From contig JAITFN010000047.1 of NCBI GenBank assembly GCA_031281345.1, positions 1-64,000 on the forward strand: DNA of 64,000 nucleotides, written 5' to 3'. Position 1 is the stretch's first letter; each line of letters begins with the position of its first letter. This stretch comes from Candidatus Fibrimonadaceae bacterium (GTDB taxonomy: Bacteria > Fibrobacterota > Fibrobacteria > Fibrobacterales > Fibrobacteraceae). The notes beneath the pieces were generated by a model. It was not told where the DNA came from. It did not search any database and saw nothing but the letters and a program-made list of their open reading frames with translations. Below are positions 1 through 64,000 of the stretch, piece after piece. The translations under genes were made by a program, and so were the position numbers.

Positions 1-674
1 GCTCCCTCTATTTGGTAAATGCTTGTGGGCAAGGCAGCGTCTTGTACAAAAATTTCATAAGCACTGTCAAAGAGAATCACAGCTTTATTTTTCAAGGCGT
101 ATTTAACCCATAGTTTAAGTTGTTCCTTGTTATAAACCGCTCCAGTCGGATTATTTGGAGAACATAAATATATAATATCCGCAGTTGTTTTTTTATCCGG
201 CAAAGGCAAAAAATCATTGTTTGCATTTCCGTTCATATAAGAGAGCTTTCTGCCTGCCATAATATTTGTGTCTGCATAAACGGGATAAACAGGGTCTGGT
301 ATCAGCACTTTGTTTTTTGAAGAAAAAATATCAAGAATATTTCCGAGGTCGCTTTTTGCTCCATCGCTCACAAAAACTTCATCTTCGCTTAGACTCACTC
401 CTTTTTTTGAATAATATCCGCAAATCGCCTGCCTCAAAAAAGAATAGCCCTGCTCATCGCCATAGCCGCGAAAAGTACTTGCATTGCCCATTTCCAAAAC
501 AGCCTGCTGCATAGCATTTATAACAGCTGGCACAAGTGGCAAGGTGACATCTCCAATGCCAAGCCTAATAACTCGCTTATCTGGATTTGCAGCCGTATAT
601 TCCTTTACTTTTTTAGCTATGCCAGAAAACAAATAGCTATTTTGCAGTTTTAAGAAATTTTGATTTATGTTCAT
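1..674 (-). CDS. dapL: LL-diaminopimelate aminotransferase, N-terminal part (cut by window edge)
   Basis: Reading the minus strand from ATG at 674 gives 224 codons that run off the window start. The protein opens MNINQNFLKLQNSYLFSGIA and continues with RLGIGDVTLPL and SPNNPTG, the pattern of DapL-type class I PLP aminotransferases. DapL converts tetrahydrodipicolinate directly to LL-diaminopimelate for lysine and peptidoglycan. The PLP lysine lies beyond the edge. The start has a GAGG Shine-Dalgarno about 8 nt upstream and a TATATT box at 691-696. lysA at 28217 would complete the pathway. It is divergent from surE. Confidence is limited only by truncation. Confidence 0.88.
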   Translation of the reverse strand, partial: MNINQNFLKLQNSYLFSGIAKKVKEYTAANPDKRVIRLGIGDVTLPLVPAVINAMQQAVLEMGNASTFRGYGDEQGYSFLRQAICGYYSKKGVSLSEDEVFVSDGAKSDLGNILDIFSSKNKVLIPDPVYPVYADTNIMAGRKLSYMNGNANNDFLPLPDKKTTADIIYLCSPNNPTGAVYNKEQLKLWVKYALKNKAVILFDSAYEIFVQDAALPTSIYQIEG

Positions 675-690
675 TTTTATCCTCAAACCT

Positions 691-696
691 AATATA
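691..696 (-). promoter_or_regulatory. -10 box for dapL
   Basis: On the minus strand TATATT lies 16 nt before the dapL start, leaving a short leader with a GAGG ribosome site. It shares the 62-bp divergent gap with the surE promoter. Confidence 0.5.
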
Positions 697-710
697 TAAA
701 AAATATTTTC

Positions 711-716
711 TACATT
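711..716 (+). promoter_or_regulatory. -10 box for surE
   Basis: TTTTCTACATT is the window-wide -10 motif with one change (TACATT). It lies 20 nt before the surE ATG. No clear Shine-Dalgarno follows. Confidence 0.45.
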
Positions 717-736
717 ACCTTTGGAAAAATAAACAA

Positions 737-1567
737 ATGAACATTTTAGTAACAAACGATGACGGTATTGAAGCGGCAAATTTACACGCCCTAGCCAAAG
801 CAGCAATGGAATGTGCAAATGTGCGTGTGGTTGCGCCCAAGCAAGAGCAAAGCGGTGTTGGTCACAGCTTTTCTTTTTACCGCTCCCTGCATTACGCCCC
901 AGCAGAGAACTTTCCCTGCGAGGCTTTTTGGGTTGACGGCACCCCAGCCGACTGCATGAAGTTTGCCCTGAAGCACATTTACAAAGACTTAAATTTTGAC
1001 TTGGTTATCTCTGGCGTGAACAACGGCGATAACGCAGGCGTTGCTTCTTTTTACAGCGGAACGGTTGGAGCGGCAAGGGAGGCTGCCTTGTGGAAAGTAC
1101 CTGCCATTGCGGTTAGTTTGCAAAGGCAAAGCGATATGGCTCTTGAATATGCTTTAAAATGGGTGCAAGAAACCTTGAGAAAAGGTTTGTTCAAAGATAT
1201 GCCCAAACAAACTCTCTGGAATTTCAATGTTCCCCCTTGCACCAAAGAAAACCCTTGCAAAGGCGTTAAAGTCTCCACCACAAGCACAAGTATGTTTAAC
1301 GATTATTATGTAGAAGCAGAAAGTTCAAAAAATTATTTGGGAAAAGAAACCGCATATTTGGTGAATGAGGATTCTGCGGCTGGTGGAAAACCCCGTGCTG
1401 CTAACGGGGAACTCAAAGCCTACAATTTAATGGGTAATAAAGCACCAGATTTGAGGGAAGGCACGGATGATTGGTGGTTAAGTCAAGGCTACGCCTCACT
1501 TAGTCCGCAGAGCATAGATTTGACGGATAGAGTGGAGTATGAGAGATTGAGTAAAAATTATACTTGA
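737..1567 (+). CDS. surE: 5'/3'-nucleotidase SurE
   Basis: This 276-residue protein starts MNILVTNDDGIEA, with the metal-binding DD pair at residues 8-9. It continues with the SGVGHSF loop and SGVNNGDNAG, all hallmarks of the SurE family. SurE removes phosphate from nucleoside monophosphates, and some members also hydrolyse polyphosphate; it is cytoplasmic and metal-dependent. Length is normal for the family (about 250-280). It stands alone, divergent from dapL. The stop codon overlaps the TTGACA promoter element of the next operon. Confidence 0.95.
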   Translation: MNILVTNDDGIEAANLHALAKAAMECANVRVVAPKQEQSGVGHSFSFYRSLHYAPAENFPCEAFWVDGTPADCMKFALKHIYKDLNFDLVISGVNNGDNAGVASFYSGTVGAAREAALWKVPAIAVSLQRQSDMALEYALKWVQETLRKGLFKDMPKQTLWNFNVPPCTKENPCKGVKVSTTSTSMFNDYYVEAESSKNYLGKETAYLVNEDSAAGGKPRAANGELKAYNLMGNKAPDLREGTDDWWLSQGYASLSPQSIDLTDRVEYERLSKNYT

Positions 1568-1595
1568 CAAAGCTTTTATTTTTTTATATTATAAT
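1564..1595 (+). promoter_or_regulatory. Promoter of the GNAT toxin-antitoxin-like pair
   Basis: A consensus TTGACA at 1564-1569 overlaps the surE stop. It is followed by TATATTATAAT at 1585-1595, with a 15-nt spacer to TATATT and 18 nt to the in-register ATTATA. A GGAGG ribosome site follows before ATG 1607. This is one of the few good -35 elements in the window. Confidence 0.6.
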
Positions 1596-1606
1596 TGGAG
1601 GCTATT

Positions 1607-1771
1607 ATGGCTGTTAGAGTTAAACCTGTACAAGCAACTGTTGTTCGCGATGTGAATATCGCTCGGCAAATTATAGCCGAGGTTCGTAGAACACCAAGTC
1701 CAAAGCGTTTGGCGGAGCTTAAAAAACTGGATAAAATTTTTAAGAGTATGATTAAAGATGATGATGAATAA
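1607..1771 (+). CDS. Small basic protein, candidate antitoxin (54 aa)
   Basis: The ORF has ATG 1607, a GGAGG site 6 nt upstream, and stop TAA at 1769-1771. The 54-residue product begins MAVRVKPVQATVV, is rich in Lys and Arg in a likely helical middle (RRTPSPKRLAELKKLDKIF), and ends in an acidic KDDDE. I do not recognise a family; it is not an obvious ribbon-helix-helix DUF1778 protein. Its last 14 nt overlap the downstream acetyltransferase, and a promoter sits directly upstream. That small-gene-first, overlapping arrangement is typical of toxin-antitoxin pairs, so an antitoxin role is inferred from context only. Confidence 0.6.
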   Translation: MAVRVKPVQATVVRDVNIARQIIAEVRRTPSPKRLAELKKLDKIFKSMIKDDDE

Positions 1772-2324
1772 TCGTATTCTTATTTCTCCGTATAATGGAT
1801 TAAAATTCTTTTATTTTGAGAAACTTAATGCAACAAGTTCGCTTGAAGGGTTTTGTTGTTCTGTGCAAGAATATAACGAATATTTAACTACCGATGCTGT
1901 TCGTTCAAGAAAAGATCATATTGCTTTAACTTGGTTATTGCGAGACAAAGAGCAAAAAAAAATAGTCTCATATATGTCATTGATAACAGATTCAATAAAA
2001 ATTTCCATAGCAGAGAAGAAATTTCATTCTTTAAATTATCCATTTAAAATGATACCTTCTATAAAAATCGCTAAATTAGCCGTAGATGAAATTTTTTTAG
2101 GAAAATACAAAGGAATTGGAACATATATGATAGAATTCGCCGAATCTAGAACTCGTTTTTGTGATGAAATTCACGCTGCTTGCCGTTTTCTGACCGTAGA
2201 TGCCGATATTGAGCACAATGCAAAGGTTTTGGATTTTTACAAAAAGAACGGTTTTTTCGTAAATGAGGAATTATACAACAAAAATCGCAAAACCATAAGT
2301 ATGCGAAAAGATATTTATTACTGA
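1758..2324 (+). CDS. GNAT acetyltransferase, TacT-like toxin candidate
   Basis: The product has 188 residues. Around residues 30-45 it has an F-C-C...EYNEYL pattern, then KIAKLAVDEIFLGKYKGIGT (the acetyl-CoA-binding stretch, with a degenerate Q/R-x-x-G-x-G/A), and late AKVLDFYKKNGF. These elements and their order resemble TacT/AtaT-type toxins that acetylate aminoacyl-tRNA. It has no ribosome site of its own and overlaps the 54-aa gene by 14 nt, so translation is probably coupled. Three consecutive Met codons (1758, 1761, 1764) leave the start uncertain. A non-toxic GNAT enzyme is the alternative. Confidence 0.7.
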   Translation: MMMNNRILISPYNGLKFFYFEKLNATSSLEGFCCSVQEYNEYLTTDAVRSRKDHIALTWLLRDKEQKKIVSYMSLITDSIKISIAEKKFHSLNYPFKMIPSIKIAKLAVDEIFLGKYKGIGTYMIEFAESRTRFCDEIHAACRFLTVDADIEHNAKVLDFYKKNGFFVNEELYNKNRKTISMRKDIYY

Positions 2325-2470
2325 CTAGCCAACCCTCCCCCAGAGGCTATATTCCCACTAAACCGAAAGATTTTCGCGCTTTTTTACCATTTTTTCATAT
2401 TTTTCTCCCTTTTCCCCGAAATATATATATATTTATATACGAATAAAAAATTAATTATGAGGTTTTCAAA

Positions 2471-3250
2471 ATGTCAATTAAAAAATTGATAAAATGGATT
2501 ATACCATATGGTATATATGCTACTTACAGAAATTGTAAAAATAAACATGAAACAATGCACCGTGGTCGGATTGAATCTGTTATTTCATTAGATGAAATGA
2601 GAATAAATATTGGAAAAGATTGGATTTCACATCCGTATTACGATGATGCCGAAGAATGGGTTAATGGATTTTGGTCTGAAAATAGTACTTTTTATAAAAG
2701 TTTTTGTCAATTAGATTGTACAAATATTGTAGAATTGGCATGTGGGCATGGGAGGCATATTCCAAAGTATTTAGATAAAGCAAAGAGTATAACATTAGTT
2801 GATATAAACCAACAAAATATAGATTTCTGCAAAAAACGATTTTTAAATGAGACAAAAATAAAGTATGTTACTAATACAGGCAGTAATTTCAACGGAATTG
2901 AATCAAACTCACAAACAGCAATATTCACATACGATGCAATGGTACATTTTGAAATGTTGGATATTTTATCGTACATAAAAGATGCAAATAGAATATTGGT
3001 AGATGGAGGCAAAATTTTATTTCACCATTCAAATGCCGCATTTTCGCCTGAATTAAACTATACCCAAAAACCACACTGTAGAAATTTTATGTCAGCGGAT
3101 ATTTTTGCGTATATGTCATTACGTATGGGATTTGTAGTTTTGAAACAGGATATTTTTTCATGGGGCAGTGGTGATAATTTCACAAAAGATATTGATTGTC
3201 TGTCGTTGTGCCAAAAGGTAAAATCAATAAACAATACAAACTTAGCCTAA
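2471..3250 (+). CDS. Class I SAM-dependent methyltransferase
   Basis: The 259-residue protein has a SAM-binding motif I at IVELACGHGRHIPKYL, then an acidic post-I strand (ITLVDINQQNIDFC) and the motif IV region IFTYDAMVHF. The substrate cannot be told. A GAGG site lies 10 nt before the ATG. The gene is visibly AT-richer than surE and trpD on either side and stands alone, which fits acquisition by transfer. A hairpin terminator follows directly. Confidence 0.8.
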   Translation: MSIKKLIKWIIPYGIYATYRNCKNKHETMHRGRIESVISLDEMRINIGKDWISHPYYDDAEEWVNGFWSENSTFYKSFCQLDCTNIVELACGHGRHIPKYLDKAKSITLVDINQQNIDFCKKRFLNETKIKYVTNTGSNFNGIESNSQTAIFTYDAMVHFEMLDILSYIKDANRILVDGGKILFHHSNAAFSPELNYTQKPHCRNFMSADIFAYMSLRMGFVVLKQDIFSWGSGDNFTKDIDCLSLCQKVKSINNTNLA

Positions 3251-3280
3251 AATATTTGAAATTTTAGTAAGTTTGGCTTT
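3238..3280 (+). terminator. Hairpin terminator after the methyltransferase
   Basis: AAACTTA (3238-3244) pairs with TAAGTTT (3268-3274), and CTAAAAT (3247-3253) pairs with ATTTTAG (3261-3267), with a 2-nt bulge and a 7-nt loop. A GGCTTTATTT tail follows. The stem begins inside the last codons of the gene. Confidence 0.6.
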
Positions 3281-3321
3281 ATTTAAGCAATATGCTTCTA
3301 AATATAAGGATAATCGTTTTC

Positions 3322-3327
3322 TATATT
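3322..3327 (+). promoter_or_regulatory. -10 box placing trpD as leaderless
   Basis: TTTTCTATATT ends 7 nt before the GTG start of trpD and there is no Shine-Dalgarno in between. A start site 6-8 nt downstream of the box would fall on or beside the start codon. Confidence 0.55.
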
Positions 3328-3334
3328 CCTATAC

Positions 3335-4345
3335 GTGATAAAAGAAGCCATTGCTCAAGCTGCTGCTAAAAAAAACTTGTCTAGCGAGGTTGCCGAAACC
3401 GTTATGGACGAGATTATGGGCGGCAAAGCCTCAGATATTCAAATAGCCGCCTTTTTAACCGCAATGTCGGTTAAAGGCGAAACCATAGAAGAAATAACCG
3501 CCTGCGCAATAGGCATGAGAAAGCATTGCGTTAGGGTTTTGCACAATATGGAGTGCCTGGAAATTGTAGGCACAGGCGGCGATAAGTCAAACACATTCAA
3601 TATATCCACAACAACGGCGATTGTAACATCGTCTTGCGGAATTTCTGTTGCAAAACACGGCAACCGTGCAGCAAGCAGCCGTTCCGGCTCGGCAGATGTT
3701 CTAAACTCGCTTGGTGTTAAATTGGATATAAGCCCCGAACACAGCCTTAAAATTTTGCAAAACATAAATTTGTGCTTTTTATTCGCGCAAAACTACCACC
3801 TCTCAATGAAATATGTTGCTCCTGTTCGCAAAGAACTAGGCATAAGAACCATATTCAACATTTTGGGACCCTTGGTAAACCCTGCGGGTGCCTCTATGCA
3901 GCTACTCGGTGTTTATGAAAAAGAACTCTTGGAGCCTATGGCACAGGTGCTTTTGAACTTGGGCGTTAAAAGCGGAATGGTTGTTTTTGGGCAAGACGGC
4001 TTAGACGAAGTTTCAATGAGCGCACCCACAAGTGTTTGCGAATTCAGAGACGGCTGGTTAAAGAATTATGAAATAACTCCAGAGCAGTTTGGTTTTAAGC
4101 GTTGCAAAAAAGAAGACCTTGTTGGCGGAACTCCCGAAGAAAACGCAAAGATAACAAAGGATATTCTCTCTGGAATTAGAGGACCAAAATTTGATACTGT
4201 GCTGTTGAATTCCGCTGCCGCTATTCACATAGCAAAACCAAACCTTTCCATTGAAGATGCCGTTAAGGTTGCCGCACAAAGCATAGATAGTGGAAAAGCC
4301 CTTGAGCAACTCAAAAATTTTGTAAAACTCAGTAATGAAAATTGA
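3335..4345 (+). CDS. trpD: Anthranilate phosphoribosyltransferase
   Basis: The 336-residue product carries EIVGTGGDKSNTFNIST (PRPP/Mg site), KHGNRAASSRSGSADVL and GIRTIFNILGPLVNPA, all diagnostic of TrpD. It transfers phosphoribose from PRPP to anthranilate in tryptophan synthesis. The start is GTG; no in-frame ATG is better placed, and the family begins close to this point. No other trp genes are nearby, so it is outside any trp operon. Its end overlaps the convergent ABC-class ATPase by 17 nt. Confidence 0.95.
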   Translation: MIKEAIAQAAAKKNLSSEVAETVMDEIMGGKASDIQIAAFLTAMSVKGETIEEITACAIGMRKHCVRVLHNMECLEIVGTGGDKSNTFNISTTTAIVTSSCGISVAKHGNRAASSRSGSADVLNSLGVKLDISPEHSLKILQNINLCFLFAQNYHLSMKYVAPVRKELGIRTIFNILGPLVNPAGASMQLLGVYEKELLEPMAQVLLNLGVKSGMVVFGQDGLDEVSMSAPTSVCEFRDGWLKNYEITPEQFGFKRCKKEDLVGGTPEENAKITKDILSGIRGPKFDTVLLNSAAAIHIAKPNLSIEDAVKVAAQSIDSGKALEQLKNFVKLSNEN

Positions 4346-5945
4346 TTCTAAAAAATGCCGCACCTAATTCCATAACACGCGGCAGAGCTAAATCATTGGT
4401 TTCATTTTCTGGCAATTTCTCGCAAACGGATTTCAGAGCCTCTTTTAAATTTCCGCTGGAATTTTCTTTAATGAAATTATGTAAAATCTCTGCGATGCCT
4501 CTTTGCAATTCTTGGTGGCAGAATGTTGGGAATTTGCGCAAATCGGTCCTCAGCATACCTATTGATATTTGCCCAGCGGTAGCTTTTACTTTCACACTTT
4601 TCTCCAAAGCAGAACCAGGTTTTAACCCACCTTGAAAAACCTCAGTATTCACTCCCCTATTCTCAATTTTCACTTCCCCATTATCAACTATCAATTTTCC
4701 TTTATCAATTTCCTTAGCTCTCTCGGTTAAACACCTCGCTTTGTATTCAGTAAATGCTATTACTGTATCTGCAAGCGATAAATAATCCCCGCAGGCTCCA
4801 GCTACTATAATAAAGTTTATTCCCTTTTTTGCAAAATCCTTAATTCTGTCTGTAAGCGGAATTAAAGGTTCGCTCTCTGCATTTATGAGTTTTCTCATTC
4901 TCTCATCGCGAATTAAAAAATTCACCGCAGAGGCATCTTCGTCTATTAAAATTGTGCTTGCCCCAAGCTCCAAGGCTTCTAGCAAATTTGCCGCTTGGCT
5001 TGTTGCACCAGAGGCATTTTTTGTGCAAAAATTTTTTGTGCTGCCTTTTAACGGAAGTTCGCGAACAAGTGGGGAAATATCCGTTCCGTTCACTACCCTG
5101 CCTTCTTCGGTTTTAATTGGGGTTGCGCTCTCGTCTATAACAATATATTCCCTGCCGTCTCCCAAAATATGCGGATAAACTGCTTCTTCAAGTGCGTGCA
5201 GTAGTGTTGATTTTCCGTGAAAACCTCCGCCTGCTATAACGGTTATCCCCTTTGGGATTCCCATTCCTGCCACTCGCTCTCCATTTGGCAAATTCAACTC
5301 AACAAGCAATTCGGGCGGCGAGGCAAAAGGGACTGCGTTTTGCATCGGTGCTTCTGAAACGCCGGATTCTCTTGGCAAAATTGCTCCGTTTGGAACAAAG
5401 GCTACAAGATTTTTTTCTGAGAGCTGTGATAGCAAAAAATTTCTGTTTATAAAATATTCAATATGTGCGTTGCAGGCTTCCTTATTCAGATTATTCCAAT
5501 ACATCGCCGTTGTCACCCAATCAGACAAAATTCCTATCAAAAGCTCCGAGGCTTTTTCGCCCTCTATTCTCCTGCCATCTCCGGGCAGATTAAAGCTGAC
5601 TAAAACGCGAACAATTCCATTTTCAATGTACAGGGAATTTCTCCGCATAATTTGAGAATGGGTTTTTACAATGCTTATATTCTCTGCGGTTTTATCAAAT
5701 TGCCTCAGCAAAAAATCTGCAAGGGCAATTTCTTTTTCTTTTGTGCCCAGCAAATCTTCTGGAAAACCTAGCGAGTTCATTTTTGCGCTGAGCATCGCTT
5801 TGGAAGGCTGTGCATGAGGGTCGCCTTGAATATGGGTGAATTTAATGGTGAAGTCGCCAAAATTGAAATACTGCCCCTGCAAGCTCTTGTACACACCATA
5901 AGGTTTTCCGTGCATTTTGAGCAAACGTTGGTGAAGCTCCCTCAT
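4329..5945 (-). CDS. Predicted ATPase of the ABC class (COG3044 / PF09818-like)
   Basis: The 538-residue protein has a Walker A at GGGFHGKSTLLHAL, an ABC-type signature region NASGATSQAANLLEALELGA and Walker B STILIDEDASAVNFLI. This order, with the conserved IDESATPI between them, matches the ABC-class ATPase family PF09818, for which I know no established role. There is no membrane segment, so it is not a transporter component by itself. It overlaps the upstream 146-aa gene by 4 nt, indicating coupled translation. The 3' end overlaps trpD convergently. Confidence 0.88.
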   Translation of the reverse strand: MRELHQRLLKMHGKPYGVYKSLQGQYFNFGDFTIKFTHIQGDPHAQPSKAMLSAKMNSLGFPEDLLGTKEKEIALADFLLRQFDKTAENISIVKTHSQIMRRNSLYIENGIVRVLVSFNLPGDGRRIEGEKASELLIGILSDWVTTAMYWNNLNKEACNAHIEYFINRNFLLSQLSEKNLVAFVPNGAILPRESGVSEAPMQNAVPFASPPELLVELNLPNGERVAGMGIPKGITVIAGGGFHGKSTLLHALEEAVYPHILGDGREYIVIDESATPIKTEEGRVVNGTDISPLVRELPLKGSTKNFCTKNASGATSQAANLLEALELGASTILIDEDASAVNFLIRDERMRKLINAESEPLIPLTDRIKDFAKKGINFIIVAGACGDYLSLADTVIAFTEYKARCLTERAKEIDKGKLIVDNGEVKIENRGVNTEVFQGGLKPGSALEKSVKVKATAGQISIGMLRTDLRKFPTFCHQELQRGIAEILHNFIKENSSGNLKEALKSVCEKLPENETNDLALPRVMELGAAFFRINFHY

Positions 5946-6382
5946 CCTTCAATAGCCTGCTTTATCACTGGAACAATTTTGTCAGACATTTTGTCTATAC
6001 AATAAATCTGTTTGGTTATGGTGTATTTTCTATATGCTTCTGCATTTTTTTCTATCCATTCATTCAAAGCCACTCGCCGTTCCTCGGCGTTTCGAATTTT
6101 ATGTTTTGATTTTATATACATTTCAGCTTGCTCACTTTGGTTTTTCATATATTCTGCCATATTGAAAATTTTATTATTGCTTATCACAAACATTTTAAGC
6201 ACAAACACAAAATTGTCTTGCTGAAAATCCGTTTCCATTTTCATTATAAAATTTTTCAATGCTTCAATATCTTTCAAAAAAAAGTCTATAGCAGATGCTC
6301 TCATTGTCTCCAAATCTTTTGCCGAAAACTCGCCGGCAAGCTGCTCAAATACGTAATGTTTAGACCAAATGGGTTTAAGCAT
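5942..6382 (-). CDS. Hypothetical helical protein (146 aa)
   Basis: I do not recognise this protein. It is predicted helical, highly charged and lacks a signal peptide or membrane helix, with several Met/Lys-rich amphipathic stretches such as NFIMKMETDFQQDNFVF. Its stop overlaps the start of the ABC-class ATPase (shared ATGA), so the two are probably co-translated and may act together. A TAAATT box ends 6 nt before its ATG. Confidence 0.7.
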   Translation of the reverse strand: MLKPIWSKHYVFEQLAGEFSAKDLETMRASAIDFFLKDIEALKNFIMKMETDFQQDNFVFVLKMFVISNNKIFNMAEYMKNQSEQAEMYIKSKHKIRNAEERRVALNEWIEKNAEAYRKYTITKQIYCIDKMSDKIVPVIKQAIEG

Positions 6383-6388
6383 AGTTTG

Positions 6389-6394
6389 AATTTA
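6389..6394 (-). promoter_or_regulatory. -10-like box, leaderless start of the 146-aa gene
   Basis: On the minus strand TTTTCTAAATTC ends 6 nt before the ATG at 6382. Only 37 bp separate this start from the divergent lipoprotein start, so both promoters are packed back to back. Confidence 0.4.
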
Positions 6395-6405
6395 GAAAAT
6401 TTTTC

Positions 6406-6411
6406 TATATT
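6406..6411 (+). promoter_or_regulatory. -10 box, leaderless start of the propeller lipoprotein
   Basis: TTTTTCTATATT ends 8 nt before ATG 6420 with no Shine-Dalgarno between. Confidence 0.5.
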
Positions 6412-6419
6412 CTCAAAGT

Positions 6420-8174
6420 ATGCATTTTATTTCAGCAAAAGTTTGGCACTGGCTTGTTGCGTTGCTTGTTTTTTTGTCTTCTTGCTCAAGGGAGAGTTCT
6501 GAGCCGCCGTGGGAAGCACAATCGGTTATGGGCAATGAGTACAAGGGGGGCTTGTATCCTGTTTATATTGTGCTAAAAGAACCTGTGGACAACGCAAACC
6601 GCATAAGCTGGAGCACCCGATATGCCCGCGTTGCGTATCGCACGCAGGCAGTAAACTCAAAAAAACAAATAACGGTAGATACCGCTTTTCTCTATTGGGA
6701 AACGCCACCTCCGGTTTTTATAAAAATAGACAGCGTTCAAATAAAAAAAGATAAAAAAGATACCATTGTGTCTTGGAAATATGATACTACGCGCTATTAC
6801 AGAGATACTGTTCTTGCCATTGTAAACGGCGCAGAAGAGAGTTTGCCCATAATAATTGAGGTAAAAAACATTTTACCCCGCATAGAAAGACTAATTGTTG
6901 GAGGCATAAGCAAGCCAGGGGATTCTCTTTTAACCATAGCCGCTAACCCCGGCGATAAATTGGAAATTCGGCTTATTTTGGAAAAACCGTTTAAAAATCC
7001 TTTTAACGAAGCATTCCATACCATTATTACAATGCCACAGCTTATGGGCAATCTCATATTAAACCGCGACTCAAGTTCAGAAAATACTTTTGTTTACGAC
7101 TGGAGAGTACCTAATGAAATAATCTCTGATAGCTCTGAATATTTGAAAATAAAAGACTCCGGGGGCCACGGGGAGAGGCTTTACAAAGTACATTTGGTTG
7201 TATATACGGAATGCAGCTCTGTGTGGGTTGCGGCAGAAAACGAACTTGTCAAGTATTCGCCCACAGGTATAGAAGTTGCAAGGATAAAACGGACAAGCAC
7301 AAAAGAAAATGACTTCTTCAATTCCATAAGTGATATTTCCGTTAATTCAATAAATGGAAAATTGTTTGTTGTTGACGATTCCAAAAATTCTTTTTCTATT
7401 TACAATAATTATGGAAAACTGCTATATAATAAAACAGACAATGATTTGTTCAAATTGCCATCTAGTGTAACAGTTGATTTGGATGGTAAATACGTGTGGA
7501 TTGCAGATGCAATAAGTTCCATTGATACTTTATATAAGGCAAGGCTTCGCCGCTTTGCGCTTATATCCGATTCCATTCAGCCTGAGCCTGTTACTGTGAG
7601 TTATGATATATCTGGCCCGATAAAAGGGCTTTCCATAAATCAATTCCAAAGCGATTATGTGTGGTTTGCCCTTCCCAAAAGAGATACTGTGGGTTATGTA
7701 AAAGGAGTTCCAAATTCGCTAAAATATATGAAAAACACTTGGGACCGCCCATCTATGATTAGCCACGACCCCAGCAATGGAATAGCTTGGGTAGCCGATA
7801 GTTCAAGGATAGTTGCCATAGATACAAGCGGAAATATTTTGGCTATCGTAAAGGGTTTTGGCTTTGTGACTTCTGTTTCAGCAAACAAGGGCAATGTTTG
7901 GGCATCTGATATTTTAAGTGGCAAAGTTTACCTTTTCAAAGGACCATTCAAAGGAACCGAGCAAGACACAACTTTAACCGTTGTAAATGGAAAGAAAATA
8001 GACGGCTTTATAGCTCCAATTTGGGTTAGCGCATATATCGCAGATGGAGGCGCTTGGGTTATAGACAAAGAAGCGGGAATGGCCGTTCGTTTAGATAACA
8101 ATGGGACTAAAATTGCCTCGGGTACTGGTTTGAAACTTCCTCTTTTAGGAAAAACTTTGCAAATAGTGGAGTGA
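6420..8174 (+). CDS. Lipoprotein with beta-propeller-like repeats
   Basis: The 584-residue protein starts with a short hydrophobic signal ending in the lipobox LSSC (Cys near residue 22), so it should be a lipoprotein. From about residue 260 it repeats the pattern VW-A/V-D...I/Y-D-G (for example VWVAAENELVKYSP, LFVVDDSKNSFSIYNNYG, AWVADSSRIVAIDTSG, VWASDILSGKVYLF), consistent with blades of an NHL/SMP-30-like propeller. The part before that is beta-rich and unrecognised. It ends 12 nt before flhA, so it may be transcribed with the flagellar genes, but nothing ties it functionally to the flagellum. Confidence 0.75.
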   Translation: MHFISAKVWHWLVALLVFLSSCSRESSEPPWEAQSVMGNEYKGGLYPVYIVLKEPVDNANRISWSTRYARVAYRTQAVNSKKQITVDTAFLYWETPPPVFIKIDSVQIKKDKKDTIVSWKYDTTRYYRDTVLAIVNGAEESLPIIIEVKNILPRIERLIVGGISKPGDSLLTIAANPGDKLEIRLILEKPFKNPFNEAFHTIITMPQLMGNLILNRDSSSENTFVYDWRVPNEIISDSSEYLKIKDSGGHGERLYKVHLVVYTECSSVWVAAENELVKYSPTGIEVARIKRTSTKENDFFNSISDISVNSINGKLFVVDDSKNSFSIYNNYGKLLYNKTDNDLFKLPSSVTVDLDGKYVWIADAISSIDTLYKARLRRFALISDSIQPEPVTVSYDISGPIKGLSINQFQSDYVWFALPKRDTVGYVKGVPNSLKYMKNTWDRPSMISHDPSNGIAWVADSSRIVAIDTSGNILAIVKGFGFVTSVSANKGNVWASDILSGKVYLFKGPFKGTEQDTTLTVVNGKKIDGFIAPIWVSAYIADGGAWVIDKEAGMAVRLDNNGTKIASGTGLKLPLLGKTLQIVE

Positions 8175-8186
8175 CATTACCCATAT

Positions 8187-10286
8187 ATGCCGCAATCCAT
8201 GCAAGACATCAAAGGATTAATAAAAAACAATCCACTCTCAAAAAGTAACGATGCTTTGGTTATTCTGGGCATTGTTTGCATAGTGCTTATGCTGGTGGTT
8301 CCAGTTCCGCCAATATTGCTGGATATTTTGCTCACCTGTATGATAGGTATTGCCCTGATGGTTTTGATGATAAGCATGGTGATAGACAGAGTACTTGACT
8401 TTGCCGTTTATCCAAGCTTACTTTTGGTGGTGACTCTTTTTAGACTTTCATTGAACGTAGCTTCTACTAGGCTTATTTTAGCAGACGGCAATGCAGGGCA
8501 AGTTATACAGACATTTGGAACTTTTGTGACCAGCGGCAATTTCATAGTCGGTACCATAATGTTCCTCATTTTGGTTATTATACAATTTGTGGTTATAACA
8601 AAAGGCTCAACGCGCATAGCAGAAGTTGCAGCAAGATTCACGTTAGATGCAATGCCGGGCAAACAAATGGCTATTGACGCAGACTTAAACGCCGGACACA
8701 TCACAGAAGAAGAAGCAAAGGAAAGACGCGAAGACATACGTAGAGAAGCGGATTTTTACGGTGCTATGGATGGTGCTTCAAAATTTGTTAGAGGTGATGC
8801 CATAGCAGGTCTCATAATAACTGGCATAAATATAATAGGCGGTTTTATTCTAGGTGTTGCTATGCTAGATATGAGCGCATTGGAGGCAATTCAAAGATAT
8901 ACAATACTAACCATTGGTGATGGTTTGGTTAGCCAAATTCCAGCACTGATGATTTCAACCTCTTCTGGTATAATTGTGACCAGAGCGGCTTCAAAAAATA
9001 ATTTGGGTGCAGAATTAATTTCGCAAATGGCGCAAAGCGCAAAAGCTCTTGCCATAACCGCATTTGTGATGATGCTTCTGGGCATTGTGCCCGGAATGCC
9101 AATGATTCCATTTTGGAGCATAAGCGCACTGCTCGGCTTTATGGCTTACCGAATGACCTTTGGGGTTAGCAGCAAGCAAGCTCAGAAAGATGCAGAAAAA
9201 GCAAAAAAAGCCGCAGAAGAAGCGGCAGCTCTGCCCAAAGAAGAAAAAATAGAGGATTATCTATTAGTTGACCAAATGGAACTTGAAATAGGATACGGGC
9301 TAATTCCTTTGGTGGATGTGAATCAAGGTGGAGATTTGCTTGAGAGAATAACTATGCTGCGCAGGCAAATGGCTGGTGATCTTGGAATTATAGTTCCGCC
9401 AATTCGCATAAGAGATAATATTCAACTTTCGCCAAATGAATATTTGATTAAAATAAAAGGAAACAATGTTGGCAAAGGCGAACTTATGATGGGTTCTTAT
9501 TTGGCAATGAACCCAGGCAACATTAGCCAGAAAATACCCGGAATAAAAACAAAGGAACCGGCTTTTAATTTGGATGCGCTTTGGATAACGGAAAGCCAAA
9601 AAGAAGCAGCGGAACTTGCGGGCTACACCGTGATTGAGCTTCCTGCGGTGCTGGCAACACATTTAACGGAAATAATCAAACGCTATGCTTCGGAAATTTT
9701 AATGAGGCAAGATGTAAAAACGCTAATTGAAAACGTTAAGAAAAACAGCCCAGCAATTGTTGAGGAAATTTCGGGTTTGCTTGGAATTGGCGAAATTCAG
9801 CAAGTTATGTGCATGCTGTTGCAGGAAAGGGTTTCTGTGAAAAATTTAGCGAGCATTTTGGAGCTAATTGCAAATGCCGCAAAAATCTCAAAAGATGCAG
9901 TATTCATAAACGAACAGGTTAGGCTTGGCTTAACAAGGCAAATTTGCGAACCATATATAAACAAAGACACCAATCAAATGCCAGTTATAGCCATTGCCCC
10001 AGACTTGGAGCAAATGCTAGAAGCCTCGGTTCAGGGTACAAATAGAGGCCCAAGACTGGTGATTAGACCAGACCTTATTGGGCGCATAATGGAAAAAATG
10101 GATATAATTCAAACAAAAATACTCTCATCAGGAGACCAACCAGTAATAGTTTGCTCGCCAAATGTGCGTTATCCCCTGAAAAAATTATTGGAAAGCAATT
10201 TTCCAAATTTAGTAGTTTTATCTTACAGTGAAATTATCACCGGAGTTAATATAACCGTAGCGGAGACTTTAAGCACTCATGATTAG
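8187..10286 (+). CDS. flhA: Flagellar biosynthesis protein FlhA
   Basis: The 699-residue product has about eight hydrophobic segments in its first 330 residues, the FHIPEP-family block (RFTLDAMPGKQMAIDADLNA, then READFYGAMDGASKFVRGD) and a large cytoplasmic domain. FlhA is the export-gate component of the flagellar type III secretion system and the docking site for substrate-chaperone complexes. Length is as expected. flhF follows with an 8-nt overlap. flhB is not seen next to it. Confidence 0.97.
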   Translation: MPQSMQDIKGLIKNNPLSKSNDALVILGIVCIVLMLVVPVPPILLDILLTCMIGIALMVLMISMVIDRVLDFAVYPSLLLVVTLFRLSLNVASTRLILADGNAGQVIQTFGTFVTSGNFIVGTIMFLILVIIQFVVITKGSTRIAEVAARFTLDAMPGKQMAIDADLNAGHITEEEAKERREDIRREADFYGAMDGASKFVRGDAIAGLIITGINIIGGFILGVAMLDMSALEAIQRYTILTIGDGLVSQIPALMISTSSGIIVTRAASKNNLGAELISQMAQSAKALAITAFVMMLLGIVPGMPMIPFWSISALLGFMAYRMTFGVSSKQAQKDAEKAKKAAEEAAALPKEEKIEDYLLVDQMELEIGYGLIPLVDVNQGGDLLERITMLRRQMAGDLGIIVPPIRIRDNIQLSPNEYLIKIKGNNVGKGELMMGSYLAMNPGNISQKIPGIKTKEPAFNLDALWITESQKEAAELAGYTVIELPAVLATHLTEIIKRYASEILMRQDVKTLIENVKKNSPAIVEEISGLLGIGEIQQVMCMLLQERVSVKNLASILELIANAAKISKDAVFINEQVRLGLTRQICEPYINKDTNQMPVIAIAPDLEQMLEASVQGTNRGPRLVIRPDLIGRIMEKMDIIQTKILSSGDQPVIVCSPNVRYPLKKLLESNFPNLVVLSYSEIITGVNITVAETLSTHD

Positions 10287-11448
10287 GAAATACAGAGCAG
10301 GCACATTCTCAGAAGCATTCCAACGCATAAAAGAAGACGTTGGTCCTGATGCTGTTATTCTAAATCAGCAGGAATTGCCAAATTCAAAAAATCCAAACGA
10401 AAAAGTAGAAGTTACAATTACCCTAGACGACATTGCAGAGACTCCTCCCCCACCAACCAAAACTAGCAAAGATACCCAGAGCATCGGTACATACAATCAC
10501 AAAGGCACAAAAACTGGCGACTTGCGCCATACGATTAAACACGACAAAGTAGTCCAAGACAGACTCGCTATACACATGGAAGATATGCTCACAGAGGTTA
10601 AAAAATTAAGAGAGGAATTTGCCGCAACAAGAATTGATTTTTTAGAGGGTATTAGGGTTGTGCGTTCAAGCATTCCAAAAGAATTCCGTTTCATTTCTGA
10701 AATTTTGCACAGAAACGGACTGCCAGCCCAAACAGTTCAAGACTTGCTCGCAGAAGTTATGCTGCTATGCCCCGTAGATTCAAGGGAAGAAACCCATATC
10801 AAAGAACAAATGAAAAAAGTGCTGGCAAATAGAATTTCCATAGCCTCGCGCCCACGCCTTCGCAAAGGCAGGCCCTTAACGCAAATGTTCATAGGTCCGG
10901 CCGGAGCAGGGAAATCTGGAGTGATATCAAAGTTAGCAGGCAGAGCCACTATGACAGGCAACACAAATATAGCCATAGTGACAACCGATTGCTGCCGCAT
11001 GGGTGCAGTTGAGCAAATGGAAGCCTTTGCCATTGCCGCAGATGTAACGCTTGAAGCCATAAATTCCCCAGAGGGAGTTCCAGAAGTTTTTGAAAGGCTC
11101 AGAGATAAATCCCTTGTTTTGATAGACACCGCAGGCCGCAGCTTAAAAAACGAAGAATACGAAGAAGAAATAAATGCCTTCTACGAGGCCATTCGCCCAG
11201 ACGAAGTGCATTTGGTTTTGCCGCTCAATATGCGTGACCGCGATTTGGAAAAAGCAGTGGAAGTTTATGCTGCCCTAAAAGCAAATCGTATAATTTTCAC
11301 CAAACAAGATGAATCTTGCGAACCTGGCGCCCTGCTGTGGCTGCCATTGAAATTTGAAATACCGCTTTCTTATATTGGCAACGGACAAGGTCCCGACAAC
11401 ATAGTTAGCGCAGAGAAAGAAATTATAGCGGAGTGGTTGTTGAAATAA
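10279..11448 (+). CDS. flhF: Flagellar SRP-type GTPase FlhF
   Basis: The 389-residue protein has an N-terminal basic segment and a C-terminal NG GTPase domain. Its P-loop GPAGAGKSG is near residue 206, followed by TTDCCRMGAVEQM and DTAGRS. FlhF helps place flagella and recruit export-apparatus proteins at the membrane. It overlaps flhA by 8 nt. The usual partner gene flhG (a MinD-like ATPase) is absent from the next position. Confidence 0.93.
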   Translation: MIRKYRAGTFSEAFQRIKEDVGPDAVILNQQELPNSKNPNEKVEVTITLDDIAETPPPPTKTSKDTQSIGTYNHKGTKTGDLRHTIKHDKVVQDRLAIHMEDMLTEVKKLREEFAATRIDFLEGIRVVRSSIPKEFRFISEILHRNGLPAQTVQDLLAEVMLLCPVDSREETHIKEQMKKVLANRISIASRPRLRKGRPLTQMFIGPAGAGKSGVISKLAGRATMTGNTNIAIVTTDCCRMGAVEQMEAFAIAADVTLEAINSPEGVPEVFERLRDKSLVLIDTAGRSLKNEEYEEEINAFYEAIRPDEVHLVLPLNMRDRDLEKAVEVYAALKANRIIFTKQDESCEPGALLWLPLKFEIPLSYIGNGQGPDNIVSAEKEIIAEWLLK

Positions 11449-11460
11449 CGGAGACTCAAT

Positions 11461-11856
11461 ATGGAACTTAAGAAAATTATTCATGCAGTTACCAAAACCA
11501 TTGTGATAGTGGTGTTTTGGATTATATTTTTAATAGACTTGCTTTTAAGTCCCGTAATCTCATTTAAAGAAATTGCTTTTGCCCTTGTTAAAGCCATTGT
11601 GCTCAGCGGAATTTTTTGGGTATTGTTCGTTATGTTGGTGGACACTTTTCTCAAAACAATTTTGATGGATGCAAAGGAAAAACAAGTGAACAGAGTTGAC
11701 GGAGGTCTCTCCTATCACGTAACAGAACCGAGTCCTGAAGAACAAGCTTGGCTAAAAACCCAAGAAAAAGAAAAGGCACGAGCTGAAGCACAAGCTGAGG
11801 CTGAAGCTGAGGCTCAGGCACAAGCTCAGGCGGCACAGGCAGCAGTGAGGAAATAA
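11461..11856 (+). CDS. Small membrane protein in the flhF-fliA interval
   Basis: The 131-residue protein has two hydrophobic helices (about residues 10-32 and 38-63), then a soluble tail ending in an Ala/Glu/Gln-rich run of roughly 35 residues (EAQAEAEAEAQAQAQAAQAA). I do not recognise a family. It sits where flhG is usually found and its stop shares one base with the fliA start, so it belongs to the flagellar operon. A role as a membrane-bound flagellar accessory protein is inference from position. Confidence 0.75.
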   Translation: MELKKIIHAVTKTIVIVVFWIIFLIDLLLSPVISFKEIAFALVKAIVLSGIFWVLFVMLVDTFLKTILMDAKEKQVNRVDGGLSYHVTEPSPEEQAWLKTQEKEKARAEAQAEAEAEAQAQAQAAQAAVRK

Positions 11857-12611
11857 TGGAAATAGAAGCTCTTTGGACTGAATACAAAACAAATGGTAGC
11901 ACTACAGCGAGAGACAAACTGCTTGCCGAATATACGCCTCTTGTACGATACACGGCGCAGAGAATGGCTATAAACTTACCAAAAAGCGTTCAACTTGGCG
12001 ATTTAATAGGCACTGGTGTAATGGGATTGATAAAAGCGGTTGAATCTTTTGATACAACCAGAGACGTGAAATTTGAAACTTATGCAACTCATAAAATAAA
12101 AGGAGCCATTCTAGACGATCTCAGAGAACAAGACTGGATTCCACGCTCAATAAGGCAAAAATCCAAAATGGTGAAAAATGCGTACATAGAACTTGAAAAA
12201 GAAATTGGACGCACCCCTTACGACAACGAAGTTGCAGAACACTTAAATTTAAAACCAGCAGAATTCGAAGATCTTTTAAGCGAAGTTGCCCCAACAACCA
12301 TAATCTCATTAAACGAAGCTATATCCAATAACTACGGAGAATCTCTAGATATAAGCCTTATAGACACCATAGAAGACAAAGATGTAGAAAATCCATTGGA
12401 TAGACTAAGTTTTGAAGACACAAAAAAAATTTTAGAAAAGGCCTTGCACGAATTGCCAGAAAACGAAAGGCAGGTGATAGCTCTTTATCACTACGAAGAA
12501 TTAACCCTAAAAGAAATTGGAGTTGCAATGAATTTAACGGAATCGCGCGTTTCGCAAATTCACTCTAAAGCTATGTTAAAACTAAGAGCCAAATTGCTAT
12601 TGAAAATGTAA
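11856..12611 (+). CDS. fliA: Flagellar sigma-28 factor (FliA/WhiG type)
   Basis: The 251-residue sigma-70 family protein has region 2 (DLIGTGVMGLIKAVESFD, then KFETYATHKIKGAILDDLRE), region 3 and a C-terminal region 4 helix-turn-helix (LTLKEIGVAMNLTESRVSQI). The short region 2-3-4 form without region 1 matches FliA/WhiG, which directs late flagellar and chemotaxis genes. The preceding stop and this start share one base. Confidence 0.93.
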   Translation: MEIEALWTEYKTNGSTTARDKLLAEYTPLVRYTAQRMAINLPKSVQLGDLIGTGVMGLIKAVESFDTTRDVKFETYATHKIKGAILDDLREQDWIPRSIRQKSKMVKNAYIELEKEIGRTPYDNEVAEHLNLKPAEFEDLLSEVAPTTIISLNEAISNNYGESLDISLIDTIEDKDVENPLDRLSFEDTKKILEKALHELPENERQVIALYHYEELTLKEIGVAMNLTESRVSQIHSKAMLKLRAKLLLKM

Positions 12612-12632
12612 CACCACTGAGGAGGATTTTTT

Positions 12633-12944
12633 ATGCTGCCGCCAATACAAAGTCAAGAATTGGTACAACGTTCAGAAACACTGTCTGAATTGCGTTCGCA
12701 CGAGCAGGGAAAAGCTTTTGGCGATATTATAAAATCCTCTACAGAAATGCACCGCTTGGAAGAATTGAAAAACAACACAGTTCAAAAAGACGATGGCTCA
12801 GAAGCGCTGAATCCCGATGGCGGCGGAAATCAGCAAGAGCAACAGAAAAGGAAAAAACAAGAAGAAGAACAACCAGAAACCAACACCCCAGCCGGCCACC
12901 CGCTAAAATTAGATGGCGGTGATGTTATAGATTTAATGGCTTGA
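12633..12944 (+). CDS. Small acidic hydrophilic protein downstream of fliA
   Basis: The 103-residue protein is not recognised. It is charged, has no membrane segment and contains a Gly/Gln/Glu-rich low-complexity middle (DGGGNQQEQQKRKKQEEEQ). A strong GGAGG site precedes ATG 12633 and it lies 21 nt after fliA. The low-complexity, presumably unfolded character and the position suggest a flagellar accessory or chaperone-like protein, but that is a guess. Confidence 0.65.
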   Translation: MLPPIQSQELVQRSETLSELRSHEQGKAFGDIIKSSTEMHRLEELKNNTVQKDDGSEALNPDGGGNQQEQQKRKKQEEEQPETNTPAGHPLKLDGGDVIDLMA

Positions 12945-12970
12945 ACTCACACGAGGTTGCGTACATTTTC

Positions 12971-12976
12971 TATATT
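12971..12976 (+). promoter_or_regulatory. -10 box for the sensor-kinase operon
   Basis: ATTTTCTATATTC matches the window-wide -10 motif. It leaves a leader of about 50 nt with a TTGGAGGGG ribosome site before ATG 13030. Confidence 0.55.
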
Positions 12977-13029
12977 CAAATTGATAGAGTAAATTTTACA
13001 TAGTTCAAAAAATTGGAGGGGAAAGTCTT

Positions 13030-15534
13030 ATGACTATATTCAGGCAATTGCTGTTTGTTTGGCTTGCTTTTTTTCTTATGGCATCCATAAGTTATCTGTT
13101 CGTGAGGGACATTGTGCACGACTATTTAACAAAAGAGGCGGAAAATGCCTTGTCTTACACACAGTCAAAAGTGACTACCGATTTGCTGGGGATAGAAACA
13201 TCCTTGCAAAATTATTCGCATAGCATACGCAGCATGATTATACATGGCTGTTCCGCAAAAACATTAATGGAATATATGACTGGAATTACAAAGTATCTCA
13301 CTTCTAGTGATACGCATATATCCGGCTTTAACGGCATTTATGGAACTTTTGATGTATTCGAAGATATTTACCTTGACGGAACTGGCTGGATACCGCCAAA
13401 AGATTATAACCCAAAAGAACGCCCGTGGTACAAAGCAGCCATAGCCGCAGGTGGTAGCATAGCTACAACAACACCATACATAGATGCACATACGGGAGAA
13501 ATTGTAGTCACCTATTCAAAACTCATTTTTGATAATGATGGCAAGCAGCTTGGTGTTGTGTGCATAGATTTGTTGCTAGATAGAATATCTAAATATGTTG
13601 TTAGCACACGCCTTGCCGAAGGTGGTTATGGAATATTATTGAACAAAGATCTGGAAATTATCGCAAGCCCTACAAAAAAGAACATAGGCAAATCTCTCTC
13701 TGAATTGCCGCACAAAGGTTTTTTAGAGGTAGTGGATGGTTTAAAAAAAGGTATGGATATTTTTGAGCATAAAATAATAGATGACAAGCATGATTTTATT
13801 CTGTTTACCAAACGATTTGAAAATGGTTGGCATATGGGAATCGTAACTCCAACAGACCAATACTACCAAAAAGTTACGAATATGAAAATGTTTCTCTCCG
13901 CTTTAGGCACATTTTGGGCATTGACTCTTAGTTTTATATTGTTTCGCCTTGCTATGGCAAAACAGAAAGCCGATGAAAAAAATATGATGGCAGAAGCTGC
14001 ATCAAAAGCAAAGAGCGATTTTCTTGCAAAGATGAGTCATGAGATAAGAACGCCTATGAACGCAATAATAGGAATGGCAGAACTAGCACTCCGCGAGAGC
14101 AGGCCAAACATTATTCGCGAACATATTATCACAATTAAGCAAGCCGGAGCCAATCTTTTATCAATAATCAACGATATTCTGGACTTTTCAAAAATTGAAA
14201 GCGGCAAGTTGGAAATAATCCCTAGCGACTACCAATTTTCTTCGCTGATAAATGATGTGGTGAGCATTATCAGGATGCGCGTAGTGGATTCAAATTTGAG
14301 TTTTGTTGTGAATATAGACTGCAATGTTCCAAATTCTCTTTTTGGAGATGAGGCTAGAATAAGGCAGGCTATGCTAAATTTATTGACCAACGCTGTGAAA
14401 TACACAAAAAAAGGTTTTGTTTCTTTTTCTGTTAGCGGAGAGATAACCGAAGACAAGGTTTTTTTAACCATAGATGTAACAGATAGCGGAAATGGCATAA
14501 AGCAAGAAGATTTGAGAAAATTGTTTGGAGAGTTTGTGCAAGTTGATTTGGCATCTCATAAAGGTATTGAAGGCACAGGACTTGGCCTTGTGATAACGAA
14601 AAAACTTGTGAATGCCATGGGCGGAGACATAAGCGTTCAGTCGGAATATGGCAAGGGCAGTACATTTACAATTACGCTTTTGCAAGAAATACGCTCGCCC
14701 GAGCCTTTGGCATCGGTTGAAAAACCAGAAGAGAAAAGTGTTCTTGTTTATGAGCCTAATGAAATACATGCCAATTCCATAATATGCACCGTGGATAATT
14801 TGGGTGTAGTTTGCTATAGAGTAGAAAACGATTATGATTTGCGCGAGAAACTGCAAAGTAAGGATTGCACATTTTTATTCGTTTCTTATTCCTTGCTGAT
14901 AAATGCCAAAGCGATAATAAGGGAACTTAAATCCAAAATCCAAATAGTTGTGCTAACAGAATTTGGCAATGCCACAGCAGATATGAAGTTGGATGCATTG
15001 TCAATGCCGGTGCATTCCCTATCGGTTGCGAATATATTGAACGGAGTGTCTGGTCGTTTTTCTTATAGCGCAAATGAAGATGCTTCTGCGGCAAGGTTTA
15101 GCGCGCCTAAGGCTAGGATTCTCATTGTAGATGATATAGGCACAAATTTAAAGGTAGCCGAGGGCTTGCTTTTGCCTTACAATATGCAAATAGATTTATG
15201 TATGAGCGGCTCTGCGGCTATTGAGGCGGTAAAAAAGTACTCCTACGACTTGGTGCTTATGGACCACATGATGCCGCAAATGGATGGCATTGAAGCCACA
15301 AAGCTCATAAGGGAAATGGGCAGCGAAAATCCAAGCTATGCGGAGCTACCCATTATAGCACTAACGGCCAATGCCATTTCTGGCATAAAAGAGATGTTTT
15401 TAGCAAATGGCTTCAACGATTTTATATCAAAGCCCATAGACACTGTTAAACTCAATATTGTTTTAGCAAGATGGATTCCAAAGGAGAAACAAGAGAAATT
15501 GGACGCTATAATTGAAAAAAATTCTATATTATAG
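13030..15534 (+). CDS. Hybrid sensor histidine kinase with Cache sensor and two receiver-like domains (HK1)
   Basis: The 834-residue protein has an N-terminal membrane helix, a periplasmic dCache-type sensor (motif YNPKERPWYKAA), and a second membrane helix near residue 300. HisKA follows with FLAKMSHEIRTPMN (His337), then the ATPase with NAVKYT, DSGNGI and GTGLGLVITK. Residues about 570-680 look like a receiver fold lacking the phospho-acceptor pattern. A true receiver follows, with Asp745 in LVLMDHMMPQ. There is no Hpt domain. It heads an operon of related kinases; the ligand is unknown. HK1 is the most divergent of the four paralogues. Confidence 0.93.
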   Translation: MTIFRQLLFVWLAFFLMASISYLFVRDIVHDYLTKEAENALSYTQSKVTTDLLGIETSLQNYSHSIRSMIIHGCSAKTLMEYMTGITKYLTSSDTHISGFNGIYGTFDVFEDIYLDGTGWIPPKDYNPKERPWYKAAIAAGGSIATTTPYIDAHTGEIVVTYSKLIFDNDGKQLGVVCIDLLLDRISKYVVSTRLAEGGYGILLNKDLEIIASPTKKNIGKSLSELPHKGFLEVVDGLKKGMDIFEHKIIDDKHDFILFTKRFENGWHMGIVTPTDQYYQKVTNMKMFLSALGTFWALTLSFILFRLAMAKQKADEKNMMAEAASKAKSDFLAKMSHEIRTPMNAIIGMAELALRESRPNIIREHIITIKQAGANLLSIINDILDFSKIESGKLEIIPSDYQFSSLINDVVSIIRMRVVDSNLSFVVNIDCNVPNSLFGDEARIRQAMLNLLTNAVKYTKKGFVSFSVSGEITEDKVFLTIDVTDSGNGIKQEDLRKLFGEFVQVDLASHKGIEGTGLGLVITKKLVNAMGGDISVQSEYGKGSTFTITLLQEIRSPEPLASVEKPEEKSVLVYEPNEIHANSIICTVDNLGVVCYRVENDYDLREKLQSKDCTFLFVSYSLLINAKAIIRELKSKIQIVVLTEFGNATADMKLDALSMPVHSLSVANILNGVSGRFSYSANEDASAARFSAPKARILIVDDIGTNLKVAEGLLLPYNMQIDLCMSGSAAIEAVKKYSYDLVLMDHMMPQMDGIEATKLIREMGSENPSYAELPIIALTANAISGIKEMFLANGFNDFISKPIDTVKLNIVLARWIPKEKQEKLDAIIEKNSIL
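15525..15530 (+). promoter_or_regulatory. Possible internal -10 box before the 218-aa HD-GYP protein
   Basis: AATTCTATATT sits at the extreme end of HK1, 12 nt before ATG 15543. It could give a second transcript for the downstream signalling genes; the match may also be chance in an AT-rich coding end. Confidence 0.35.
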
Positions 15535-15542
15535 CTTGTCTT

Positions 15543-16199
15543 ATGAAAAATTTTAAAAAATATATCCCCGATTTTCTTTTAAAGGCAATATCGGGGCTTG
15601 TGGAAACCTACGGTAATATTACCGGAAAGAATGTGGAAAAAACGCAGAGCTATTTGGATTTATTGATAAAAGCCATATCAAAGCGCGGTTTGTATGCAGA
15701 GGAGATGCGTGATTGGGATATAGGTTTGGTATTGAAGTCTTCGAAGTTGTATGATGTTGGCAAAATTGCGGTGAAAGACGAGATTCTCAGTAAACACGGC
15801 AAACTAACAGAAGAGGAATTTACCGAAATAAAAAAGCATACGACTAGCGGCGAAGGAATTATTGAAAAAATGAAACAAAAGCCAACGGAACACGAATTTT
15901 TGAAACACGCTAAAATTTTTGCCGCTACTCACCACGAAAAATGGGACGGAAGCGGTTATCCAAAAGGCTTAAAGGGACTAGAAATTCCGCTTGAAGGAAG
16001 GCTTATGGCCATAGCCGATGTTTACAATGCTCTAGTTTCCGACAGACCATATAAAATGGCATTTTCGCACGAAGAAGCCGTTGAAATAATCACAGACAAT
16101 AAGGAAAAAGCATTTGACCCTGATTTAGTGGATGTATTTCTTGAAATTGCAGATGAATTCAAAAAAATTTCAATGACTGGTAAAAAAACAAATGACTGA
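15543..16199 (+). CDS. Degenerate HD-GYP domain protein
   Basis: The 218-residue protein aligns along its length with the HD-GYP part of the next gene but has lost its key residues. GKHVERT is GKNVEKT, the catalytic HD of SSQLHDVGK is YD (SSKLYDVGK), KHP is KHT, and DVYDAL is DVYNAL. HHEKWDGSGYP is kept. It also lacks the receiver domain of its neighbour. HD-GYP enzymes hydrolyse cyclic di-GMP; this copy should be inactive and may bind nucleotide or partner proteins instead. It follows HK1 by 8 nt and overlaps the next gene by 8 nt. Confidence 0.9.
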   Translation: MKNFKKYIPDFLLKAISGLVETYGNITGKNVEKTQSYLDLLIKAISKRGLYAEEMRDWDIGLVLKSSKLYDVGKIAVKDEILSKHGKLTEEEFTEIKKHTTSGEGIIEKMKQKPTEHEFLKHAKIFAATHHEKWDGSGYPKGLKGLEIPLEGRLMAIADVYNALVSDRPYKMAFSHEEAVEIITDNKEKAFDPDLVDVFLEIADEFKKISMTGKKTND

Positions 16200-17241
16200 G
16201 GATAGAAAAACCATATATCTTGTTGATGATAATGCAACAAACTTGGCAGTAGGCAAGAATGCTCTTGTTGAGCATTACAAAGTTTTCACCATGAATTCCG
16301 GTGCTTTTCTTTTGAAATTTCTTGAAAAGAACATTCCCGATTTAATTCTTTTAGATATTGAAATGCCAGAAATGAATGGCTATGAAGTGATAAAAATCAT
16401 AAAGAGCAAAAGGGAAACCAAAGATATTCCAGTTATCTTTTTAACAGCAAAAACCGATGGAGATAGCGAGCTTGAAGGGCTTTCTCTTGGTGCTATAGAT
16501 TATATAACCAAACCATTTTCTCCCTCTCTTTTGCTCAAACGCATAGAAACGCATTTAAAGCTTGCAAATTACAATAAACATCTGCAAGAGATGGTGGCGG
16601 TTAAAACCAAGTCTGTATTGGAGCTTCAAAACGCCATTTTAAAAGCGATGGCAGAGCTTGTGGAAAGCCGCGATGATATTACTGGCAAGCATGTGGAAAG
16701 AACGCAGGGTTATTTGGCTTTGTTGATTGATGCGTTGATAAAACGCAGTTTGCATGCAGAAAAAGTGTGTAATTGGAACATAGATTTGGTGCTTAGGTCT
16801 TCGCAGTTGCATGATGTTGGCAAAATTGCTGTTAAAGACGAGATTCTCAAAAAGAACAGCAAACTCACAGATGATGAATTTGCTGAAATAAAAAAGCATC
16901 CTCTTTGCGGCGAAGAAATTATTGAGAAAATAAAACGAAATACAACCGAGCACGAGTTTTTGGAACACGCTGGAATATTTGCTGCCACTCACCACGAAAA
17001 ATGGAATGGTTCTGGTTATCCAAAAGGGCTAAAAGGCGAAGAAATTCCGCTTCAGGGCAGGTTAATGGCCATTGCAGATGTTTACGATGCTCTTGTTTCA
17101 GAACGCCCATATAAAAAAGCCTATACGCACGAAGAAGCTGTGAATATCATTAAAGAAGGCAGAGGAACTCATTTTGATCCTGATTTGGTAGATGTATTTA
17201 TTGAAATTGCAGATGAATTCAATAAAAGGGTTCATAAATGA
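16192..17241 (+). CDS. Receiver-HD-GYP response regulator (cyclic-di-GMP phosphodiesterase)
   Basis: The 349-residue protein has an N-terminal receiver (TIYLVDDNATN, acceptor Asp in LILLDIEMPEMNGYE, TAK and KPF) and a C-terminal HD-GYP domain. The latter keeps GKHVERT, SSQLHDVGK, KHPLCGEEI, HHEKWNGSGYPKGLKG and DVYDALVSERPY. An intact active site predicts cyclic-di-GMP hydrolysis controlled by phosphorylation from one of the adjacent kinases. It overlaps the genes on both sides (8 and 4 nt), so translation is coupled through the operon. Confidence 0.95.
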   Translation: MTEDRKTIYLVDDNATNLAVGKNALVEHYKVFTMNSGAFLLKFLEKNIPDLILLDIEMPEMNGYEVIKIIKSKRETKDIPVIFLTAKTDGDSELEGLSLGAIDYITKPFSPSLLLKRIETHLKLANYNKHLQEMVAVKTKSVLELQNAILKAMAELVESRDDITGKHVERTQGYLALLIDALIKRSLHAEKVCNWNIDLVLRSSQLHDVGKIAVKDEILKKNSKLTDDEFAEIKKHPLCGEEIIEKIKRNTTEHEFLEHAGIFAATHHEKWNGSGYPKGLKGEEIPLQGRLMAIADVYDALVSERPYKKAYTHEEAVNIIKEGRGTHFDPDLVDVFIEIADEFNKRVHK

Positions 17242-19931
17242 TAGAACCCAATAAAAAAAGAACAAGAGTCATACGTTCCGTATTTAAGCAATTATTATTT
17301 GTTTGGCTTGCCTTTTTTCTTATGACATTCATAAGCTATTTGTTTGTAAAAAACATTGTAAACGACTATTTAACTAAAGAAGCGAAAAATGCACTGACTT
17401 ATACGCAATCAAAAATAGCTACCGATTTGCTGCAGGCAGAAACATCCTTGCAAAATATCACGCAAAGCATACGCACTATGATTTTACGTGGTAATTCTGC
17501 AAATGTAATACAGGAATATCTAACTGAAATGACAAAATATTTAATGTCCAATGATACACGGGTATCAGGTTTTAGTGGTGTTTACGGTGTTTTTGATGTA
17601 TTCAAAAATGAGTACCTTGACGGAACAGGAACAGATTGGATTCCAAAAGATTATAACCCAAAAGAACGCCCGTGGTACAAAGCAGCCGTAGCCGCAGGTA
17701 CTGGCGTAGCGGCTACAGCACCTTATGTGGATGCACAAACAGGAGAAATCATAATTTCATATTCAGAGTGTATTCTTGATAATAAAGGCAAGCAGCTTGG
17801 CGTTGTGAGCATGGATTTGTTATTGGATAGAATAATGAAATATGTTATAGACACACGCCTTACCGAGGGTGGCTATGGAATATTATTGAACGAAAATCTG
17901 GAACTTATAGCCTCTCCAACAAAAGAAAATATGGGCAAACATCTCTCTGAATTGCCATACAAAGGTATTTCGGATATAGTGAATAATTTAAAAAATGGTA
18001 TAGATATTTCTGAGCATAAAATAATAATAGACGACAGGCAGAATTCAGAGTTTATTCTGTTTACCAAACGATTTGAAAACGGCTGGAACATGGGAATTTT
18101 AACCCCTAAGGATCAATACTATCAAAAAGTAAAGAAGATGAGACTATTCATCGCTCTTTTGTGTGTATTTTTGGCAGCGGCACTTAGTTTTATATTATTC
18201 AGCCTTAGCGTAGCAAAACAGAAATCCGATGAAAAAAATCAGTTGGCAGAAGCCGCATCAAAAGCCAAGAGCGATTTTCTCGCCAAGATGAGCCACGAAA
18301 TAAGAACGCCTATGAATGCGATAATAGGAATGGCAGAAATGGCATTGCGCGAGTATATATCAGATGCTGCTCGCGAGCATCTTATCACAATTAAAAAAGC
18401 TGGATCCAATCTTTTATCCATAATCAACGACATTTTGGATTTTTCAAAGATAGAGAGTGGAAAATTGGAAATAATTCAGAGAAATTATTTGTTTTCATCT
18501 CTGATAAATGATGTAGTGAGCATTATTAAGATGCGTATCGTGGACTCAAATCTGAGTTTTGTGGTGAATATAGACCCCAATGTTCCCAATTCTCTTTTTG
18601 GAGACGAAATTAGAATAAGACAGGTTTTGCTGAACATATTGAGCAATGCCGTTAAATACACAAAAAAAGGCTTTATCTCCTTTTCTGTAAACGGAGAAAT
18701 AACCGGAGACACAGTTATTTTAACCATAGAGGTTACCGATAGCGGCATAGGTATAAAAAAAGAAGATTTGGAAAAATTGTTTGATGATTTTGTGCGATTT
18801 GATTTTGCGGTCAATAAAGATGTAGAGGGTACGGGGCTTGGGCTTGCCATAACAAAAAATCTCATTAAAATGATGAACGGAAATATAAGCGTTCAGTCGG
18901 AATATGGCAAAGGCAGCACATTCACAGTTAAATTGCCGCAGAAAATACGCTCTCGCGAATCTTTTGATGCTATTAAAAGCGATAGCGTAGCGATTAAGTT
19001 CAATGCTCCAAAAGCAAGAATTCTCATTGTGGATGATATTGATACGAATTTAAAGGTAGCCAAAGGTTTAATGTTGCCTTACAAAATGCAGATTGATTTG
19101 TGCTCAAGTGGCATTGAAGCAATTGAAAGGATAAAAGCAAATGATTACGACTTAGTGTTTATGGATCACATGATGCCAGAAATGGATGGCATTGAGGCTA
19201 CAAAGCTAATAAGGAAAACTCACGCAAATTTGCCGATTATCGCACTAACCGCCAACGCTGTTTCTGGCACAAAGGAAATGTTCCTCTCAAACGGCTTCAG
19301 CGATTTTTTATCAAAACCCATAGACATCATTAAATTGAATTCTATTTTGGAAAAATGGCTGCCAGAGGAAAAACAAGAAAAAATGATGGAAACTGCGCAC
19401 GAAAGTTTAAATGTAAACTTAGAAATACTTGACACATTCCACAAAGACGGGCTTAAAAAAATAAAAGAAATCAAAGAATGTTTGGAAACTGATAATTACC
19501 ATCTGTACACCATTTATATCCACGCACTGAAAAGCGCAAGCGCAAGTGTAGGAGCTTTGGATTTATCCGAAATGGCAAAACTCTTGGAAATGGCAGGGAA
19601 ACAAGGGGATTTTACATACATAAAACATAACACATCTAAATTTTTAACTGCTTTGGAAAATCTTTTAGATAACATAAATGCTACTCTTTTAGAAAACAAG
19701 AGAAATGAACAAGAAGGTCCAGTTGATTTTGAAGCCCTGAAAGTAGAACTTAATAAGCTAAAAGAAGCTATTGGCATTTTTGACTCCGATGCCATTGACA
19801 AGGCAACCACATCTCTGAGAGCATTTACACAGGTGGCAGAAGTGGAAAATATTTTGCAAAAAACATTGACTGGAGAATATGATGAAGTTGTGGCTATAAT
19901 AGATAATTTAGCGGAGAATACGTTTCTATGA
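17238..19931 (+). CDS. Hybrid sensor histidine kinase with Cache, receiver and Hpt domains (HK2)
   Basis: The 897-residue protein shares its dCache sensor with HK1 (YNPKERPWYKAA) and has HisKA (His353), an HATPase with DSGIGI and GTGLGLAITK, a receiver (Asp643 in LVFMDHMMPE) and an Hpt domain with HALKSASASVG (His762). A C-terminal helical stretch of about 80 residues follows. All parts for an intramolecular His-Asp-His relay are present, so it can pass phosphate to a separate regulator such as the receiver-HD-GYP protein it overlaps by 4 nt. Confidence 0.95.
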   Translation: MIEPNKKRTRVIRSVFKQLLFVWLAFFLMTFISYLFVKNIVNDYLTKEAKNALTYTQSKIATDLLQAETSLQNITQSIRTMILRGNSANVIQEYLTEMTKYLMSNDTRVSGFSGVYGVFDVFKNEYLDGTGTDWIPKDYNPKERPWYKAAVAAGTGVAATAPYVDAQTGEIIISYSECILDNKGKQLGVVSMDLLLDRIMKYVIDTRLTEGGYGILLNENLELIASPTKENMGKHLSELPYKGISDIVNNLKNGIDISEHKIIIDDRQNSEFILFTKRFENGWNMGILTPKDQYYQKVKKMRLFIALLCVFLAAALSFILFSLSVAKQKSDEKNQLAEAASKAKSDFLAKMSHEIRTPMNAIIGMAEMALREYISDAAREHLITIKKAGSNLLSIINDILDFSKIESGKLEIIQRNYLFSSLINDVVSIIKMRIVDSNLSFVVNIDPNVPNSLFGDEIRIRQVLLNILSNAVKYTKKGFISFSVNGEITGDTVILTIEVTDSGIGIKKEDLEKLFDDFVRFDFAVNKDVEGTGLGLAITKNLIKMMNGNISVQSEYGKGSTFTVKLPQKIRSRESFDAIKSDSVAIKFNAPKARILIVDDIDTNLKVAKGLMLPYKMQIDLCSSGIEAIERIKANDYDLVFMDHMMPEMDGIEATKLIRKTHANLPIIALTANAVSGTKEMFLSNGFSDFLSKPIDIIKLNSILEKWLPEEKQEKMMETAHESLNVNLEILDTFHKDGLKKIKEIKECLETDNYHLYTIYIHALKSASASVGALDLSEMAKLLEMAGKQGDFTYIKHNTSKFLTALENLLDNINATLLENKRNEQEGPVDFEALKVELNKLKEAIGIFDSDAIDKATTSLRAFTQVAEVENILQKTLTGEYDEVVAIIDNLAENTFL
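18761..19019 (+). repeat. Paralogue block shared with 23540-23798
   Basis: By eye this 259-nt block of HK2, from the ATPase C-terminal half into the linker before the receiver, differs from the HK4 block at 23540-23798 at about ten positions. That is much closer than the surrounding parts of the same two genes. Confidence 0.75.
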
Positions 19932-22330
19932 TTAAAAAAATATCAAAACACTTTACTTTAGTTCTTTTCTTTGTTTCATTTTTAACACTCTTTGTGGTGT
20001 CTATTGTCGTAAATCATTTTATCAATTTTTCTGTACGTACAATGGAATACAATATAGAACGCCGCGTGATTTCTGTAGCTGAATATCTGGCAAGTTCCGT
20101 AAGCTCAGATGAACTGGATAAATACCAAAAAGTAGAAGATATGGAACTCCAATCGTACAAAGATTTGCGCAAAAAATTGTTGGAATTTTCCAAAAAAAAC
20201 GATGTTAAATATGCGTATTTTATTCGTCCTTTAAAGGATTCAATGCAGTTGCAGTATATAGTGGACAATGATTTTAACGAGGAAACACGTGTTGGTTTGG
20301 ATACTCCGCCTTATGATGCGCGCCCCCTGCATTGGATATTGCCAACATTGGAAGGGCAATCCTCTTTTTCTGGTTTGGGCAATTACACTCCTGGCTGGGA
20401 AGGACTGCTAACTAGCTATGTACCTATTTTTGACAAAGATGGCAAAGTTAAAGCGATTGCCGGAGTGGATATAGAAGAGCAAGATATTGCATCTGCTAGG
20501 AAAAAGATATCCATTCTTACTGTGATTCAAATTATTTCCATAGTGCTTGTGTTCATAAGCGGTTTGTTGAGTCTTCTTCGTTTTCACGGAGAAGCCCGCA
20601 AAGCAGAAAAAGCACAAATCAAAGCGGATGAAGCCAATGAAACCAAATCTAAATTTTTGGCAAATATGAGCCATGAAATAAGAACTCCGATGAACGCAAT
20701 AATAGGAATGGCAGAACTTGCCCTGCGCGAAAATATGACTTCTATTGCAAAGGAATATATTTTAACAATTAAACAAGCTGGGACAAACCTTTTATCCATA
20801 ATCAATGATATTCTGGACTTTTCAAAAATAGAAAGCGGCAAGCTAGAAATCGTTTCAGTTAATTATATGTTTTCATCTTTGATAAACGACGTAGTAAACA
20901 TTATCAAAATGAGAGTTACAGATTCAAGATTGCGATTTGATATAAACATAGATAGTAATATACCGAATGTTCTTTTTGGAGATGAAGTAAGAATACGGCA
21001 GGTGTTGCTAAATATATTGAGCAACGCCGTTAAGTACACAAAAAAAGGTTTTGTCTCTTTTTCTGTAAATGGAGAAATAACCAAAGATACAGTTTTTTTA
21101 ACTATGACGGTTGCAGATAGCGGCATAGGCATAAAAAAGGAAAATCTGAAAAAATTATTCGAAGATTTTGTTCGGTTAGATTTTACGATCAATAAAGATA
21201 TAGAAGGTACGGGGCTTGGGCTTGCCATAACGAAAAAACTTGTGGATGCTATGGGTGGAAACATAAGCGTTCAGTCGGAATATGGCAAAGGCAGCACATT
21301 CATCGTTAAATTGCCGCAAAAAATACTTTCTCACGAACCTTTCGGTAATATTGGAACTCTAAAAGAACGCAGCAACGATGACCTAATAATTAAATTCAAT
21401 GCTCCAAAGGCAAGGGTTCTTATTGTGGATGACATTGATACAAATTTGAAGATAGCCAAAGGCTTGATGCTGCCTTACAAAATGCAGGTTGATCTGTGTC
21501 TTAGCGGCATTGAAGCAATTGAAAGGGTAAAAGCAAGTGATTACGACTTAGTATTTATGGATTATATGATGCCGCAAATGGATGGCATTGAGGCCACGAA
21601 GCACATAAGGGAAACGTATGCAAATCTGCCAATTATCGCCCTAACCGCCAACGCTGTTTCTGGTGCAAAGGAAATGTTTCTCTCAAACGGCTTTAACGAT
21701 TTTCTGTCAAAACCCATAGACACCATTAAACTGAATTCTATTTTGGAAAAATGGCTGCCAGAGGAAAAACAAGAAAAAGCAATAGAAACTGTGTACGCGA
21801 GTTCAAATGTAAATTTAGAAATACTCGACACATTCTATAAAGACGGGCTTAAAAAAATAAAAGAAATAAAAAAATGTTTGGAAACGGAAAACTACCATTT
21901 ATACACAATATATGTCCACGCACTGAAAAGCGCAAGCGCAAGCATAGGAGCTTTGGATTTATCCGAAAAGGCAAAGCTCTTGGAAATGGCAGGGAAACAA
22001 GGAGATTTTACATACATAAAACATAACACATTTAAGTTTTTAACCGCTTTGGAAAATCTTTTAGATAACATAAATGCTACTCTTTTAGCAAACAAGAGAA
22101 ATGAAAAAGAAGGTACTGTTGATTTTGATGCCATGAAAATAGAGCTTAATAAGCTAAAAGAGGCTATTGGTATTTTAGATTCCGATGCCATTGACGAGGC
22201 AACCACATCTTTGAGGGCATTTACACAGGTGGCAGACGTAGAAGATATTTTGCAAAAAATTTTAATTGGAGAATATGAAGAAGCCGTCTCTATAATAGAT
22301 GCCTTGACGGAAGAAATTAAAAATGGATAA
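19928..22330 (+). CDS. Hybrid sensor histidine kinase with receiver and Hpt domains (HK3)
   Basis: The 800-residue protein has a different sensor from HK1 and HK2: one N-terminal membrane helix, an extracytoplasmic domain of about 160 residues with KYAYFIRPL and GVDIEEQDI, and a second helix near 200. HisKA (His249), HATPase, receiver (Asp545 in LVFMDYMMPQ) and Hpt (HALKSASASIG, His664) follow. The kinase, receiver and Hpt parts are close paralogues of HK2. It overlaps HK2 and HK4 by 4 and 8 nt. Confidence 0.95.
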   Translation: MIKKISKHFTLVLFFVSFLTLFVVSIVVNHFINFSVRTMEYNIERRVISVAEYLASSVSSDELDKYQKVEDMELQSYKDLRKKLLEFSKKNDVKYAYFIRPLKDSMQLQYIVDNDFNEETRVGLDTPPYDARPLHWILPTLEGQSSFSGLGNYTPGWEGLLTSYVPIFDKDGKVKAIAGVDIEEQDIASARKKISILTVIQIISIVLVFISGLLSLLRFHGEARKAEKAQIKADEANETKSKFLANMSHEIRTPMNAIIGMAELALRENMTSIAKEYILTIKQAGTNLLSIINDILDFSKIESGKLEIVSVNYMFSSLINDVVNIIKMRVTDSRLRFDINIDSNIPNVLFGDEVRIRQVLLNILSNAVKYTKKGFVSFSVNGEITKDTVFLTMTVADSGIGIKKENLKKLFEDFVRLDFTINKDIEGTGLGLAITKKLVDAMGGNISVQSEYGKGSTFIVKLPQKILSHEPFGNIGTLKERSNDDLIIKFNAPKARVLIVDDIDTNLKIAKGLMLPYKMQVDLCLSGIEAIERVKASDYDLVFMDYMMPQMDGIEATKHIRETYANLPIIALTANAVSGAKEMFLSNGFNDFLSKPIDTIKLNSILEKWLPEEKQEKAIETVYASSNVNLEILDTFYKDGLKKIKEIKKCLETENYHLYTIYVHALKSASASIGALDLSEKAKLLEMAGKQGDFTYIKHNTFKFLTALENLLDNINATLLANKRNEKEGTVDFDAMKIELNKLKEAIGILDSDAIDEATTSLRAFTQVADVEDILQKILIGEYEEAVSIIDALTEEIKNG
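20561..20848 (+). repeat. Paralogue block shared with 22962-23249
   Basis: The HK3 block from the second membrane helix through HisKA is nearly identical by eye to the block in HK4 at 22962-23249, with roughly one change per 15 nt. Confidence 0.7.
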
Positions 22331-24164
22331 CAGAATGATTAAAAAAATATCAAAACACCTTGTTTTAAACCTTTTCTTTGTTTCCTTTTTAACGCTTTTT
22401 ATAGTGTCTATTGTCGTAAATCATTTTATCAATATTTCTGTACATACAATGGAATACAATATAGAACACCGCATAATTTCCGTGGCTGAATATTTAGCAA
22501 GTTCCGCGAATATAGATGAATTGGATAAATACCACAAAGTAGAAGACATGGAACTCCAATCATATAAAAATTTGCGCAAAAAACTGCTGGAATTTTCCAA
22601 AAAAACTGATGTTAAATATGCGTATTTTATTCGCCCTTTGCAGGATTCAATGCAGTATATAGTGGACAATGATTTTAACGAGAAAACACGAGTTGGTTTG
22701 GATACTCCGCTCTTTGACCCACACTCCGAACCTTGGATATTGTCAGTATTGGAAGGGCAATCTGTTTATTCTGATCTAGGTAATTACGCTCCTAGTTGGG
22801 AAGGGCTGTTGTCTGGTTATGCACCCGTTTTTGACAAAGAAGGCAAAGTTAAAGCTATTGCTGGAGTGGATATAGAAGATAGTGATATTATATTTGCAAA
22901 ACAAATGATATTCATTCTTACGGCGGTCCAAATTATTTCCGTGATACTTGTGTTCATAAGCGGTTTGCTGAGCCTTCTTCGTTTTCACGGAGAAGCCCGC
23001 AAAGCTGAAAAAGCACAAATCAAAGCGGATGAAGCCAATGAAACCAAATCTAAATTTTTGGCAAATATGAGCCATGAAATAAGAACGCCTATGAATGCTA
23101 TAATAGGCATGGCAGAGCTTGCCTTGCGTGAGTATATGACTTCTATTGCAAAGGAATATATTTTAACCGTTAAACAGGCCGGGACAAACCTTTTATCCAT
23201 AATCAATGATATTCTAGACTTTTCAAAAATAGAAAGCGGAAAACTTGAAATAATTCCGATTAACTATAAGTTTTCATTTCTGATAAACGACGTAGTAAAT
23301 ATTATCAGAATGATGATTACAGATTCAAGATTGCGATTTGAGATAAATATAGACAGCAAAATACCGAATATGCTTTTTGGAGACGAAATTAGAATAAGAC
23401 AAGTGTTGCTGAACATATTGGGCAACGCCGTTAAGTACACAAAAAAAGGTTTTATATCATTTTCCGTAAACGGAGAAATAATCGGAGATACAATTCTTTT
23501 AACTATGACTGTTGCAGATAGCGGCATAGGCATAAGAAAAGAAGACTTGGAAAAATTGTTTGATGATTTTGTGCGATTTGATTTTGCGGTCAATAAAGAT
23601 GTAGAGGGTACGGGGCTTGGGCTTGCCATAACAAAAAATCTCGTTAAAATGATGAACGGAAATATAAGCGTTCAGTCGGAATATGGCAAAGGTAGCACAT
23701 TCACAGTTAAATTGCCACAGAAAATACGCTACTGCGAATCTTTTGATGCTATTAAAAGCGATAGCGTAACGATTAAATTCAATGCTCCAAAGGCAAGAAT
23801 TCTTGTTGTGGATGATATTGATACAAATTTAAAGGTAGCCAAGGGTTTAATGCTACCTTACAAAATGCAGGTTGATCTGTGTCTTAGCGGCATTGAAGCA
23901 ATTGAAAGGGTAAAAGCAAATGATTACGACTTAGTGTTCATGGATCACATGATGCCAGAAATGAATGGCATTGAGGCCACGAAGCGCATAAGAAAAATGT
24001 ATGCAAATCTGCCAATTATCGCCCTAACAGTCAACGCTGTTTCTGGTGCAAAGGAAATGTTTCTCTCAAACGGTTTCAGCGATTTTTTATCAAAACCCAT
24101 AGACATCATTAAGTTGAATTCTATTTTGGAAAAATGGCTGCCAGAGGATAAACGGGAAAATTAA
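22323..24164 (+). CDS. Mosaic hybrid sensor histidine kinase without Hpt (HK4)
   Basis: The 613-residue protein has the HK3-type sensor, HisKA (His251), HATPase (DSGIGI, GTGLGLAITK) and a receiver (Asp541 in LVFMDHMMPE). It ends just after the receiver, where HK2 and HK3 continue into an Hpt domain. The N-terminal half follows HK3 and the ATPase-to-linker part follows HK2 almost base for base, suggesting recombination among the tandem copies. MIKKISKH at 22335 is an alternative start that aligns with the HK3 start. It may depend on the Hpt of a neighbour. Confidence 0.93.
   Translation: MDNRMIKKISKHLVLNLFFVSFLTLFIVSIVVNHFINISVHTMEYNIEHRIISVAEYLASSANIDELDKYHKVEDMELQSYKNLRKKLLEFSKKTDVKYAYFIRPLQDSMQYIVDNDFNEKTRVGLDTPLFDPHSEPWILSVLEGQSVYSDLGNYAPSWEGLLSGYAPVFDKEGKVKAIAGVDIEDSDIIFAKQMIFILTAVQIISVILVFISGLLSLLRFHGEARKAEKAQIKADEANETKSKFLANMSHEIRTPMNAIIGMAELALREYMTSIAKEYILTVKQAGTNLLSIINDILDFSKIESGKLEIIPINYKFSFLINDVVNIIRMMITDSRLRFEINIDSKIPNMLFGDEIRIRQVLLNILGNAVKYTKKGFISFSVNGEIIGDTILLTMTVADSGIGIRKEDLEKLFDDFVRFDFAVNKDVEGTGLGLAITKNLVKMMNGNISVQSEYGKGSTFTVKLPQKIRYCESFDAIKSDSVTIKFNAPKARILVVDDIDTNLKVAKGLMLPYKMQVDLCLSGIEAIERVKANDYDLVFMDHMMPEMNGIEATKRIRKMYANLPIIALTVNAVSGAKEMFLSNGFSDFLSKPIDIIKLNSILEKWLPEDKREN
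22962..23249 (+). repeat. Paralogue block shared with 20561-20848 (HK3-like part of HK4)
   Basis: This is the second member of the near-identical pair described for HK3. It covers the membrane helix, linker and phospho-acceptor helix of HK4. Confidence 0.7.
23540..23798 (+). repeat. Paralogue block shared with 18761-19019 (HK2-like part of HK4)
   Basis: This is the second member of the near-identical HK2/HK4 pair. Identity drops after it, and around 23865-23935 HK4 again reads like HK3. Confidence 0.75.
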
Positions 24165-24170
24165 AAATTC

Positions 24171-24176
24171 TATATT
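24171..24176 (+). promoter_or_regulatory. -10 box, leaderless start of valS
   Basis: AATTCTATATT begins directly after the HK4 stop and ends 7 nt before the valS ATG, with no Shine-Dalgarno. Confidence 0.55.
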
Positions 24177-24183
24177 TAAGTCA

Positions 24184-26859
24184 ATGGAAACACGTTACAA
24201 CCACAAAGATATAGAAGAAAAATGGCTCAAAAATTGGAATGAGCAAAAGAATTTCAAACCTGCTAGCGATGTGAGCAAAAGCAGTTCCGAGCATTTTTCC
24301 ATTGTAATTCCGCCACCAAATGTAACAGGTGCATTGCACCTAGGTCATGCGCTCAACAACACCATTCAAGACATTCTAATTCGCTATAACAGAAAGCTAG
24401 GCAAAAACACACTCTGGATTCCCGGCACAGACCACGCCGGAATCGCAACGCAGGCTGTTGTGGAAAAACGATTGCTCAAAGATGAAAAGAAAACCCGCCA
24501 CGATTTAGGCAGGGAAGAACTTGTAAAGAGAATTTGGGACTGGAAAAATGAATACGAAGCTCGCATAACAAGTCAGTTGAAATTGCTAGGTTCAAGCTGC
24601 GACTGGGACAGGCAAAGATTTACGCTAGACCCTATGTGTGCAAAAGCGGTTCGCTATGCCTTCTTTAACCTTTTTAAAAAAGGCTTGATTTTCAGAGGCA
24701 AAAGACTTGTGAATTGGGACACACATTTGCACACCGCTGTTGCAGACGATGAAATTTACCACGAAAATGTAAAAGGCCATTTTTGGACATTCAAATATCC
24801 ACTCGCAGACGGCAGCGGCTACATTCCCGTTGCAACAACCAGACCCGAAACAATTTTGGGCGACACTGCGGTTGCAGTTCACCCCGAAGATGAACGCTAT
24901 AAAAAATTCATTGGCAAAACTTTGAAAGTACCTTTTGTGAACAGAGAAATTCCAGTTATCGCAGATGCTATTTTGGTGGACAGGGAATTTGGAACAGGCT
25001 CGGTTAAAGTTACCCCCGCACACGATCCAAACGATTACGCAACAGGGCTTCGCCACAAACTCCCGATGATCAACATATTAAACGAAGACGGTTCGTTGAA
25101 TGAAAATGCAGGTGAGTTCAAGGGCTTGAAAGGAGAGAAAGCGAGAGCTGCCGTTGTAGAAGGCTTGGAAAAAGAGAGTCTTTTGATAAAAGTAGAAGAC
25201 CACGAAATGCAGGTTGGAAAAAGCGACCGCTCAAAAACGATAATTGAACCGTATTTGAGCGACCAATGGTTTGTGAAAATGGACAAATTGGCAGAGAAGG
25301 CAATGCAAGCCGTTGAAAGCGGAGAAGTGAAATTCACACCTGCGCGCTATGCAAAAAATTATCTTAATTGGCTAGGCGAAAAACGCGACTGGTGCATAAG
25401 CCGCCAACTCTGGTGGGGGCATCAAATTCCTATATGGTATGCAAGCTCCGAACCAACACATTTCGCAAACAGAAAAGATATTCATTATTTTAAAGCAGAG
25501 AGCGGCGATTGGCTAGTTTGCTCATTGGAAGAAGATCTGCCAGAAAATGAAAAATTAACGCGAGACCCTGATGTTTTAGACACTTGGTTCAGCTCCGCTC
25601 TTTGGCCCCACAGCACAATGGGCTGGCCCAGCGAAACAGAAGATTTAAAAAATTTCTACCCAACTTCTGTTTTAGTAACCGCACGTGATATAATTTCCCT
25701 TTGGGTAGCTAGAATGGTTATCTTTAGCCAAGAAAATATGGGAAAAATTCCCTTTAACAATGTCTATATAAACCCAACAATTTTAGACGGTCAAGGCAGA
25801 AGAATGAGCAAATCACTCGGCAACGGCGTTGACCCATTGGACATAATAGAAAAATACGGAGCCGACTCCTTACGCTTTGTGATGTGCTCAATATGTACAG
25901 AAAACCAAGAAGCAAGGCTTCCGGTGAAAAAAGAAAAATTAGAAGACGGCAGAGAAATAAACATAAGCGAAAAATTCGAAATAGGTCGCAACTTCGGCAA
26001 CAAACTTTGGAACGCCGCCAGATTTCTTCAACCACATATATCGGGAGAATCGGTGAATCGGGAGAACCTAAGTTCAGACAACCTAGAAGACAAATGGATA
26101 CTATCTCGCCTGAACACCGTTATCAAAGAAACTCAAAACGCCATTGCAAACTACCGCTTCTCCGAATATGCCGCCACAATATACCATTTTGTTTGGGACG
26201 ATTTGTGCAGTCGTTATTTGGAAATAAAAAAAGGTGAAATCTCAAAAGAATCCAGTTCTTTGCTCTCTTATTCGCTTTACACAGTTTTAGATTTGTTGCA
26301 CCCAATTATGCCCTTTATAACAGAAGAGTTAAACGACATTCTATTCCCAAATTCGCAAAGGGTTATTTTAAGGGAATTTCCAAAAGCAAACGAAAATTTA
26401 ATAAACGCGGAAATAGAAAAACAATTTGAAGATATATTTACCATTGTGGAAGCGGTGCGTTCAGTGCGAGGTCGCTATTCCATAGCTCCATCCCAAAAAA
26501 TTACCGCTGTTGCAAAAACCACAGTGGATTTAAAATCCAGTAAATCAATGATAGAAGATTTAGGATTATGCAGTTTTGAGCTTGGAGAAAAACCAGCATT
26601 CAGCGCGAGTGTTGTTATACCAGGCGGAGAAGTTTTTGTTCCTTTGGAAGGAATTTTGAATAAAGAAACTGAAATTGCCCGCCTCAAAAAAGAAATTGAA
26701 AAAGCGGAGAGTTTTGCGGCGAGCATTGAGAAAAAACTTTCCAACGAAAACTTTGTGAAGAATGCACCTGTTGCTGTGATAGACGGCGAGAAACAGAAAT
26801 TAGCTACGCAAAGGGATATTGTGGAGAAGTGCAAGGTGGCACTAACAGAGCTAACTTAA
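24184..26859 (+). CDS. valS: Valyl-tRNA synthetase
   Basis: The 891-residue class I synthetase has the HIGH-type motif in PPPNVTGALHLGHALN, an editing domain with TTRPETILGDTAVAVHP, the KMSKS-type motif RRMSKSLGNGVDP near residue 541, and a C-terminal coiled coil (from NKETEIARLKKEIEKAE) that binds tRNA. The length and order are typical. It charges tRNA-Val and edits Thr-tRNA-Val. The stop overlaps the convergent purC stop by 4 nt. Confidence 0.98.
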   Translation: METRYNHKDIEEKWLKNWNEQKNFKPASDVSKSSSEHFSIVIPPPNVTGALHLGHALNNTIQDILIRYNRKLGKNTLWIPGTDHAGIATQAVVEKRLLKDEKKTRHDLGREELVKRIWDWKNEYEARITSQLKLLGSSCDWDRQRFTLDPMCAKAVRYAFFNLFKKGLIFRGKRLVNWDTHLHTAVADDEIYHENVKGHFWTFKYPLADGSGYIPVATTRPETILGDTAVAVHPEDERYKKFIGKTLKVPFVNREIPVIADAILVDREFGTGSVKVTPAHDPNDYATGLRHKLPMINILNEDGSLNENAGEFKGLKGEKARAAVVEGLEKESLLIKVEDHEMQVGKSDRSKTIIEPYLSDQWFVKMDKLAEKAMQAVESGEVKFTPARYAKNYLNWLGEKRDWCISRQLWWGHQIPIWYASSEPTHFANRKDIHYFKAESGDWLVCSLEEDLPENEKLTRDPDVLDTWFSSALWPHSTMGWPSETEDLKNFYPTSVLVTARDIISLWVARMVIFSQENMGKIPFNNVYINPTILDGQGRRMSKSLGNGVDPLDIIEKYGADSLRFVMCSICTENQEARLPVKKEKLEDGREINISEKFEIGRNFGNKLWNAARFLQPHISGESVNRENLSSDNLEDKWILSRLNTVIKETQNAIANYRFSEYAATIYHFVWDDLCSRYLEIKKGEISKESSSLLSYSLYTVLDLLHPIMPFITEELNDILFPNSQRVILREFPKANENLINAEIEKQFEDIFTIVEAVRSVRGRYSIAPSQKITAVAKTTVDLKSSKSMIEDLGLCSFELGEKPAFSASVVIPGGEVFVPLEGILNKETEIARLKKEIEKAESFAASIEKKLSNENFVKNAPVAVIDGEKQKLATQRDIVEKCKVALTELT

Positions 26860-27740
26860 ATCTCGGGCTGCTTCCCCGTCAACCTAACAAAAATCTCCAC
26901 ATACTTATCCACCGTATTTTTAACCACATCGGGTGGAACTTCTGGTCCTGGATAATCTTTATTCCAATCCAAAGTCTCCAACCAATCGCGGATATACTGC
27001 TTGTCAAAGCTCTCTTGGTTTTGCCCTTCTTGATATTTTTCGGCAGGCCAATACCTTGAAGAATCCGGGGTTAAAATTTCGTCTATCAAAACGGTTTTGC
27101 CGTCTATTTCGCCGAATTCAAATTTTGTGTCTGCTAAGATTATGCCCTTGCTTGCGGCGTATTCTCTTGCTTTGCTGTAAACTTCCAAAGTTAAATCCCT
27201 GAGCGCCCCCGCTATTTTTTCTCCGACTATTGGGATTGTCTGTTCATAGGATATATTTTCATCGTGACCGGATTCAGCTTTGGTGCTTGGGGTGTAGATT
27301 GCAGGCTCTATTTTCGCGCAGAGTTTTAAACCATTTGGCAAAACGTGCCCGCAAATTTTTCCGGTTTTTTGATAGTCTTTCCAGCCAGAGCCTACTATGT
27401 AGCCTCTCGCTATGCACTCAACATCGTGTCGTTTTGCTTTTTTAACGAGCATTGAACGCCCTCGCAAATAATCGGCATTTGGTTTAAGCACGGCGGGGTA
27501 ATCTTCAACATTTGCACTAACTAAATGATTTGGCATTCCGAGTTGTTTAAACCAAAAAAGCGAAAGCTGATTCAATATTTTGCCCTTGCCCTGAATTGGC
27601 GTTGGAAGAACCACGTCAAAGGCAGAAATGCGGTCGCTTGCCACCATCAGAAAGTGCTCGCCAAGGTCGTACATATCGCGAACTTTGCCTTGGTGAAACA
27701 AGGGAACTGAGGTGATAGGAGTTTCAAATTTTAAAGACAT
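26856..27740 (-). CDS. purC: Phosphoribosylaminoimidazole-succinocarboxamide synthase
   Basis: The 294-residue protein has GKVRDMYDLGEHFLMVASDRISAFD at its start (ATP-binding strand and loop), the later VECIARGYIVGSGWKDY, and LADTKFEFGEIDGKTVLIDE, all typical of SAICAR synthetase of the longer type. It joins aspartate to CAIR in purine synthesis. No other pur gene adjoins it. The start is preceded by the TACATT box at 7 nt. Confidence 0.96.
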   Translation of the reverse strand: MSLKFETPITSVPLFHQGKVRDMYDLGEHFLMVASDRISAFDVVLPTPIQGKGKILNQLSLFWFKQLGMPNHLVSANVEDYPAVLKPNADYLRGRSMLVKKAKRHDVECIARGYIVGSGWKDYQKTGKICGHVLPNGLKLCAKIEPAIYTPSTKAESGHDENISYEQTIPIVGEKIAGALRDLTLEVYSKAREYAASKGIILADTKFEFGEIDGKTVLIDEILTPDSSRYWPAEKYQEGQNQESFDKQYIRDWLETLDWNKDYPGPEVPPDVVKNTVDKYVEIFVRLTGKQPEI

Positions 27741-27747
27741 AGAGAGA

Positions 27748-27753
27748 AATGTA
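27748..27753 (-). promoter_or_regulatory. -10-like box, leaderless start of purC
   Basis: On the minus strand ATTTTCTACATT ends 7 nt before the purC ATG. Confidence 0.45.
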
Positions 27754-27772
27754 GAAAATATGGCCTATACCC

Positions 27773-27801
27773 TTGAAATTTCGTGTGAAAATTTCTATAT
27801 T
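27773..27801 (+). promoter_or_regulatory. Promoter of the CBM48 protein gene
   Basis: TTGAAA (27773-27778), a 17-nt spacer and TATATT (27796-27801) within ATTTCTATATT. A leader of about 24 nt follows with an AAGGAGG ribosome site. This is the best-formed promoter of the window and supports reading TATATT as the -10 element. Confidence 0.65.
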
Positions 27802-27831
27802 TAGTGTGTCTTTTAAAAGGAGGCTATAATA

Positions 27832-28206
27832 ATGGCACAGAAAAAAGAAGCAAAATCAGTTAAAGCACCTGCGAAAACCGCAGCTAAAAAAGCTCCAGCA
27901 TCCAAGGCTAAGGCTGCTGCTCCCAAAACAGCATCAAAAAGCAAAGCTGCTGCTACTCGAGAAATTGAGTTCAAAGCATATTCTCCAGCTTCTGGCTCTG
28001 TTGCCGTTGCAGGTGATTTCAATGGTTGGAAACCTGTTGCTCTAAAAAAAGGCAAAAATGGAAATTGGGGCGGGAAAATCAAATTAGCTTCTGGCATTCA
28101 TCAATATAAACTTGTTTTTGATGGACAATTTTGGCAAACCGATAATGCCAATCCAGAACGCATTTCCGATGGTCATGGCGGAGAAAACAGCGTTGTAAGA
28201 GTTTAA
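27832..28206 (+). CDS. Small CBM48 (glycogen-binding) protein with Lys/Ala-rich tail
   Basis: The 124-residue protein has a Lys/Ala/Pro-rich N-terminal stretch (about residues 1-44, with AAKKAPASKAKAAAPK) like a histone-H1 tail. A CBM48/AMPK-type early set domain follows (VAVAGDFNGWKPVAL, GIHQYKLVFDG). Such domains bind glycogen or other alpha-glucans. There is no enzyme domain and no signal peptide, so it should be cytoplasmic. The strong promoter and ribosome site suggest high expression. A role in organising glycogen granules is possible but unproven. Confidence 0.88.
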   Translation: MAQKKEAKSVKAPAKTAAKKAPASKAKAAAPKTASKSKAAATREIEFKAYSPASGSVAVAGDFNGWKPVALKKGKNGNWGGKIKLASGIHQYKLVFDGQFWQTDNANPERISDGHGGENSVVRV

Positions 28207-28216
28207 ATCCCTAAAT

Positions 28217-29479
28217 ATGCCGAGCGAAAACAAAGAATACAATGTTTCTTTTGGCGATAAGGAAATAGCTTTAGCGGTAGGTCAATTTGGTTCTCCGCTT
28301 TGGATATACGACTTTGGAGTTATAGAAAAGCGTATATGGGATTTGCGTCATTTTGGCGTTATTCGATATGCACAAAAAGCGTCTCCAAACATAAACTTAT
28401 TGTCAAAAATGAGAACTGTGGGGGTGGATGTAGATGCCGTTAGCGCAGGCGAGGTTGTCCGTGCTTTGCGTGCAGGCTTTGAGCCCAAGCACATAAGATA
28501 TACCGCCGACATTTTAGACAGAGATGCGCTTGATTTAATAAAAGAACATTCAATTTCGGTTAATATAGGCAGCCCGGATATGCTTTTTCAGTTGCACGAG
28601 GCTGGTATAAATGTGCCGCTTGCAATACGCATAAACCCAGGTTTTGGGCACGGGCATTCCAACAAAGTCAATACCGGTGGCGAGCTTTCAAAACACGGTA
28701 TATGGCATAGCGACCTTCCTAGCGTTATTAAAAAAGCAGAAGAACTTGGCTTTATTGTTGAGTGTTTACATATTCACATCGGTTCCGGTTCGGATTATAT
28801 CCACTTGTCTCAGGTTGTTTCTGCAATGGAACATGCAGTTAGTGCCATTGGAGATGGGGCTAGAGAGTCTCTAAAAATAATAAGCGCAGGCGGAGGGCTC
28901 CCTATCTCTTACAAAAGAGACGAAGATTGGCACTTGGATTTGGATAAATATTACAATATTTGGGACAATGCGCGAAAAAGAATTGGGGAAAAAATTGGGC
29001 ATTATCTTCAGCTGGAAGTGGAACCTGGTCGTTATTTGGTGGCCGAGAGTTGTGTTTTGGCAACGGAAATTAGAGCTGTGAAAAAAATGGGCAAAAATCT
29101 GTTTTATTTAATAGATGCGGGTTTTTCAGATTTAATACGGCCTTCTTTTTACGGAGCCTATCACCATATTTCAATTATTCCAATGAGTGGGAAAAAAAGC
29201 AAAGAAGAGGTGGATGCCATAATCGCTGGACCTTTGTGCGAAAGCGGCGATGTTTTTACACAAGAAGAAGGCGGAGTAGTTGTTAGCCGCAAATTGCCGC
29301 TTGCCCAAGTGGGTGATTTGCTGATTATTCACGATGCTGGTGCCTATGGTTCTGCAATGAGCAGCAATTACAATTCCCGTTTGCTTGCACCAGAAATTCT
29401 GTGGGAAAAAGGCAAATTTTCGCAAATAAGAAAGCGGCAAACCTTTGAGCATTTGTTAGAGAATGAAGTTGTGGAGTAA
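28217..29479 (+). CDS. lysA: Diaminopimelate decarboxylase
   Basis: The 420-residue fold-III PLP enzyme has the PLP lysine (Lys54) in YAQKAS, HIHIGSGSDY, SAGGGLPISY, EPGRYLV and GPLCESGDVF, matching LysA. It converts meso-diaminopimelate to lysine in the last step of the pathway, which also involves dapL at the start of the window. It lies 10 nt after the CBM48 gene. Its end overlaps the next gene by 17 nt. Confidence 0.95.
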   Translation: MPSENKEYNVSFGDKEIALAVGQFGSPLWIYDFGVIEKRIWDLRHFGVIRYAQKASPNINLLSKMRTVGVDVDAVSAGEVVRALRAGFEPKHIRYTADILDRDALDLIKEHSISVNIGSPDMLFQLHEAGINVPLAIRINPGFGHGHSNKVNTGGELSKHGIWHSDLPSVIKKAEELGFIVECLHIHIGSGSDYIHLSQVVSAMEHAVSAIGDGARESLKIISAGGGLPISYKRDEDWHLDLDKYYNIWDNARKRIGEKIGHYLQLEVEPGRYLVAESCVLATEIRAVKKMGKNLFYLIDAGFSDLIRPSFYGAYHHISIIPMSGKKSKEEVDAIIAGPLCESGDVFTQEEGGVVVSRKLPLAQVGDLLIIHDAGAYGSAMSSNYNSRLLAPEILWEKGKFSQIRKRQTFEHLLENEVVE

Positions 29480-30371
29480 TGTGAAAGCATTTGTTGCGAT
29501 AATTTTTGTTGTCGTTTTTATTGCAAATGCACAGGACCGAGATTCTGCCGTTGTTGATAATGACATAAAGCCAATGCGCCTTGCTGTTATAGGTTCTGGA
29601 ATTGCTGCCTCGTACACGGCAATTTATTTTGCCCTTTTAAAAGACGGATGGTGGGATAAAGTGGAACCTTTCCGTTTTGAACCACTCCATTCAGATATGA
29701 ATTATGCCGCAAATTTAGATAAATTCGGGCATTTTTATACAGGTATTTTTATTGGCGAATTGCTTGCAATGAGCTATGACTGGGCTGGAATGAGCCCTTT
29801 TGCTTCTACGCTTTGGGCGGGCATAACGGTTGGTGCTACGCAAATTATTATAGAATTCAAAGACGGCTTTTCTCCTTATGGTTATAGCGTTTGGGATGCT
29901 ATGGCGGGCACCTTGGGCGGTTTTTACGCTATGGGAAAAATGTATATCCCTGCTATGCAATATATTGATTACAAATTTGCGTATTGGCCAAATTCAAGCG
30001 GATATTGGGACTATCATAAAGAAAAAAAAGAAACGGGAATTTGGTTTGATGATTATTATGGAGGAAACCAAACTCATTGGCTTTCTTTTAAAATTCCCCA
30101 AATATCACCTTTTGCTCTTGCCATTGGCCTTGGATTATACGATGCGTACGATCTCGGTAATCCAGAATGGGAATGGGATAAAATTCGTTATGAATACTAT
30201 ATTTCTCTTGATTATGATTTTAATGCAATTTTTCGCCCTCAAAAAACTTGGAGCAAGAATTTGATAACAATTTTGAATCATATAAAATTCCCTGCACCTG
30301 CCATTCGATTGCATCCCGGTGCTAAATTTTTCTTTTTGCACCCTTGGCAAGGGTTTTATGTGTCTTTTTAA
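29463..30371 (+). CDS. DUF2279-family exported protein
   Basis: The 302-residue protein has a signal sequence (about residues 1-23, ending ANAQ). It then has LDKFGHFYTGIFIGELLA and EFKDGFSPYGYSVWDAMAGT, which match the DUF2279 (PF10043) pattern of predicted periplasmic or outer-membrane proteins. Function is unknown. The C-terminal part is rich in Trp and Tyr. It overlaps the lysA end by 17 nt and is followed 18 nt later by hisI. Confidence 0.8.
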   Translation: MKLWSNVKAFVAIIFVVVFIANAQDRDSAVVDNDIKPMRLAVIGSGIAASYTAIYFALLKDGWWDKVEPFRFEPLHSDMNYAANLDKFGHFYTGIFIGELLAMSYDWAGMSPFASTLWAGITVGATQIIIEFKDGFSPYGYSVWDAMAGTLGGFYAMGKMYIPAMQYIDYKFAYWPNSSGYWDYHKEKKETGIWFDDYYGGNQTHWLSFKIPQISPFALAIGLGLYDAYDLGNPEWEWDKIRYEYYISLDYDFNAIFRPQKTWSKNLITILNHIKFPAPAIRLHPGAKFFFLHPWQGFYVSF

Positions 30372-30389
30372 TTTCCTAAATTGTAAAAA

Positions 30390-30719
30390 ATGGAAAACAT
30401 AAAATATAACGAGCAAGGCTTAGTTCCCGTAATTGCGCAGCACGCAGAAGACGGCACAGTGCTTATGATGGCTTGGATGAACGAAGAAGCCTTTAAGCTA
30501 ACCTTGGAGAAAGGTGAAATGGTGTTTTGGAGCCGCAGCAGGGGAGAACTTTGGCACAAGGGTGCTACCAGCGGGAATTTTTTAAAAGTAGTAAGCTGGT
30601 CGCCGGATTGTGATTTTGACTGCCTTTTGTTCAAAGTTTTGCCACAAGGAAAGGGGGTGGCTTGCCATACTGGGAAAAAAAGTTGCTTTTTCCTATTCCA
30701 AGATGTACTATTATTGTAA
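30390..30719 (+). CDS. hisI: Phosphoribosyl-AMP cyclohydrolase
   Basis: The 109-residue protein has [28 protein letters not shown], the metal-binding DCDFDC and a late [10 protein letters not shown]. These are the HisI signatures; the enzyme opens the purine ring of PR-AMP in histidine synthesis. It is the single-domain form without the HisE pyrophosphohydrolase. A weak TAAATT box ends 7 nt before the ATG. Confidence 0.95.
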
Positions 30720-30727
30720 ATAAAATG

Positions 30728-30762
30728 TATATTATATGTAATTAGGAGTTCTCCACACGGAG
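30728..30762 (+). promoter_or_regulatory. -10 box and possible ribosome-site hairpin before the SUMF1-domain protein
   Basis: TATATT at 30728-30733 is followed by CTCC (30751-30754), ACAC and GGAG (30759-30762). The CTCC can pair with the GGAG that serves as ribosome site for ATG 30770, so translation may be damped by this short hairpin. Confidence 0.35.
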
Positions 30763-30769
30763 GTGCATT

Positions 30770-32965
30770 ATGGGCACTAAGGCAATATTTGGAACGGCAA
30801 TGGTGGCAATCGCCGCTTTATTCTCAAATTCAATGGCGCAGGCTGATTATACAGAGGCTTTAACTGGATTAACTTCCAGCCAAAAAACTTTGGATATGGT
30901 GTACGTTAAGGGCGGAACCTACACAAGAGGGTGTTCCTCAAGTGACAATGCGTGCGAATCAACAGAAAAACCAGCACACAGCGTAACGCTCAGCGATTAT
31001 TACATAGGCAAATACGAACTTACAAATGCTCAATGGGTTGCTGTGATGGGTGGTAGCGGAACTAAGGATAACAAACCTAAAACTAACATCACTTGGTACG
31101 ATGCCGTTGAGTTTACATGCAAACTGAGCAAGCAAACCAATAGAAAATATCGCTTGGTGACCGATGCCGAATTTGAGTATGCGGCTCGTGGAGGCATAAA
31201 CAAAAACAATTTTCTCTATTCCGGTAGCAATACTGCCAATGATGTAGCGTGGACTTCTGCCAATGCTGGCGGTGGTTATACAGCAAAAGATGTGGGTACC
31301 AAAAACGCTAATACACTCGGCATATACGATCTAAGCGGTAACGTATATGAATGGACACTTGATAGTTGGGGCTGGGGAGCTACTTATAGCAGTTCCAGCG
31401 GGCTAACAAATCCACTGAACAGACCCACTGCTCACACTCAAAAGACTCGCCGTGGCGGTAGCTACGACCAACCAGCTTCGGAAAGCCGTGTTTCTGCGCA
31501 CAAAATACGTTCAATTGAGGGTAAGGATGGCTCAATAGGGCTTCGCTTGGCTCGCTCAGTAAGTGACAACGACCCTGCCGCCAAAATAGACCCTTGTGGC
31601 ATAACACAACCTTTCCCATCGGGTGCCAAAACAAATTACCGCGATGAAAGAATAGCTACAGCAGACGACGAAGCTTGGATATATGATATGGGCGAGTATA
31701 ACCCAGGCATGGGCTACGTGCTTAGGCTTTCGCCTAACGGTGCTGCAAAATACGCCATGATTATGACTTATAACGGTAACCAAATGGTTACAGATCAGGC
31801 TTCTGGTGAGTGGTTTACAATCAACGGCCAATCATTGTATATAGTACCGAGTTCTGGTGCAGCAAAAAAATACATATATCTGCCACTTTGCAGAGAACGG
31901 TGCGACAATATGTCCTTGATGCCTTCAACTGATATGCCTGGAAGGTACGAGCGTATAAAGCTCTCTGATTTTTCTGGGGCGAGCAAAGTAACTCTTCCAA
32001 CAATTTCCAGCCCTAAAACCCCCGAAGCATTAGCCCAAGCCGCTAATAAAACTAACGTTAATATGGCTAGCCCCCCAGAAACTGGACATGATACACGATT
32101 GATAGAGGGTACTACGAGAGCGTGGGTACAGGATAACGTTGCTATGAACGCTGGCGGTACACATAGATATCGTAAAGATTTTGACTCCCAATCAGATATG
32201 AGGTTCGTAGTTTGGGATGCCGCAGCCAATACCTCAACCTTGTTGGCACATGGTCCGTGGTTCACAGTTGATAGCACATTCCTGCGAGTTAGAGATCCCA
32301 ATGGTGCCACCTATGATTACCTATACAATGTAGTAGGCGATACAGTATTATATCACATATCTTTCCAATCTTATGAACCAGGTGATTTCAGGATGTTCAA
32401 AAAGATGAACGCAAGCAGTGTTCCACAATGGAAAGAGCCTACTTCTAATGATACCTACAACCAAGGTGCTTCTAAATACATTCCACCTTCTGCAAATGGT
32501 ACAATGCCGACTATTTCTTCATCTTCCAGAGCATCTAGTTCGTCTGTTGCAACGTCGCCTAGTTCATCTTCTAGAGCATCTAGTTCGTCTGCATTGTCGT
32601 CAGTATCGTCTAGCTCAAGAGCATCTAGTTCGTCTGTTACAGCAGTATCTAGCTCGTCTGTGGATGTATCGTTTAGCTCATCTTCAGAAGTGGATACATC
32701 TAGTTCATCTACTGACGATGAAACACCGATTTTGTCTCAAATTGCCACTAACAATTTGGCAGTGCAAATAAAAAATGGCGTAAATTTGCAAGTCGCAAGT
32801 GATGCATTTGTAGAAATTTACGGCATCAAAGGAAATTTAATAAAGAGGCAGAACTACAAGAGTGGCGTATATATCCTTTCATTAGCTAATTTGCCAAAGG
32901 GGATATACCTAGTTAAGGTGCAATTTGGCAGCGATATGAAAATATTGCGAGTGCCTGTTATGTAG
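30770..32965 (+). CDS. Secreted SUMF1/FGE-domain protein with Ser-rich linker and C-terminal sorting-type domain
   Basis: The 731-residue protein has a signal peptide (about residues 1-24) and a formylglycine-generating-enzyme-like domain at about 35-265 (VKGGTYTRG, TNAQWVAVMGG, WYDAVEFTCKLS, YDLSGNVYEW, RRGGSYD). The two middle segments (about 290-400 and 440-555) both contain AW-x-D and W-FT-x(6)-L and look like copies of one module. A linker of about 60 residues, mostly Ser, leads to a C-terminal beta domain (about 655-731: YLVKVQFGSDMKILRVPVM) resembling type A sorting domains of the type IX secretion system. It is probably surface-exposed; catalytic activity is doubtful. Confidence 0.85.
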   Translation: MGTKAIFGTAMVAIAALFSNSMAQADYTEALTGLTSSQKTLDMVYVKGGTYTRGCSSSDNACESTEKPAHSVTLSDYYIGKYELTNAQWVAVMGGSGTKDNKPKTNITWYDAVEFTCKLSKQTNRKYRLVTDAEFEYAARGGINKNNFLYSGSNTANDVAWTSANAGGGYTAKDVGTKNANTLGIYDLSGNVYEWTLDSWGWGATYSSSSGLTNPLNRPTAHTQKTRRGGSYDQPASESRVSAHKIRSIEGKDGSIGLRLARSVSDNDPAAKIDPCGITQPFPSGAKTNYRDERIATADDEAWIYDMGEYNPGMGYVLRLSPNGAAKYAMIMTYNGNQMVTDQASGEWFTINGQSLYIVPSSGAAKKYIYLPLCRERCDNMSLMPSTDMPGRYERIKLSDFSGASKVTLPTISSPKTPEALAQAANKTNVNMASPPETGHDTRLIEGTTRAWVQDNVAMNAGGTHRYRKDFDSQSDMRFVVWDAAANTSTLLAHGPWFTVDSTFLRVRDPNGATYDYLYNVVGDTVLYHISFQSYEPGDFRMFKKMNASSVPQWKEPTSNDTYNQGASKYIPPSANGTMPTISSSSRASSSSVATSPSSSSRASSSSALSSVSSSSRASSSSVTAVSSSSVDVSFSSSSEVDTSSSSTDDETPILSQIATNNLAVQIKNGVNLQVASDAFVEIYGIKGNLIKRQNYKSGVYILSLANLPKGIYLVKVQFGSDMKILRVPVM
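32511..32720 (+). repeat. Imperfect repeats encoding the serine-rich linker
   Basis: Units built on TCTAGTTCGTCTG and AGAGCATCTAGTTCGTCTG recur at irregular spacing and encode runs of Ser with Arg-Ala between. They lie in frame in the 30770 gene and are coding, not a CRISPR array. Confidence 0.8.
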
Positions 32966-33060
32966 GCTCAAAAATGACAAATCTTTGACATTAGTCCGAG
33001 ATTTTGTCCCAAAAATATGCTTTTTTAGGCGGAAAAATGTTTCTTTTTCTAAAAAAAATG

Positions 33061-33066
33061 TATATT
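33061..33066 (+). promoter_or_regulatory. -10 box for the ankyrin lipoprotein
   Basis: AATGTATATTTATAG contains TATATT 25 nt before ATG 33092. A TGAGG ribosome site follows. Confidence 0.45.
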
Positions 33067-33091
33067 TATAGAGAGTTTTTTTGAGGTATTT

Positions 33092-33853
33092 ATGGTAAAA
33101 AAAATAATTGCTCTTGGCTTTTGCGCTGCGGCGTTAATAGCTTGTGGTGAAAGTAAATTAGACCCAACAAATCCGGAATCCATAAGAAAGCATTATGCTA
33201 AAATGGACCCGCCGATTCAAATGAGCAACGACAAATTTGTCTCTTATGCGCTAAAAGAAGATATTACCAATATGGATATGTTTTTGACTTGTAGCAAAGA
33301 CTATCTAAACACTCCAAACGGCAGCGGAAATACAGCACTTGCTGTGGCAGTAAACAAAAAGAAAACCGCCGTGGTAAAATACCTTTTGGATAAAGGTGCA
33401 GATATCAGCGTAAAAAGCGACCAGCTTGGCTTAACCCCGCTTGAAGATGCCGCCACACGCGAAGACTCCACAGTAAATGGGATTTTCTCTATGCTCATAG
33501 AAGCTCAAAAGAAAAAAGACCCAGAGCTGCACAATGTAGGTGCCGCTTTGCACATGGCTTCTCGCTATGGTGCTCTTAAAAATGTGCAACTTCTCATTGA
33601 AAACGGTGCAAACCCAAATGCAAAAAGCTTGGAAGGTTTAACTCCGCTTCACGAGGCAGCAAAAGAAGGCAGAAAGCCCGTGGTTGAATATTTACTCTCA
33701 AAAAAAGTAGAAGTTAACCCAAGAGATAAAGACGGCTATACTCCAATGGACTGGGCAGAGGCAATGGGCTCAGGTTCAACGTTCCCAGATGTTGCTAAGG
33801 TTCTTCTAAAAGCTGGTGGCAAGCATACAGATGAATGGCGCAAAGCTTTTTAG
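33092..33853 (+). CDS. Ankyrin-repeat lipoprotein
   Basis: The 253-residue protein has a signal with lipobox LIAC (Cys near residue 18). It then has four or five ankyrin repeats, for example GNTALAVAVNKKKTAVVKYL, GAALHMASRYGALKNVQLLI and GLTPLHEAAKEGRKPVVEYL. It is predicted to be anchored in a membrane and to bind proteins through the repeats; the partner is unknown. It converges with queG, and the stop codons overlap by 4 nt. Confidence 0.88.
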   Translation: MVKKIIALGFCAAALIACGESKLDPTNPESIRKHYAKMDPPIQMSNDKFVSYALKEDITNMDMFLTCSKDYLNTPNGSGNTALAVAVNKKKTAVVKYLLDKGADISVKSDQLGLTPLEDAATREDSTVNGIFSMLIEAQKKKDPELHNVGAALHMASRYGALKNVQLLIENGANPNAKSLEGLTPLHEAAKEGRKPVVEYLLSKKVEVNPRDKDGYTPMDWAEAMGSGSTFPDVAKVLLKAGGKHTDEWRKAF

Positions 33854-34659
33854 ATTTGTTTAAAATTTTCAGTATTTCTTTTTAATCTCTTAGTCCCCGT
33901 TCTCCAGAGCGGGGTTTCTTTTATTGTCTTTTTTTTCCATTCATTTTCTTCAAAGGCAAAATAAGGCTCTGTTTCTACTAAATGCCTTGCATTGTAAGGG
34001 CAAACTCTTTGGCAAATATCGCAGCCAAAAATGCTGTGTTTTGCCCACTTTTTTTGCTCCTCGTTAAAATCGCCTTTATGTTCAATTGTTAAATAGCTTG
34101 CGCATTTGCGAGCATCCAAAAAGCCATCTTCTGTTAGAGCTTTGTTGGGGCAGGCATCTATGCACTTTCTGCATTTATCGCATTTAGTTGAGAGTTGGGA
34201 GTTGTTTTGTGTTTTTAGTTCTCCGTTGAATAATACTCCTCCTATAAAAAAGGCACTGCCGAATTTTGGATTTATCAGCATCGTGTTTTTGCCTATAAAA
34301 CCCAGCCCAGCCATTGCCGCAAGCTCTCTTTCTGCAATGGGCAAAGAATCCACAAAAGGCTCTCCTTCAACTTGCTTCGCTAATTCTTTTAATATACTTA
34401 TGTGATAATCCCTGCCGTGAGCATAGGCTGCTATGGGTTCGTGTTTTTTTTGCAAAGGGCGAGGATATTTCCAAAGTGCAATCCAAACGGCATTGTAGGT
34501 TTTTCCGTTGAAATTTGCTGGATGCTTTCTCACTTCTGCCGTGTTTGCCATCCAAGTCATATCTGCGTTAAAGCCATTGTTTAGCCAGTGTTCCAAATTT
34601 GCACTGTGCGGCAATGTTTTTGGCAGGGCAATGGTGGCGCTAGCCAAGCACTGGGTCAT
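33850..34659 (-). CDS. queG: Epoxyqueuosine reductase
   Basis: The protein has PIAERELAAMAGLGFIGKNT, then two ferredoxin-type cysteine sets (CDKCRKCIDACPNKAL and CDICQRVCPYN), as in QueG. This is the cobalamin-dependent enzyme of the last step of queuosine synthesis in tRNA. The frame is open to an ATG at 34725, but ATG at 34659 forms an ATGA overlap with the pdxA stop and is preferred, giving 269 residues. That is shorter than typical QueG (about 340-380): the C-terminal HEAT-like region is missing, as in other short forms. Confidence 0.9.
   Translation of the reverse strand: MTQCLASATIALPKTLPHSANLEHWLNNGFNADMTWMANTAEVRKHPANFNGKTYNAVWIALWKYPRPLQKKHEPIAAYAHGRDYHISILKELAKQVEGEPFVDSLPIAERELAAMAGLGFIGKNTMLINPKFGSAFFIGGVLFNGELKTQNNSQLSTKCDKCRKCIDACPNKALTEDGFLDARKCASYLTIEHKGDFNEEQKKWAKHSIFGCDICQRVCPYNARHLVETEPYFAFEENEWKKKTIKETPLWRTGTKRLKRNTENFKQI
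33895..33923 (+). terminator. Terminator of the ankyrin gene inside the queG 3' end
   Basis: CCCCG (33895-33899) pairs with CGGGG (33910-33914), followed by TTTCTTTT. It would stop plus-strand transcription, yet the same bases are the last codons of queG on the other strand. Confidence 0.6.
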
Positions 34660-35624
34660 AGAGCTAGTTTGTCGGCGAGCAATAGGGCATCTTTTAGCGA
34701 GCCATAGTCCGCTTTGTTTTGCCAAGCTATATCAAAGCCGGTTCCGTGGTCAACACTTGTGCGCAAAACACGCAGCCCAAGCGTGGTGTTTACACCACTG
34801 ACTAATTTTTTACCCAAATTAAATGCAAGAGTTTTGGTCACAATATGCCCTTGGTCGTGATACATTGCAATAACTCCATCGTATATGCCACTGTGCAACT
34901 GGGGAAAAACAACATCGGCTGGGAGAGGTCCAATTGCATTTATTTTCATTGAGCGAAGTTTTTTTACAGCGGGCATAATACTGAGCATTTCTTCTTTGCC
35001 AAATAAGCCATTTTCGCCCGCGTGCGGATTTATTCCGGCAACGCCTATTTTTGGATTTTTTATTCCTTTTGATTTTTGCAAAAATTCGTTTAACAAGCGA
35101 CCTACTTTCACAATTCTCTCAGGCTTTGCTTTTTTTATTGAATCTGCCAAAGAAACATGAGTGCTAACGTGAGCAACCACCCAGTCTCCGTGAACAAGGG
35201 CAAGCACAGGTTCTTTGTCGCCGCACATTTCACCTATAAATTCCGTGTGTCCCTGAAATTTCGGAATGGTTTTTTCCACCGCCTCTTTGCAGAGGGGTGC
35301 CGTTACCATAGCAGCAGCATGGCCTGCCTTCACCCATTCAACTGCTTGCCTAACCCAAGCAATGCTTGCGGCTCCAGCTTCTTTTGAAACCTTACCAGGT
35401 TCTATCTTTCCGTCAAATTCTTCGCTTGCCGCGCAAAACGGAACTCCGCCTTTTATTATTGTGCTTGAAATGCCGAGTTTTTTTCTGCATTTTTCAAGAA
35501 TTGTAATATCCCCAACCAAGGCAACCGGATGTTTGATTTTTGGCAAATTTGCCATAAGTTTCAAACAAATTTCCGGACCTATTCCGTTTGGGTCTCCAAT
35601 GGTTATGAGTATAGGTTTTTTCAT
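34656..35624 (-). CDS. pdxA: 4-hydroxythreonine-4-phosphate dehydrogenase
   Basis: The 322-residue protein has ITIGDPNGIGPEICLK, the metal-binding region FQGHTEFIGEMCG, GINPHAGENGLFGKEE and AMYHDQGHI, diagnostic of PdxA. It oxidises 4-phosphohydroxy-threonine in the DXP-dependent pyridoxal phosphate pathway. It lies between scpB (11 nt upstream) and queG (4-nt overlap) in one minus-strand operon. Confidence 0.96.
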   Translation of the reverse strand: MKKPILITIGDPNGIGPEICLKLMANLPKIKHPVALVGDITILEKCRKKLGISSTIIKGGVPFCAASEEFDGKIEPGKVSKEAGAASIAWVRQAVEWVKAGHAAAMVTAPLCKEAVEKTIPKFQGHTEFIGEMCGDKEPVLALVHGDWVVAHVSTHVSLADSIKKAKPERIVKVGRLLNEFLQKSKGIKNPKIGVAGINPHAGENGLFGKEEMLSIMPAVKKLRSMKINAIGPLPADVVFPQLHSGIYDGVIAMYHDQGHIVTKTLAFNLGKKLVSGVNTTLGLRVLRTSVDHGTGFDIAWQNKADYGSLKDALLLADKLAL

Positions 35625-35635
35625 AATATTTTTCG

Positions 35636-36340
35636 CTAATCGCTCTCCAAAGGTATTTCCAATTGTTCAGTTGTCTCTTGCTGATGCACAGGTTCTGGCT
35701 CAGGTTGCTTTTGCAAGGGATATTGAGGAATTAAAAAATCACTGTTCAGAATATCGCTGAATTCTGTTAAGCGCGGAAGGTCGTCTGGAATTTGGTTTAT
35801 ACCAAAATATTTTAAGAATTCAGTTGTGGTTATATAGGTGTATGGGTTGCCCACTGTTTCTGCCCGTTCCCCTAAAGCTATGAATTTTTTATCCAAAAGG
35901 CTGTGCAAGGGACCATCGCAAGAAACGCCGCGAACCGCCTCTATGCCTGCTTTTGTTATGGGCTGTTTGTAGGCAACAATGGCAAGAGTTTCCAAAGCGG
36001 CGGCAGATAATCTGCGAGCATTGTTTTCTGGGAAAAGTTTGCGGATATAGGGATAATATGCGTTTTTTGTTCTAAAGCGATAACCACCTGCTACCGCCAC
36101 AATTTCAAATGGGGATTTTATTTTTGCAAGCTGTTCGTTTGCGTGCCTAAGCGCACCGGAAACCTGCGACTGGTCTAAGAAATCGCCCAAAATATCTTTC
36201 AATTTTTTTAGAGTAACAACTTCTGTTGAGGCAAAAACCAATGCTTGTATTATGCTAGAAAGCTCCTCTACGCTTTCAATGGGCGGCAAGTCGCTAACGC
36301 TCTGCAATTCCTGTTCTTCTTGTATATCTTCGCTAGACAT
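35636..36340 (-). CDS. scpB: Segregation and condensation protein B
   Basis: The 234-residue protein has two winged-helix domains, with AALETLAIVAYKQPITKAGIEAVRG and GNPYTYITTTEFLKYFGI, matching ScpB. ScpB dimers join ScpA and Smc in the chromosome condensin. scpA is not adjacent. The N-terminal 25 residues and the C-terminal tail are acidic, Gln/Glu-rich extensions. It is the first gene of the scpB-pdxA-queG operon. Confidence 0.93.
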   Translation of the reverse strand: MSSEDIQEEQELQSVSDLPPIESVEELSSIIQALVFASTEVVTLKKLKDILGDFLDQSQVSGALRHANEQLAKIKSPFEIVAVAGGYRFRTKNAYYPYIRKLFPENNARRLSAAALETLAIVAYKQPITKAGIEAVRGVSCDGPLHSLLDKKFIALGERAETVGNPYTYITTTEFLKYFGINQIPDDLPRLTEFSDILNSDFLIPQYPLQKQPEPEPVHQQETTEQLEIPLESD

Positions 36341-36348
36341 TAAGGGGT

Positions 36349-36354
36349 AATATA
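36349..36354 (-). promoter_or_regulatory. -10 box, leaderless start of scpB
   Basis: On the minus strand TTTTTAGTATATT ends 8 nt before the scpB ATG; no ribosome site lies between. Confidence 0.5.
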
Positions 36355-36402
36355 CTAAAAATCTAACTCACCCTGCCACTCCCCCCTCCCCAACAATGTA
36401 AC

Positions 36403-36456
36403 CCCTTACTGCTGTATAAGGAAACGAGGTGTTCACTTAATACTGCTATGAGTATT
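36403..36456. other. Inverted repeats after feoB
   Basis: Two short inverted repeats lie in the gap after feoB: CCTTA with TAAGG, and AATACT (36439-36444) with AGTATT (36451-36456). They could end feoB transcription, but no T-run follows on the minus strand. Confidence 0.3.
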
Positions 36457-36461
36457 CTTGT

Positions 36462-38501
36462 TCAAACAAAAGGATTAAACCTACCAGACTTCTTGGCATA
36501 AAAAATAACGCCAAACACCGTTGCAAACAAAACCACAACCGCCATTGCAATAAACGGCAACGAATGACCCTCAGCTACTTGGTAACAAATCACCGAGAGG
36601 CACCAACCTAGTATTGTGGAATACAATGATTGCAAAATAACCAAAGCAAAGCCCACTTCTCTCACAGCAACCGAAACCGCAGAAACGCAGGGCACATATA
36701 AAAGCACAAAAATCAAAAAGGCAAAAGCCGCAGCTGAGCTGTAGTTGAAAGCCTTTTGCATTTGCTCAAACATAGATGCAGATTCGTCTATTATCTCCGA
36801 ACCTCCTAAACCCAAAGGATCAGTGATTTTTTGACCGAGTTCTTTTGCGTTGCTTGCAATGGAGGCAAATGCCTCGCCAAATCGCTCGGTTAAAGAAAAT
36901 TCTTTTTCCGTTTCTTCTTTTGCCTCTGCTGCTGCGTCTTGAGAATAAAGGGTACTCATCACGCCCACTATGCTCTCTTTTGCAAACAAACCAGAAAATA
37001 ACGCAACCGATGCCTGCCAGTTGTTTTCGCTTATTCCCATTGGCGAGAACACAGGGGTGACTGTTTTGCCAACTGTGGAAAGAACACCTGTGGAATTAAG
37101 CACTCCCAAAATTGCCATTATGGGAATTAAAATTTTTCCAGCTTTTCTGATAAAAGCCCTTATTCTAAAAAAGGCGTTTCTTGCAGCAGCTCCTATTTTT
37201 GGCCTGTGGTATTGTGGAAGCTCCATCACAAAGGGAGCTAAATTCCCTTTGTACACCGTGCCCTTCAGCAAAAGTCCGGTTACCAGAGCTAGGAAAATGC
37301 CAATCATGTAAAGCGCAAAAATCATATTTTGAGCGTTATGCGGAAAAAACGCCGAGGTGATAACTATATATACCGGAAGCCTTGCACCGCAGCTCATAAA
37401 AGGAACCATAAATACGCTTAAAATTTTATCCCTTTTATTTTCCAAACTCCTTGTGGCCATAATGGCGGGAACCGAGCAACCAAAGCCTATGAGCATTGGA
37501 ATAAAAGCCTTGCCAGGCAACCCAATAGAGCGCATTATTCTATCCACAACAAAAGCAGCTCGCGATATATAGCCGGAGTTTTCAAGCAACCCCATAAAAA
37601 AGAACAATGAGAATATAATGGGAAAAAATGTGGAGAGAGCTTGAATACCAGAACCCACTCCGTCTGCCAAAATGGAAATCACAGACTCCGGTGCGTTTAT
37701 GTTTGTTAAAACATATCTTAAGCCATCCACAAAAATTGCACCAAAGGCTATATCAAAAAAGTCTATGAACACTCCGCCCACATGAACGGCTAACCAAAAG
37801 AGCAAATACATTACAAATAAAAAGAGAGGCAACCCTATATATTTGTTCATAATGAACTTGTCTATTTTATCGCCTGCTTTGTATGGAGAAACTCCTTTTG
37901 CAACGGATTTTGCAACTATGCTCTCTATGCGATTATAGCGCCATTCGGCAAGGATTTCGTCTTTTTCTTCTTCGTTTTCAATAAGCGGTGGAGGCGGCAA
38001 TATAGGATTTTGTTCCTGCAATAGAGCGTCTGCTACTTTGCTTATTATCTTATTTTTGCTTCCGCTCTGGAGAGCCGAAACCGCCATCACTGGAACGCCT
38101 AGTTCTTTTTCCAATTGCTCGGTATTTATGGAAATTCCGTCTCTATTAGCAACATCTATCATATTTAGCACAACAAGCATTTTTATGCCCTTTTCTTGCA
38201 ATACGGTTGTTAAATACAAGTTGCGTTCAATGTTTGTGCTGTCTAAAACATTTATCAAAAATTGCGGTTCGCCAGAAAACAGATAATCCCGAGCAACGCG
38301 TTCGTCTTCGCTCCAAGTGCCTAAATCATAAGTGCCGGGCAAATCCACAAGTGTTGCGTTTAGTTTTGGGTGCTTAATTTCTCCCATTTTTTTATCTACA
38401 GTAACGCCGGGCCAATTACCAACTCTTTGCCGCCCGCCTGTCAAGAGGTTAAAAATGGTGCTTTTTCCGCAGTTGGGGTTGCCAGCTATTGCTATTATCA
38501 T
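36462..38501 (-). CDS. feoB: Ferrous iron transport protein B
   Basis: The 679-residue protein has an N-terminal G domain (GNPNCGKSTIFNLLTGG, LVDLPGTYDL, NMID) followed by a multi-helix membrane domain with GFGCSVPAIMATRS and SCGARLPVYIV (gate motifs). It imports Fe2+ across the inner membrane, useful in an anaerobic habitat. It overlaps feoA by 4 nt. No Fur box was recognised. Confidence 0.97.
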   Translation of the reverse strand: MIIAIAGNPNCGKSTIFNLLTGGRQRVGNWPGVTVDKKMGEIKHPKLNATLVDLPGTYDLGTWSEDERVARDYLFSGEPQFLINVLDSTNIERNLYLTTVLQEKGIKMLVVLNMIDVANRDGISINTEQLEKELGVPVMAVSALQSGSKNKIISKVADALLQEQNPILPPPPLIENEEEKDEILAEWRYNRIESIVAKSVAKGVSPYKAGDKIDKFIMNKYIGLPLFLFVMYLLFWLAVHVGGVFIDFFDIAFGAIFVDGLRYVLTNINAPESVISILADGVGSGIQALSTFFPIIFSLFFFMGLLENSGYISRAAFVVDRIMRSIGLPGKAFIPMLIGFGCSVPAIMATRSLENKRDKILSVFMVPFMSCGARLPVYIVITSAFFPHNAQNMIFALYMIGIFLALVTGLLLKGTVYKGNLAPFVMELPQYHRPKIGAAARNAFFRIRAFIRKAGKILIPIMAILGVLNSTGVLSTVGKTVTPVFSPMGISENNWQASVALFSGLFAKESIVGVMSTLYSQDAAAEAKEETEKEFSLTERFGEAFASIASNAKELGQKITDPLGLGGSEIIDESASMFEQMQKAFNYSSAAAFAFLIFVLLYVPCVSAVSVAVREVGFALVILQSLYSTILGWCLSVICYQVAEGHSLPFIAMAVVVLFATVFGVIFYAKKSGRFNPFV

Positions 38502-38746
38502 AATCCCTCCCCTTCCATTAAAACCACATCCGCTTCGGCTTTTCTCAAAGAAAGGCGGTATCCGCGGAGTTCAATTTCCATTGGGTCTCCAAGTGGGGCG
38601 GTTTTTATTTTAAAAATCTCTGTTCCTCTTGTTAAACCAAGCGCTAAAAGCTTCATTTTATAGGAATTTTTGCAGTTTTTTACATAACCAGCTATTCTAG
38701 CTCTGCTGCCAGATTTTAGCGTAGATAGAGTTTGAGATTGAGACAT
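38498..38746 (-). CDS. feoA: Ferrous iron transport protein A
   Basis: This 82-residue SH3-like protein has LKSGSRARIAGYVKNC and LGLTRGTEIFKIKTAPLGDPMEIELRG (the second stretch is split by the family core GLTRG), matching FeoA. It is the cytoplasmic partner of FeoB and is co-translated with it through the ATGA overlap. The start is divergent from the GH9 gene. Confidence 0.93.
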   Translation of the reverse strand: MSQSQTLSTLKSGSRARIAGYVKNCKNSYKMKLLALGLTRGTEIFKIKTAPLGDPMEIELRGYRLSLRKAEADVVLMEGEGL

Positions 38747-38753
38747 AATCTTA

Positions 38754-38759
38754 AAGATA
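38754..38759 (-). promoter_or_regulatory. -10-like box, leaderless start of feoAB
   Basis: On the minus strand TTTTCTATCTT ends 7 nt before the feoA ATG. The GH9 promoter lies 40 bp away on the other strand. Confidence 0.45.
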
Positions 38760-38775
38760 GAAAATTATTTCGCTT

Positions 38776-38806
38776 TTGTCAAGGGGGACCCGCTATTTTC
38801 TATATT
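38776..38806 (+). promoter_or_regulatory. Promoter, leaderless start of the GH9 gene
   Basis: TTGTCA (38776-38781), a 19-nt spacer and TATATT (38801-38806) within ATTTTCTATATTC. The box ends 6 nt before the GH9 ATG at 38813, so no leader or ribosome site is possible. Confidence 0.55.
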
Positions 38807-38812
38807 CTATCC

Positions 38813-40513
38813 ATGAAACCATTTTTCACACTTATTTTTATGGTAACACTTGTAAACGCACAAACTCATGGATTCGGAGCTAGAATAAACCAAATTGGCT
38901 ATGGAGAGCAGGCTAAAAAAATCTTGGTTTTGAAAGATGCTGGAGCCACCTCTGTTGAATTTAAGGATTTAGCGAACGGCAAAACTGTATTAAACGTGCC
39001 CTTATCTGCTCCAGCAACTTGGGAATATAGCGGAGAGTCTGTGCGCAAGGCAGATTTTTCTGGGATTGCGAAAAAAGGAATTTATGCCGCATACGTAAAT
39101 GGAGCCAGAATTTCTGATAATATAATTGTGCAAAACAATGTTTACGAAAATGTGTTCAAAGCCGCTTTGAAATGGTTTTACTACCAAAGAGCTAGCACTG
39201 CCCTACCCTTTGAATTTGCCGGAAAATGGATGCGAGCAGCCGGACACCCAGACACCAGCGTTAGCTTTTACCCAGAAGCCGAAAAACCCGCAGGCTGGAA
39301 AATCAGCAGTCCCAAGGGTTGGTACGATGCAGGCGATTATGGCAAATATGTTGTGAACAGCGGAATTTCTGTTTTCACTCTTTTGGAACTATATGAGCAT
39401 TTTGAAAAAGAACTCAAAAAAGTTTCTTTGAACATTCCCGAAAGCAAAAGCCAAACACCGGATATTTTAGAAGAGGTGCGTTGGAACCTAGACTGGATGC
39501 TAACTATGCAAGACCCAGCAGACGGTGGAGTTTACCACAAATTAACCACCGCAAGATTCAGCGGGCACGAATTGCCAGAAGGCGATCTTGCAAAGAGATA
39601 TGTGGTTATGAAAACAAGCACCGCCGCTTTGAACTTCGCTGCTGTTATGGCACAAGCAAGCCGCGTTTACAAACCCTTTGACGCAAAATTCTCCGCGAAA
39701 GCCATTGCCGCTGCAGAAAAAGCATTTGAATGGGCAACAAAAAATCCGTCAATCCTATTCAAGCAGCCCGAAGGCATGAACACAGGCCCATACGCCCCTA
39801 GCGATGAAACAGTCCAAGACGAAAAACTATGGGCAGCAGCAGAACTCTATATCAGCACAAAGAAAAAATCTTACGAAAATATAATTGATAACGTTCCATT
39901 TGATGGGCAAACACCGTGGTGGGGCAATGTGAATTTTTTAGCTGTGTACAGAATTTCCGATGCCAAAAATGGATTTAAAAAAGATTTGAACAAAAAGGCT
40001 CAAGATACCCTTATTGCTGTTGCAAATACGCTCAAAGATATAGCAGAAAATTCCGCTTATGGAATACCCGTAAATAAATGGAATTTTGTTTGGGGTTCAA
40101 ACTCTGCTGTTGCAAATAATGGCATTTTGCTTTTGCACGCATATTATTTAACAAAAAATAAAAGTTATCTAGATGCCGCTCAAAGAGCTTTGGATTATCT
40201 TTTGGGAGCAAACCCCATTGACATAAGTTATGTGACCGGGCACGGCAACAGAACTCCAATGTCTCCGCACCACAGACCCTCCGAAGGAGATGGCATCACA
40301 GAACCGGTGCCGGGTATGTTGGTTGGCGGGCCGCACGAGGGTGGGCAAGATGTTAAACCAAATGGGCGTTGCGAAAACTATGTGCAAAAAGGCAAACCCG
40401 CTCTCTCCTATTTAGACAACGACTGCAGCTATGCAACCAATGAAGTTGCCATAAACTGGAACAGTCCCTTAGTTTATCTTTCCGGTGCATTGCACTTTTT
40501 GAACGCAAAATGA
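38813..40513 (+). CDS. Secreted GH9 cellulase (endoglucanase)
   Basis: The ATG at 38813 is chosen over 38732 because it starts a signal peptide (KPFFTLIFMVTLVNAQ), and the longer frame would read through the promoter. The 566-residue protein has an N-terminal Ig-like cellulase domain (INQIGYGEQAKKI), then a GH9 catalytic domain with KGWYDAGDYGKYVVNSG (catalytic Asp pair), HHRPSEGDG (active-site His) and NEVAINWNSPLVYLSGAL (acid Glu). It should cut beta-1,4-glucans outside the inner membrane. No carbohydrate-binding or sorting domain follows. It oddly overlaps argC by 4 nt. Confidence 0.94.
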   Translation: MKPFFTLIFMVTLVNAQTHGFGARINQIGYGEQAKKILVLKDAGATSVEFKDLANGKTVLNVPLSAPATWEYSGESVRKADFSGIAKKGIYAAYVNGARISDNIIVQNNVYENVFKAALKWFYYQRASTALPFEFAGKWMRAAGHPDTSVSFYPEAEKPAGWKISSPKGWYDAGDYGKYVVNSGISVFTLLELYEHFEKELKKVSLNIPESKSQTPDILEEVRWNLDWMLTMQDPADGGVYHKLTTARFSGHELPEGDLAKRYVVMKTSTAALNFAAVMAQASRVYKPFDAKFSAKAIAAAEKAFEWATKNPSILFKQPEGMNTGPYAPSDETVQDEKLWAAAELYISTKKKSYENIIDNVPFDGQTPWWGNVNFLAVYRISDAKNGFKKDLNKKAQDTLIAVANTLKDIAENSAYGIPVNKWNFVWGSNSAVANNGILLLHAYYLTKNKSYLDAAQRALDYLLGANPIDISYVTGHGNRTPMSPHHRPSEGDGITEPVPGMLVGGPHEGGQDVKPNGRCENYVQKGKPALSYLDNDCSYATNEVAINWNSPLVYLSGALHFLNAK

Positions 40514-41433
40514 AAAAAGTTTTTGTTGACGGCCAAGAAGGCACAACGGGTTTGCAGATAAGAGAAAAACTGCTCACCCGCAAAGACGTAGAGCTTTTGG
40601 AAATTGAGCCTGAACTTCGCAAAGACACAAAACGCAGAGCGGAACTTTTGAACGCAGCCGACATAGCTTTTTTATGTTTGCCCGATGATGCCGCAAAAGA
40701 ATCGGTAGCACTTGTCCAAAATCCAAATACCATTGTTATAGATACAAGCACCGCACACCGCACAAATGATGCTTGGACTTACGGGCTTCCAGAACTTTCA
40801 CAGAGTCACGAAGAAGCTATAAAAAAATCAAAGCGAATAGCAAACCCAGGCTGCCACGCCACAGGATTTTTGCTAGCTGTTTACCCGCTTGTGGCAAAAG
40901 GCATAATAAAAACAGATGAGAATTTAAGTTGCTACAGCGTAACAGGTTATAGCGGCGGCGGTAAAAAAATGATAGCCGAGTATCGGGAAAATTTCAAGTC
41001 CATCAAATTTGAATCAGAATCTGTTTTAGCCTCAAAACCTTATGCACTTGGTCTTAGCCACAAGCATTTGCCCGAAATGCAAAAGATAGCCAAACTAAAA
41101 AATCCGCCTTTGTTCAATCCAATTCTTGGTCCCTATTATCAAGGCATGGCCGTGACGGTGAGCTTGTTTCCATATATGCTAAATGTCATAAATTCCTTTG
41201 ACGAATTGAGAAATTTTTTAACTGATTATTATAAAAACGGCGAGTATGTAAGCGTTGTTCCAGCAAGTGAAAACCCCTCTATTTTAGACCCAACAATATG
41301 CAACAACACAAACAATGCAAAAATATTTGTGTTCGGACGCGAGGAACACGGGCAAATAACCGTTGTTCTGGATAATTTGGGCAAGGGAGCCAGCGGAGCG
41401 GCTATTCAAAATATGGAGATAAGCATAAAATGA
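40510..41433 (+). CDS. argC: N-acetyl-gamma-glutamyl-phosphate reductase (short type)
   Basis: The 307-residue protein starts VFVDGQEGTTGLQIREKL (NADP-binding) and has the catalytic Cys in NPGCHATGF and a later LSHKHLPEM. This is the compact type 2 ArgC. It makes N-acetylglutamate semialdehyde in arginine synthesis. No other arg gene adjoins it. Its start overlaps the GH9 stop and its stop overlaps a 46-aa membrane protein start, both as ATGA. Confidence 0.93.
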   Translation: MKKVFVDGQEGTTGLQIREKLLTRKDVELLEIEPELRKDTKRRAELLNAADIAFLCLPDDAAKESVALVQNPNTIVIDTSTAHRTNDAWTYGLPELSQSHEEAIKKSKRIANPGCHATGFLLAVYPLVAKGIIKTDENLSCYSVTGYSGGGKKMIAEYRENFKSIKFESESVLASKPYALGLSHKHLPEMQKIAKLKNPPLFNPILGPYYQGMAVTVSLFPYMLNVINSFDELRNFLTDYYKNGEYVSVVPASENPSILDPTICNNTNNAKIFVFGREEHGQITVVLDNLGKGASGAAIQNMEISIK

Positions 41434-41570
41434 TTAAACTTATTTCGCAGGCACTTTTATTTGCATTAGGACTTTTGATTGGCTTCATCGGTGGATTAGC
41501 TATTTCAAAAAAAATGTCGCCAGAAAGTTACCCTTTGTGCATTTCTGATGATTGCCACCAAAAGCATTAG
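41430..41570 (+). CDS. Single-helix membrane microprotein (46 aa)
   Basis: ATG 41430 overlaps the argC stop (ATGA), and the frame ends at TAG 41568-41570. The product has one hydrophobic helix (about residues 4-25, ALLFALGLLIGFIGGLA) and a short tail with two cysteines (LCISDDCHQKH). I do not recognise it. The clean coupling to argC and the membrane-protein-like composition argue that it is expressed; the function is unknown. Confidence 0.6.
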   Translation: MIKLISQALLFALGLLIGFIGGLAISKKMSPESYPLCISDDCHQKH

Positions 41571-41588
41571 TTATATGCAGTTTTTTAC

Positions 41589-41594
41589 TATATT
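41589..41594 (+). promoter_or_regulatory. -10 box for the four-gene envelope operon
   Basis: TTTTTTACTATATTTG contains TATATT 32 nt before ATG 41627. A weak AGGAAG ribosome site follows. Confidence 0.45.
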
Positions 41595-41626
41595 TGTGCT
41601 AAAGCTTTATTGGATAGGAAGAAATT

Positions 41627-42379
41627 ATGAAATGTCAAAAGAGTAGTGGAAAAAAATGTTTATTTTGGTTCATTAAACGTCATATGGGAGTTTTTTGTTC
41701 AAGGGCTAACCACGAATACATTGTAACTTGCTATCAAGAGCGGAAATTGGAAAAATCAGGAGAACACGATGCTATAAATGAAGAGTTAATGCCATATAAT
41801 TACAATGGGCGAAAAATTCATCATACTAAATATATTAAAACTATGATGAGTAATTTTGCAACAAAAATTAACGCTAAATATACCAATGAATATATCAATC
41901 AGCTAACAGAATTAAATGAAATGATTTCAAACCTTATGGCTAAAGGAGAAGAGAAGGTTCTCAACTCTCAATATGAGAAAACAAATATAGAAGACGAAAT
42001 CAGCAAAGTTGGAAAAAATACTGCATCAATTCGAGTACTTGAAACTGAAATTAAAAGAATAATAGGAGATTGCATAACCGAACTTACAACATATAACACT
42101 AATGGCAATGAGGCTATGAATAAAGCTAAAAGATTACTTGAAGAATATAACTCTTACTATAATACAGAACTAAAATTTTGTCTTGAGAGAATTTTTATTT
42201 ATTGGACATCGTTTTACACTGCATATAAAAAAGCGCATAGCAATAACCACAACGATTTAAATATAGACCAGGATGTATTAATGGATATTGGTAAAGTTAA
42301 CAATCCTGCACAAGGTTTTCAGGTTATAGAATATATTGATGTAATTGACCCATATAGAGATAGAAATAAAATGGTATGA
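41627..42379 (+). CDS. Unknown protein with Cys-containing N terminus (operon gene 1)
   Basis: I do not recognise this 250-residue protein. The first 35 residues hold four Cys (3, 11, 24, 35) and could bind metal. Residues about 75-190 are mostly helical and charged, likely coiled-coil. There is no signal peptide. It starts an operon of four genes spaced by 9 nt or overlapping, and is clearly AT-richer than argC upstream. Confidence 0.7.
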   Translation: MKCQKSSGKKCLFWFIKRHMGVFCSRANHEYIVTCYQERKLEKSGEHDAINEELMPYNYNGRKIHHTKYIKTMMSNFATKINAKYTNEYINQLTELNEMISNLMAKGEEKVLNSQYEKTNIEDEISKVGKNTASIRVLETEIKRIIGDCITELTTYNTNGNEAMNKAKRLLEEYNSYYNTELKFCLERIFIYWTSFYTAYKKAHSNNHNDLNIDQDVLMDIGKVNNPAQGFQVIEYIDVIDPYRDRNKMV

Positions 42380-42388
42380 GGTAATTAA

Positions 42389-42895
42389 ATGGAAAAGAAG
42401 GCAATATCAAATGAAGTTAGTGATATCATCAATGATGCAAAAACTGAAATAATCAATGAATTGAATAAAGCAAAACAATTGAGCGATCTCAAAAACGATG
42501 ATAAAAGAATAATCAGTATAATTACGAATTTATATGGAATAGCTTTACAGGCTTTTATAACCGCAAAAGCTAAAATTGTAGAAAGATGGAACGATGTCAA
42601 TACGCAAAGAGAATATGCTTGGCATTTGGGATATGATGAATTACTCAAACAAGCAGAAACCTTGCTGAGGAAAAGAATTGAGATATTAAGCCAAATTGAT
42701 GTTGTTAATGAAAAATATAAAAGAGAATTGGAAAATTTAGAGGAAACTACTAAAAAGAGCATTGAAGACTTAGAAGAGCAATTCAGTGATAATGCCGATT
42801 TAAAGCTAAGACATGTAAGAAAGGAAGATCTAGCAAAAAAAGTACAACAAATAATAGATTTTGATAATCCTGGTGGAGTAAGGAGGTATCAATGA
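42389..42895 (+). CDS. Coiled-coil protein (operon gene 2)
   Basis: The 168-residue protein has no recognised family. It is almost wholly helical and charged, with a heptad-like stretch at about 85-145 (RKRIEILSQIDVVNEKYKRE). No signal or membrane segment is present. It overlaps the next gene by 4 nt, so it is probably made in step with the membrane protein. Confidence 0.7.
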   Translation: MEKKAISNEVSDIINDAKTEIINELNKAKQLSDLKNDDKRIISIITNLYGIALQAFITAKAKIVERWNDVNTQREYAWHLGYDELLKQAETLLRKRIEILSQIDVVNEKYKRELENLEETTKKSIEDLEEQFSDNADLKLRHVRKEDLAKKVQQIIDFDNPGGVRRYQ

Positions 42896-43986
42896 ATTTT
42901 AAAAAAGAATTGCTTGGCGTATATGAGCGAGTGAAAAAATCTTCTGCGATTGTTCTTGTAGTAGCTATTATTGTTGACACTTTCTGCTTTTCATTATTAT
43001 TTGCAAAAGAGGCAAGTGGAGTTTTTTGGTGGGTGATATTATTTGGGTTAGTATGCGGAATTTTGACCAATATCGCATCGTATATAAGTTCTGAAAGCGG
43101 TTTGGGATATTATAGAAAAATATCCAAGATTCAGTTACCCGAAACACAAAGAGCCAGAGCCGATGCAAAGTTAATTTTTATAACAACGCTGGTTATTATT
43201 ATTCTTTTGCAAGCTCCCTTAGCAAATTTGAGATATAAACAAATAATGAAAAATGAAAAAGTTTATGAAACAGAAATGGAGAATTATAACAATACCATAA
43301 ATAGTCCTGAATTCAAAAATCGCTCACAACGAGACAAAGGTTTATTCCTCAAAGATTATAAACCTAGATACGATGACGGCAACAGCAATATAATTTGGGA
43401 TTATTTAACCTTGATTTTACCGATTTTTACCAGCGGCATTTCATTTGTGCTCGGTGTTAGAAACAAGAGGAGATTTGATGAAATTGAAAAAGAATTGGAA
43501 CAAGTGGATAGAGAAATTGATAGTATAGAAAATGAATATCATGCAAAAATAAACCAATTGAACGAGCAAAAAAACAGTCAAGGAAGAAAAATTGAAGAAG
43601 ACAGAAATAGAGAACTTAATGAAATATCCGAAAAAGCAAACAGCATGCTGATAACAGCACGTGATATAATAAGGAAAATAGAAAGAGCTGGGCGATTCAG
43701 CGGTTTAGAAAAAGCAATTTTAGACGAAGATATTGCACGCACTCGTTATAATGAACTTATAACTCAATTAGATAATCAACTTGAACAAGAGGCACCCAAT
43801 CTCAGAAAAATACACGTAAAAAAACCTTATGAAGAACTGGTTCATCTATCAACTGTGATACATAAAGAATTGTCTGAACTTGCAAAAATGCCTGGCAACT
43901 TAAAAACTCTCACGTTGGAGAGTATAGAAGATATACCAGGATTTAAAGAAAAACTCAACAAACTGGAGGCTTGTGATGAAAGCTAA
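42892..43986 (+). CDS. Four-helix membrane protein with cytoplasmic coiled coil (operon gene 3)
   Basis: The 364-residue protein has two close hydrophobic helices at about 18-65, a third near 95-115 and a fourth near 165-185. A long coiled coil runs from about 190 to 265 (ELEQVDREIDSIENEYHAKI) and a helical C-terminal part follows. I do not recognise a family. Its end overlaps the OmpA-like gene by 14 nt. The topology suggests it links the coiled-coil proteins to the inner membrane. Confidence 0.75.
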   Translation: MNFKKELLGVYERVKKSSAIVLVVAIIVDTFCFSLLFAKEASGVFWWVILFGLVCGILTNIASYISSESGLGYYRKISKIQLPETQRARADAKLIFITTLVIIILLQAPLANLRYKQIMKNEKVYETEMENYNNTINSPEFKNRSQRDKGLFLKDYKPRYDDGNSNIIWDYLTLILPIFTSGISFVLGVRNKRRFDEIEKELEQVDREIDSIENEYHAKINQLNEQKNSQGRKIEEDRNRELNEISEKANSMLITARDIIRKIERAGRFSGLEKAILDEDIARTRYNELITQLDNQLEQEAPNLRKIHVKKPYEELVHLSTVIHKELSELAKMPGNLKTLTLESIEDIPGFKEKLNKLEACDES

Positions 43987-45256
43987 GAAAAAACCTTGCG
44001 TTATTATAACGATATTAATGCTATTAGGAATCGTAGCATGCAATAGTGTTAAAGATAACTCTGTGAACGCATTGATTATAATAGTTGGTCGCCACGCAAA
44101 TGCAAACGCATTCCACGAAACGTTCTACGAGGAATTGGAAGGATATTTGAAAGAGACTGTATATGGTGGCTATATCGGTGTAATTTCAAGCGAAGGCATT
44201 CCAAGGATTGCGGAGAGATTCGATTATTTTGAGGCAATAGACCAAAACGAAAAAAAACGTGAAAAGCAAATTAAAATAAACACGGATATTGTCCTTGATT
44301 TTTTAAGAGAGGGAGATAGTACTTATGCCATAACTCCTGAAAATGATCTATTAAAAGCAATTCAAGAAGCAAGCGCACTATTAAACGTTTTTGAAAGACA
44401 AGCAAAACGAGATGGAAAAAATATAAAGGGGAAACGAATTATTATTATGGACAGTGGTATTGTAACAGCAGGTGTTTTAGATTTCTCAACACACGGCATT
44501 GATACTTTTGATTCGTGGTATAACGATGAAAAAACTAAAATCTTCACAGATAGCATTGCTGTGCGATTAGAAAAAAACAAAGCATTGCCTAACCTTAAAG
44601 GAACAAACATTGTTTTTATTGGACTTGGCGATGTAGCACGGCCTCAGAAAGAATTATCCACTCTTGTAAAAAAATATGGTTTGCCAACTATATGGACTAC
44701 TATTCTTAATAAAGCTGGTGTTAACGCAGATAGCATTGAAGTATTGGAGTTTCCCAGTACAAATAAGGCTAATGATGTAAACAAACTTCCTCCAGTTAGA
44801 CCTATAGAATTCGCAGACTTTATAATTAGTTTAGGGGAAGAACAGATAAGGTTTGAATTGGGACGAGCGGTCTATAGCAATCCTACAGAAGCAGAAAATA
44901 ATCTGAAAAATTTTGCAGATAATGTAGTTAAATATATCAGTAGGAATCCAGATGTTAAAATATATGTGGTTGGTTCCGAATCAAAAGACCAAGACCGTCA
45001 ATATACCACTGCTTTATCCGAGGCAAGAGCAAAAACCGTTATGGAGACCCTTGCAAAGTTCGGTGTTTCAAAAAGTAAAATGGAAGCTTTTGGTTTAGCT
45101 GTGTCTTTACCAGGGCGAGAAAATGATAGACCAGGCAACAATTTTAATTCAGAAATTGGGAAAAAAAATAGAAAGGTTGTACTCATTCCGAGTGATATTG
45201 GGGACCAAGCGTTTTTACAAAAAGTGAAAGATACAAGAGATAGTTTGTATAAGTAA
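43973..45256 (+). CDS. OmpA-like lipoprotein with N-terminal alpha/beta domain (operon gene 4)
   Basis: The 427-residue protein has lipobox GIVAC (Cys near residue 23). An alpha/beta domain from about 30 to 260 has strands ALIIIVGRHANANA, RIIIMDSGIVTAGV and TNIVFIGLGDVARP, like a von Willebrand A-type fold. A C-terminal OmpA-like peptidoglycan-binding domain (about 280-415) contains IYVVGSESKDQDRQY, LSEARAKTVMETL and KKNRKVVLIP. It is predicted to be a lipid-anchored protein that grips the cell wall. It ends the operon directly against the convergent FISUMP gene with no gap. Confidence 0.8.
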   Translation: MMKAKKKPCVIITILMLLGIVACNSVKDNSVNALIIIVGRHANANAFHETFYEELEGYLKETVYGGYIGVISSEGIPRIAERFDYFEAIDQNEKKREKQIKINTDIVLDFLREGDSTYAITPENDLLKAIQEASALLNVFERQAKRDGKNIKGKRIIIMDSGIVTAGVLDFSTHGIDTFDSWYNDEKTKIFTDSIAVRLEKNKALPNLKGTNIVFIGLGDVARPQKELSTLVKKYGLPTIWTTILNKAGVNADSIEVLEFPSTNKANDVNKLPPVRPIEFADFIISLGEEQIRFELGRAVYSNPTEAENNLKNFADNVVKYISRNPDVKIYVVGSESKDQDRQYTTALSEARAKTVMETLAKFGVSKSKMEAFGLAVSLPGRENDRPGNNFNSEIGKKNRKVVLIPSDIGDQAFLQKVKDTRDSLYK

Positions 45257-46189
45257 CTAATTCCTCACGCAACGAACAGAGTGGCTACCGAATTTACTGC
45301 GATTTGAGTCTTGGGTTCCTTTATCGCTGTTGTATTTTAAAGACCGCAAATCACCTTTTTTGCTCGCTTCCCACCATTTGCCTTCTTTGCCTGCATCTAG
45401 GAATTTATTTTTCTGGCTATAGCCACCAGGCAAAGCTGCAAAACCCAAAGCATCTGTTCCAGATATTTTTGGAAAACTGTTCCAACCTTTCTTAGCTTTC
45501 AATTTCTTGCCTGCTACATCGGCACTAGCTAAAGCATCCCATTCTTTGCCGTTTGGCAAATGCCAACCTCGCGGACAAACTTTTGCAGCCGTATTCCAAT
45601 CGTAAAGCCTGCCATATTTGGTGCAATTTGCGGGTTTGTTATCATAACACAAAGAATTTTTTGCTTCATAATTCAAATTCTCTGCCATCCAAACATGCTC
45701 ACCTATTTTAACATGCTTGTAAGTTTTATTGTCTCTAGAATCACAGAACAGTTTTCCAGTGTCGTATTCGCTGCCATTGCATTTATCATAAACAACGCTA
45801 TCGGCAGAACAGAATTGTTTTTCAGGGTCATAGCCATCATTGCCGCATTTATCGCGAAGCTCGCCACTCGCAGTACAGAACTTCTCCAAAGGGTCGTATC
45901 CATTTCCGCCACATTTTTTCTGAACTTCGTCACGAATACAGAATTGTTCCGCTGGCTCATATTCCTTTCCACCGCATTTGCTGTAAGCCTCGTTTGAGCG
46001 GCAAAATTTCTTTGAAGGGTCATACACCTTGCCACCGCATTTATCGTGCACCGCACTATTGGCAAAACAGAATTGCTTTTCGGGGTCAAACGGAGTCGTT
46101 TTGCCGCATTTAGGAGAATTGTCATCGCAGGAAATGGAGAATAAGGCCCAAAATAGCAGGCTTGCAGTTAATAGAGAAAGTTTGCGCAT
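45257..46189 (-). CDS. FISUMP-domain lipoprotein with six Cys repeats
   Basis: The 310-residue protein has lipobox FSISC (Cys near residue 21). Six repeats of 22-23 residues on the plan C-G-G-x2-Y-D-P-x3-F-C follow (about residues 28-155). The C-terminal FISUMP (TIGR02145-like) domain has VWMAENLNY, GRLYDWNTAAKVCPRGWHLP, LPGGYS and a final SVRCVRN. FISUMP proteins are a large paralogous family of Fibrobacter with no known role. Each repeat has two Cys and so could hold one disulfide, giving a surface stalk. A TATATT box ends 7 nt before the ATG. Confidence 0.92.
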   Translation of the reverse strand: MRKLSLLTASLLFWALFSISCDDNSPKCGKTTPFDPEKQFCFANSAVHDKCGGKVYDPSKKFCRSNEAYSKCGGKEYEPAEQFCIRDEVQKKCGGNGYDPLEKFCTASGELRDKCGNDGYDPEKQFCSADSVVYDKCNGSEYDTGKLFCDSRDNKTYKHVKIGEHVWMAENLNYEAKNSLCYDNKPANCTKYGRLYDWNTAAKVCPRGWHLPNGKEWDALASADVAGKKLKAKKGWNSFPKISGTDALGFAALPGGYSQKNKFLDAGKEGKWWEASKKGDLRSLKYNSDKGTQDSNRSKFGSHSVRCVRN

Positions 46190-46196
46190 AAGAAAT

Positions 46197-46202
46197 AATA
46201 TA
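46197..46202 (-). promoter_or_regulatory. -10 box, leaderless start of the FISUMP lipoprotein
   Basis: On the minus strand TTTTTTATATT ends 7 nt before the ATG at 46189; the gap holds no ribosome site. Confidence 0.5.
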
Positions 46203-46207
46203 AAAAA

Positions 46208-46663
46208 TTATTTCTCCATAAAAACGAATTCCAAACCGCCTGATACTTTTTGCCGCTTGTATTCTTTATATCCATTTTTTATATACAATTTCAGATTTTT
46301 TTCGCTTTTGCTACTTGTGAATAATTCAAATGTTTTGCCTTGATATAACTCTTCTATGGCTTTCAGCAAGTTTGTTCCAAATCCTTTCTTTTGATGTTTA
46401 GGGTGTACAAATAATCTGCCTACATAAACTCGCCCATTTTCTTCACGAGCACGAATAGAGCCTATAATTACATTATTTTCTTTATCAACTAGCTTTAAAA
46501 TTGTATGTTTTTTAAATTCATTTTCCAATTCTTCCAATGTCTGCGTGAGTGGCTGGATTGTGTAATAATTCAATAAGTTGGCTTCGCCCATATAAGCCAA
46601 TTTTTGCAAGTCCAGTATTTTTGGTAAATCTTCAAAAGTTGCTTTTTCTATTTCTATAACCAT
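46208..46663 (-). CDS. GNAT-family N-acetyltransferase
   Basis: The 151-residue protein has the acetyl-CoA-binding motif GRLFVHPKHQKKGFGTNLLKA and a C-terminal LKLYIKNGYKEYKR, typical of GNAT enzymes. The substrate is unknown. Unlike the one at 1758, it has no small partner gene and its own promoter-like box. It lies 18 nt from the FISUMP gene on the same strand. Confidence 0.88.
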   Translation of the reverse strand: MVIEIEKATFEDLPKILDLQKLAYMGEANLLNYYTIQPLTQTLEELENEFKKHTILKLVDKENNVIIGSIRAREENGRVYVGRLFVHPKHQKKGFGTNLLKAIEELYQGKTFELFTSSKSEKNLKLYIKNGYKEYKRQKVSGGLEFVFMEK

Positions 46664-46669
46664 GCTTCA

Positions 46670-46675
46670 AATATA
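46670..46675 (-). promoter_or_regulatory. -10 box, leaderless start of the GNAT gene
   Basis: On the minus strand AATTTTCTATATT ends 6 nt before the ATG at 46663. Confidence 0.5.
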
Positions 46676-46689
46676 GAAAATTTTATCCC

Positions 46690-48015
46690 CTATGTTTTAC
46701 ATTCCTTCAATATCTTCACCGTATATGGCTTTATTTGAATATTACGTGTATCCTGCAAACATTCATCATTTAATATATCCAATAATGCACCGTTGAAACG
46801 AGTGCTTAAATTTATAAACGTCTCATGTTCATCAATATTTACGGCGATATATATTTTTTCTTCCTCAAAACAACGTTCAAATATAAAAGGTTTTTTGTAC
46901 TCCAAAGATACTTCCAGATATTTGCCGTATTTTAACGCGTTTTCATTTTGCCTTAAATGCGCGAGTTTGCTGATATGTTCTGTTAAATCATTGCTATAAT
47001 CAGCACTTTTCTCAATATCTATATAAGGACGTAAAGCTTGATCGCTACCCTTTTCTTTAACTCCCTTTATGCCCCATTCACTACCATAATAAACTGAGGG
47101 AATACCGGGCAATGTAAAGAGCAAAGTATATAATGTAAATAAATATTCAGGTTTAGAAATGTTGCTTGCAATGCGGGGCTGGTCGTGATTATCCAAAAAT
47201 GTATATAACGGCAATCCATTCTGAGGAACAGCGTTTTTTAAACAATGTGCCAGTTCATATAGATTATTATTGTTGTGACTGGAAAATATGCTCTTGTACA
47301 ACATATAATTGGTAACGCTGTGCAATGTAGAATCATTTACCCACCTTGAATAATCGCCGTGAACAACCTCGCCCATAAGCCAAAAATCTGTCTTTTTCTC
47401 TTTTGTAATTTGACGCAATTCTTTCATAAAATTAAAATCCAATACATCGGCAGCATCTAAACGCATCCCGTCTATATCAAAATTATCTATCCAAAATAGA
47501 GCGGCATCAAGCAGATACTTTTTTATTTCCTGATTTTGAAGATTGAATTTCGGCAATTCATAAAAACCAGCCCACGTATGATAATCAAATTGGTCGCCCA
47601 TTGGGCTTCTCTTGTCAAAATTTACTCCAGAAAACCAATTTGCAAAATTGCGTTCATTTTGCTGCAATTTTTTGAAAGCAAAAAAATCTCGCCCGCTATG
47701 ATTGAAAACAGAGTCCAATAAAACACGGATTCCATTATCGTGCATTTTTTTTACCAATGATTTAAATTCATCGCTCGTGCCAAGCCGATTATCTATTTCA
47801 AAATAATCCGATACATCATAGCCGTGGCTACGTGATTTAAGCACAGGGCTGAACAATACCGTATTAAACCCCATTCCTTTTATATGAGGTATCCATTTTT
47901 CAATTACGCCGAATTTATGCTCAAATACCGCATAATCGTTCATAAACGGCGCTCCAGCAACCGAAAGCGCATAAATATGGTAAATCTGCGCATTTTCAAA
48001 CCATTTCCTTTCCAT
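46690..48015 (-). CDS. GH13 alpha-amylase-family glycosidase
   Basis: ATG 48015 is chosen because AGGAGG lies 7 nt before it; the frame is open to 48075 but that would include the promoter. The 441-residue protein has region I SVFNHS, region II GMRLDAADVL (nucleophile Asp), region III LMGEVVHGD (Glu) and region IV FLDNHDQPR (Asp). There is no signal peptide, so it should act in the cytoplasm on glycogen or maltodextrins, in the cyclomaltodextrinase/neopullulanase style. The small CBM48 protein at 27832 could bind the same polymer. Confidence 0.93.
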   Translation of the reverse strand: MERKWFENAQIYHIYALSVAGAPFMNDYAVFEHKFGVIEKWIPHIKGMGFNTVLFSPVLKSRSHGYDVSDYFEIDNRLGTSDEFKSLVKKMHDNGIRVLLDSVFNHSGRDFFAFKKLQQNERNFANWFSGVNFDKRSPMGDQFDYHTWAGFYELPKFNLQNQEIKKYLLDAALFWIDNFDIDGMRLDAADVLDFNFMKELRQITKEKKTDFWLMGEVVHGDYSRWVNDSTLHSVTNYMLYKSIFSSHNNNNLYELAHCLKNAVPQNGLPLYTFLDNHDQPRIASNISKPEYLFTLYTLLFTLPGIPSVYYGSEWGIKGVKEKGSDQALRPYIDIEKSADYSNDLTEHISKLAHLRQNENALKYGKYLEVSLEYKKPFIFERCFEEEKIYIAVNIDEHETFINLSTRFNGALLDILNDECLQDTRNIQIKPYTVKILKECKT

Positions 48016-48024
48016 AATTCCTCC

Positions 48025-48052
48025 TATACCTACCATTCGGTATATAAATATA
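48025..48052 (-). promoter_or_regulatory. -10 box and operator-like palindrome before GH13
   Basis: On the minus strand TTTCTATATT (48047-48052) is followed at once by TATACC-N8-GGTATA (48025-48044). An inner TACC-GAAT-GGTA dyad resembles many TetR-family operators. It spans the expected transcription start and ends just before the AGGAGG ribosome site. Confidence 0.45.
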
Positions 48053-48082
48053 GAAAAAATTTGCGGGTTTGTCAAGGCATTG

Positions 48083-49018
48083 TTAGGAATTTTTTGAAGC
48101 TGGCAGGATTACAACCCGATTTCTTCCCGATTCTTTTGCTGAATATAACGCCTTATCTGCTTCATCTAATAATTGAGCATAAGAATTATTATCATTCGGT
48201 ACAACGCTTGCCATACCTACGCTGATTGTTACATATTTAGAATGTAAACTTATGGGATGCGGTAGTTTCATATCCTCAACACTTTGTACCAATGTTTTTG
48301 CAAATTCCAATGCTTCATCTTTTTTAAGAAACGGTAAAATGCAAACAAATTCTTCTCCGCCAAACCTTGCGACAAAATCAGTTTCCCTCTTTACATTATT
48401 TTTTAAGCATTGAGCTATAGCAATAAGTGCCTTGTCTCCTTCCAAATGCCCCAAAGAATCGTTATATTTTTTGAAATAATCCACATCTATCATTAATACT
48501 GTTATAGGAAGATTTAAGCGGTGATTTTGTTTCCATATTAAATCTATATGTTCTAAAAATGAACGTCTATTATCCAGTTTTGTTAACTCATCTGTTGTTG
48601 CTAAGGCACTTATCTTTTCGTATGCGGAGGCAAGCTCTTCAGTCATTGTGTTGAAGTCATCGAACATAACCTCAATATAATCTTTTTTGCCATCTTTACG
48701 TGAAGGTGGTATACGGATTGTAAAATCCCCCTTAGAGATTTTTCTTGCTGCTTCACCAATAGTCCGCATTGGGCGGTTCCAAAAGACATTGTGGGTAATG
48801 GCAATGCTGACCATATAAAATGCCGCTATAATAAACGTATAAGCCATAAGAACATTGATAACAAGCATAGTATGGGTTTCATTCATTCTTCTTTCAAGAA
48901 AATAGAGAAGAATCCATACATGAAAGCCATTAATGGCAGCAAATCCAAAAACTATCAATATATAATGTTTTATTGACCAAGTTTTAGCATTAATACGTGG
49001 ATCTTTTTCTTTTTTCAT
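48083..49018 (-). CDS. Membrane diguanylate cyclase (HAMP-GGDEF)
   Basis: The 311-residue protein has two membrane helices (about 18-38 and 45-70), a HAMP-like linker (NRPMRTIGEAARKISKGD) and a GGDEF domain with the active-site form RFGGEEFVCIL and a preceding DVDYFKKYNDSLGH. It should make cyclic di-GMP. There is no extracytoplasmic sensor domain of useful size. It opposes the HD-GYP phosphodiesterase at 16192. A GAGG site precedes the ATG. Confidence 0.94.
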   Translation of the reverse strand: MKKEKDPRINAKTWSIKHYILIVFGFAAINGFHVWILLYFLERRMNETHTMLVINVLMAYTFIIAAFYMVSIAITHNVFWNRPMRTIGEAARKISKGDFTIRIPPSRKDGKKDYIEVMFDDFNTMTEELASAYEKISALATTDELTKLDNRRSFLEHIDLIWKQNHRLNLPITVLMIDVDYFKKYNDSLGHLEGDKALIAIAQCLKNNVKRETDFVARFGGEEFVCILPFLKKDEALEFAKTLVQSVEDMKLPHPISLHSKYVTISVGMASVVPNDNNSYAQLLDEADKALYSAKESGRNRVVILPASKNS

Positions 49019-49120
49019 TTTTAAACCTCACTTTATATATTTTTTTATATATATTGTTCTAACAGAAATGTAGAAATATATTGGAGAAAAAGCAAATCTT
49101 TTTTGAAATTTTTTATTAAT

Positions 49121-49726
49121 TTATGAATAAATACCGTGCATAAACTGCTGAACAAGTTCTTTTACCGCTTTTTCGTCCAATTTTAAGCCAGAAATGCCGT
49201 AAAAATACAGTGCAATATATGAATTTATTATTCCAATAAATGACCAAGTTAATGTTTCACTCTTGCCTTTAAGATTGCCGTGCCCTTTACTCATTTTATT
49301 AAACATGCTTTTTATTATGTCAAATTGCTCAAAATGGTATTTTTCCACTATTTTATATACCGCCGATGAAGGCGGCATAGACAAATTTGCCAACATAATT
49401 CGAAAAAAGGCTTTATTTTCATGAGCAAATTCAAAATATGCTTTTGTCAGTTTTGATAGTGTATGATATATATCTTCGTAATAATCTTTAGGTTTAGATT
49501 TGTATTCTGCATTTTCTGCGACTATCTTATTCAGTTTGTCATAATATATACGGCAAACAGTATCAAATAATCCCTCTTTGCTATTAAAATAATAATATAA
49601 AGTTGGTTTTGTTATACCCGCAGCTTCTGTCAATTCACTTACAGAAACACCTTCATAGCCTTTCACTGAAAACAAATCCAGAGCCTTTTCTAATATTGTC
49701 TGCTTTACATTTCCTTTTTCGTGCAT
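49121..49726 (-). CDS. TetR-family transcriptional regulator
   Basis: The 201-residue protein has an N-terminal TetR helix-turn-helix (ILEKALDLFSVKGYEGVSVS, then ELTEAAGITKPTLYYYFNSK) and a ligand-binding C-terminal part. It follows the EamA-like gene by 22 nt on the same strand. It may control that exporter-like protein, or the GH13 gene whose promoter carries a TetR-like palindrome; neither is shown. Confidence 0.93.
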   Translation of the reverse strand: MHEKGNVKQTILEKALDLFSVKGYEGVSVSELTEAAGITKPTLYYYFNSKEGLFDTVCRIYYDKLNKIVAENAEYKSKPKDYYEDIYHTLSKLTKAYFEFAHENKAFFRIMLANLSMPPSSAVYKIVEKYHFEQFDIIKSMFNKMSKGHGNLKGKSETLTWSFIGIINSYIALYFYGISGLKLDEKAVKELVQQFMHGIYS

Positions 49727-49732
49727 ATTTTT

Positions 49733-49738
49733 AATATA
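49733..49738 (-). promoter_or_regulatory. -10 box, leaderless start of the TetR gene
   Basis: On the minus strand TTTACTATATT ends 6 nt before the ATG at 49726. It lies within the 22-nt gap after the EamA-like gene. Confidence 0.45.
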
Positions 49739-49748
49739 GTAAATGCTG

Positions 49749-50177
49749 CTATAGTATCAAAACAAAAGTCCCGATTGTGATAAGTATGCCTCCGATAATC
49801 GTCTTTATTGTTATCGCTTCCTTTAAAATTATAAATGCCATTGCCATTCCAATTACCAAACTGAATTTATCAATTGGTATTACTTTTGATGCTTCACCGA
49901 GTTGCAAGGCTCTGTAATAGCACAACCAAGATAAGCCAGTTGCAATTCCCGATAAAATTAAAAAGAGCAAATTTTTATGCTCAATATTTGCAATCTCATT
50001 GTGTTTTCCAGTTATAAAAACTATAGCCCAAGCCATAACCAATACAACAACGGTTCTAATTGCCGTTGCTAAATTTGAATTTACGTTTTGAATACCGATT
50101 TTCACCAAAATAGAAGTCAAGGCAGCGAAAAACGCCGATAAGAGCGCAAATAAAATCCATGTGTTGTCGCTATTCAT
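49749..50177 (-). CDS. Single-domain EamA/DMT-family membrane protein
   Basis: The 142-residue protein has five hydrophobic helices and ends in the EamA pattern WLCYYRALQLGEASKVIPID then a final helix ITIKTIIGGILITIGTFVLI. It is half the size of two-domain drug/metabolite transporters, so it would work as a dimer. The substrate is unknown. It precedes the TetR gene in one direction. Confidence 0.88.
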   Translation of the reverse strand: MNSDNTWILFALLSAFFAALTSILVKIGIQNVNSNLATAIRTVVVLVMAWAIVFITGKHNEIANIEHKNLLFLILSGIATGLSWLCYYRALQLGEASKVIPIDKFSLVIGMAMAFIILKEAITIKTIIGGILITIGTFVLIL

Positions 50178-50228
50178 AGTTATGCTCGGCTCAACCAGCT
50201 ACCAATGCCAGCATGATGTCCGCTATGC

Positions 50229-50525
50229 TTATTTCTTTTCCCGCTTCGAGTAAGCCCGCAATACTCCTTTAAAAGTTGAATCTAAATCCAAAATAATTTC
50301 TTCAGATTTCAAAAAGTCAATCATTTTTTGGTTCATAATTTTTACAATTTCTTCTTCTACCACTTTTTTCTTTTCGAAATATTCACTAAAATAAAAACTA
50401 CCTCCTCCACAGAAGTGTACTTTAAGTCGCCTGCCTTCACAGTAGATTTTAAATCCACCGCTATGCGTAACATTCACTGTCTCATATTCGGCAGTGCCAT
50501 TCAAAAACGTGATAAATTTTTGCAT
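50229..50525 (-). CDS. Hypothetical protein (98 aa)
   Basis: I do not recognise this protein. It is soluble, with a beta-rich first half (KFITFLNGTAEYETVNVTHS) and a helical, charged second half. AAGGAGC lies before the ATG and a TATATT box sits at 50561-50566 on the same strand. It lies immediately beside the tRNA-like fragment that seems to mark an island edge, and could belong to either side. Confidence 0.6.
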   Translation of the reverse strand: MQKFITFLNGTAEYETVNVTHSGGFKIYCEGRRLKVHFCGGGSFYFSEYFEKKKVVEEEIVKIMNQKMIDFLKSEEIILDLDSTFKGVLRAYSKREKK

Positions 50526-50560
50526 TTTATGCTCCTTTGTTAATGAAAAAACCTACAGCA

Positions 50561-50566
50561 AATATA
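50561..50566 (-). promoter_or_regulatory. -10 box for the 98-aa gene
   Basis: On the minus strand ATTTTCTATATT follows directly after the 3' end of the tRNA-like fragment and lies 35 nt before the ATG at 50525. Confidence 0.45.
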
Positions 50567-50571
50567 GAAAA

Positions 50572-50625
50572 TGAACCAGCAAGGACTTGAACCTTGAACC
50601 CGCGCCTTAAAAGGGGATTTTGAAC
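50572..50625 (-). other. 3' portion of a tRNA-like sequence (possible attachment site)
   Basis: On the minus strand a perfect T-arm (CAAGG, loop TTCAAGT, CCTTG; 50580-50596) is followed by CTGGTTCA, the size of an acceptor 3' strand plus discriminator. Upstream is an anticodon-loop-like CTTTTAA, but the stems around it do not pair. No matching 5' half (GAACCAG) occurs further upstream. It is therefore a fragment, as left when an element integrates into a tRNA gene. Confidence 0.5.
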
Positions 50626-50669
50626 CTGCAAAATCGGCTAAATTTCGCGGTTTTTGGGGTATTTTTGGA

Positions 50670-50691
50670 AAAACTGATAAAAAACTGATAA
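50670..50691 (+). repeat. Two tandem 11-bp direct repeats (AAAACTGATAA)
   Basis: AAAACTGATAA occurs at 50670-50680 and again at 50681-50691, about 45 bp from the tRNA-like fragment. Paired short repeats beside an attachment core are typical of integrase-binding sites; no integrase gene is seen in the window. Confidence 0.55.
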
Positions 50692-50716
50692 CAGATTTTT
50701 GGGATTGATAGCAAAT

Positions 50717-51250
50717 TTAAAATTTTTTATCCATATAATTTGCTATAATCCCTGCAACTTCATCCGGTGTTTTTTTGCCTGTATCAATAACCAAATGGTA
50801 GTTATTTTCATCTGCAAAATCAACTCCAAATTTCAAATAAAAACGTTGCCTCATATTTTCGTTTCGCACTCTAACACTTTCAAAATCTGTTTGTTCCATT
50901 TTTCGATCAGATTTGGCAAGCCGTTTAAAAGCTTCCTCTTCGGAAAGGACAAATAAAATATTCAGTGAATTTTCAACAAAATGAAAACCTAACCGAAAAT
51001 CTGCAATGATGTTTTCAGTACTATTGCACAAGTCGCGAAATTTAAAATTGACAAAATCGTCAAGGCCTGGTTCTTCCTTGCACTTTGCTTGAAATTCGTT
51101 TATATTCATTCCGAATTCCCTTTCGGCAAATTCTCTGGTAAAATTTCCAACCGATAAAAATCGGTAACCCAGTTTTTCCGCAAGAATTTTTCCAACAGTA
51201 GATTTGCCAGTTCCAGCATAACCGCTTATGGTTATCTTGTTTGTTTTCAT
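50717..51250 (-). CDS. Nucleoside monophosphate kinase-like P-loop protein
   Basis: The 177-residue protein has Walker A GYAGTGKSTVGKILAEKLG (residues about 10-28), FLSVGNFTREFA and an LID-like KRLAKSDRK, like cytidylate or adenylate kinases. It overlaps the viperin gene by 4 nt. Viperins use nucleoside triphosphates, and prokaryotic viperin genes are known to occur with nucleotide kinases, so this protein probably supplies or processes the substrate or product. Its exact nucleotide is unknown. Confidence 0.88.
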   Translation of the reverse strand: MKTNKITISGYAGTGKSTVGKILAEKLGYRFLSVGNFTREFAEREFGMNINEFQAKCKEEPGLDDFVNFKFRDLCNSTENIIADFRLGFHFVENSLNILFVLSEEEAFKRLAKSDRKMEQTDFESVRVRNENMRQRFYLKFGVDFADENNYHLVIDTGKKTPDEVAGIIANYMDKKF

Positions 51251-52116
51251 AAAACCTCCTCATTTTTTGTGGTGTCTTTGTATCTGCTCATAAACTTTTC
51301 TTTACTGAATTCAATCTGTGAAAGTGCTTTTTCCAAACCGACTTCGTGAATTGGGTCGCTGTAAATATAGTCTTCCTTATTTCCATTTTGGAAAAATCTT
51401 CCACTCGGATCTATCATCAGGTAACTATGAACCATATCATCATTATCTTCAACAATGGTATTTTCTCCAAAAAATCTCTTATTGAGCATCAAGAAATTTG
51501 ACCATTGTTCTTCGGTTATTCCTTGATTATCGCGAAAAGGCAACTGCCTCAGAATTTTTATTCTGTTTGGGGTAAATCCCTGCAATTGCTCAACTACACA
51601 TTCGTTGTAATTGTGCCTATTCACAGTCACATTGAATTTTATGGATATATCAGGATTTTCTACCCTTGCTTTAATTAGCAATTTTTCTACTTGTTCCTTT
51701 TCCAGAACCTTTCTGCTATTGTCGCAACGTCCAATTTTGCGACAAGTATCTGTGTTTAGGCTGTCTATAGAAATTCCAAGCATATCAATATATTGATATA
51801 TGTCTTGATTAAGTTTCAAGAGCGAACCATTGGTAATTATGGACGTTTCAAACTTCATTTCCTTTGCAAGTTTGATAATCGCTAAAAATTTCTCATAAAG
51901 AATTAGCGGTTCACCTCCAGCGAAGTTTATCCTGATAGGCTTTCCCGTTCCGCCGAATTTTCGATAAACGACTTCTTTGTTGGAAAGCTCATTTAGAATT
52001 TTGCGAACAGCATCTTGGTCTTGCCAAATTTCCTTTGGATTGTCCCATTTTGCGAAGCAAAATTCACATTTGTAGTTGCACCTTTCGGTGACGTGCCAGT
52101 TGTAAGCGGTTTGCAT
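51247..52116 (-). CDS. Prokaryotic viperin (radical SAM, ddhNTP synthase)
   Basis: The 289-residue protein has the radical-SAM cluster CNYKCEFC (Cys13, 17, 20) and NFAGGEP. It also carries the viperin features ITNGSLL, LGISIDSLNTDT, IKFNVTVNRHNYNE, RIKILRQLPF and HSYLMIDPSGRFFQNG. This set separates viperins from other radical-SAM enzymes. Viperins turn CTP or other NTPs into 3'-deoxy-3',4'-didehydro nucleotides that stop viral RNA synthesis. It is co-translated with the nucleotide kinase, and 114 bp separate it from the 972-aa gene on the same strand. Confidence 0.92.
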   Translation of the reverse strand: MQTAYNWHVTERCNYKCEFCFAKWDNPKEIWQDQDAVRKILNELSNKEVVYRKFGGTGKPIRINFAGGEPLILYEKFLAIIKLAKEMKFETSIITNGSLLKLNQDIYQYIDMLGISIDSLNTDTCRKIGRCDNSRKVLEKEQVEKLLIKARVENPDISIKFNVTVNRHNYNECVVEQLQGFTPNRIKILRQLPFRDNQGITEEQWSNFLMLNKRFFGENTIVEDNDDMVHSYLMIDPSGRFFQNGNKEDYIYSDPIHEVGLEKALSQIEFSKEKFMSRYKDTTKNEEVL

Positions 52117-52230
52117 ATTGTACTCCTATTGGTTAACATTTTCTTGTTTGAAAAGTGTAGCGAAGCTACCTGAACCAAATCAACATGCTATTGCAAGCCA
52201 ATTCAAAGACTTTTCATATATCACAAAAAA

Positions 52231-55149
52231 TTACTCTTGCATTTTCTTTTTCACCTCTTTATTTTGACCTATTATTAATTCTCTTTTGCACAATTCAATC
52301 CTTTTGATTTCATTTCCTTTATGATACATTTTTTTGAAATTTTCATGATTAAATAAAGAGAGTTGAATAAGAATGTCTTCTTTAATATTCTCGTTTTGAG
52401 GATTTTCTGCCATTTCTCTTAATTTTTTAGGAACTTTGCTCCCTAAAGGTTCTCGTAAATGCCCAAGGGCAATACAAATTCTTCTCAACATATTTTCAGA
52501 GCCATTCCATTCATCTAATATTTTCATTAAATGCTTTGCCCAAATAGCTGGGCGGTCTTTGTAACTATTATTAAAAATTTGCATTCCAAACCAAGGAGCA
52601 TTTATCCATAATTCAGAATCTTTATGTTCCATCACCCATAAGATTGATTTTTCAAAAATACGAGCCATAAATTCAGGTTCTAGAATTGCGTTTAACTTTT
52701 CTAAATCTGTACCTGACAATAGACAATCTGTAATTTCCTTATCTGACCAAGCATAATAATTCATTTTAGGATTCTCCGCTAATGCAATTAAATTATCAAA
52801 TTCTTCTTTTTGGATAGTTTTATTTTTCAAGCAAATTTTAATCTGAAGTTTGCGGCTTTCAGTTAAAAAGGTTTTATATTCGTTGTATAGAATATTTTCT
52901 ATTGCAGTAGAAAACATATAATCCGTTCTGCTTATTAAATATTCGGCGTATTCTGGAGTAATGAAGAGTAATGATTTTTCAAATTTTGGCTGTTCAAATT
53001 TTTCATAGGTTTCTTTCATTAATTTTCGCCAATAATGTTTCCATGAAATATGTATCATTCCACTTTGTCCAGACTGATTTATAAAATCATCAAATGTTGA
53101 TCCGTTATAAAAATAAATTGCCATTATTTGTTCATTTTCATAAGACCATTTAGGAAAGAAAAATGGCTTTTCTAATATTTTGTTTCTAATTTCGTTATAA
53201 ATGTCCTGATTTAAGTAAGGGATATTATAATCCTGTAAATTAAGTTCTTCGCCTTCATATAACCAAAATTCAACTGCAATAATATAATGCTTGTTACGAT
53301 ATTCCTCCAACAAAAACCATGGAACCTTATCTGCATTCAAAATCTCATTTATTTTTATTGCATATTCATTTTCTTGCAGTGGCAGATCATCATCGTCATC
53401 ATCATCTTTGAATAATGAACTCATATTCACTTCTTTGGAATGTTTATCTATTTCTTTTGGCGGCTTTGTTTGTTCATATTTGCGGGATAATTTTTGTAAT
53501 TCCTTTAGTTCATTAAATTGTTTAAATGTCAATTTATAGGTCAAATCTATATTTAATTTTCTAAGTGTTTCTTTAATCTTTTGTCCGAATATCCCATCGT
53601 TATTCATTATGTTAATAATATTATCTAACCACTTTCTAGGGAAAGGCAACTCCCAGCTTTTAATTCTATTGCCACAATGCAAGTATATATCATCATCATG
53701 TGGTTCTATAGATAAGCATATTAGAAATTTATAATATTCTGCATATTCTGAGCCTGTACGTTTATAAAATGGATCTGTGATGCCATTTGGAGTAATTATG
53801 TCATAATAATTTTTGTATAGCATAGCAAAAAGTGCTATTATGACATACTCGTTTTTCAAATGTAAAATTCCCCAAATACATACATCGTTTTTATTTTCAA
53901 TTTCTTGCCTTAATAATTTTATCGGAAAATGTTCTGTCCATTTATTTATAATTTCTATATATAAATCTATATCATAATAACATTTTCTTTTTCCAAGAAT
54001 TTCCCAAATTTTTAAAAATGATTTTTTAGTCCCTATCAATATCAATAGATGTATTTTTTTTGAAATATCTTCTAAGTGTTTTCCTTCATGTGAGATTATT
54101 TCATTTAAAGAAACTTGTAAAATTGGTTCAATTAAATCATCTCTATGCGAAAATATTTCACTTACTTTATTTAAAAAATCCTTATCATAAAAATGGCTTT
54201 TTTGACCATGAATACTATTCCAAATTATCACGTCATCTTCAATTGTTTCTTTTTCAAAATCCAAGAATCTAGTAACTTTGCCACATTTTTTTATCTCTGT
54301 TTTTAATACATAGTTAATAAATTCTTCTTTCGTTTCCCCTGGCCATAACGGAATACCTACTTTCCGTATTATAAACTTATAAATACAATCATTTTTCTCT
54401 TCTGCTGCCTTGTCTAATAATGCCCCGCTATATTTTTTTAATTTTTCAATTATTTCGTTATCAGACATTTCTTGAGACAAAATGTTTTCTGGCAATTCCA
54501 GCTCAGTTTTTTTACTTTCAGTATCAGTTTTTTCTGAATCTTCACTGGGATTAGAGTATTTAAAGCATTTATATTCAAAATTATCTTGGAATATTGGTGG
54601 AATAACTTTTTTTATTTTTTCATATAAATCATTAGAATAGAATTTGTTCGTCCCGTTTTCTTTTAAAAACCAGCGAGGGTCAAAATGAATTACCACCTCA
54701 CTTGCTTTTTCCCGATCTTCATAGTTATCACTGCTACGTTTGCTAATATTCAAATCTTGTGTTTTTTCTTTAATAAATTTGGCAATATCTTCAACAAGTA
54801 ATGATTCTTCTTCTTGTAAAATAATCTGTTCTGTAATTTTGATAATATACTTATCTAATTCTGATAAATAATCATAACTGTACCCGTAATCGGTTTCCGA
54901 ACTAACTTTCCAAAAAAATATTCTTGTATAATCCTTAAAACATTCATATATATTATGATGTCTATAAAGATATCCTTTTTGCGAATACTCATCAAAAAAA
55001 GAATATATTTCTTCTTCCTCTACCTCAATAAGAACGAGATATTTTATAAACTTTTTTGTAGTTTCTTTATCAAAAAGCAATTCATCTTCAAAATCTGCAA
55101 GAATACGAGATATTAAAGCGGCACTTTCTTCATCAGTCATTTTAGACAT
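52231..55149 (-). CDS. Large unknown protein (972 aa) upstream of viperin
   Basis: I do not recognise any domain. The protein is soluble, strongly helical, rich in Lys, Glu, Ile and aromatic residues, and has no P-loop or membrane segment that I can see. A run of seven Asp (LFKDDDDDDDLPLQ, near residue 585) separates two large halves. The C-terminal 200 residues (for example LRRICIALGHLREPLGSKVP) read like helical repeats. It overlaps the 119-aa gene by 8 nt and points into viperin. It is markedly AT-rich. A defence or immunity role is suggested only by its neighbours. Confidence 0.8.
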   Translation of the reverse strand: MSKMTDEESAALISRILADFEDELLFDKETTKKFIKYLVLIEVEEEEIYSFFDEYSQKGYLYRHHNIYECFKDYTRIFFWKVSSETDYGYSYDYLSELDKYIIKITEQIILQEEESLLVEDIAKFIKEKTQDLNISKRSSDNYEDREKASEVVIHFDPRWFLKENGTNKFYSNDLYEKIKKVIPPIFQDNFEYKCFKYSNPSEDSEKTDTESKKTELELPENILSQEMSDNEIIEKLKKYSGALLDKAAEEKNDCIYKFIIRKVGIPLWPGETKEEFINYVLKTEIKKCGKVTRFLDFEKETIEDDVIIWNSIHGQKSHFYDKDFLNKVSEIFSHRDDLIEPILQVSLNEIISHEGKHLEDISKKIHLLILIGTKKSFLKIWEILGKRKCYYDIDLYIEIINKWTEHFPIKLLRQEIENKNDVCIWGILHLKNEYVIIALFAMLYKNYYDIITPNGITDPFYKRTGSEYAEYYKFLICLSIEPHDDDIYLHCGNRIKSWELPFPRKWLDNIINIMNNDGIFGQKIKETLRKLNIDLTYKLTFKQFNELKELQKLSRKYEQTKPPKEIDKHSKEVNMSSLFKDDDDDDDLPLQENEYAIKINEILNADKVPWFLLEEYRNKHYIIAVEFWLYEGEELNLQDYNIPYLNQDIYNEIRNKILEKPFFFPKWSYENEQIMAIYFYNGSTFDDFINQSGQSGMIHISWKHYWRKLMKETYEKFEQPKFEKSLLFITPEYAEYLISRTDYMFSTAIENILYNEYKTFLTESRKLQIKICLKNKTIQKEEFDNLIALAENPKMNYYAWSDKEITDCLLSGTDLEKLNAILEPEFMARIFEKSILWVMEHKDSELWINAPWFGMQIFNNSYKDRPAIWAKHLMKILDEWNGSENMLRRICIALGHLREPLGSKVPKKLREMAENPQNENIKEDILIQLSLFNHENFKKMYHKGNEIKRIELCKRELIIGQNKEVKKKMQE

Positions 55150-55501
55150 ACTTCATCCTCTTTGTGAAATGATAACCACCTAAATAATACTTACATTCAT
55201 AAATATTCAACCATATTCCCTTTTCTTCATATATAATTCTACGCCTGCGTTCCGCAGCCTCATAGCTTTCATATAATTCTTTATATTCTCCATGACTATC
55301 TGTACAATAATCACAAGTCCTACTCGGAGTTTGCCTATCTTTTGGAGAATGATGATATTTCTTGCATTTTTTACATCCATAAGGAACTACGTCTAAACCG
55401 AAGTTATTTTTTACGTATTTAGCAGCTTTTTCTGCTTCTTCCCAAGAGGAATAGACACTAAGTGGCTCACCATTTTTTTTGAAACATGTATTGCTTTTCA
55501 T
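55142..55501 (-). CDS. Zinc-ribbon-like protein with an internal duplication (119 aa)
   Basis: The protein holds two copies of one module: YSSWEEAEKAAKYV...YGCKKCKKYHHSPK and YESYEAAERRRRI...YECKYYLGGYHFTK. The first copy keeps CxxC before a His pair, the second has lost one Cys. CDYC lies between them. This resembles small prokaryotic proteins with a Y-x-C-x-x-C-x-x-W/Y-H motif. It heads the presumed operon with the 972-aa gene (8-nt overlap). The function is unknown; nucleic-acid binding is possible. Confidence 0.75.
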   Translation of the reverse strand: MKSNTCFKKNGEPLSVYSSWEEAEKAAKYVKNNFGLDVVPYGCKKCKKYHHSPKDRQTPSRTCDYCTDSHGEYKELYESYEAAERRRRIIYEEKGIWLNIYECKYYLGGYHFTKRMKYV

Positions 55502-55944
55502 AGCAATCTCCTATTTTGATTGTTCTACACCGTTCTGTTAGAAAAAGCCGTAGGCAGTCTGAACTTATCCGTTATACACTAGGTATCGTGATATCCTAAC
55601 TCTTATATAATATACATTTTTTTTCTCAAAAGAGTAAAAAAATATTTATTTTTTATAAAAGTATTGTAATTCCAACTTTCAAAATATAGTAATTTCTTAA
55701 AACCCTGTCAAGGGGGAATAATCCTATTTTTTTATTTTTTTGTAAAAATCCCGTTTTTTCTGCGTTTTTCAGGATTTTCTCAAAAATTAGTCAATTGAGC
55801 TAATTGTGAATCGATTTAGACCAAAATCTTTATATTGTATATATATATTATTCAGTCAACTTTTCATTATACCCTATCGGTTCCCAAAATAAACTCATAG
55901 CCTTTAAAGGAAAGATAGTAAATTTTTCTAACTTCACAAAGAAT
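55502..55944. other. AT-rich divergent intergenic region
   Basis: 443 bp without a gene separates the minus-strand viperin operon from the plus-strand primase-helicase. It is rich in A/T runs. TATATT lies at about 55831 (CTTTATATTG) on the plus strand, and TATAATATAC near 55605. A small inverted repeat GATTT-N6-AAATC lies near 55812. Nothing else was recognised. Confidence 0.5.
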
Positions 55945-58290
55945 ATGGCAGTCTCCCCCTCAATCCTGGAAAAAGAAATTGCAGAATTAGAGCAATTGCT
56001 AGCCGACAAAAAACGCCAGCTTGAAGAAACAAAAATATCCACAGCAACACCAACGCAGGAACAGATAAACAACCATTCCTCCCCAGAAACCAAAATAGCC
56101 CTATTTCGCTCAATGTTCAAAGGCAGAGAAGATGTCTATGCCAAACGCTTCGAAAGCAAGAAAACTGGAAAATCCGGCTACCAGCCTGTGTGCCGAAATG
56201 AATGGGTAAAAGGAGTGTGCAAAAAACCAAAGGCAAGCTGCGGCAATTGCAACGGGCGTTCATTTGAATCGGTAACCGATGGAGTAATTAGAAACCACCT
56301 TTCCGGTGCCATCGTTATGGGAGTTTATCCCTTATTGCAAAACGAAACCTGCCATTTTCTAGCGGTGGATTTCGACAAGGAGGCGTGGAAAGAAGATGCC
56401 AAAGCCTTTGCCGAAACTTGCAAGCTGGAAGGGATAACCGCCGCCCTGGAACGTTCCCGCTCAGGAAACGGCGCTCATATATGGATTTTCTTTGACAATC
56501 CCGTTCCAGCGGCAAAAGCCAGAAAACTCGGCACTTTTCTAATGACCCGCACTTTGGACAGACGGCCTGAAATAGGACTTGATTCCTTTGACCGCTTTTT
56601 CCCCAATCAGGATACAATGCCCAAAGGCGGCTTCGGCAATTTAATCGCTCTTCCTCTACAAAAAGAAGCAAGGGCAAAAAATCACAGCCTTTTTCTAGAT
56701 GAAAATATGTCTCCTTATGCAGACCAATGGGCTTTTCTCGCTTCCATAAATCGACTGAGCGAAAATAAATTGAACACGCTCATTCAAAACGCAACCCAAC
56801 GGAATGAGCTTTTGCCTGTGAATTACGATTCTACCGAAATAGAAGACGAAACCAAACCTTGGCAGAAAAAATCCACCGTTTTGCCAGCCATAACCGAACC
56901 TATTCCGCAAGAAGTGGAAATCAAGCTAGTTGACCAGCTATATATAAATCACACTGGCCTGCCTCCGATATTGCGCACTCGTATTTTACGGCTTGCCTCT
57001 TTCGCAAACCCCGAATTCTATCAGGCACAGCGAATGAGACTCCCAACCTGGAACAAACCGCATATTCTCTATTGCTATGACTTCTCCGCAAAATATATCG
57101 GCTTGCCCGTGGGATGCTTGGATGGTCTTATGGCAATTCTCGAACATTATCATATCAAGCCAATTCTATCAAACGAACAAAATCGCGGGAAGCATCTTGA
57201 CGTTCAATTTTCCGGTGAACTAAGAGAGAAGCAAAAAGAAGCGTTTCAAAAATTAATGGAAAATCAAACGGGAATACTTTCCGCTTCCACCGCATTTGGC
57301 AAAACCGTTGTGGCACTTCGGGTGATAGCGGAGAGAAAAGTGAACACCGTCATTCTGGTTCATCGCAAACTGCTCGCAGACCAGTGGGTAGAGCGAATAC
57401 ATAATTTCTTAGGAATTCCTAAAAAAGACATAGGCTATTACAGCGGCACAAAGAAAAAACTCACAGGCATTATTGACATTGCGGTTATGCAAAGCGTAGT
57501 CAAGAGAAACAAAGTGGAAGACTGGATATCTGACTATGGTCAGATTATCGTTGATGAATGCCACCATATTTCAGCTAGCTCGTTTGAGCGAATAGTAAGA
57601 AACTGCCCAGCATATTACCGCTTGGGCCTTTCGGCAACGGTTATTCGCAAAGACGGTCAGCACCCCATTGTTTTGATGAATTTAGGAGAAGTCCGCTACT
57701 CCAATACCAGCACAAATGCCGAATTCTTTTTTGTGCAAAAAATATTTCCCCGTCATACCAATTTTCACATGGACAATGAAGACTCCGCAATTCAAGACAT
57801 ATTTCATAACCTTTACCTAAACAAGGAACGGAACGAAATGATTATCAAGGATATTCTCGAAGCATATCGTAAAGGGCGTGAATGTCTTGTGCTAAGCGAG
57901 CGTGTTGAGCATTTGGCTCTGCTGAAAGATGCTTTGGAAAAGCATATACCCTCTCTTTTTGTGTTAAAAGGCGGGCTTGGAAATAAGCAATTGAAAACAA
58001 TTATGGAAGAAATTGAAAATAAACAACCGAATGAGCACAGGGTTATCCTAGCCACAGGAAAATATCTCGGAGAAGGTTTTGATTTGCCAAGCCTTGACAC
58101 CCTGTTTTTGGTTTTTCCTTTTTCGTGGAGAGGTATGCTAATCCAATACACAGGTCGCTTGAATCGTGCTTCTCAAGGAAAAAAGGAGATACGGGTTTAT
58201 GATTATGTTGATGAGAAAGTGCCTGCGTTATTTAGGATGTATGGGAAGCGGTTGAAGGGGTATAAGGCTTTGGGGTTTGTGGTGTCGTAG
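55945..58290 (+). CDS. TOTE-type primase-helicase
   Basis: The 781-residue protein has an N-terminal coiled coil (ILEKEIAELEQLLADKKRQL). An archaeo-eukaryotic-type primase domain (about 45-270) follows, with a Cys cluster (CKKPKASCGNC), FLAVDFDKE (catalytic acids) and RSRSGNGAHIWIF. A superfamily 2 helicase has STAFGKT (Lys453), DECHH (Asp537), GLSATV and a C-terminal domain ending QYTGRLNRASQG. This primase-helicase fusion is the form annotated as the TOTE conflict-system primase. Its base use is closer to core genes than the 972-aa gene. It stands alone and may act against invading DNA. Confidence 0.88.
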   Translation: MAVSPSILEKEIAELEQLLADKKRQLEETKISTATPTQEQINNHSSPETKIALFRSMFKGREDVYAKRFESKKTGKSGYQPVCRNEWVKGVCKKPKASCGNCNGRSFESVTDGVIRNHLSGAIVMGVYPLLQNETCHFLAVDFDKEAWKEDAKAFAETCKLEGITAALERSRSGNGAHIWIFFDNPVPAAKARKLGTFLMTRTLDRRPEIGLDSFDRFFPNQDTMPKGGFGNLIALPLQKEARAKNHSLFLDENMSPYADQWAFLASINRLSENKLNTLIQNATQRNELLPVNYDSTEIEDETKPWQKKSTVLPAITEPIPQEVEIKLVDQLYINHTGLPPILRTRILRLASFANPEFYQAQRMRLPTWNKPHILYCYDFSAKYIGLPVGCLDGLMAILEHYHIKPILSNEQNRGKHLDVQFSGELREKQKEAFQKLMENQTGILSASTAFGKTVVALRVIAERKVNTVILVHRKLLADQWVERIHNFLGIPKKDIGYYSGTKKKLTGIIDIAVMQSVVKRNKVEDWISDYGQIIVDECHHISASSFERIVRNCPAYYRLGLSATVIRKDGQHPIVLMNLGEVRYSNTSTNAEFFFVQKIFPRHTNFHMDNEDSAIQDIFHNLYLNKERNEMIIKDILEAYRKGRECLVLSERVEHLALLKDALEKHIPSLFVLKGGLGNKQLKTIMEEIENKQPNEHRVILATGKYLGEGFDLPSLDTLFLVFPFSWRGMLIQYTGRLNRASQGKKEIRVYDYVDEKVPALFRMYGKRLKGYKALGFVVS

Positions 58291-58344
58291 TGAGAAATTT
58301 ACTATATTTCCTATAAAATACCATTAGGAGATTATAAACTATCT

Positions 58345-60273
58345 ATGGCAAATTGGGACTCAAAGCGTATAGCTGATGCAATAGCTGAAATAGAAGATGA
58401 AAAATTTGTCTTACCAGTAATCCAGCGAGAACTCGTTTGGACTGAAGAAAAGATGGAACTATTATTTGACACCCTTTTAAAGGGAGATAGCTTTGGCGGT
58501 ATAATAGTTATTGAAGAAGAAAAGGACAAACCACCATTATTTAGCTATAGACCTTTTATAAAAGACGCAAAAGATGGAGAGTCTAATCAATCTAGAATTG
58601 ATAGTTTGCCACAAAACCAATTGTTTGTGATTGATGGACAGCAACGGTTGCAATCATTCTATATTGGACTAAATGGTTCTTTTAATGGGAAAATTTTATA
58701 TTTTGATTTATTCAGTGATTATTATAATTCTGAATATGAATTTAAATTTGAAAATGACGAAACTAAACTTCCTAAACAATCTAAAGACAATCTTGAAAGA
58801 CCAATAAAAAATCATTTTTGGTATCCTGCAAAAAACCTTTTAATAAAATTAAAGGAGGGTCGCCCTAACCAAGTTGTAAAAGAAATTATTGAAACAGCAA
58901 ATATTAATGATGATAAGGAAGAGGAATGTATTAGAGAGAATGTATTGTCTTTTTCAGATAGTATTTTGAACAAACTTGCCATAGGAATATCTAAAGTTAA
59001 AGTCGATAAAACTTTGCCCGAGGAAAAAAATAGGCAACGGATTGTTGAAATGTTCAAAAGATTAAATGATGGAGGAACTCGGTTGTTAGCGTTTGATTTA
59101 GTAGCGGCAAAACTAAAAGGATATGAATGGGAAATGGAAGGTTTCTTGAGAGAAATGCAGGAAGAATACCAAAATATTGGTTTAGACCAAGATAATCTTG
59201 TCAAATTAATTTTCCTTTTGCAAGATAATTATGATAAAGAAATGGCAGCAATAGAAAAAACAGATGCTGAATTTGCTATACATAGTAGAACTAAAATTGA
59301 AGCAACGTTAAAGGCTTTAAAAGATTTTCTAAAATATGCAAAATTATATGATTACTATAAAGATAGTAACCGTTCTTTTATACCATTATTTTTTATAGCG
59401 TATCATTTATTCCATAAAAACAAAGACGATAATAGTATTCGCAATTTTTTTGATAACTATGAAACTGGAAATAGCGATTTTGTTTATATACGTATATGGT
59501 TGATTAATTCATTACTCAATGGAGTTTTCAATAGTAGAGGCTCAGGCTGGGTACATAAAACTTGTATTAGAAAAATTCTTAAATTAATCAAAAATTATAA
59601 AGGCAAACCTTTTCCAGTTGATGGATTGTTTAATATTTACACAAATCATCCAGTTACCTTTACGATAAATTATACCAAAGATGATATAGACAAATTAGAT
59701 AAAGATTTTGTTTTTTATTTAATGTATGATTTATCAAGCGATAGTCGAGAAAATCACAAGGATCATATAATGCCAAAAAGCATTCTTGAAAAACGTGGTT
59801 ATCCACAATTTAAGATCAATAGTATAAAAAATAAACAACTTTTAGACCCTAAAACTAATTGTAATGCGAAAAATGGAAAACCATTTGCCCAATGGATCAA
59901 TAACCCTGAGTATGTCAAAGATAGGCATATGTATATGTCACGACATTTAATACCAAACGATGAATCGTTGTGGCACGAAGATCACTTTGAAGATTTTATA
60001 GAAAAACGAGCAGAGTTAATTTTAGAGAGAATATTAAAATATGCTGAGTACAATACTGAAAATGGGAGAAAACTTTCATTTTTACCGAATGAAGAGATAT
60101 TCAGAAAAAAACTTTTTAAAACAGATAAAGCGAACTGTACGATAAAATATGTTGACGGCACAGTGAAAGAATATATTTGGCCTGCTAAAGATTGTAATGA
60201 TGATATAAGAATTAGATTTTTTGAGAATAGCAAAGATATAATAGAAGCTATTTTTGAAGTTAAGGGAGTATAA
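58345..60273 (+). CDS. GmrSD-like DUF262/HNH restriction protein
   Basis: The 642-residue protein begins with a DUF262 domain: LPVIQRELVWTEEKMELLFD and the nucleotide-binding motif DGQQR at residues 97-101. It ends with a DUF1524-like HNH domain around ENHKDHIMPKSILEKRG (His474), NKQLLDPKTNC. That order is the fused form of GmrSD type IV enzymes, which use NTP to cut modified phage DNA. No methyltransferase is needed for such enzymes. A -10 box (TTTACTATATTTCC, near 58308) and GGAG precede the gene. Confidence 0.9.
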   Translation: MANWDSKRIADAIAEIEDEKFVLPVIQRELVWTEEKMELLFDTLLKGDSFGGIIVIEEEKDKPPLFSYRPFIKDAKDGESNQSRIDSLPQNQLFVIDGQQRLQSFYIGLNGSFNGKILYFDLFSDYYNSEYEFKFENDETKLPKQSKDNLERPIKNHFWYPAKNLLIKLKEGRPNQVVKEIIETANINDDKEEECIRENVLSFSDSILNKLAIGISKVKVDKTLPEEKNRQRIVEMFKRLNDGGTRLLAFDLVAAKLKGYEWEMEGFLREMQEEYQNIGLDQDNLVKLIFLLQDNYDKEMAAIEKTDAEFAIHSRTKIEATLKALKDFLKYAKLYDYYKDSNRSFIPLFFIAYHLFHKNKDDNSIRNFFDNYETGNSDFVYIRIWLINSLLNGVFNSRGSGWVHKTCIRKILKLIKNYKGKPFPVDGLFNIYTNHPVTFTINYTKDDIDKLDKDFVFYLMYDLSSDSRENHKDHIMPKSILEKRGYPQFKINSIKNKQLLDPKTNCNAKNGKPFAQWINNPEYVKDRHMYMSRHLIPNDESLWHEDHFEDFIEKRAELILERILKYAEYNTENGRKLSFLPNEEIFRKKLFKTDKANCTIKYVDGTVKEYIWPAKDCNDDIRIRFFENSKDIIEAIFEVKGV

Positions 60274-60388
60274 ATTGGCGTTTATATCAGGGAAAATTAC
60301 CAATAGAAGAATTCAATGAAACGGTTTTGGGCTGTTGTAACCAAAGGGAACCGAAACAGAAAAGACATCGGAATCCTATGTTGTCAAA
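60274..60388 (+). pseudogene. Possible coding remnant after the GmrSD gene
   Basis: One plus-strand frame from about 60275 is open for roughly 38 codons without a start and reads protein-like (RLYQGKLPIEEFNETVLG). I cannot assign it. It may be the tail of a deleted gene, since two other gene fragments lie just downstream. Confidence 0.25.
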
Positions 60389-60538
60389 CTAGCAGATAAG
60401 CTGACGTATTAATCTTTGATATTTTTGAATTTCTTTTGTTTTAATTTCTTTTGGGTAATAATTCTCAAACTGCTCTAAAAATTGGCTTCTCCCACCAACC
60501 CATTTTATAAAAGGTTTTGCTGGTTTGAGATTCATTTT
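60389..60538 (-). pseudogene. N-terminal remnant of a Dam-type (D12 class) adenine methyltransferase
   Basis: From ATG 60538 the minus strand encodes 49 residues starting MNLKPAKPFIKWVGGRSQFL then EQFENYYPKEI. This is the N-terminus of D12 class N6-adenine methyltransferases (KPF-hK-W-x-GGK-x-x-L, the SAM site). The frame stops where about 200 more residues should follow. The family GGK is GGR here. A longer open frame reaches 60595, but the match starts at 60538. Confidence 0.65.
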
Positions 60539-60683
60539 AAGGAATATAAAAATATTTTGATATATACTATTAGCATTATGCGGTTGCAATTTCAAAGTTT
60601 AACTGTATATAGTGAAAGATAAATCTGGCGGCAGAAGCTATTTTTATTAAAATTTACTATATTTTAAACTAACAGGTAAAAAC

Positions 60684-60800
60684 ATGCAAAATATATATAT
60701 TCCGCCAATAAAAAGTCAAGGTATAAAAATGAAATTTGTAGAGTGGATTAAATATGGAGTTTCCAATGTGATAGCAGATATGGACAAAATGATATTATGA
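60684..60800 (+). pseudogene. N-terminal remnant of a second DNA adenine methyltransferase
   Basis: A 38-codon frame begins MQNIYIPPIKSQGIKMKFVE and stops at TGA 60798-60800. IPPIKSQGIK-x-K-hV is the start of another group of adenine-specific methyltransferases, followed normally by an EPFMGSG motif that is missing. A -10 box (TTTACTATATTTT, near 60655) precedes it, so the original gene start is intact while the body is gone. It ends 10 nt before the helicase gene. Confidence 0.55.
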
Positions 60801-60810
60801 GAAATTTATA

Positions 60811-63411
60811 ATGGAAAGTTTTATTTTTATAGCTACAATTATTTATGTTTGTTATTTCATAATTAGTAACTATGGCGATAAAATACTTAGCAGAGTAAGC
60901 AATTCATACAAGCAAAAAATCGAAGAGTATGAATATATATGTTCATTACTTGTTAAAGAAACATTTGACGCCATTGAAGAAATTGATTTGTTCTTGCGAT
61001 CGTCAGATTCTTTTCTCAACTTAGAACAAGCTAAACATATATTAAACGGCAAAAGATACTTATATGACAAGCTATTCCAAATCAATCACAAAAAACTTAG
61101 AAAGACCGCGGATTACCAAAAACTCATATATGCAAAAGATATTTTTGTTGATAAATATAAGTCATTTGTACAACTCGTGCTTAGACATAATGAACGCATA
61201 TTAGAGAAGCAATTTTTAGATGCTTGTAAGCTGGTAGGAGATGTTGAAGGAATTAAACTTGATAAACAACAAATGCAATGCATTATAAAAGAAGCGCACA
61301 ACCATTTGGTAATTGCAGGAGCTGGAACAGGCAAAACAACAACAATTATCGGGAAAATTAAGTTTTTGCTTAATAAAGGTATATGCAAACCAAATGAAAT
61401 ACTTGTATTGTCCTTCACTAATGCTTCGGCATCCGAGATGAAAGAACGCATTGAAAAAGAAACAAACCAGCCGATAGAGGCTTCTACATTTCACAAATTA
61501 GGACTAAATATCATCGAATCCACAGATGGAATTGTCCCAAAGATTACGCAAATTAAGCTACCTTCTTTCATAAAAAACCAATTGTCCAGTCTGATGAAAC
61601 AAATTGGTTATCTGCAACAATTATCCACCTATCTGTTATTCAATTCAGTAGTCGCAAAATCAGAATTTGAATTTGCGAATGAAACAGAATATAAAGAATA
61701 TTTGGAATGCAATCCTCCCACAACTTTAAAAAACGAGAAAGTAAAGAGTTATGGCGAATTGGATATTGCAAATTTTTTATCGCAAAATGGAATAGCATAC
61801 GAATATGAATCCGCTTATTCCATAGATACAAGAACTTCCGAGTATGGGCAATATCACCCAGATTTTTATTTGCCCACATATAAAGTATATATTGAATATT
61901 TTGGCATTGACAGCAATGGGCAAGTACCTGCATATTTTCACGGAAGGAATGGAAAAAATGCATCGGAGATATACCAAGAATCAATGAGTTGGAAACGTAA
62001 ATTGCATAAGGAACACAATACAATAATGCTGGAATGTTTTGCTTATGAAAAATTTTCTGGTGATTTGCTCAAAAACCTTGAGGAAAAATTAGAAAAACAA
62101 GGTGTTATTTTCAAGCCTAAAGCACCCAACGAAATACTTGATGAATTAATGGCAAGCGAAAAATCTTTAATAGATGGTTTTGTTGAATTGGCAGGAACAA
62201 TTATTAATTTAATTAAAAGCAATGCATACACTATTGCAAAAGTACGAAGCATGATTATGGCAAGCCGTATGTCTGTTGAATCCAGTTTAACTCTTTTGGA
62301 TTTGATAGAACCAATATACCAAGCTTATTCTCAGACGCTTGCGGAAAGAAATGAAATTGACTTTAACGATATGATTAACATTGCTACTGAATATGTAACG
62401 GAAATGAAATATTGCCATAATTATAAATTTGCGATAGTTGATGAGTATCAGGATATTTCTAAATCTAGGTTTTCCCTGCTCAAGGCTATGCGAAATGCTA
62501 ACGATTACTCGCTATTTTGTGTTGGAGATGACTGGCAGAGTATTTACAGGTTTGCTGGAAGCGATATAGGTTTTATTCTGAATTTTGAGAAATATTGGGG
62601 TATTTCAGAGAGCAGCAAAATTGAAACAACTTATAGATTTGCCCAAAAATTGATAGATATCAGCGGTGAATTCATTATGCAAAATCCAAACCAAGTGAAA
62701 AAATCCATTAAAGGAAATCAAATAGATAAATTTTTCCCACTTGAAGAAATCAACGGCTATACAGAATTTAAACTTGTAGATTTTTTGCTTGAAAAATTAA
62801 AGGATTTGCCACAAAACAGTTCTGTGTTTTTTATTGGGCGATATAATTTTGATATTGATTTTATCAAGAATAGTGCAAATTTCTCATGCAGTTATGATAA
62901 TCATGCAAATCAAACTTGTCTTGCATTTCAGAATCGCAGAGATTTAAAATTAACTTTTTTAACTGCACATAGTTCCAAAGGATTGCAGGCAGATTATGTA
63001 TTTATTATCAACAATAAAAAATCACGTATGGGATTTCCAAGCAAAATGCAAGATGCTCCTATATTAGACTTGCTTCTAGAAAACAGTGACAATTATCCAT
63101 ATTCTGAAGAACGCAGATTATTCTATGTTGCACTTACAAGAGCAAAGAAAAAAGTTATTTTGCTTACGCTCAAAGACAAAGAGTCTGAGTTTGTCACAGA
63201 ATTAAGGAACAAGTATAAAAAGGAGATGGAACGAGAGACTTTTACTTGTCCGCGTTGCGGAGGTCGTCTTTCTAAGAAATCTGGACCTTATGGTATTTTT
63301 TTAGGTTGCGACAACTGGAAACGCAAGGGTTGTCCATATACACGGACACTCACAAGAGGAAAGAGGATGGAAACAAATCAACTTATTGATAATAATTTAG
63401 TATATTATTAG
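60811..63411 (+). CDS. UvrD-like helicase with nuclease-like insertion and topoisomerase-type zinc finger
   Basis: The 866-residue protein has a hydrophobic N-terminal segment (FIFIATIIYVCYFII), a superfamily 1 helicase core with GAGTGKTTT (Lys175), VLSFTNASASEM, AIVDEYQDIS, GDDWQSIYRFAG and FYVALTRAKK, and an insertion at about 310-420. The insertion has YHPDFYLPTYKVYIEYFG, like a PD-(D/E)xK nuclease fold. The C-terminal zinc finger CPRCGGRL...CDNWKRKGCPYT (about 813-845) is of topoisomerase I type. An OLD-family gene follows 30 nt later; the helicase-OLD pairing is that of Gabija and class 2 OLD systems. Confidence 0.88.
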   Translation: MESFIFIATIIYVCYFIISNYGDKILSRVSNSYKQKIEEYEYICSLLVKETFDAIEEIDLFLRSSDSFLNLEQAKHILNGKRYLYDKLFQINHKKLRKTADYQKLIYAKDIFVDKYKSFVQLVLRHNERILEKQFLDACKLVGDVEGIKLDKQQMQCIIKEAHNHLVIAGAGTGKTTTIIGKIKFLLNKGICKPNEILVLSFTNASASEMKERIEKETNQPIEASTFHKLGLNIIESTDGIVPKITQIKLPSFIKNQLSSLMKQIGYLQQLSTYLLFNSVVAKSEFEFANETEYKEYLECNPPTTLKNEKVKSYGELDIANFLSQNGIAYEYESAYSIDTRTSEYGQYHPDFYLPTYKVYIEYFGIDSNGQVPAYFHGRNGKNASEIYQESMSWKRKLHKEHNTIMLECFAYEKFSGDLLKNLEEKLEKQGVIFKPKAPNEILDELMASEKSLIDGFVELAGTIINLIKSNAYTIAKVRSMIMASRMSVESSLTLLDLIEPIYQAYSQTLAERNEIDFNDMINIATEYVTEMKYCHNYKFAIVDEYQDISKSRFSLLKAMRNANDYSLFCVGDDWQSIYRFAGSDIGFILNFEKYWGISESSKIETTYRFAQKLIDISGEFIMQNPNQVKKSIKGNQIDKFFPLEEINGYTEFKLVDFLLEKLKDLPQNSSVFFIGRYNFDIDFIKNSANFSCSYDNHANQTCLAFQNRRDLKLTFLTAHSSKGLQADYVFIINNKKSRMGFPSKMQDAPILDLLLENSDNYPYSEERRLFYVALTRAKKKVILLTLKDKESEFVTELRNKYKKEMERETFTCPRCGGRLSKKSGPYGIFLGCDNWKRKGCPYTRTLTRGKRMETNQLIDNNLVYY

Positions 63412-63441
63412 CTTGATTAAGCAAATAAAAGGAGTAAAAAA

Positions 63442-64000
63442 ATGCGCATCGAAAATATCAAAATACGAAATTTCCGTAAACTCAAAGAAGTTAAAATAGA
63501 TTTACGAGATGATAAAACTGTATTTATAGGAGCAAATAATAGCGGAAAAACATCTGCTATGGTTGCAATGCGATACTTCCTAAAGACTGAGTCTAAAAGT
63601 TTTAACATCTATGATTTCACAATTTCCAACCACGTAAAAATAAAAGAAATCGGTATAAAACTAGAAAACGAAACAGATAAATCTCCAGAGCCACGTGATT
63701 TATCGTTGTGGGAAGATATTTTGCCATCATTTGATATTTGGTTTTATGTAGGAGACGATGACATCCATTACGTAAGTCATATCATACCAACACTTGACTG
63801 GGCTGGTGGATATTTAGGTGTAAGATTACAATATGAGCCAAAAGATGTCGCTGTCCTTTATAGCAAATATAAGGAAGCTCACGAACGCATCAATGAATTG
63901 AAAGAAAAAACATTCGTAAACGGAGAAAAATGCGATACAGATTTATTCCCGAAGGATATGTTTGCTTTTTTAGAACAAGATCTGCAGCAATATTTCACTA
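63442..64000 (+). CDS. OLD-family ATPase/nuclease, N-terminal part (cut by window edge)
   Basis: ATG 63442 follows AAAGGAG by 8 nt. The first 186 codons are in the window. The protein starts MRIENIKIRNFRKLKEVKID and has Walker A GANNSGKT (residues 30-37), the start of an AAA_15/RecF-like ATPase. In OLD proteins a TOPRIM nuclease follows, beyond the edge. With the UvrD-like helicase upstream it forms a Gabija-like pair, although in Gabija the nuclease gene (gajA) usually comes first. Confidence 0.8.
   Translation, partial: MRIENIKIRNFRKLKEVKIDLRDDKTVFIGANNSGKTSAMVAMRYFLKTESKSFNIYDFTISNHVKIKEIGIKLENETDKSPEPRDLSLWEDILPSFDIWFYVGDDDIHYVSHIIPTLDWAGGYLGVRLQYEPKDVAVLYSKYKEAHERINELKEKTFVNGEKCDTDLFPKDMFAFLEQDLQQYFT

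Follow-up and report, generated by a model that had tools for sequence, protein, structure and literature searches.

Prokaryotic viperins are described together with nucleotide kinases (Bernheim 2021, as cited in PMC10865869), and PADLOC models such systems as pVip, pVip-kinase and VakA. Genes for RelE and for HicA of classes 9 and 10 also adjoin pVip, and it has been proposed that HicA and RelE aid viperin by arresting translation (Gerdes 2024, PMC10865869). At other loci a large protein adjoins viperin: a viperin-associated NERD protein (PADLOC PDLC02906) or an ankyrin protein.

The window analyzed here comprises 64,000 nucleotides from a Candidatus Fibrimonadaceae bacterium (contig C46, JAITFN010000047.1, of a 2.56 Mb Fibrobacterota MAG that is 84% complete). 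It shares with the pVip-kinase systems an overlapping viperin and kinase with strong model matches. It differs from them in having two extra genes upstream that are in no library we used. All four ORFs lie on the minus strand in the order 119-aa, 972-aa, viperin, kinase. Their coordinates, and the overlaps of 8 nt between the 119-aa and 972-aa genes and of 4 nt between the viperin and kinase genes, are exactly those given by a sequence-only reading of this DNA. The row and its surroundings are as follows (evidence in brackets).

50717–51250, minus strand: CMP-kinase-like nucleotide kinase, 177 aa (PF13189, PADLOC pVip-kinase, VakA)
51247–52116, minus strand: viperin, radical-SAM nucleotide dehydratase, 289 aa (NF038283, PADLOC pVip, PDB 6q2p)
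52117–52230, minus strand: 114-nt gap that separates viperin from the 972-aa gene (promoter/terminator scan, folding)
52231–55149, minus strand: large 972-aa protein, predicted all-helical (homologues in genomes G015 and G030)
55142–55501, minus strand: 119-aa protein with a tandem small Cys/His domain, first in the row (family invariance, viperin-adjacent relatives)
55683–55711, minus strand: promoter-like site ahead of the row (TTGACA-17-TATATT, 11/12)
55945–58290, plus strand: AEP-TOTE primase-helicase
58345–60273, plus strand: GmrSD/HEC-05 gene

Judged by sequence, the identities of the viperin and its CMP-kinase-like partner are certain. The viperin matches NCBIfam NF038283 with an E-value of 6.4e-91 and 304.4 bits (curated cut-off 180), the PADLOC pVip model at 1.1e-87 and the PDB viperin 6q2p at 7e-19. 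Its CxxxCxxC cluster reads CNYKCEFC; it also carries NFAGGEP, and the viperin-type C-terminal motif SYLMIDPxGRFF is kept among its relatives. The adjoining gene encodes a P-loop NMP kinase (Walker A GYAGTGKST) that matches Cytidylate_kin2 (PF13189) at 2.2e-16, pVip-kinase at 2.5e-61 and VakA at 1.9e-21. Both had been correctly recognized, the viperin by its specific motifs and the kinase as its overlapping partner. By homology, the viperin should make a ddh-nucleotide and the kinase should feed its substrate; since CMP kinases are this kinase's closest match, ddhCTP would be the likeliest product.

In all four genes, a Shine-Dalgarno-like AGGAG or GAGG lies a few nucleotides 5' of the ATG. A minus-strand scan of the gap at 52117–52230 found no promoter-like or terminator-like site, and its folding is ordinary (z -0.43). 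The one terminator candidate there, a 5-bp hairpin (GTAGC-TTC-GCTAC), lacks a proper T run and was rejected. The sigma-70-like site lies about 180 nt 5' of the 119-aa gene; since promoter-like sites in the region number at chance level, it is only a candidate promoter. The leader between them (55502–55676, minus strand) folds somewhat above shuffles (z -1.94, 6/200), and an Rfam search of the region gave no match. With no strong terminator or promoter splitting the row, a single transcription unit of the four genes, as had been proposed, is plausible. The 119-aa and 972-aa families proved not to be exclusive partners of viperin.

The 119-aa protein, which the sequence-only reading had called duplicated and zinc-ribbon-like, consists of two copies of a small Cys/His domain of the type Y..S..EA...A.......L..Y.C..C..WHL.P. 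The pattern is C43xxC46xxxH50, C66xxC69 and C103...H111, and C43, C46, H50, C66, C103 and H111 are invariant across the family. The invariant residues may be metal ligands, yet no Pfam family or zinc ribbon scored above cut-off, and the weak PHROG matches were to PHROGs of unknown function. No similarity to any toxin, including HicA and RelE/ParE, was detected in Pfam, NCBIfam, PADLOC or a PDB profile search. A profile of the family (119-type, or Zn-type, genes) had 35 matches in 31 of 168 Fibrobacterota genomes. Seven full two-domain proteins in the phylum, the window's included, and one in Treponema, all with the same Cys/His residues, show that the ORF is a real gene.

Most of these matches (31 of 35) lie away from viperin. 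The four within 4 kb of one are in the window, G151 (122 nt away), G030 (one-domain, 297 nt) and G072, where a decayed, truncated copy lies 1.4 kb from viperin. Elsewhere, a relative in G098 adjoins an OLD/AriA-like ATPase, and others sit in what we take, from reading the neighboring sequences, to be housekeeping settings, beside YbeY in G007 and beside SpmAB-like/HU genes in G024 and G025. The family is therefore not viperin-specific. In another phylum, a 119-type gene heads a viperin-ending operon on the Treponema saccharophilum plasmid pTS2 (L058, 8980–14081), followed by a 79-aa gene and by genes for a nucleotidyltransferase, a PEP/pyruvate-binding protein and a cysteine desulfurase that perhaps supplies Fe-S to the viperin. 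The 79-aa gene and a HicA-like gene share a PHROG match. Genes of 116–119 aa that precede viperin on Moraxella and Acinetobacter plasmids were considered as relatives of the 119-aa protein and discarded; the Acinetobacter type weakly resembles DUF4258.

For the 972-aa protein we found no match in Pfam, PADLOC, NCBIfam, PHROGs or PDB sequences, in agreement with the earlier assignment to no recognized family, and similarity to any antitoxin or sensor was not detected. Its family occurs in 3 of the 168 Fibrobacterota genomes: the window's, G015 (JAAYEB010000042; 846 aa, 29% identity over the alignment) and G030 (WRFX01000105; truncated at the contig end, 724 aa or more, 36% identity over the alignment). 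These two distant homologues align over most of its length, with about 90 invariant columns, many in the C-terminal quarter, which shows that the ORF is a real gene. A G113 match (E 0.0067) contains an internal stop and was taken as chance. Outside the phylum, searches of phages, plasmids, IMG/VR and GTDB (the last by degenerate patterns only) found no relatives. AlphaFold2 with the three sequences modeled the whole protein as nearly all helix at a pLDDT of 39.6, with the best confidence in the C-terminal ~140 residues. The C-terminal 246 residues modeled separately reached a pLDDT of 58, and their best Foldseek match in the PDB was to generic helical repeats (E 0.19); at this confidence the models leave room for a known fold, such as that of helical-repeat or STAND sensor families. 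The protein resembles the viperin-associated NERD and ankyrin proteins in being a large protein in a viperin row, and differs from them in having no NERD or ankyrin match.

Across the 168 Fibrobacterota genomes we found 13 viperins, eight of which have a small gene of Zn, HicA or ParE type within about 3 kb. An 80-aa HicA-like gene, so labeled for its size and a GKHxxxxH motif and not confirmed by profile searches, lies within 200 nt of viperin in five genomes (G072, G130, G066, G096 and G151). ParE-like genes are beside viperin at two loci (G020 and G030), and Zn-type genes at four. Kinases are present at three (the window, G050 and G146), none of which has a HicA- or ParE-type gene. Ankyrin-type large proteins adjoin viperin in G096, G066 and G020 (the last with a 14-nt overlap), and in G027 its large neighbor is a NERD protein. 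Locus L039 (5966–9434) combines a ParE-like gene and viperin with a 787-aa ankyrin protein, whose gene has a 14-nt overlap with that of viperin. Within 4 kb of viperin we counted 4 of 35 Zn-type, 6 of 36 HicA-like and 2 of 3 972-type genes, against 0.007, 0.007 and 0.0006 expected under a Poisson model that takes genes as randomly scattered; since defense genes cluster in islands, the resulting P values overstate the link to viperin.

The 119-aa and 972-aa families occur together at two loci, the window and G030, both beside viperin, so the pair is not found mostly away from it. In G030, which belongs to another family of the phylum, the order on one strand is 972-type homologue, one-domain Zn-type gene, ParE-like gene, viperin. 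Looked for beside other viperins, as the sequence-only reading had advised, the pair thus recurs in G030. The nearest viperin-kinase relative, in G050 from the same genus as the window (viperin 55% identical), lacks the pair. G015, a genome that is 97% complete, has a 972-type gene but yielded no viperin. In the viperin tree the window pairs with G050 (98/94), not with G030, inside a five-member clade that also holds G030, G020 and G146. Partners therefore change within this clade; either the pair is ancestral and disappeared from the remaining members, or it was acquired on two occasions. In G015 (L007, 9642–10200) the 972-type gene is followed by small ParE-like and RMF-like genes, and in all three cases a small Zn- or ParE-type gene directly adjoins the 972-type gene. 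Upstream of the G015 gene is a KAP NTPase/sulfatase-modifying-factor-like protein.

On the simplest account, viperin and kinase form a core whose accessory genes are exchangeable. We tentatively favor a reading in which the 119-aa and 972-aa genes are an exchangeable, viperin-independent accessory module, probably toxin-antitoxin-like or abortive, that has joined this core. Close behind comes the possibility that the pair lies upstream of viperin-kinase by chance, the two genes being a separate system or having no defensive use in a defense-island neighborhood. Defense genes do flank the row on the other strand: besides the TOTE primase-helicase and GmrSD, there is an ORF at 60811–63411 (plus strand) that we read as a UvrD-like helicase, and the stretch 55945–63411 is a defense island. 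The viperin-kinase of G050 without the two genes, the big gene of G015 with no viperin found and the 114-nt gap that parts the two halves all agree with mere neighborhood. Against it, the adjacency is repeated in G030 with a different gene order, and Zn-type genes adjoin viperin in G151 and Treponema.

It had also been proposed that the two proteins sense infection or protect the host from the chain-terminating nucleotide. That they shield the polymerase of the host or remove the ddh-nucleotide now seems highly improbable. Position in the row is the sole point in favor, whereas 11 of the 13 viperin loci lack a 972-type gene and no nucleotide-hydrolase or polymerase-binding domain was found in Pfam, PADLOC or NCBIfam. 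The 972-type gene in G015, 97% complete and with no viperin found, means that such a protein is unlikely to be needed only against viperin's product, and speaks for a toxin-antitoxin-like or abortive module rather than a protective one. A regulatory role, with two non-toxic proteins sensing infection and switching viperin on, is unlikely but less so. It would suit two same-strand genes that precede viperin, and large ankyrin-type proteins do adjoin viperin in three genomes (G020, with the overlap noted above, G096 and G066); a search for a DNA-binding domain found none, however, and the 972 family has a member in G015, with no viperin found there for it to control.

Under the accessory-module reading, the four genes would share one promoter 5' of the 119-aa gene, and translation of the 972-aa gene would be coupled to that of the 119-aa gene. 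The 119-aa protein may fill the role proposed for small HicA-, RelE- or ParE-type proteins beside other viperins and slow translation during infection by targeting RNA or ribosomes, and the large helical protein would sense infection or restrain the small one. The likeness to HicA and RelE beside pVip (PMC10865869) is a small-protein gene near viperin, and with it the idea of a translation-targeting helper. The difference is that the window's small gene encodes a tandem Cys/His protein without HicA or RelE similarity and lies 3 kb upstream, with the 972-aa gene between. Two things are new here: another type of small viperin partner, the tandem Cys/His protein, and the family of the large 972-aa protein. 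A stronger version, in which the two form a previously undescribed non-HicA, non-RelE anti-phage module that acts with viperin's nucleotide as a four-gene system and in relatives such as G015 would also function on its own, is doubtful. The locus bears on how bacteria switch viperin on and on why its neighbors are so often small RNase-type proteins, and the set is so compact that its four genes could be deleted one by one and their parts in phage protection compared.

At 50572–50617 (minus strand), roughly 100 nt past the kinase gene, a stretch resembles a tRNA 3' half (CAAGGTTCAAGTCCTTGCTGGTTCA) and could be the remnant of an integration site. A tRNA-type integration repeat was rejected, as neither a whole tRNA nor a second copy of the stretch was found in the incomplete window genome. 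Small HicA-like ORFs directly downstream of viperin were also seen on an IMG/VR contig (IMGVR_UViG_3300026534_000064; L081, 8001–9064) and a Sulfitobacter plasmid (L070, 5986–7085), one of which has phage tail-type genes.
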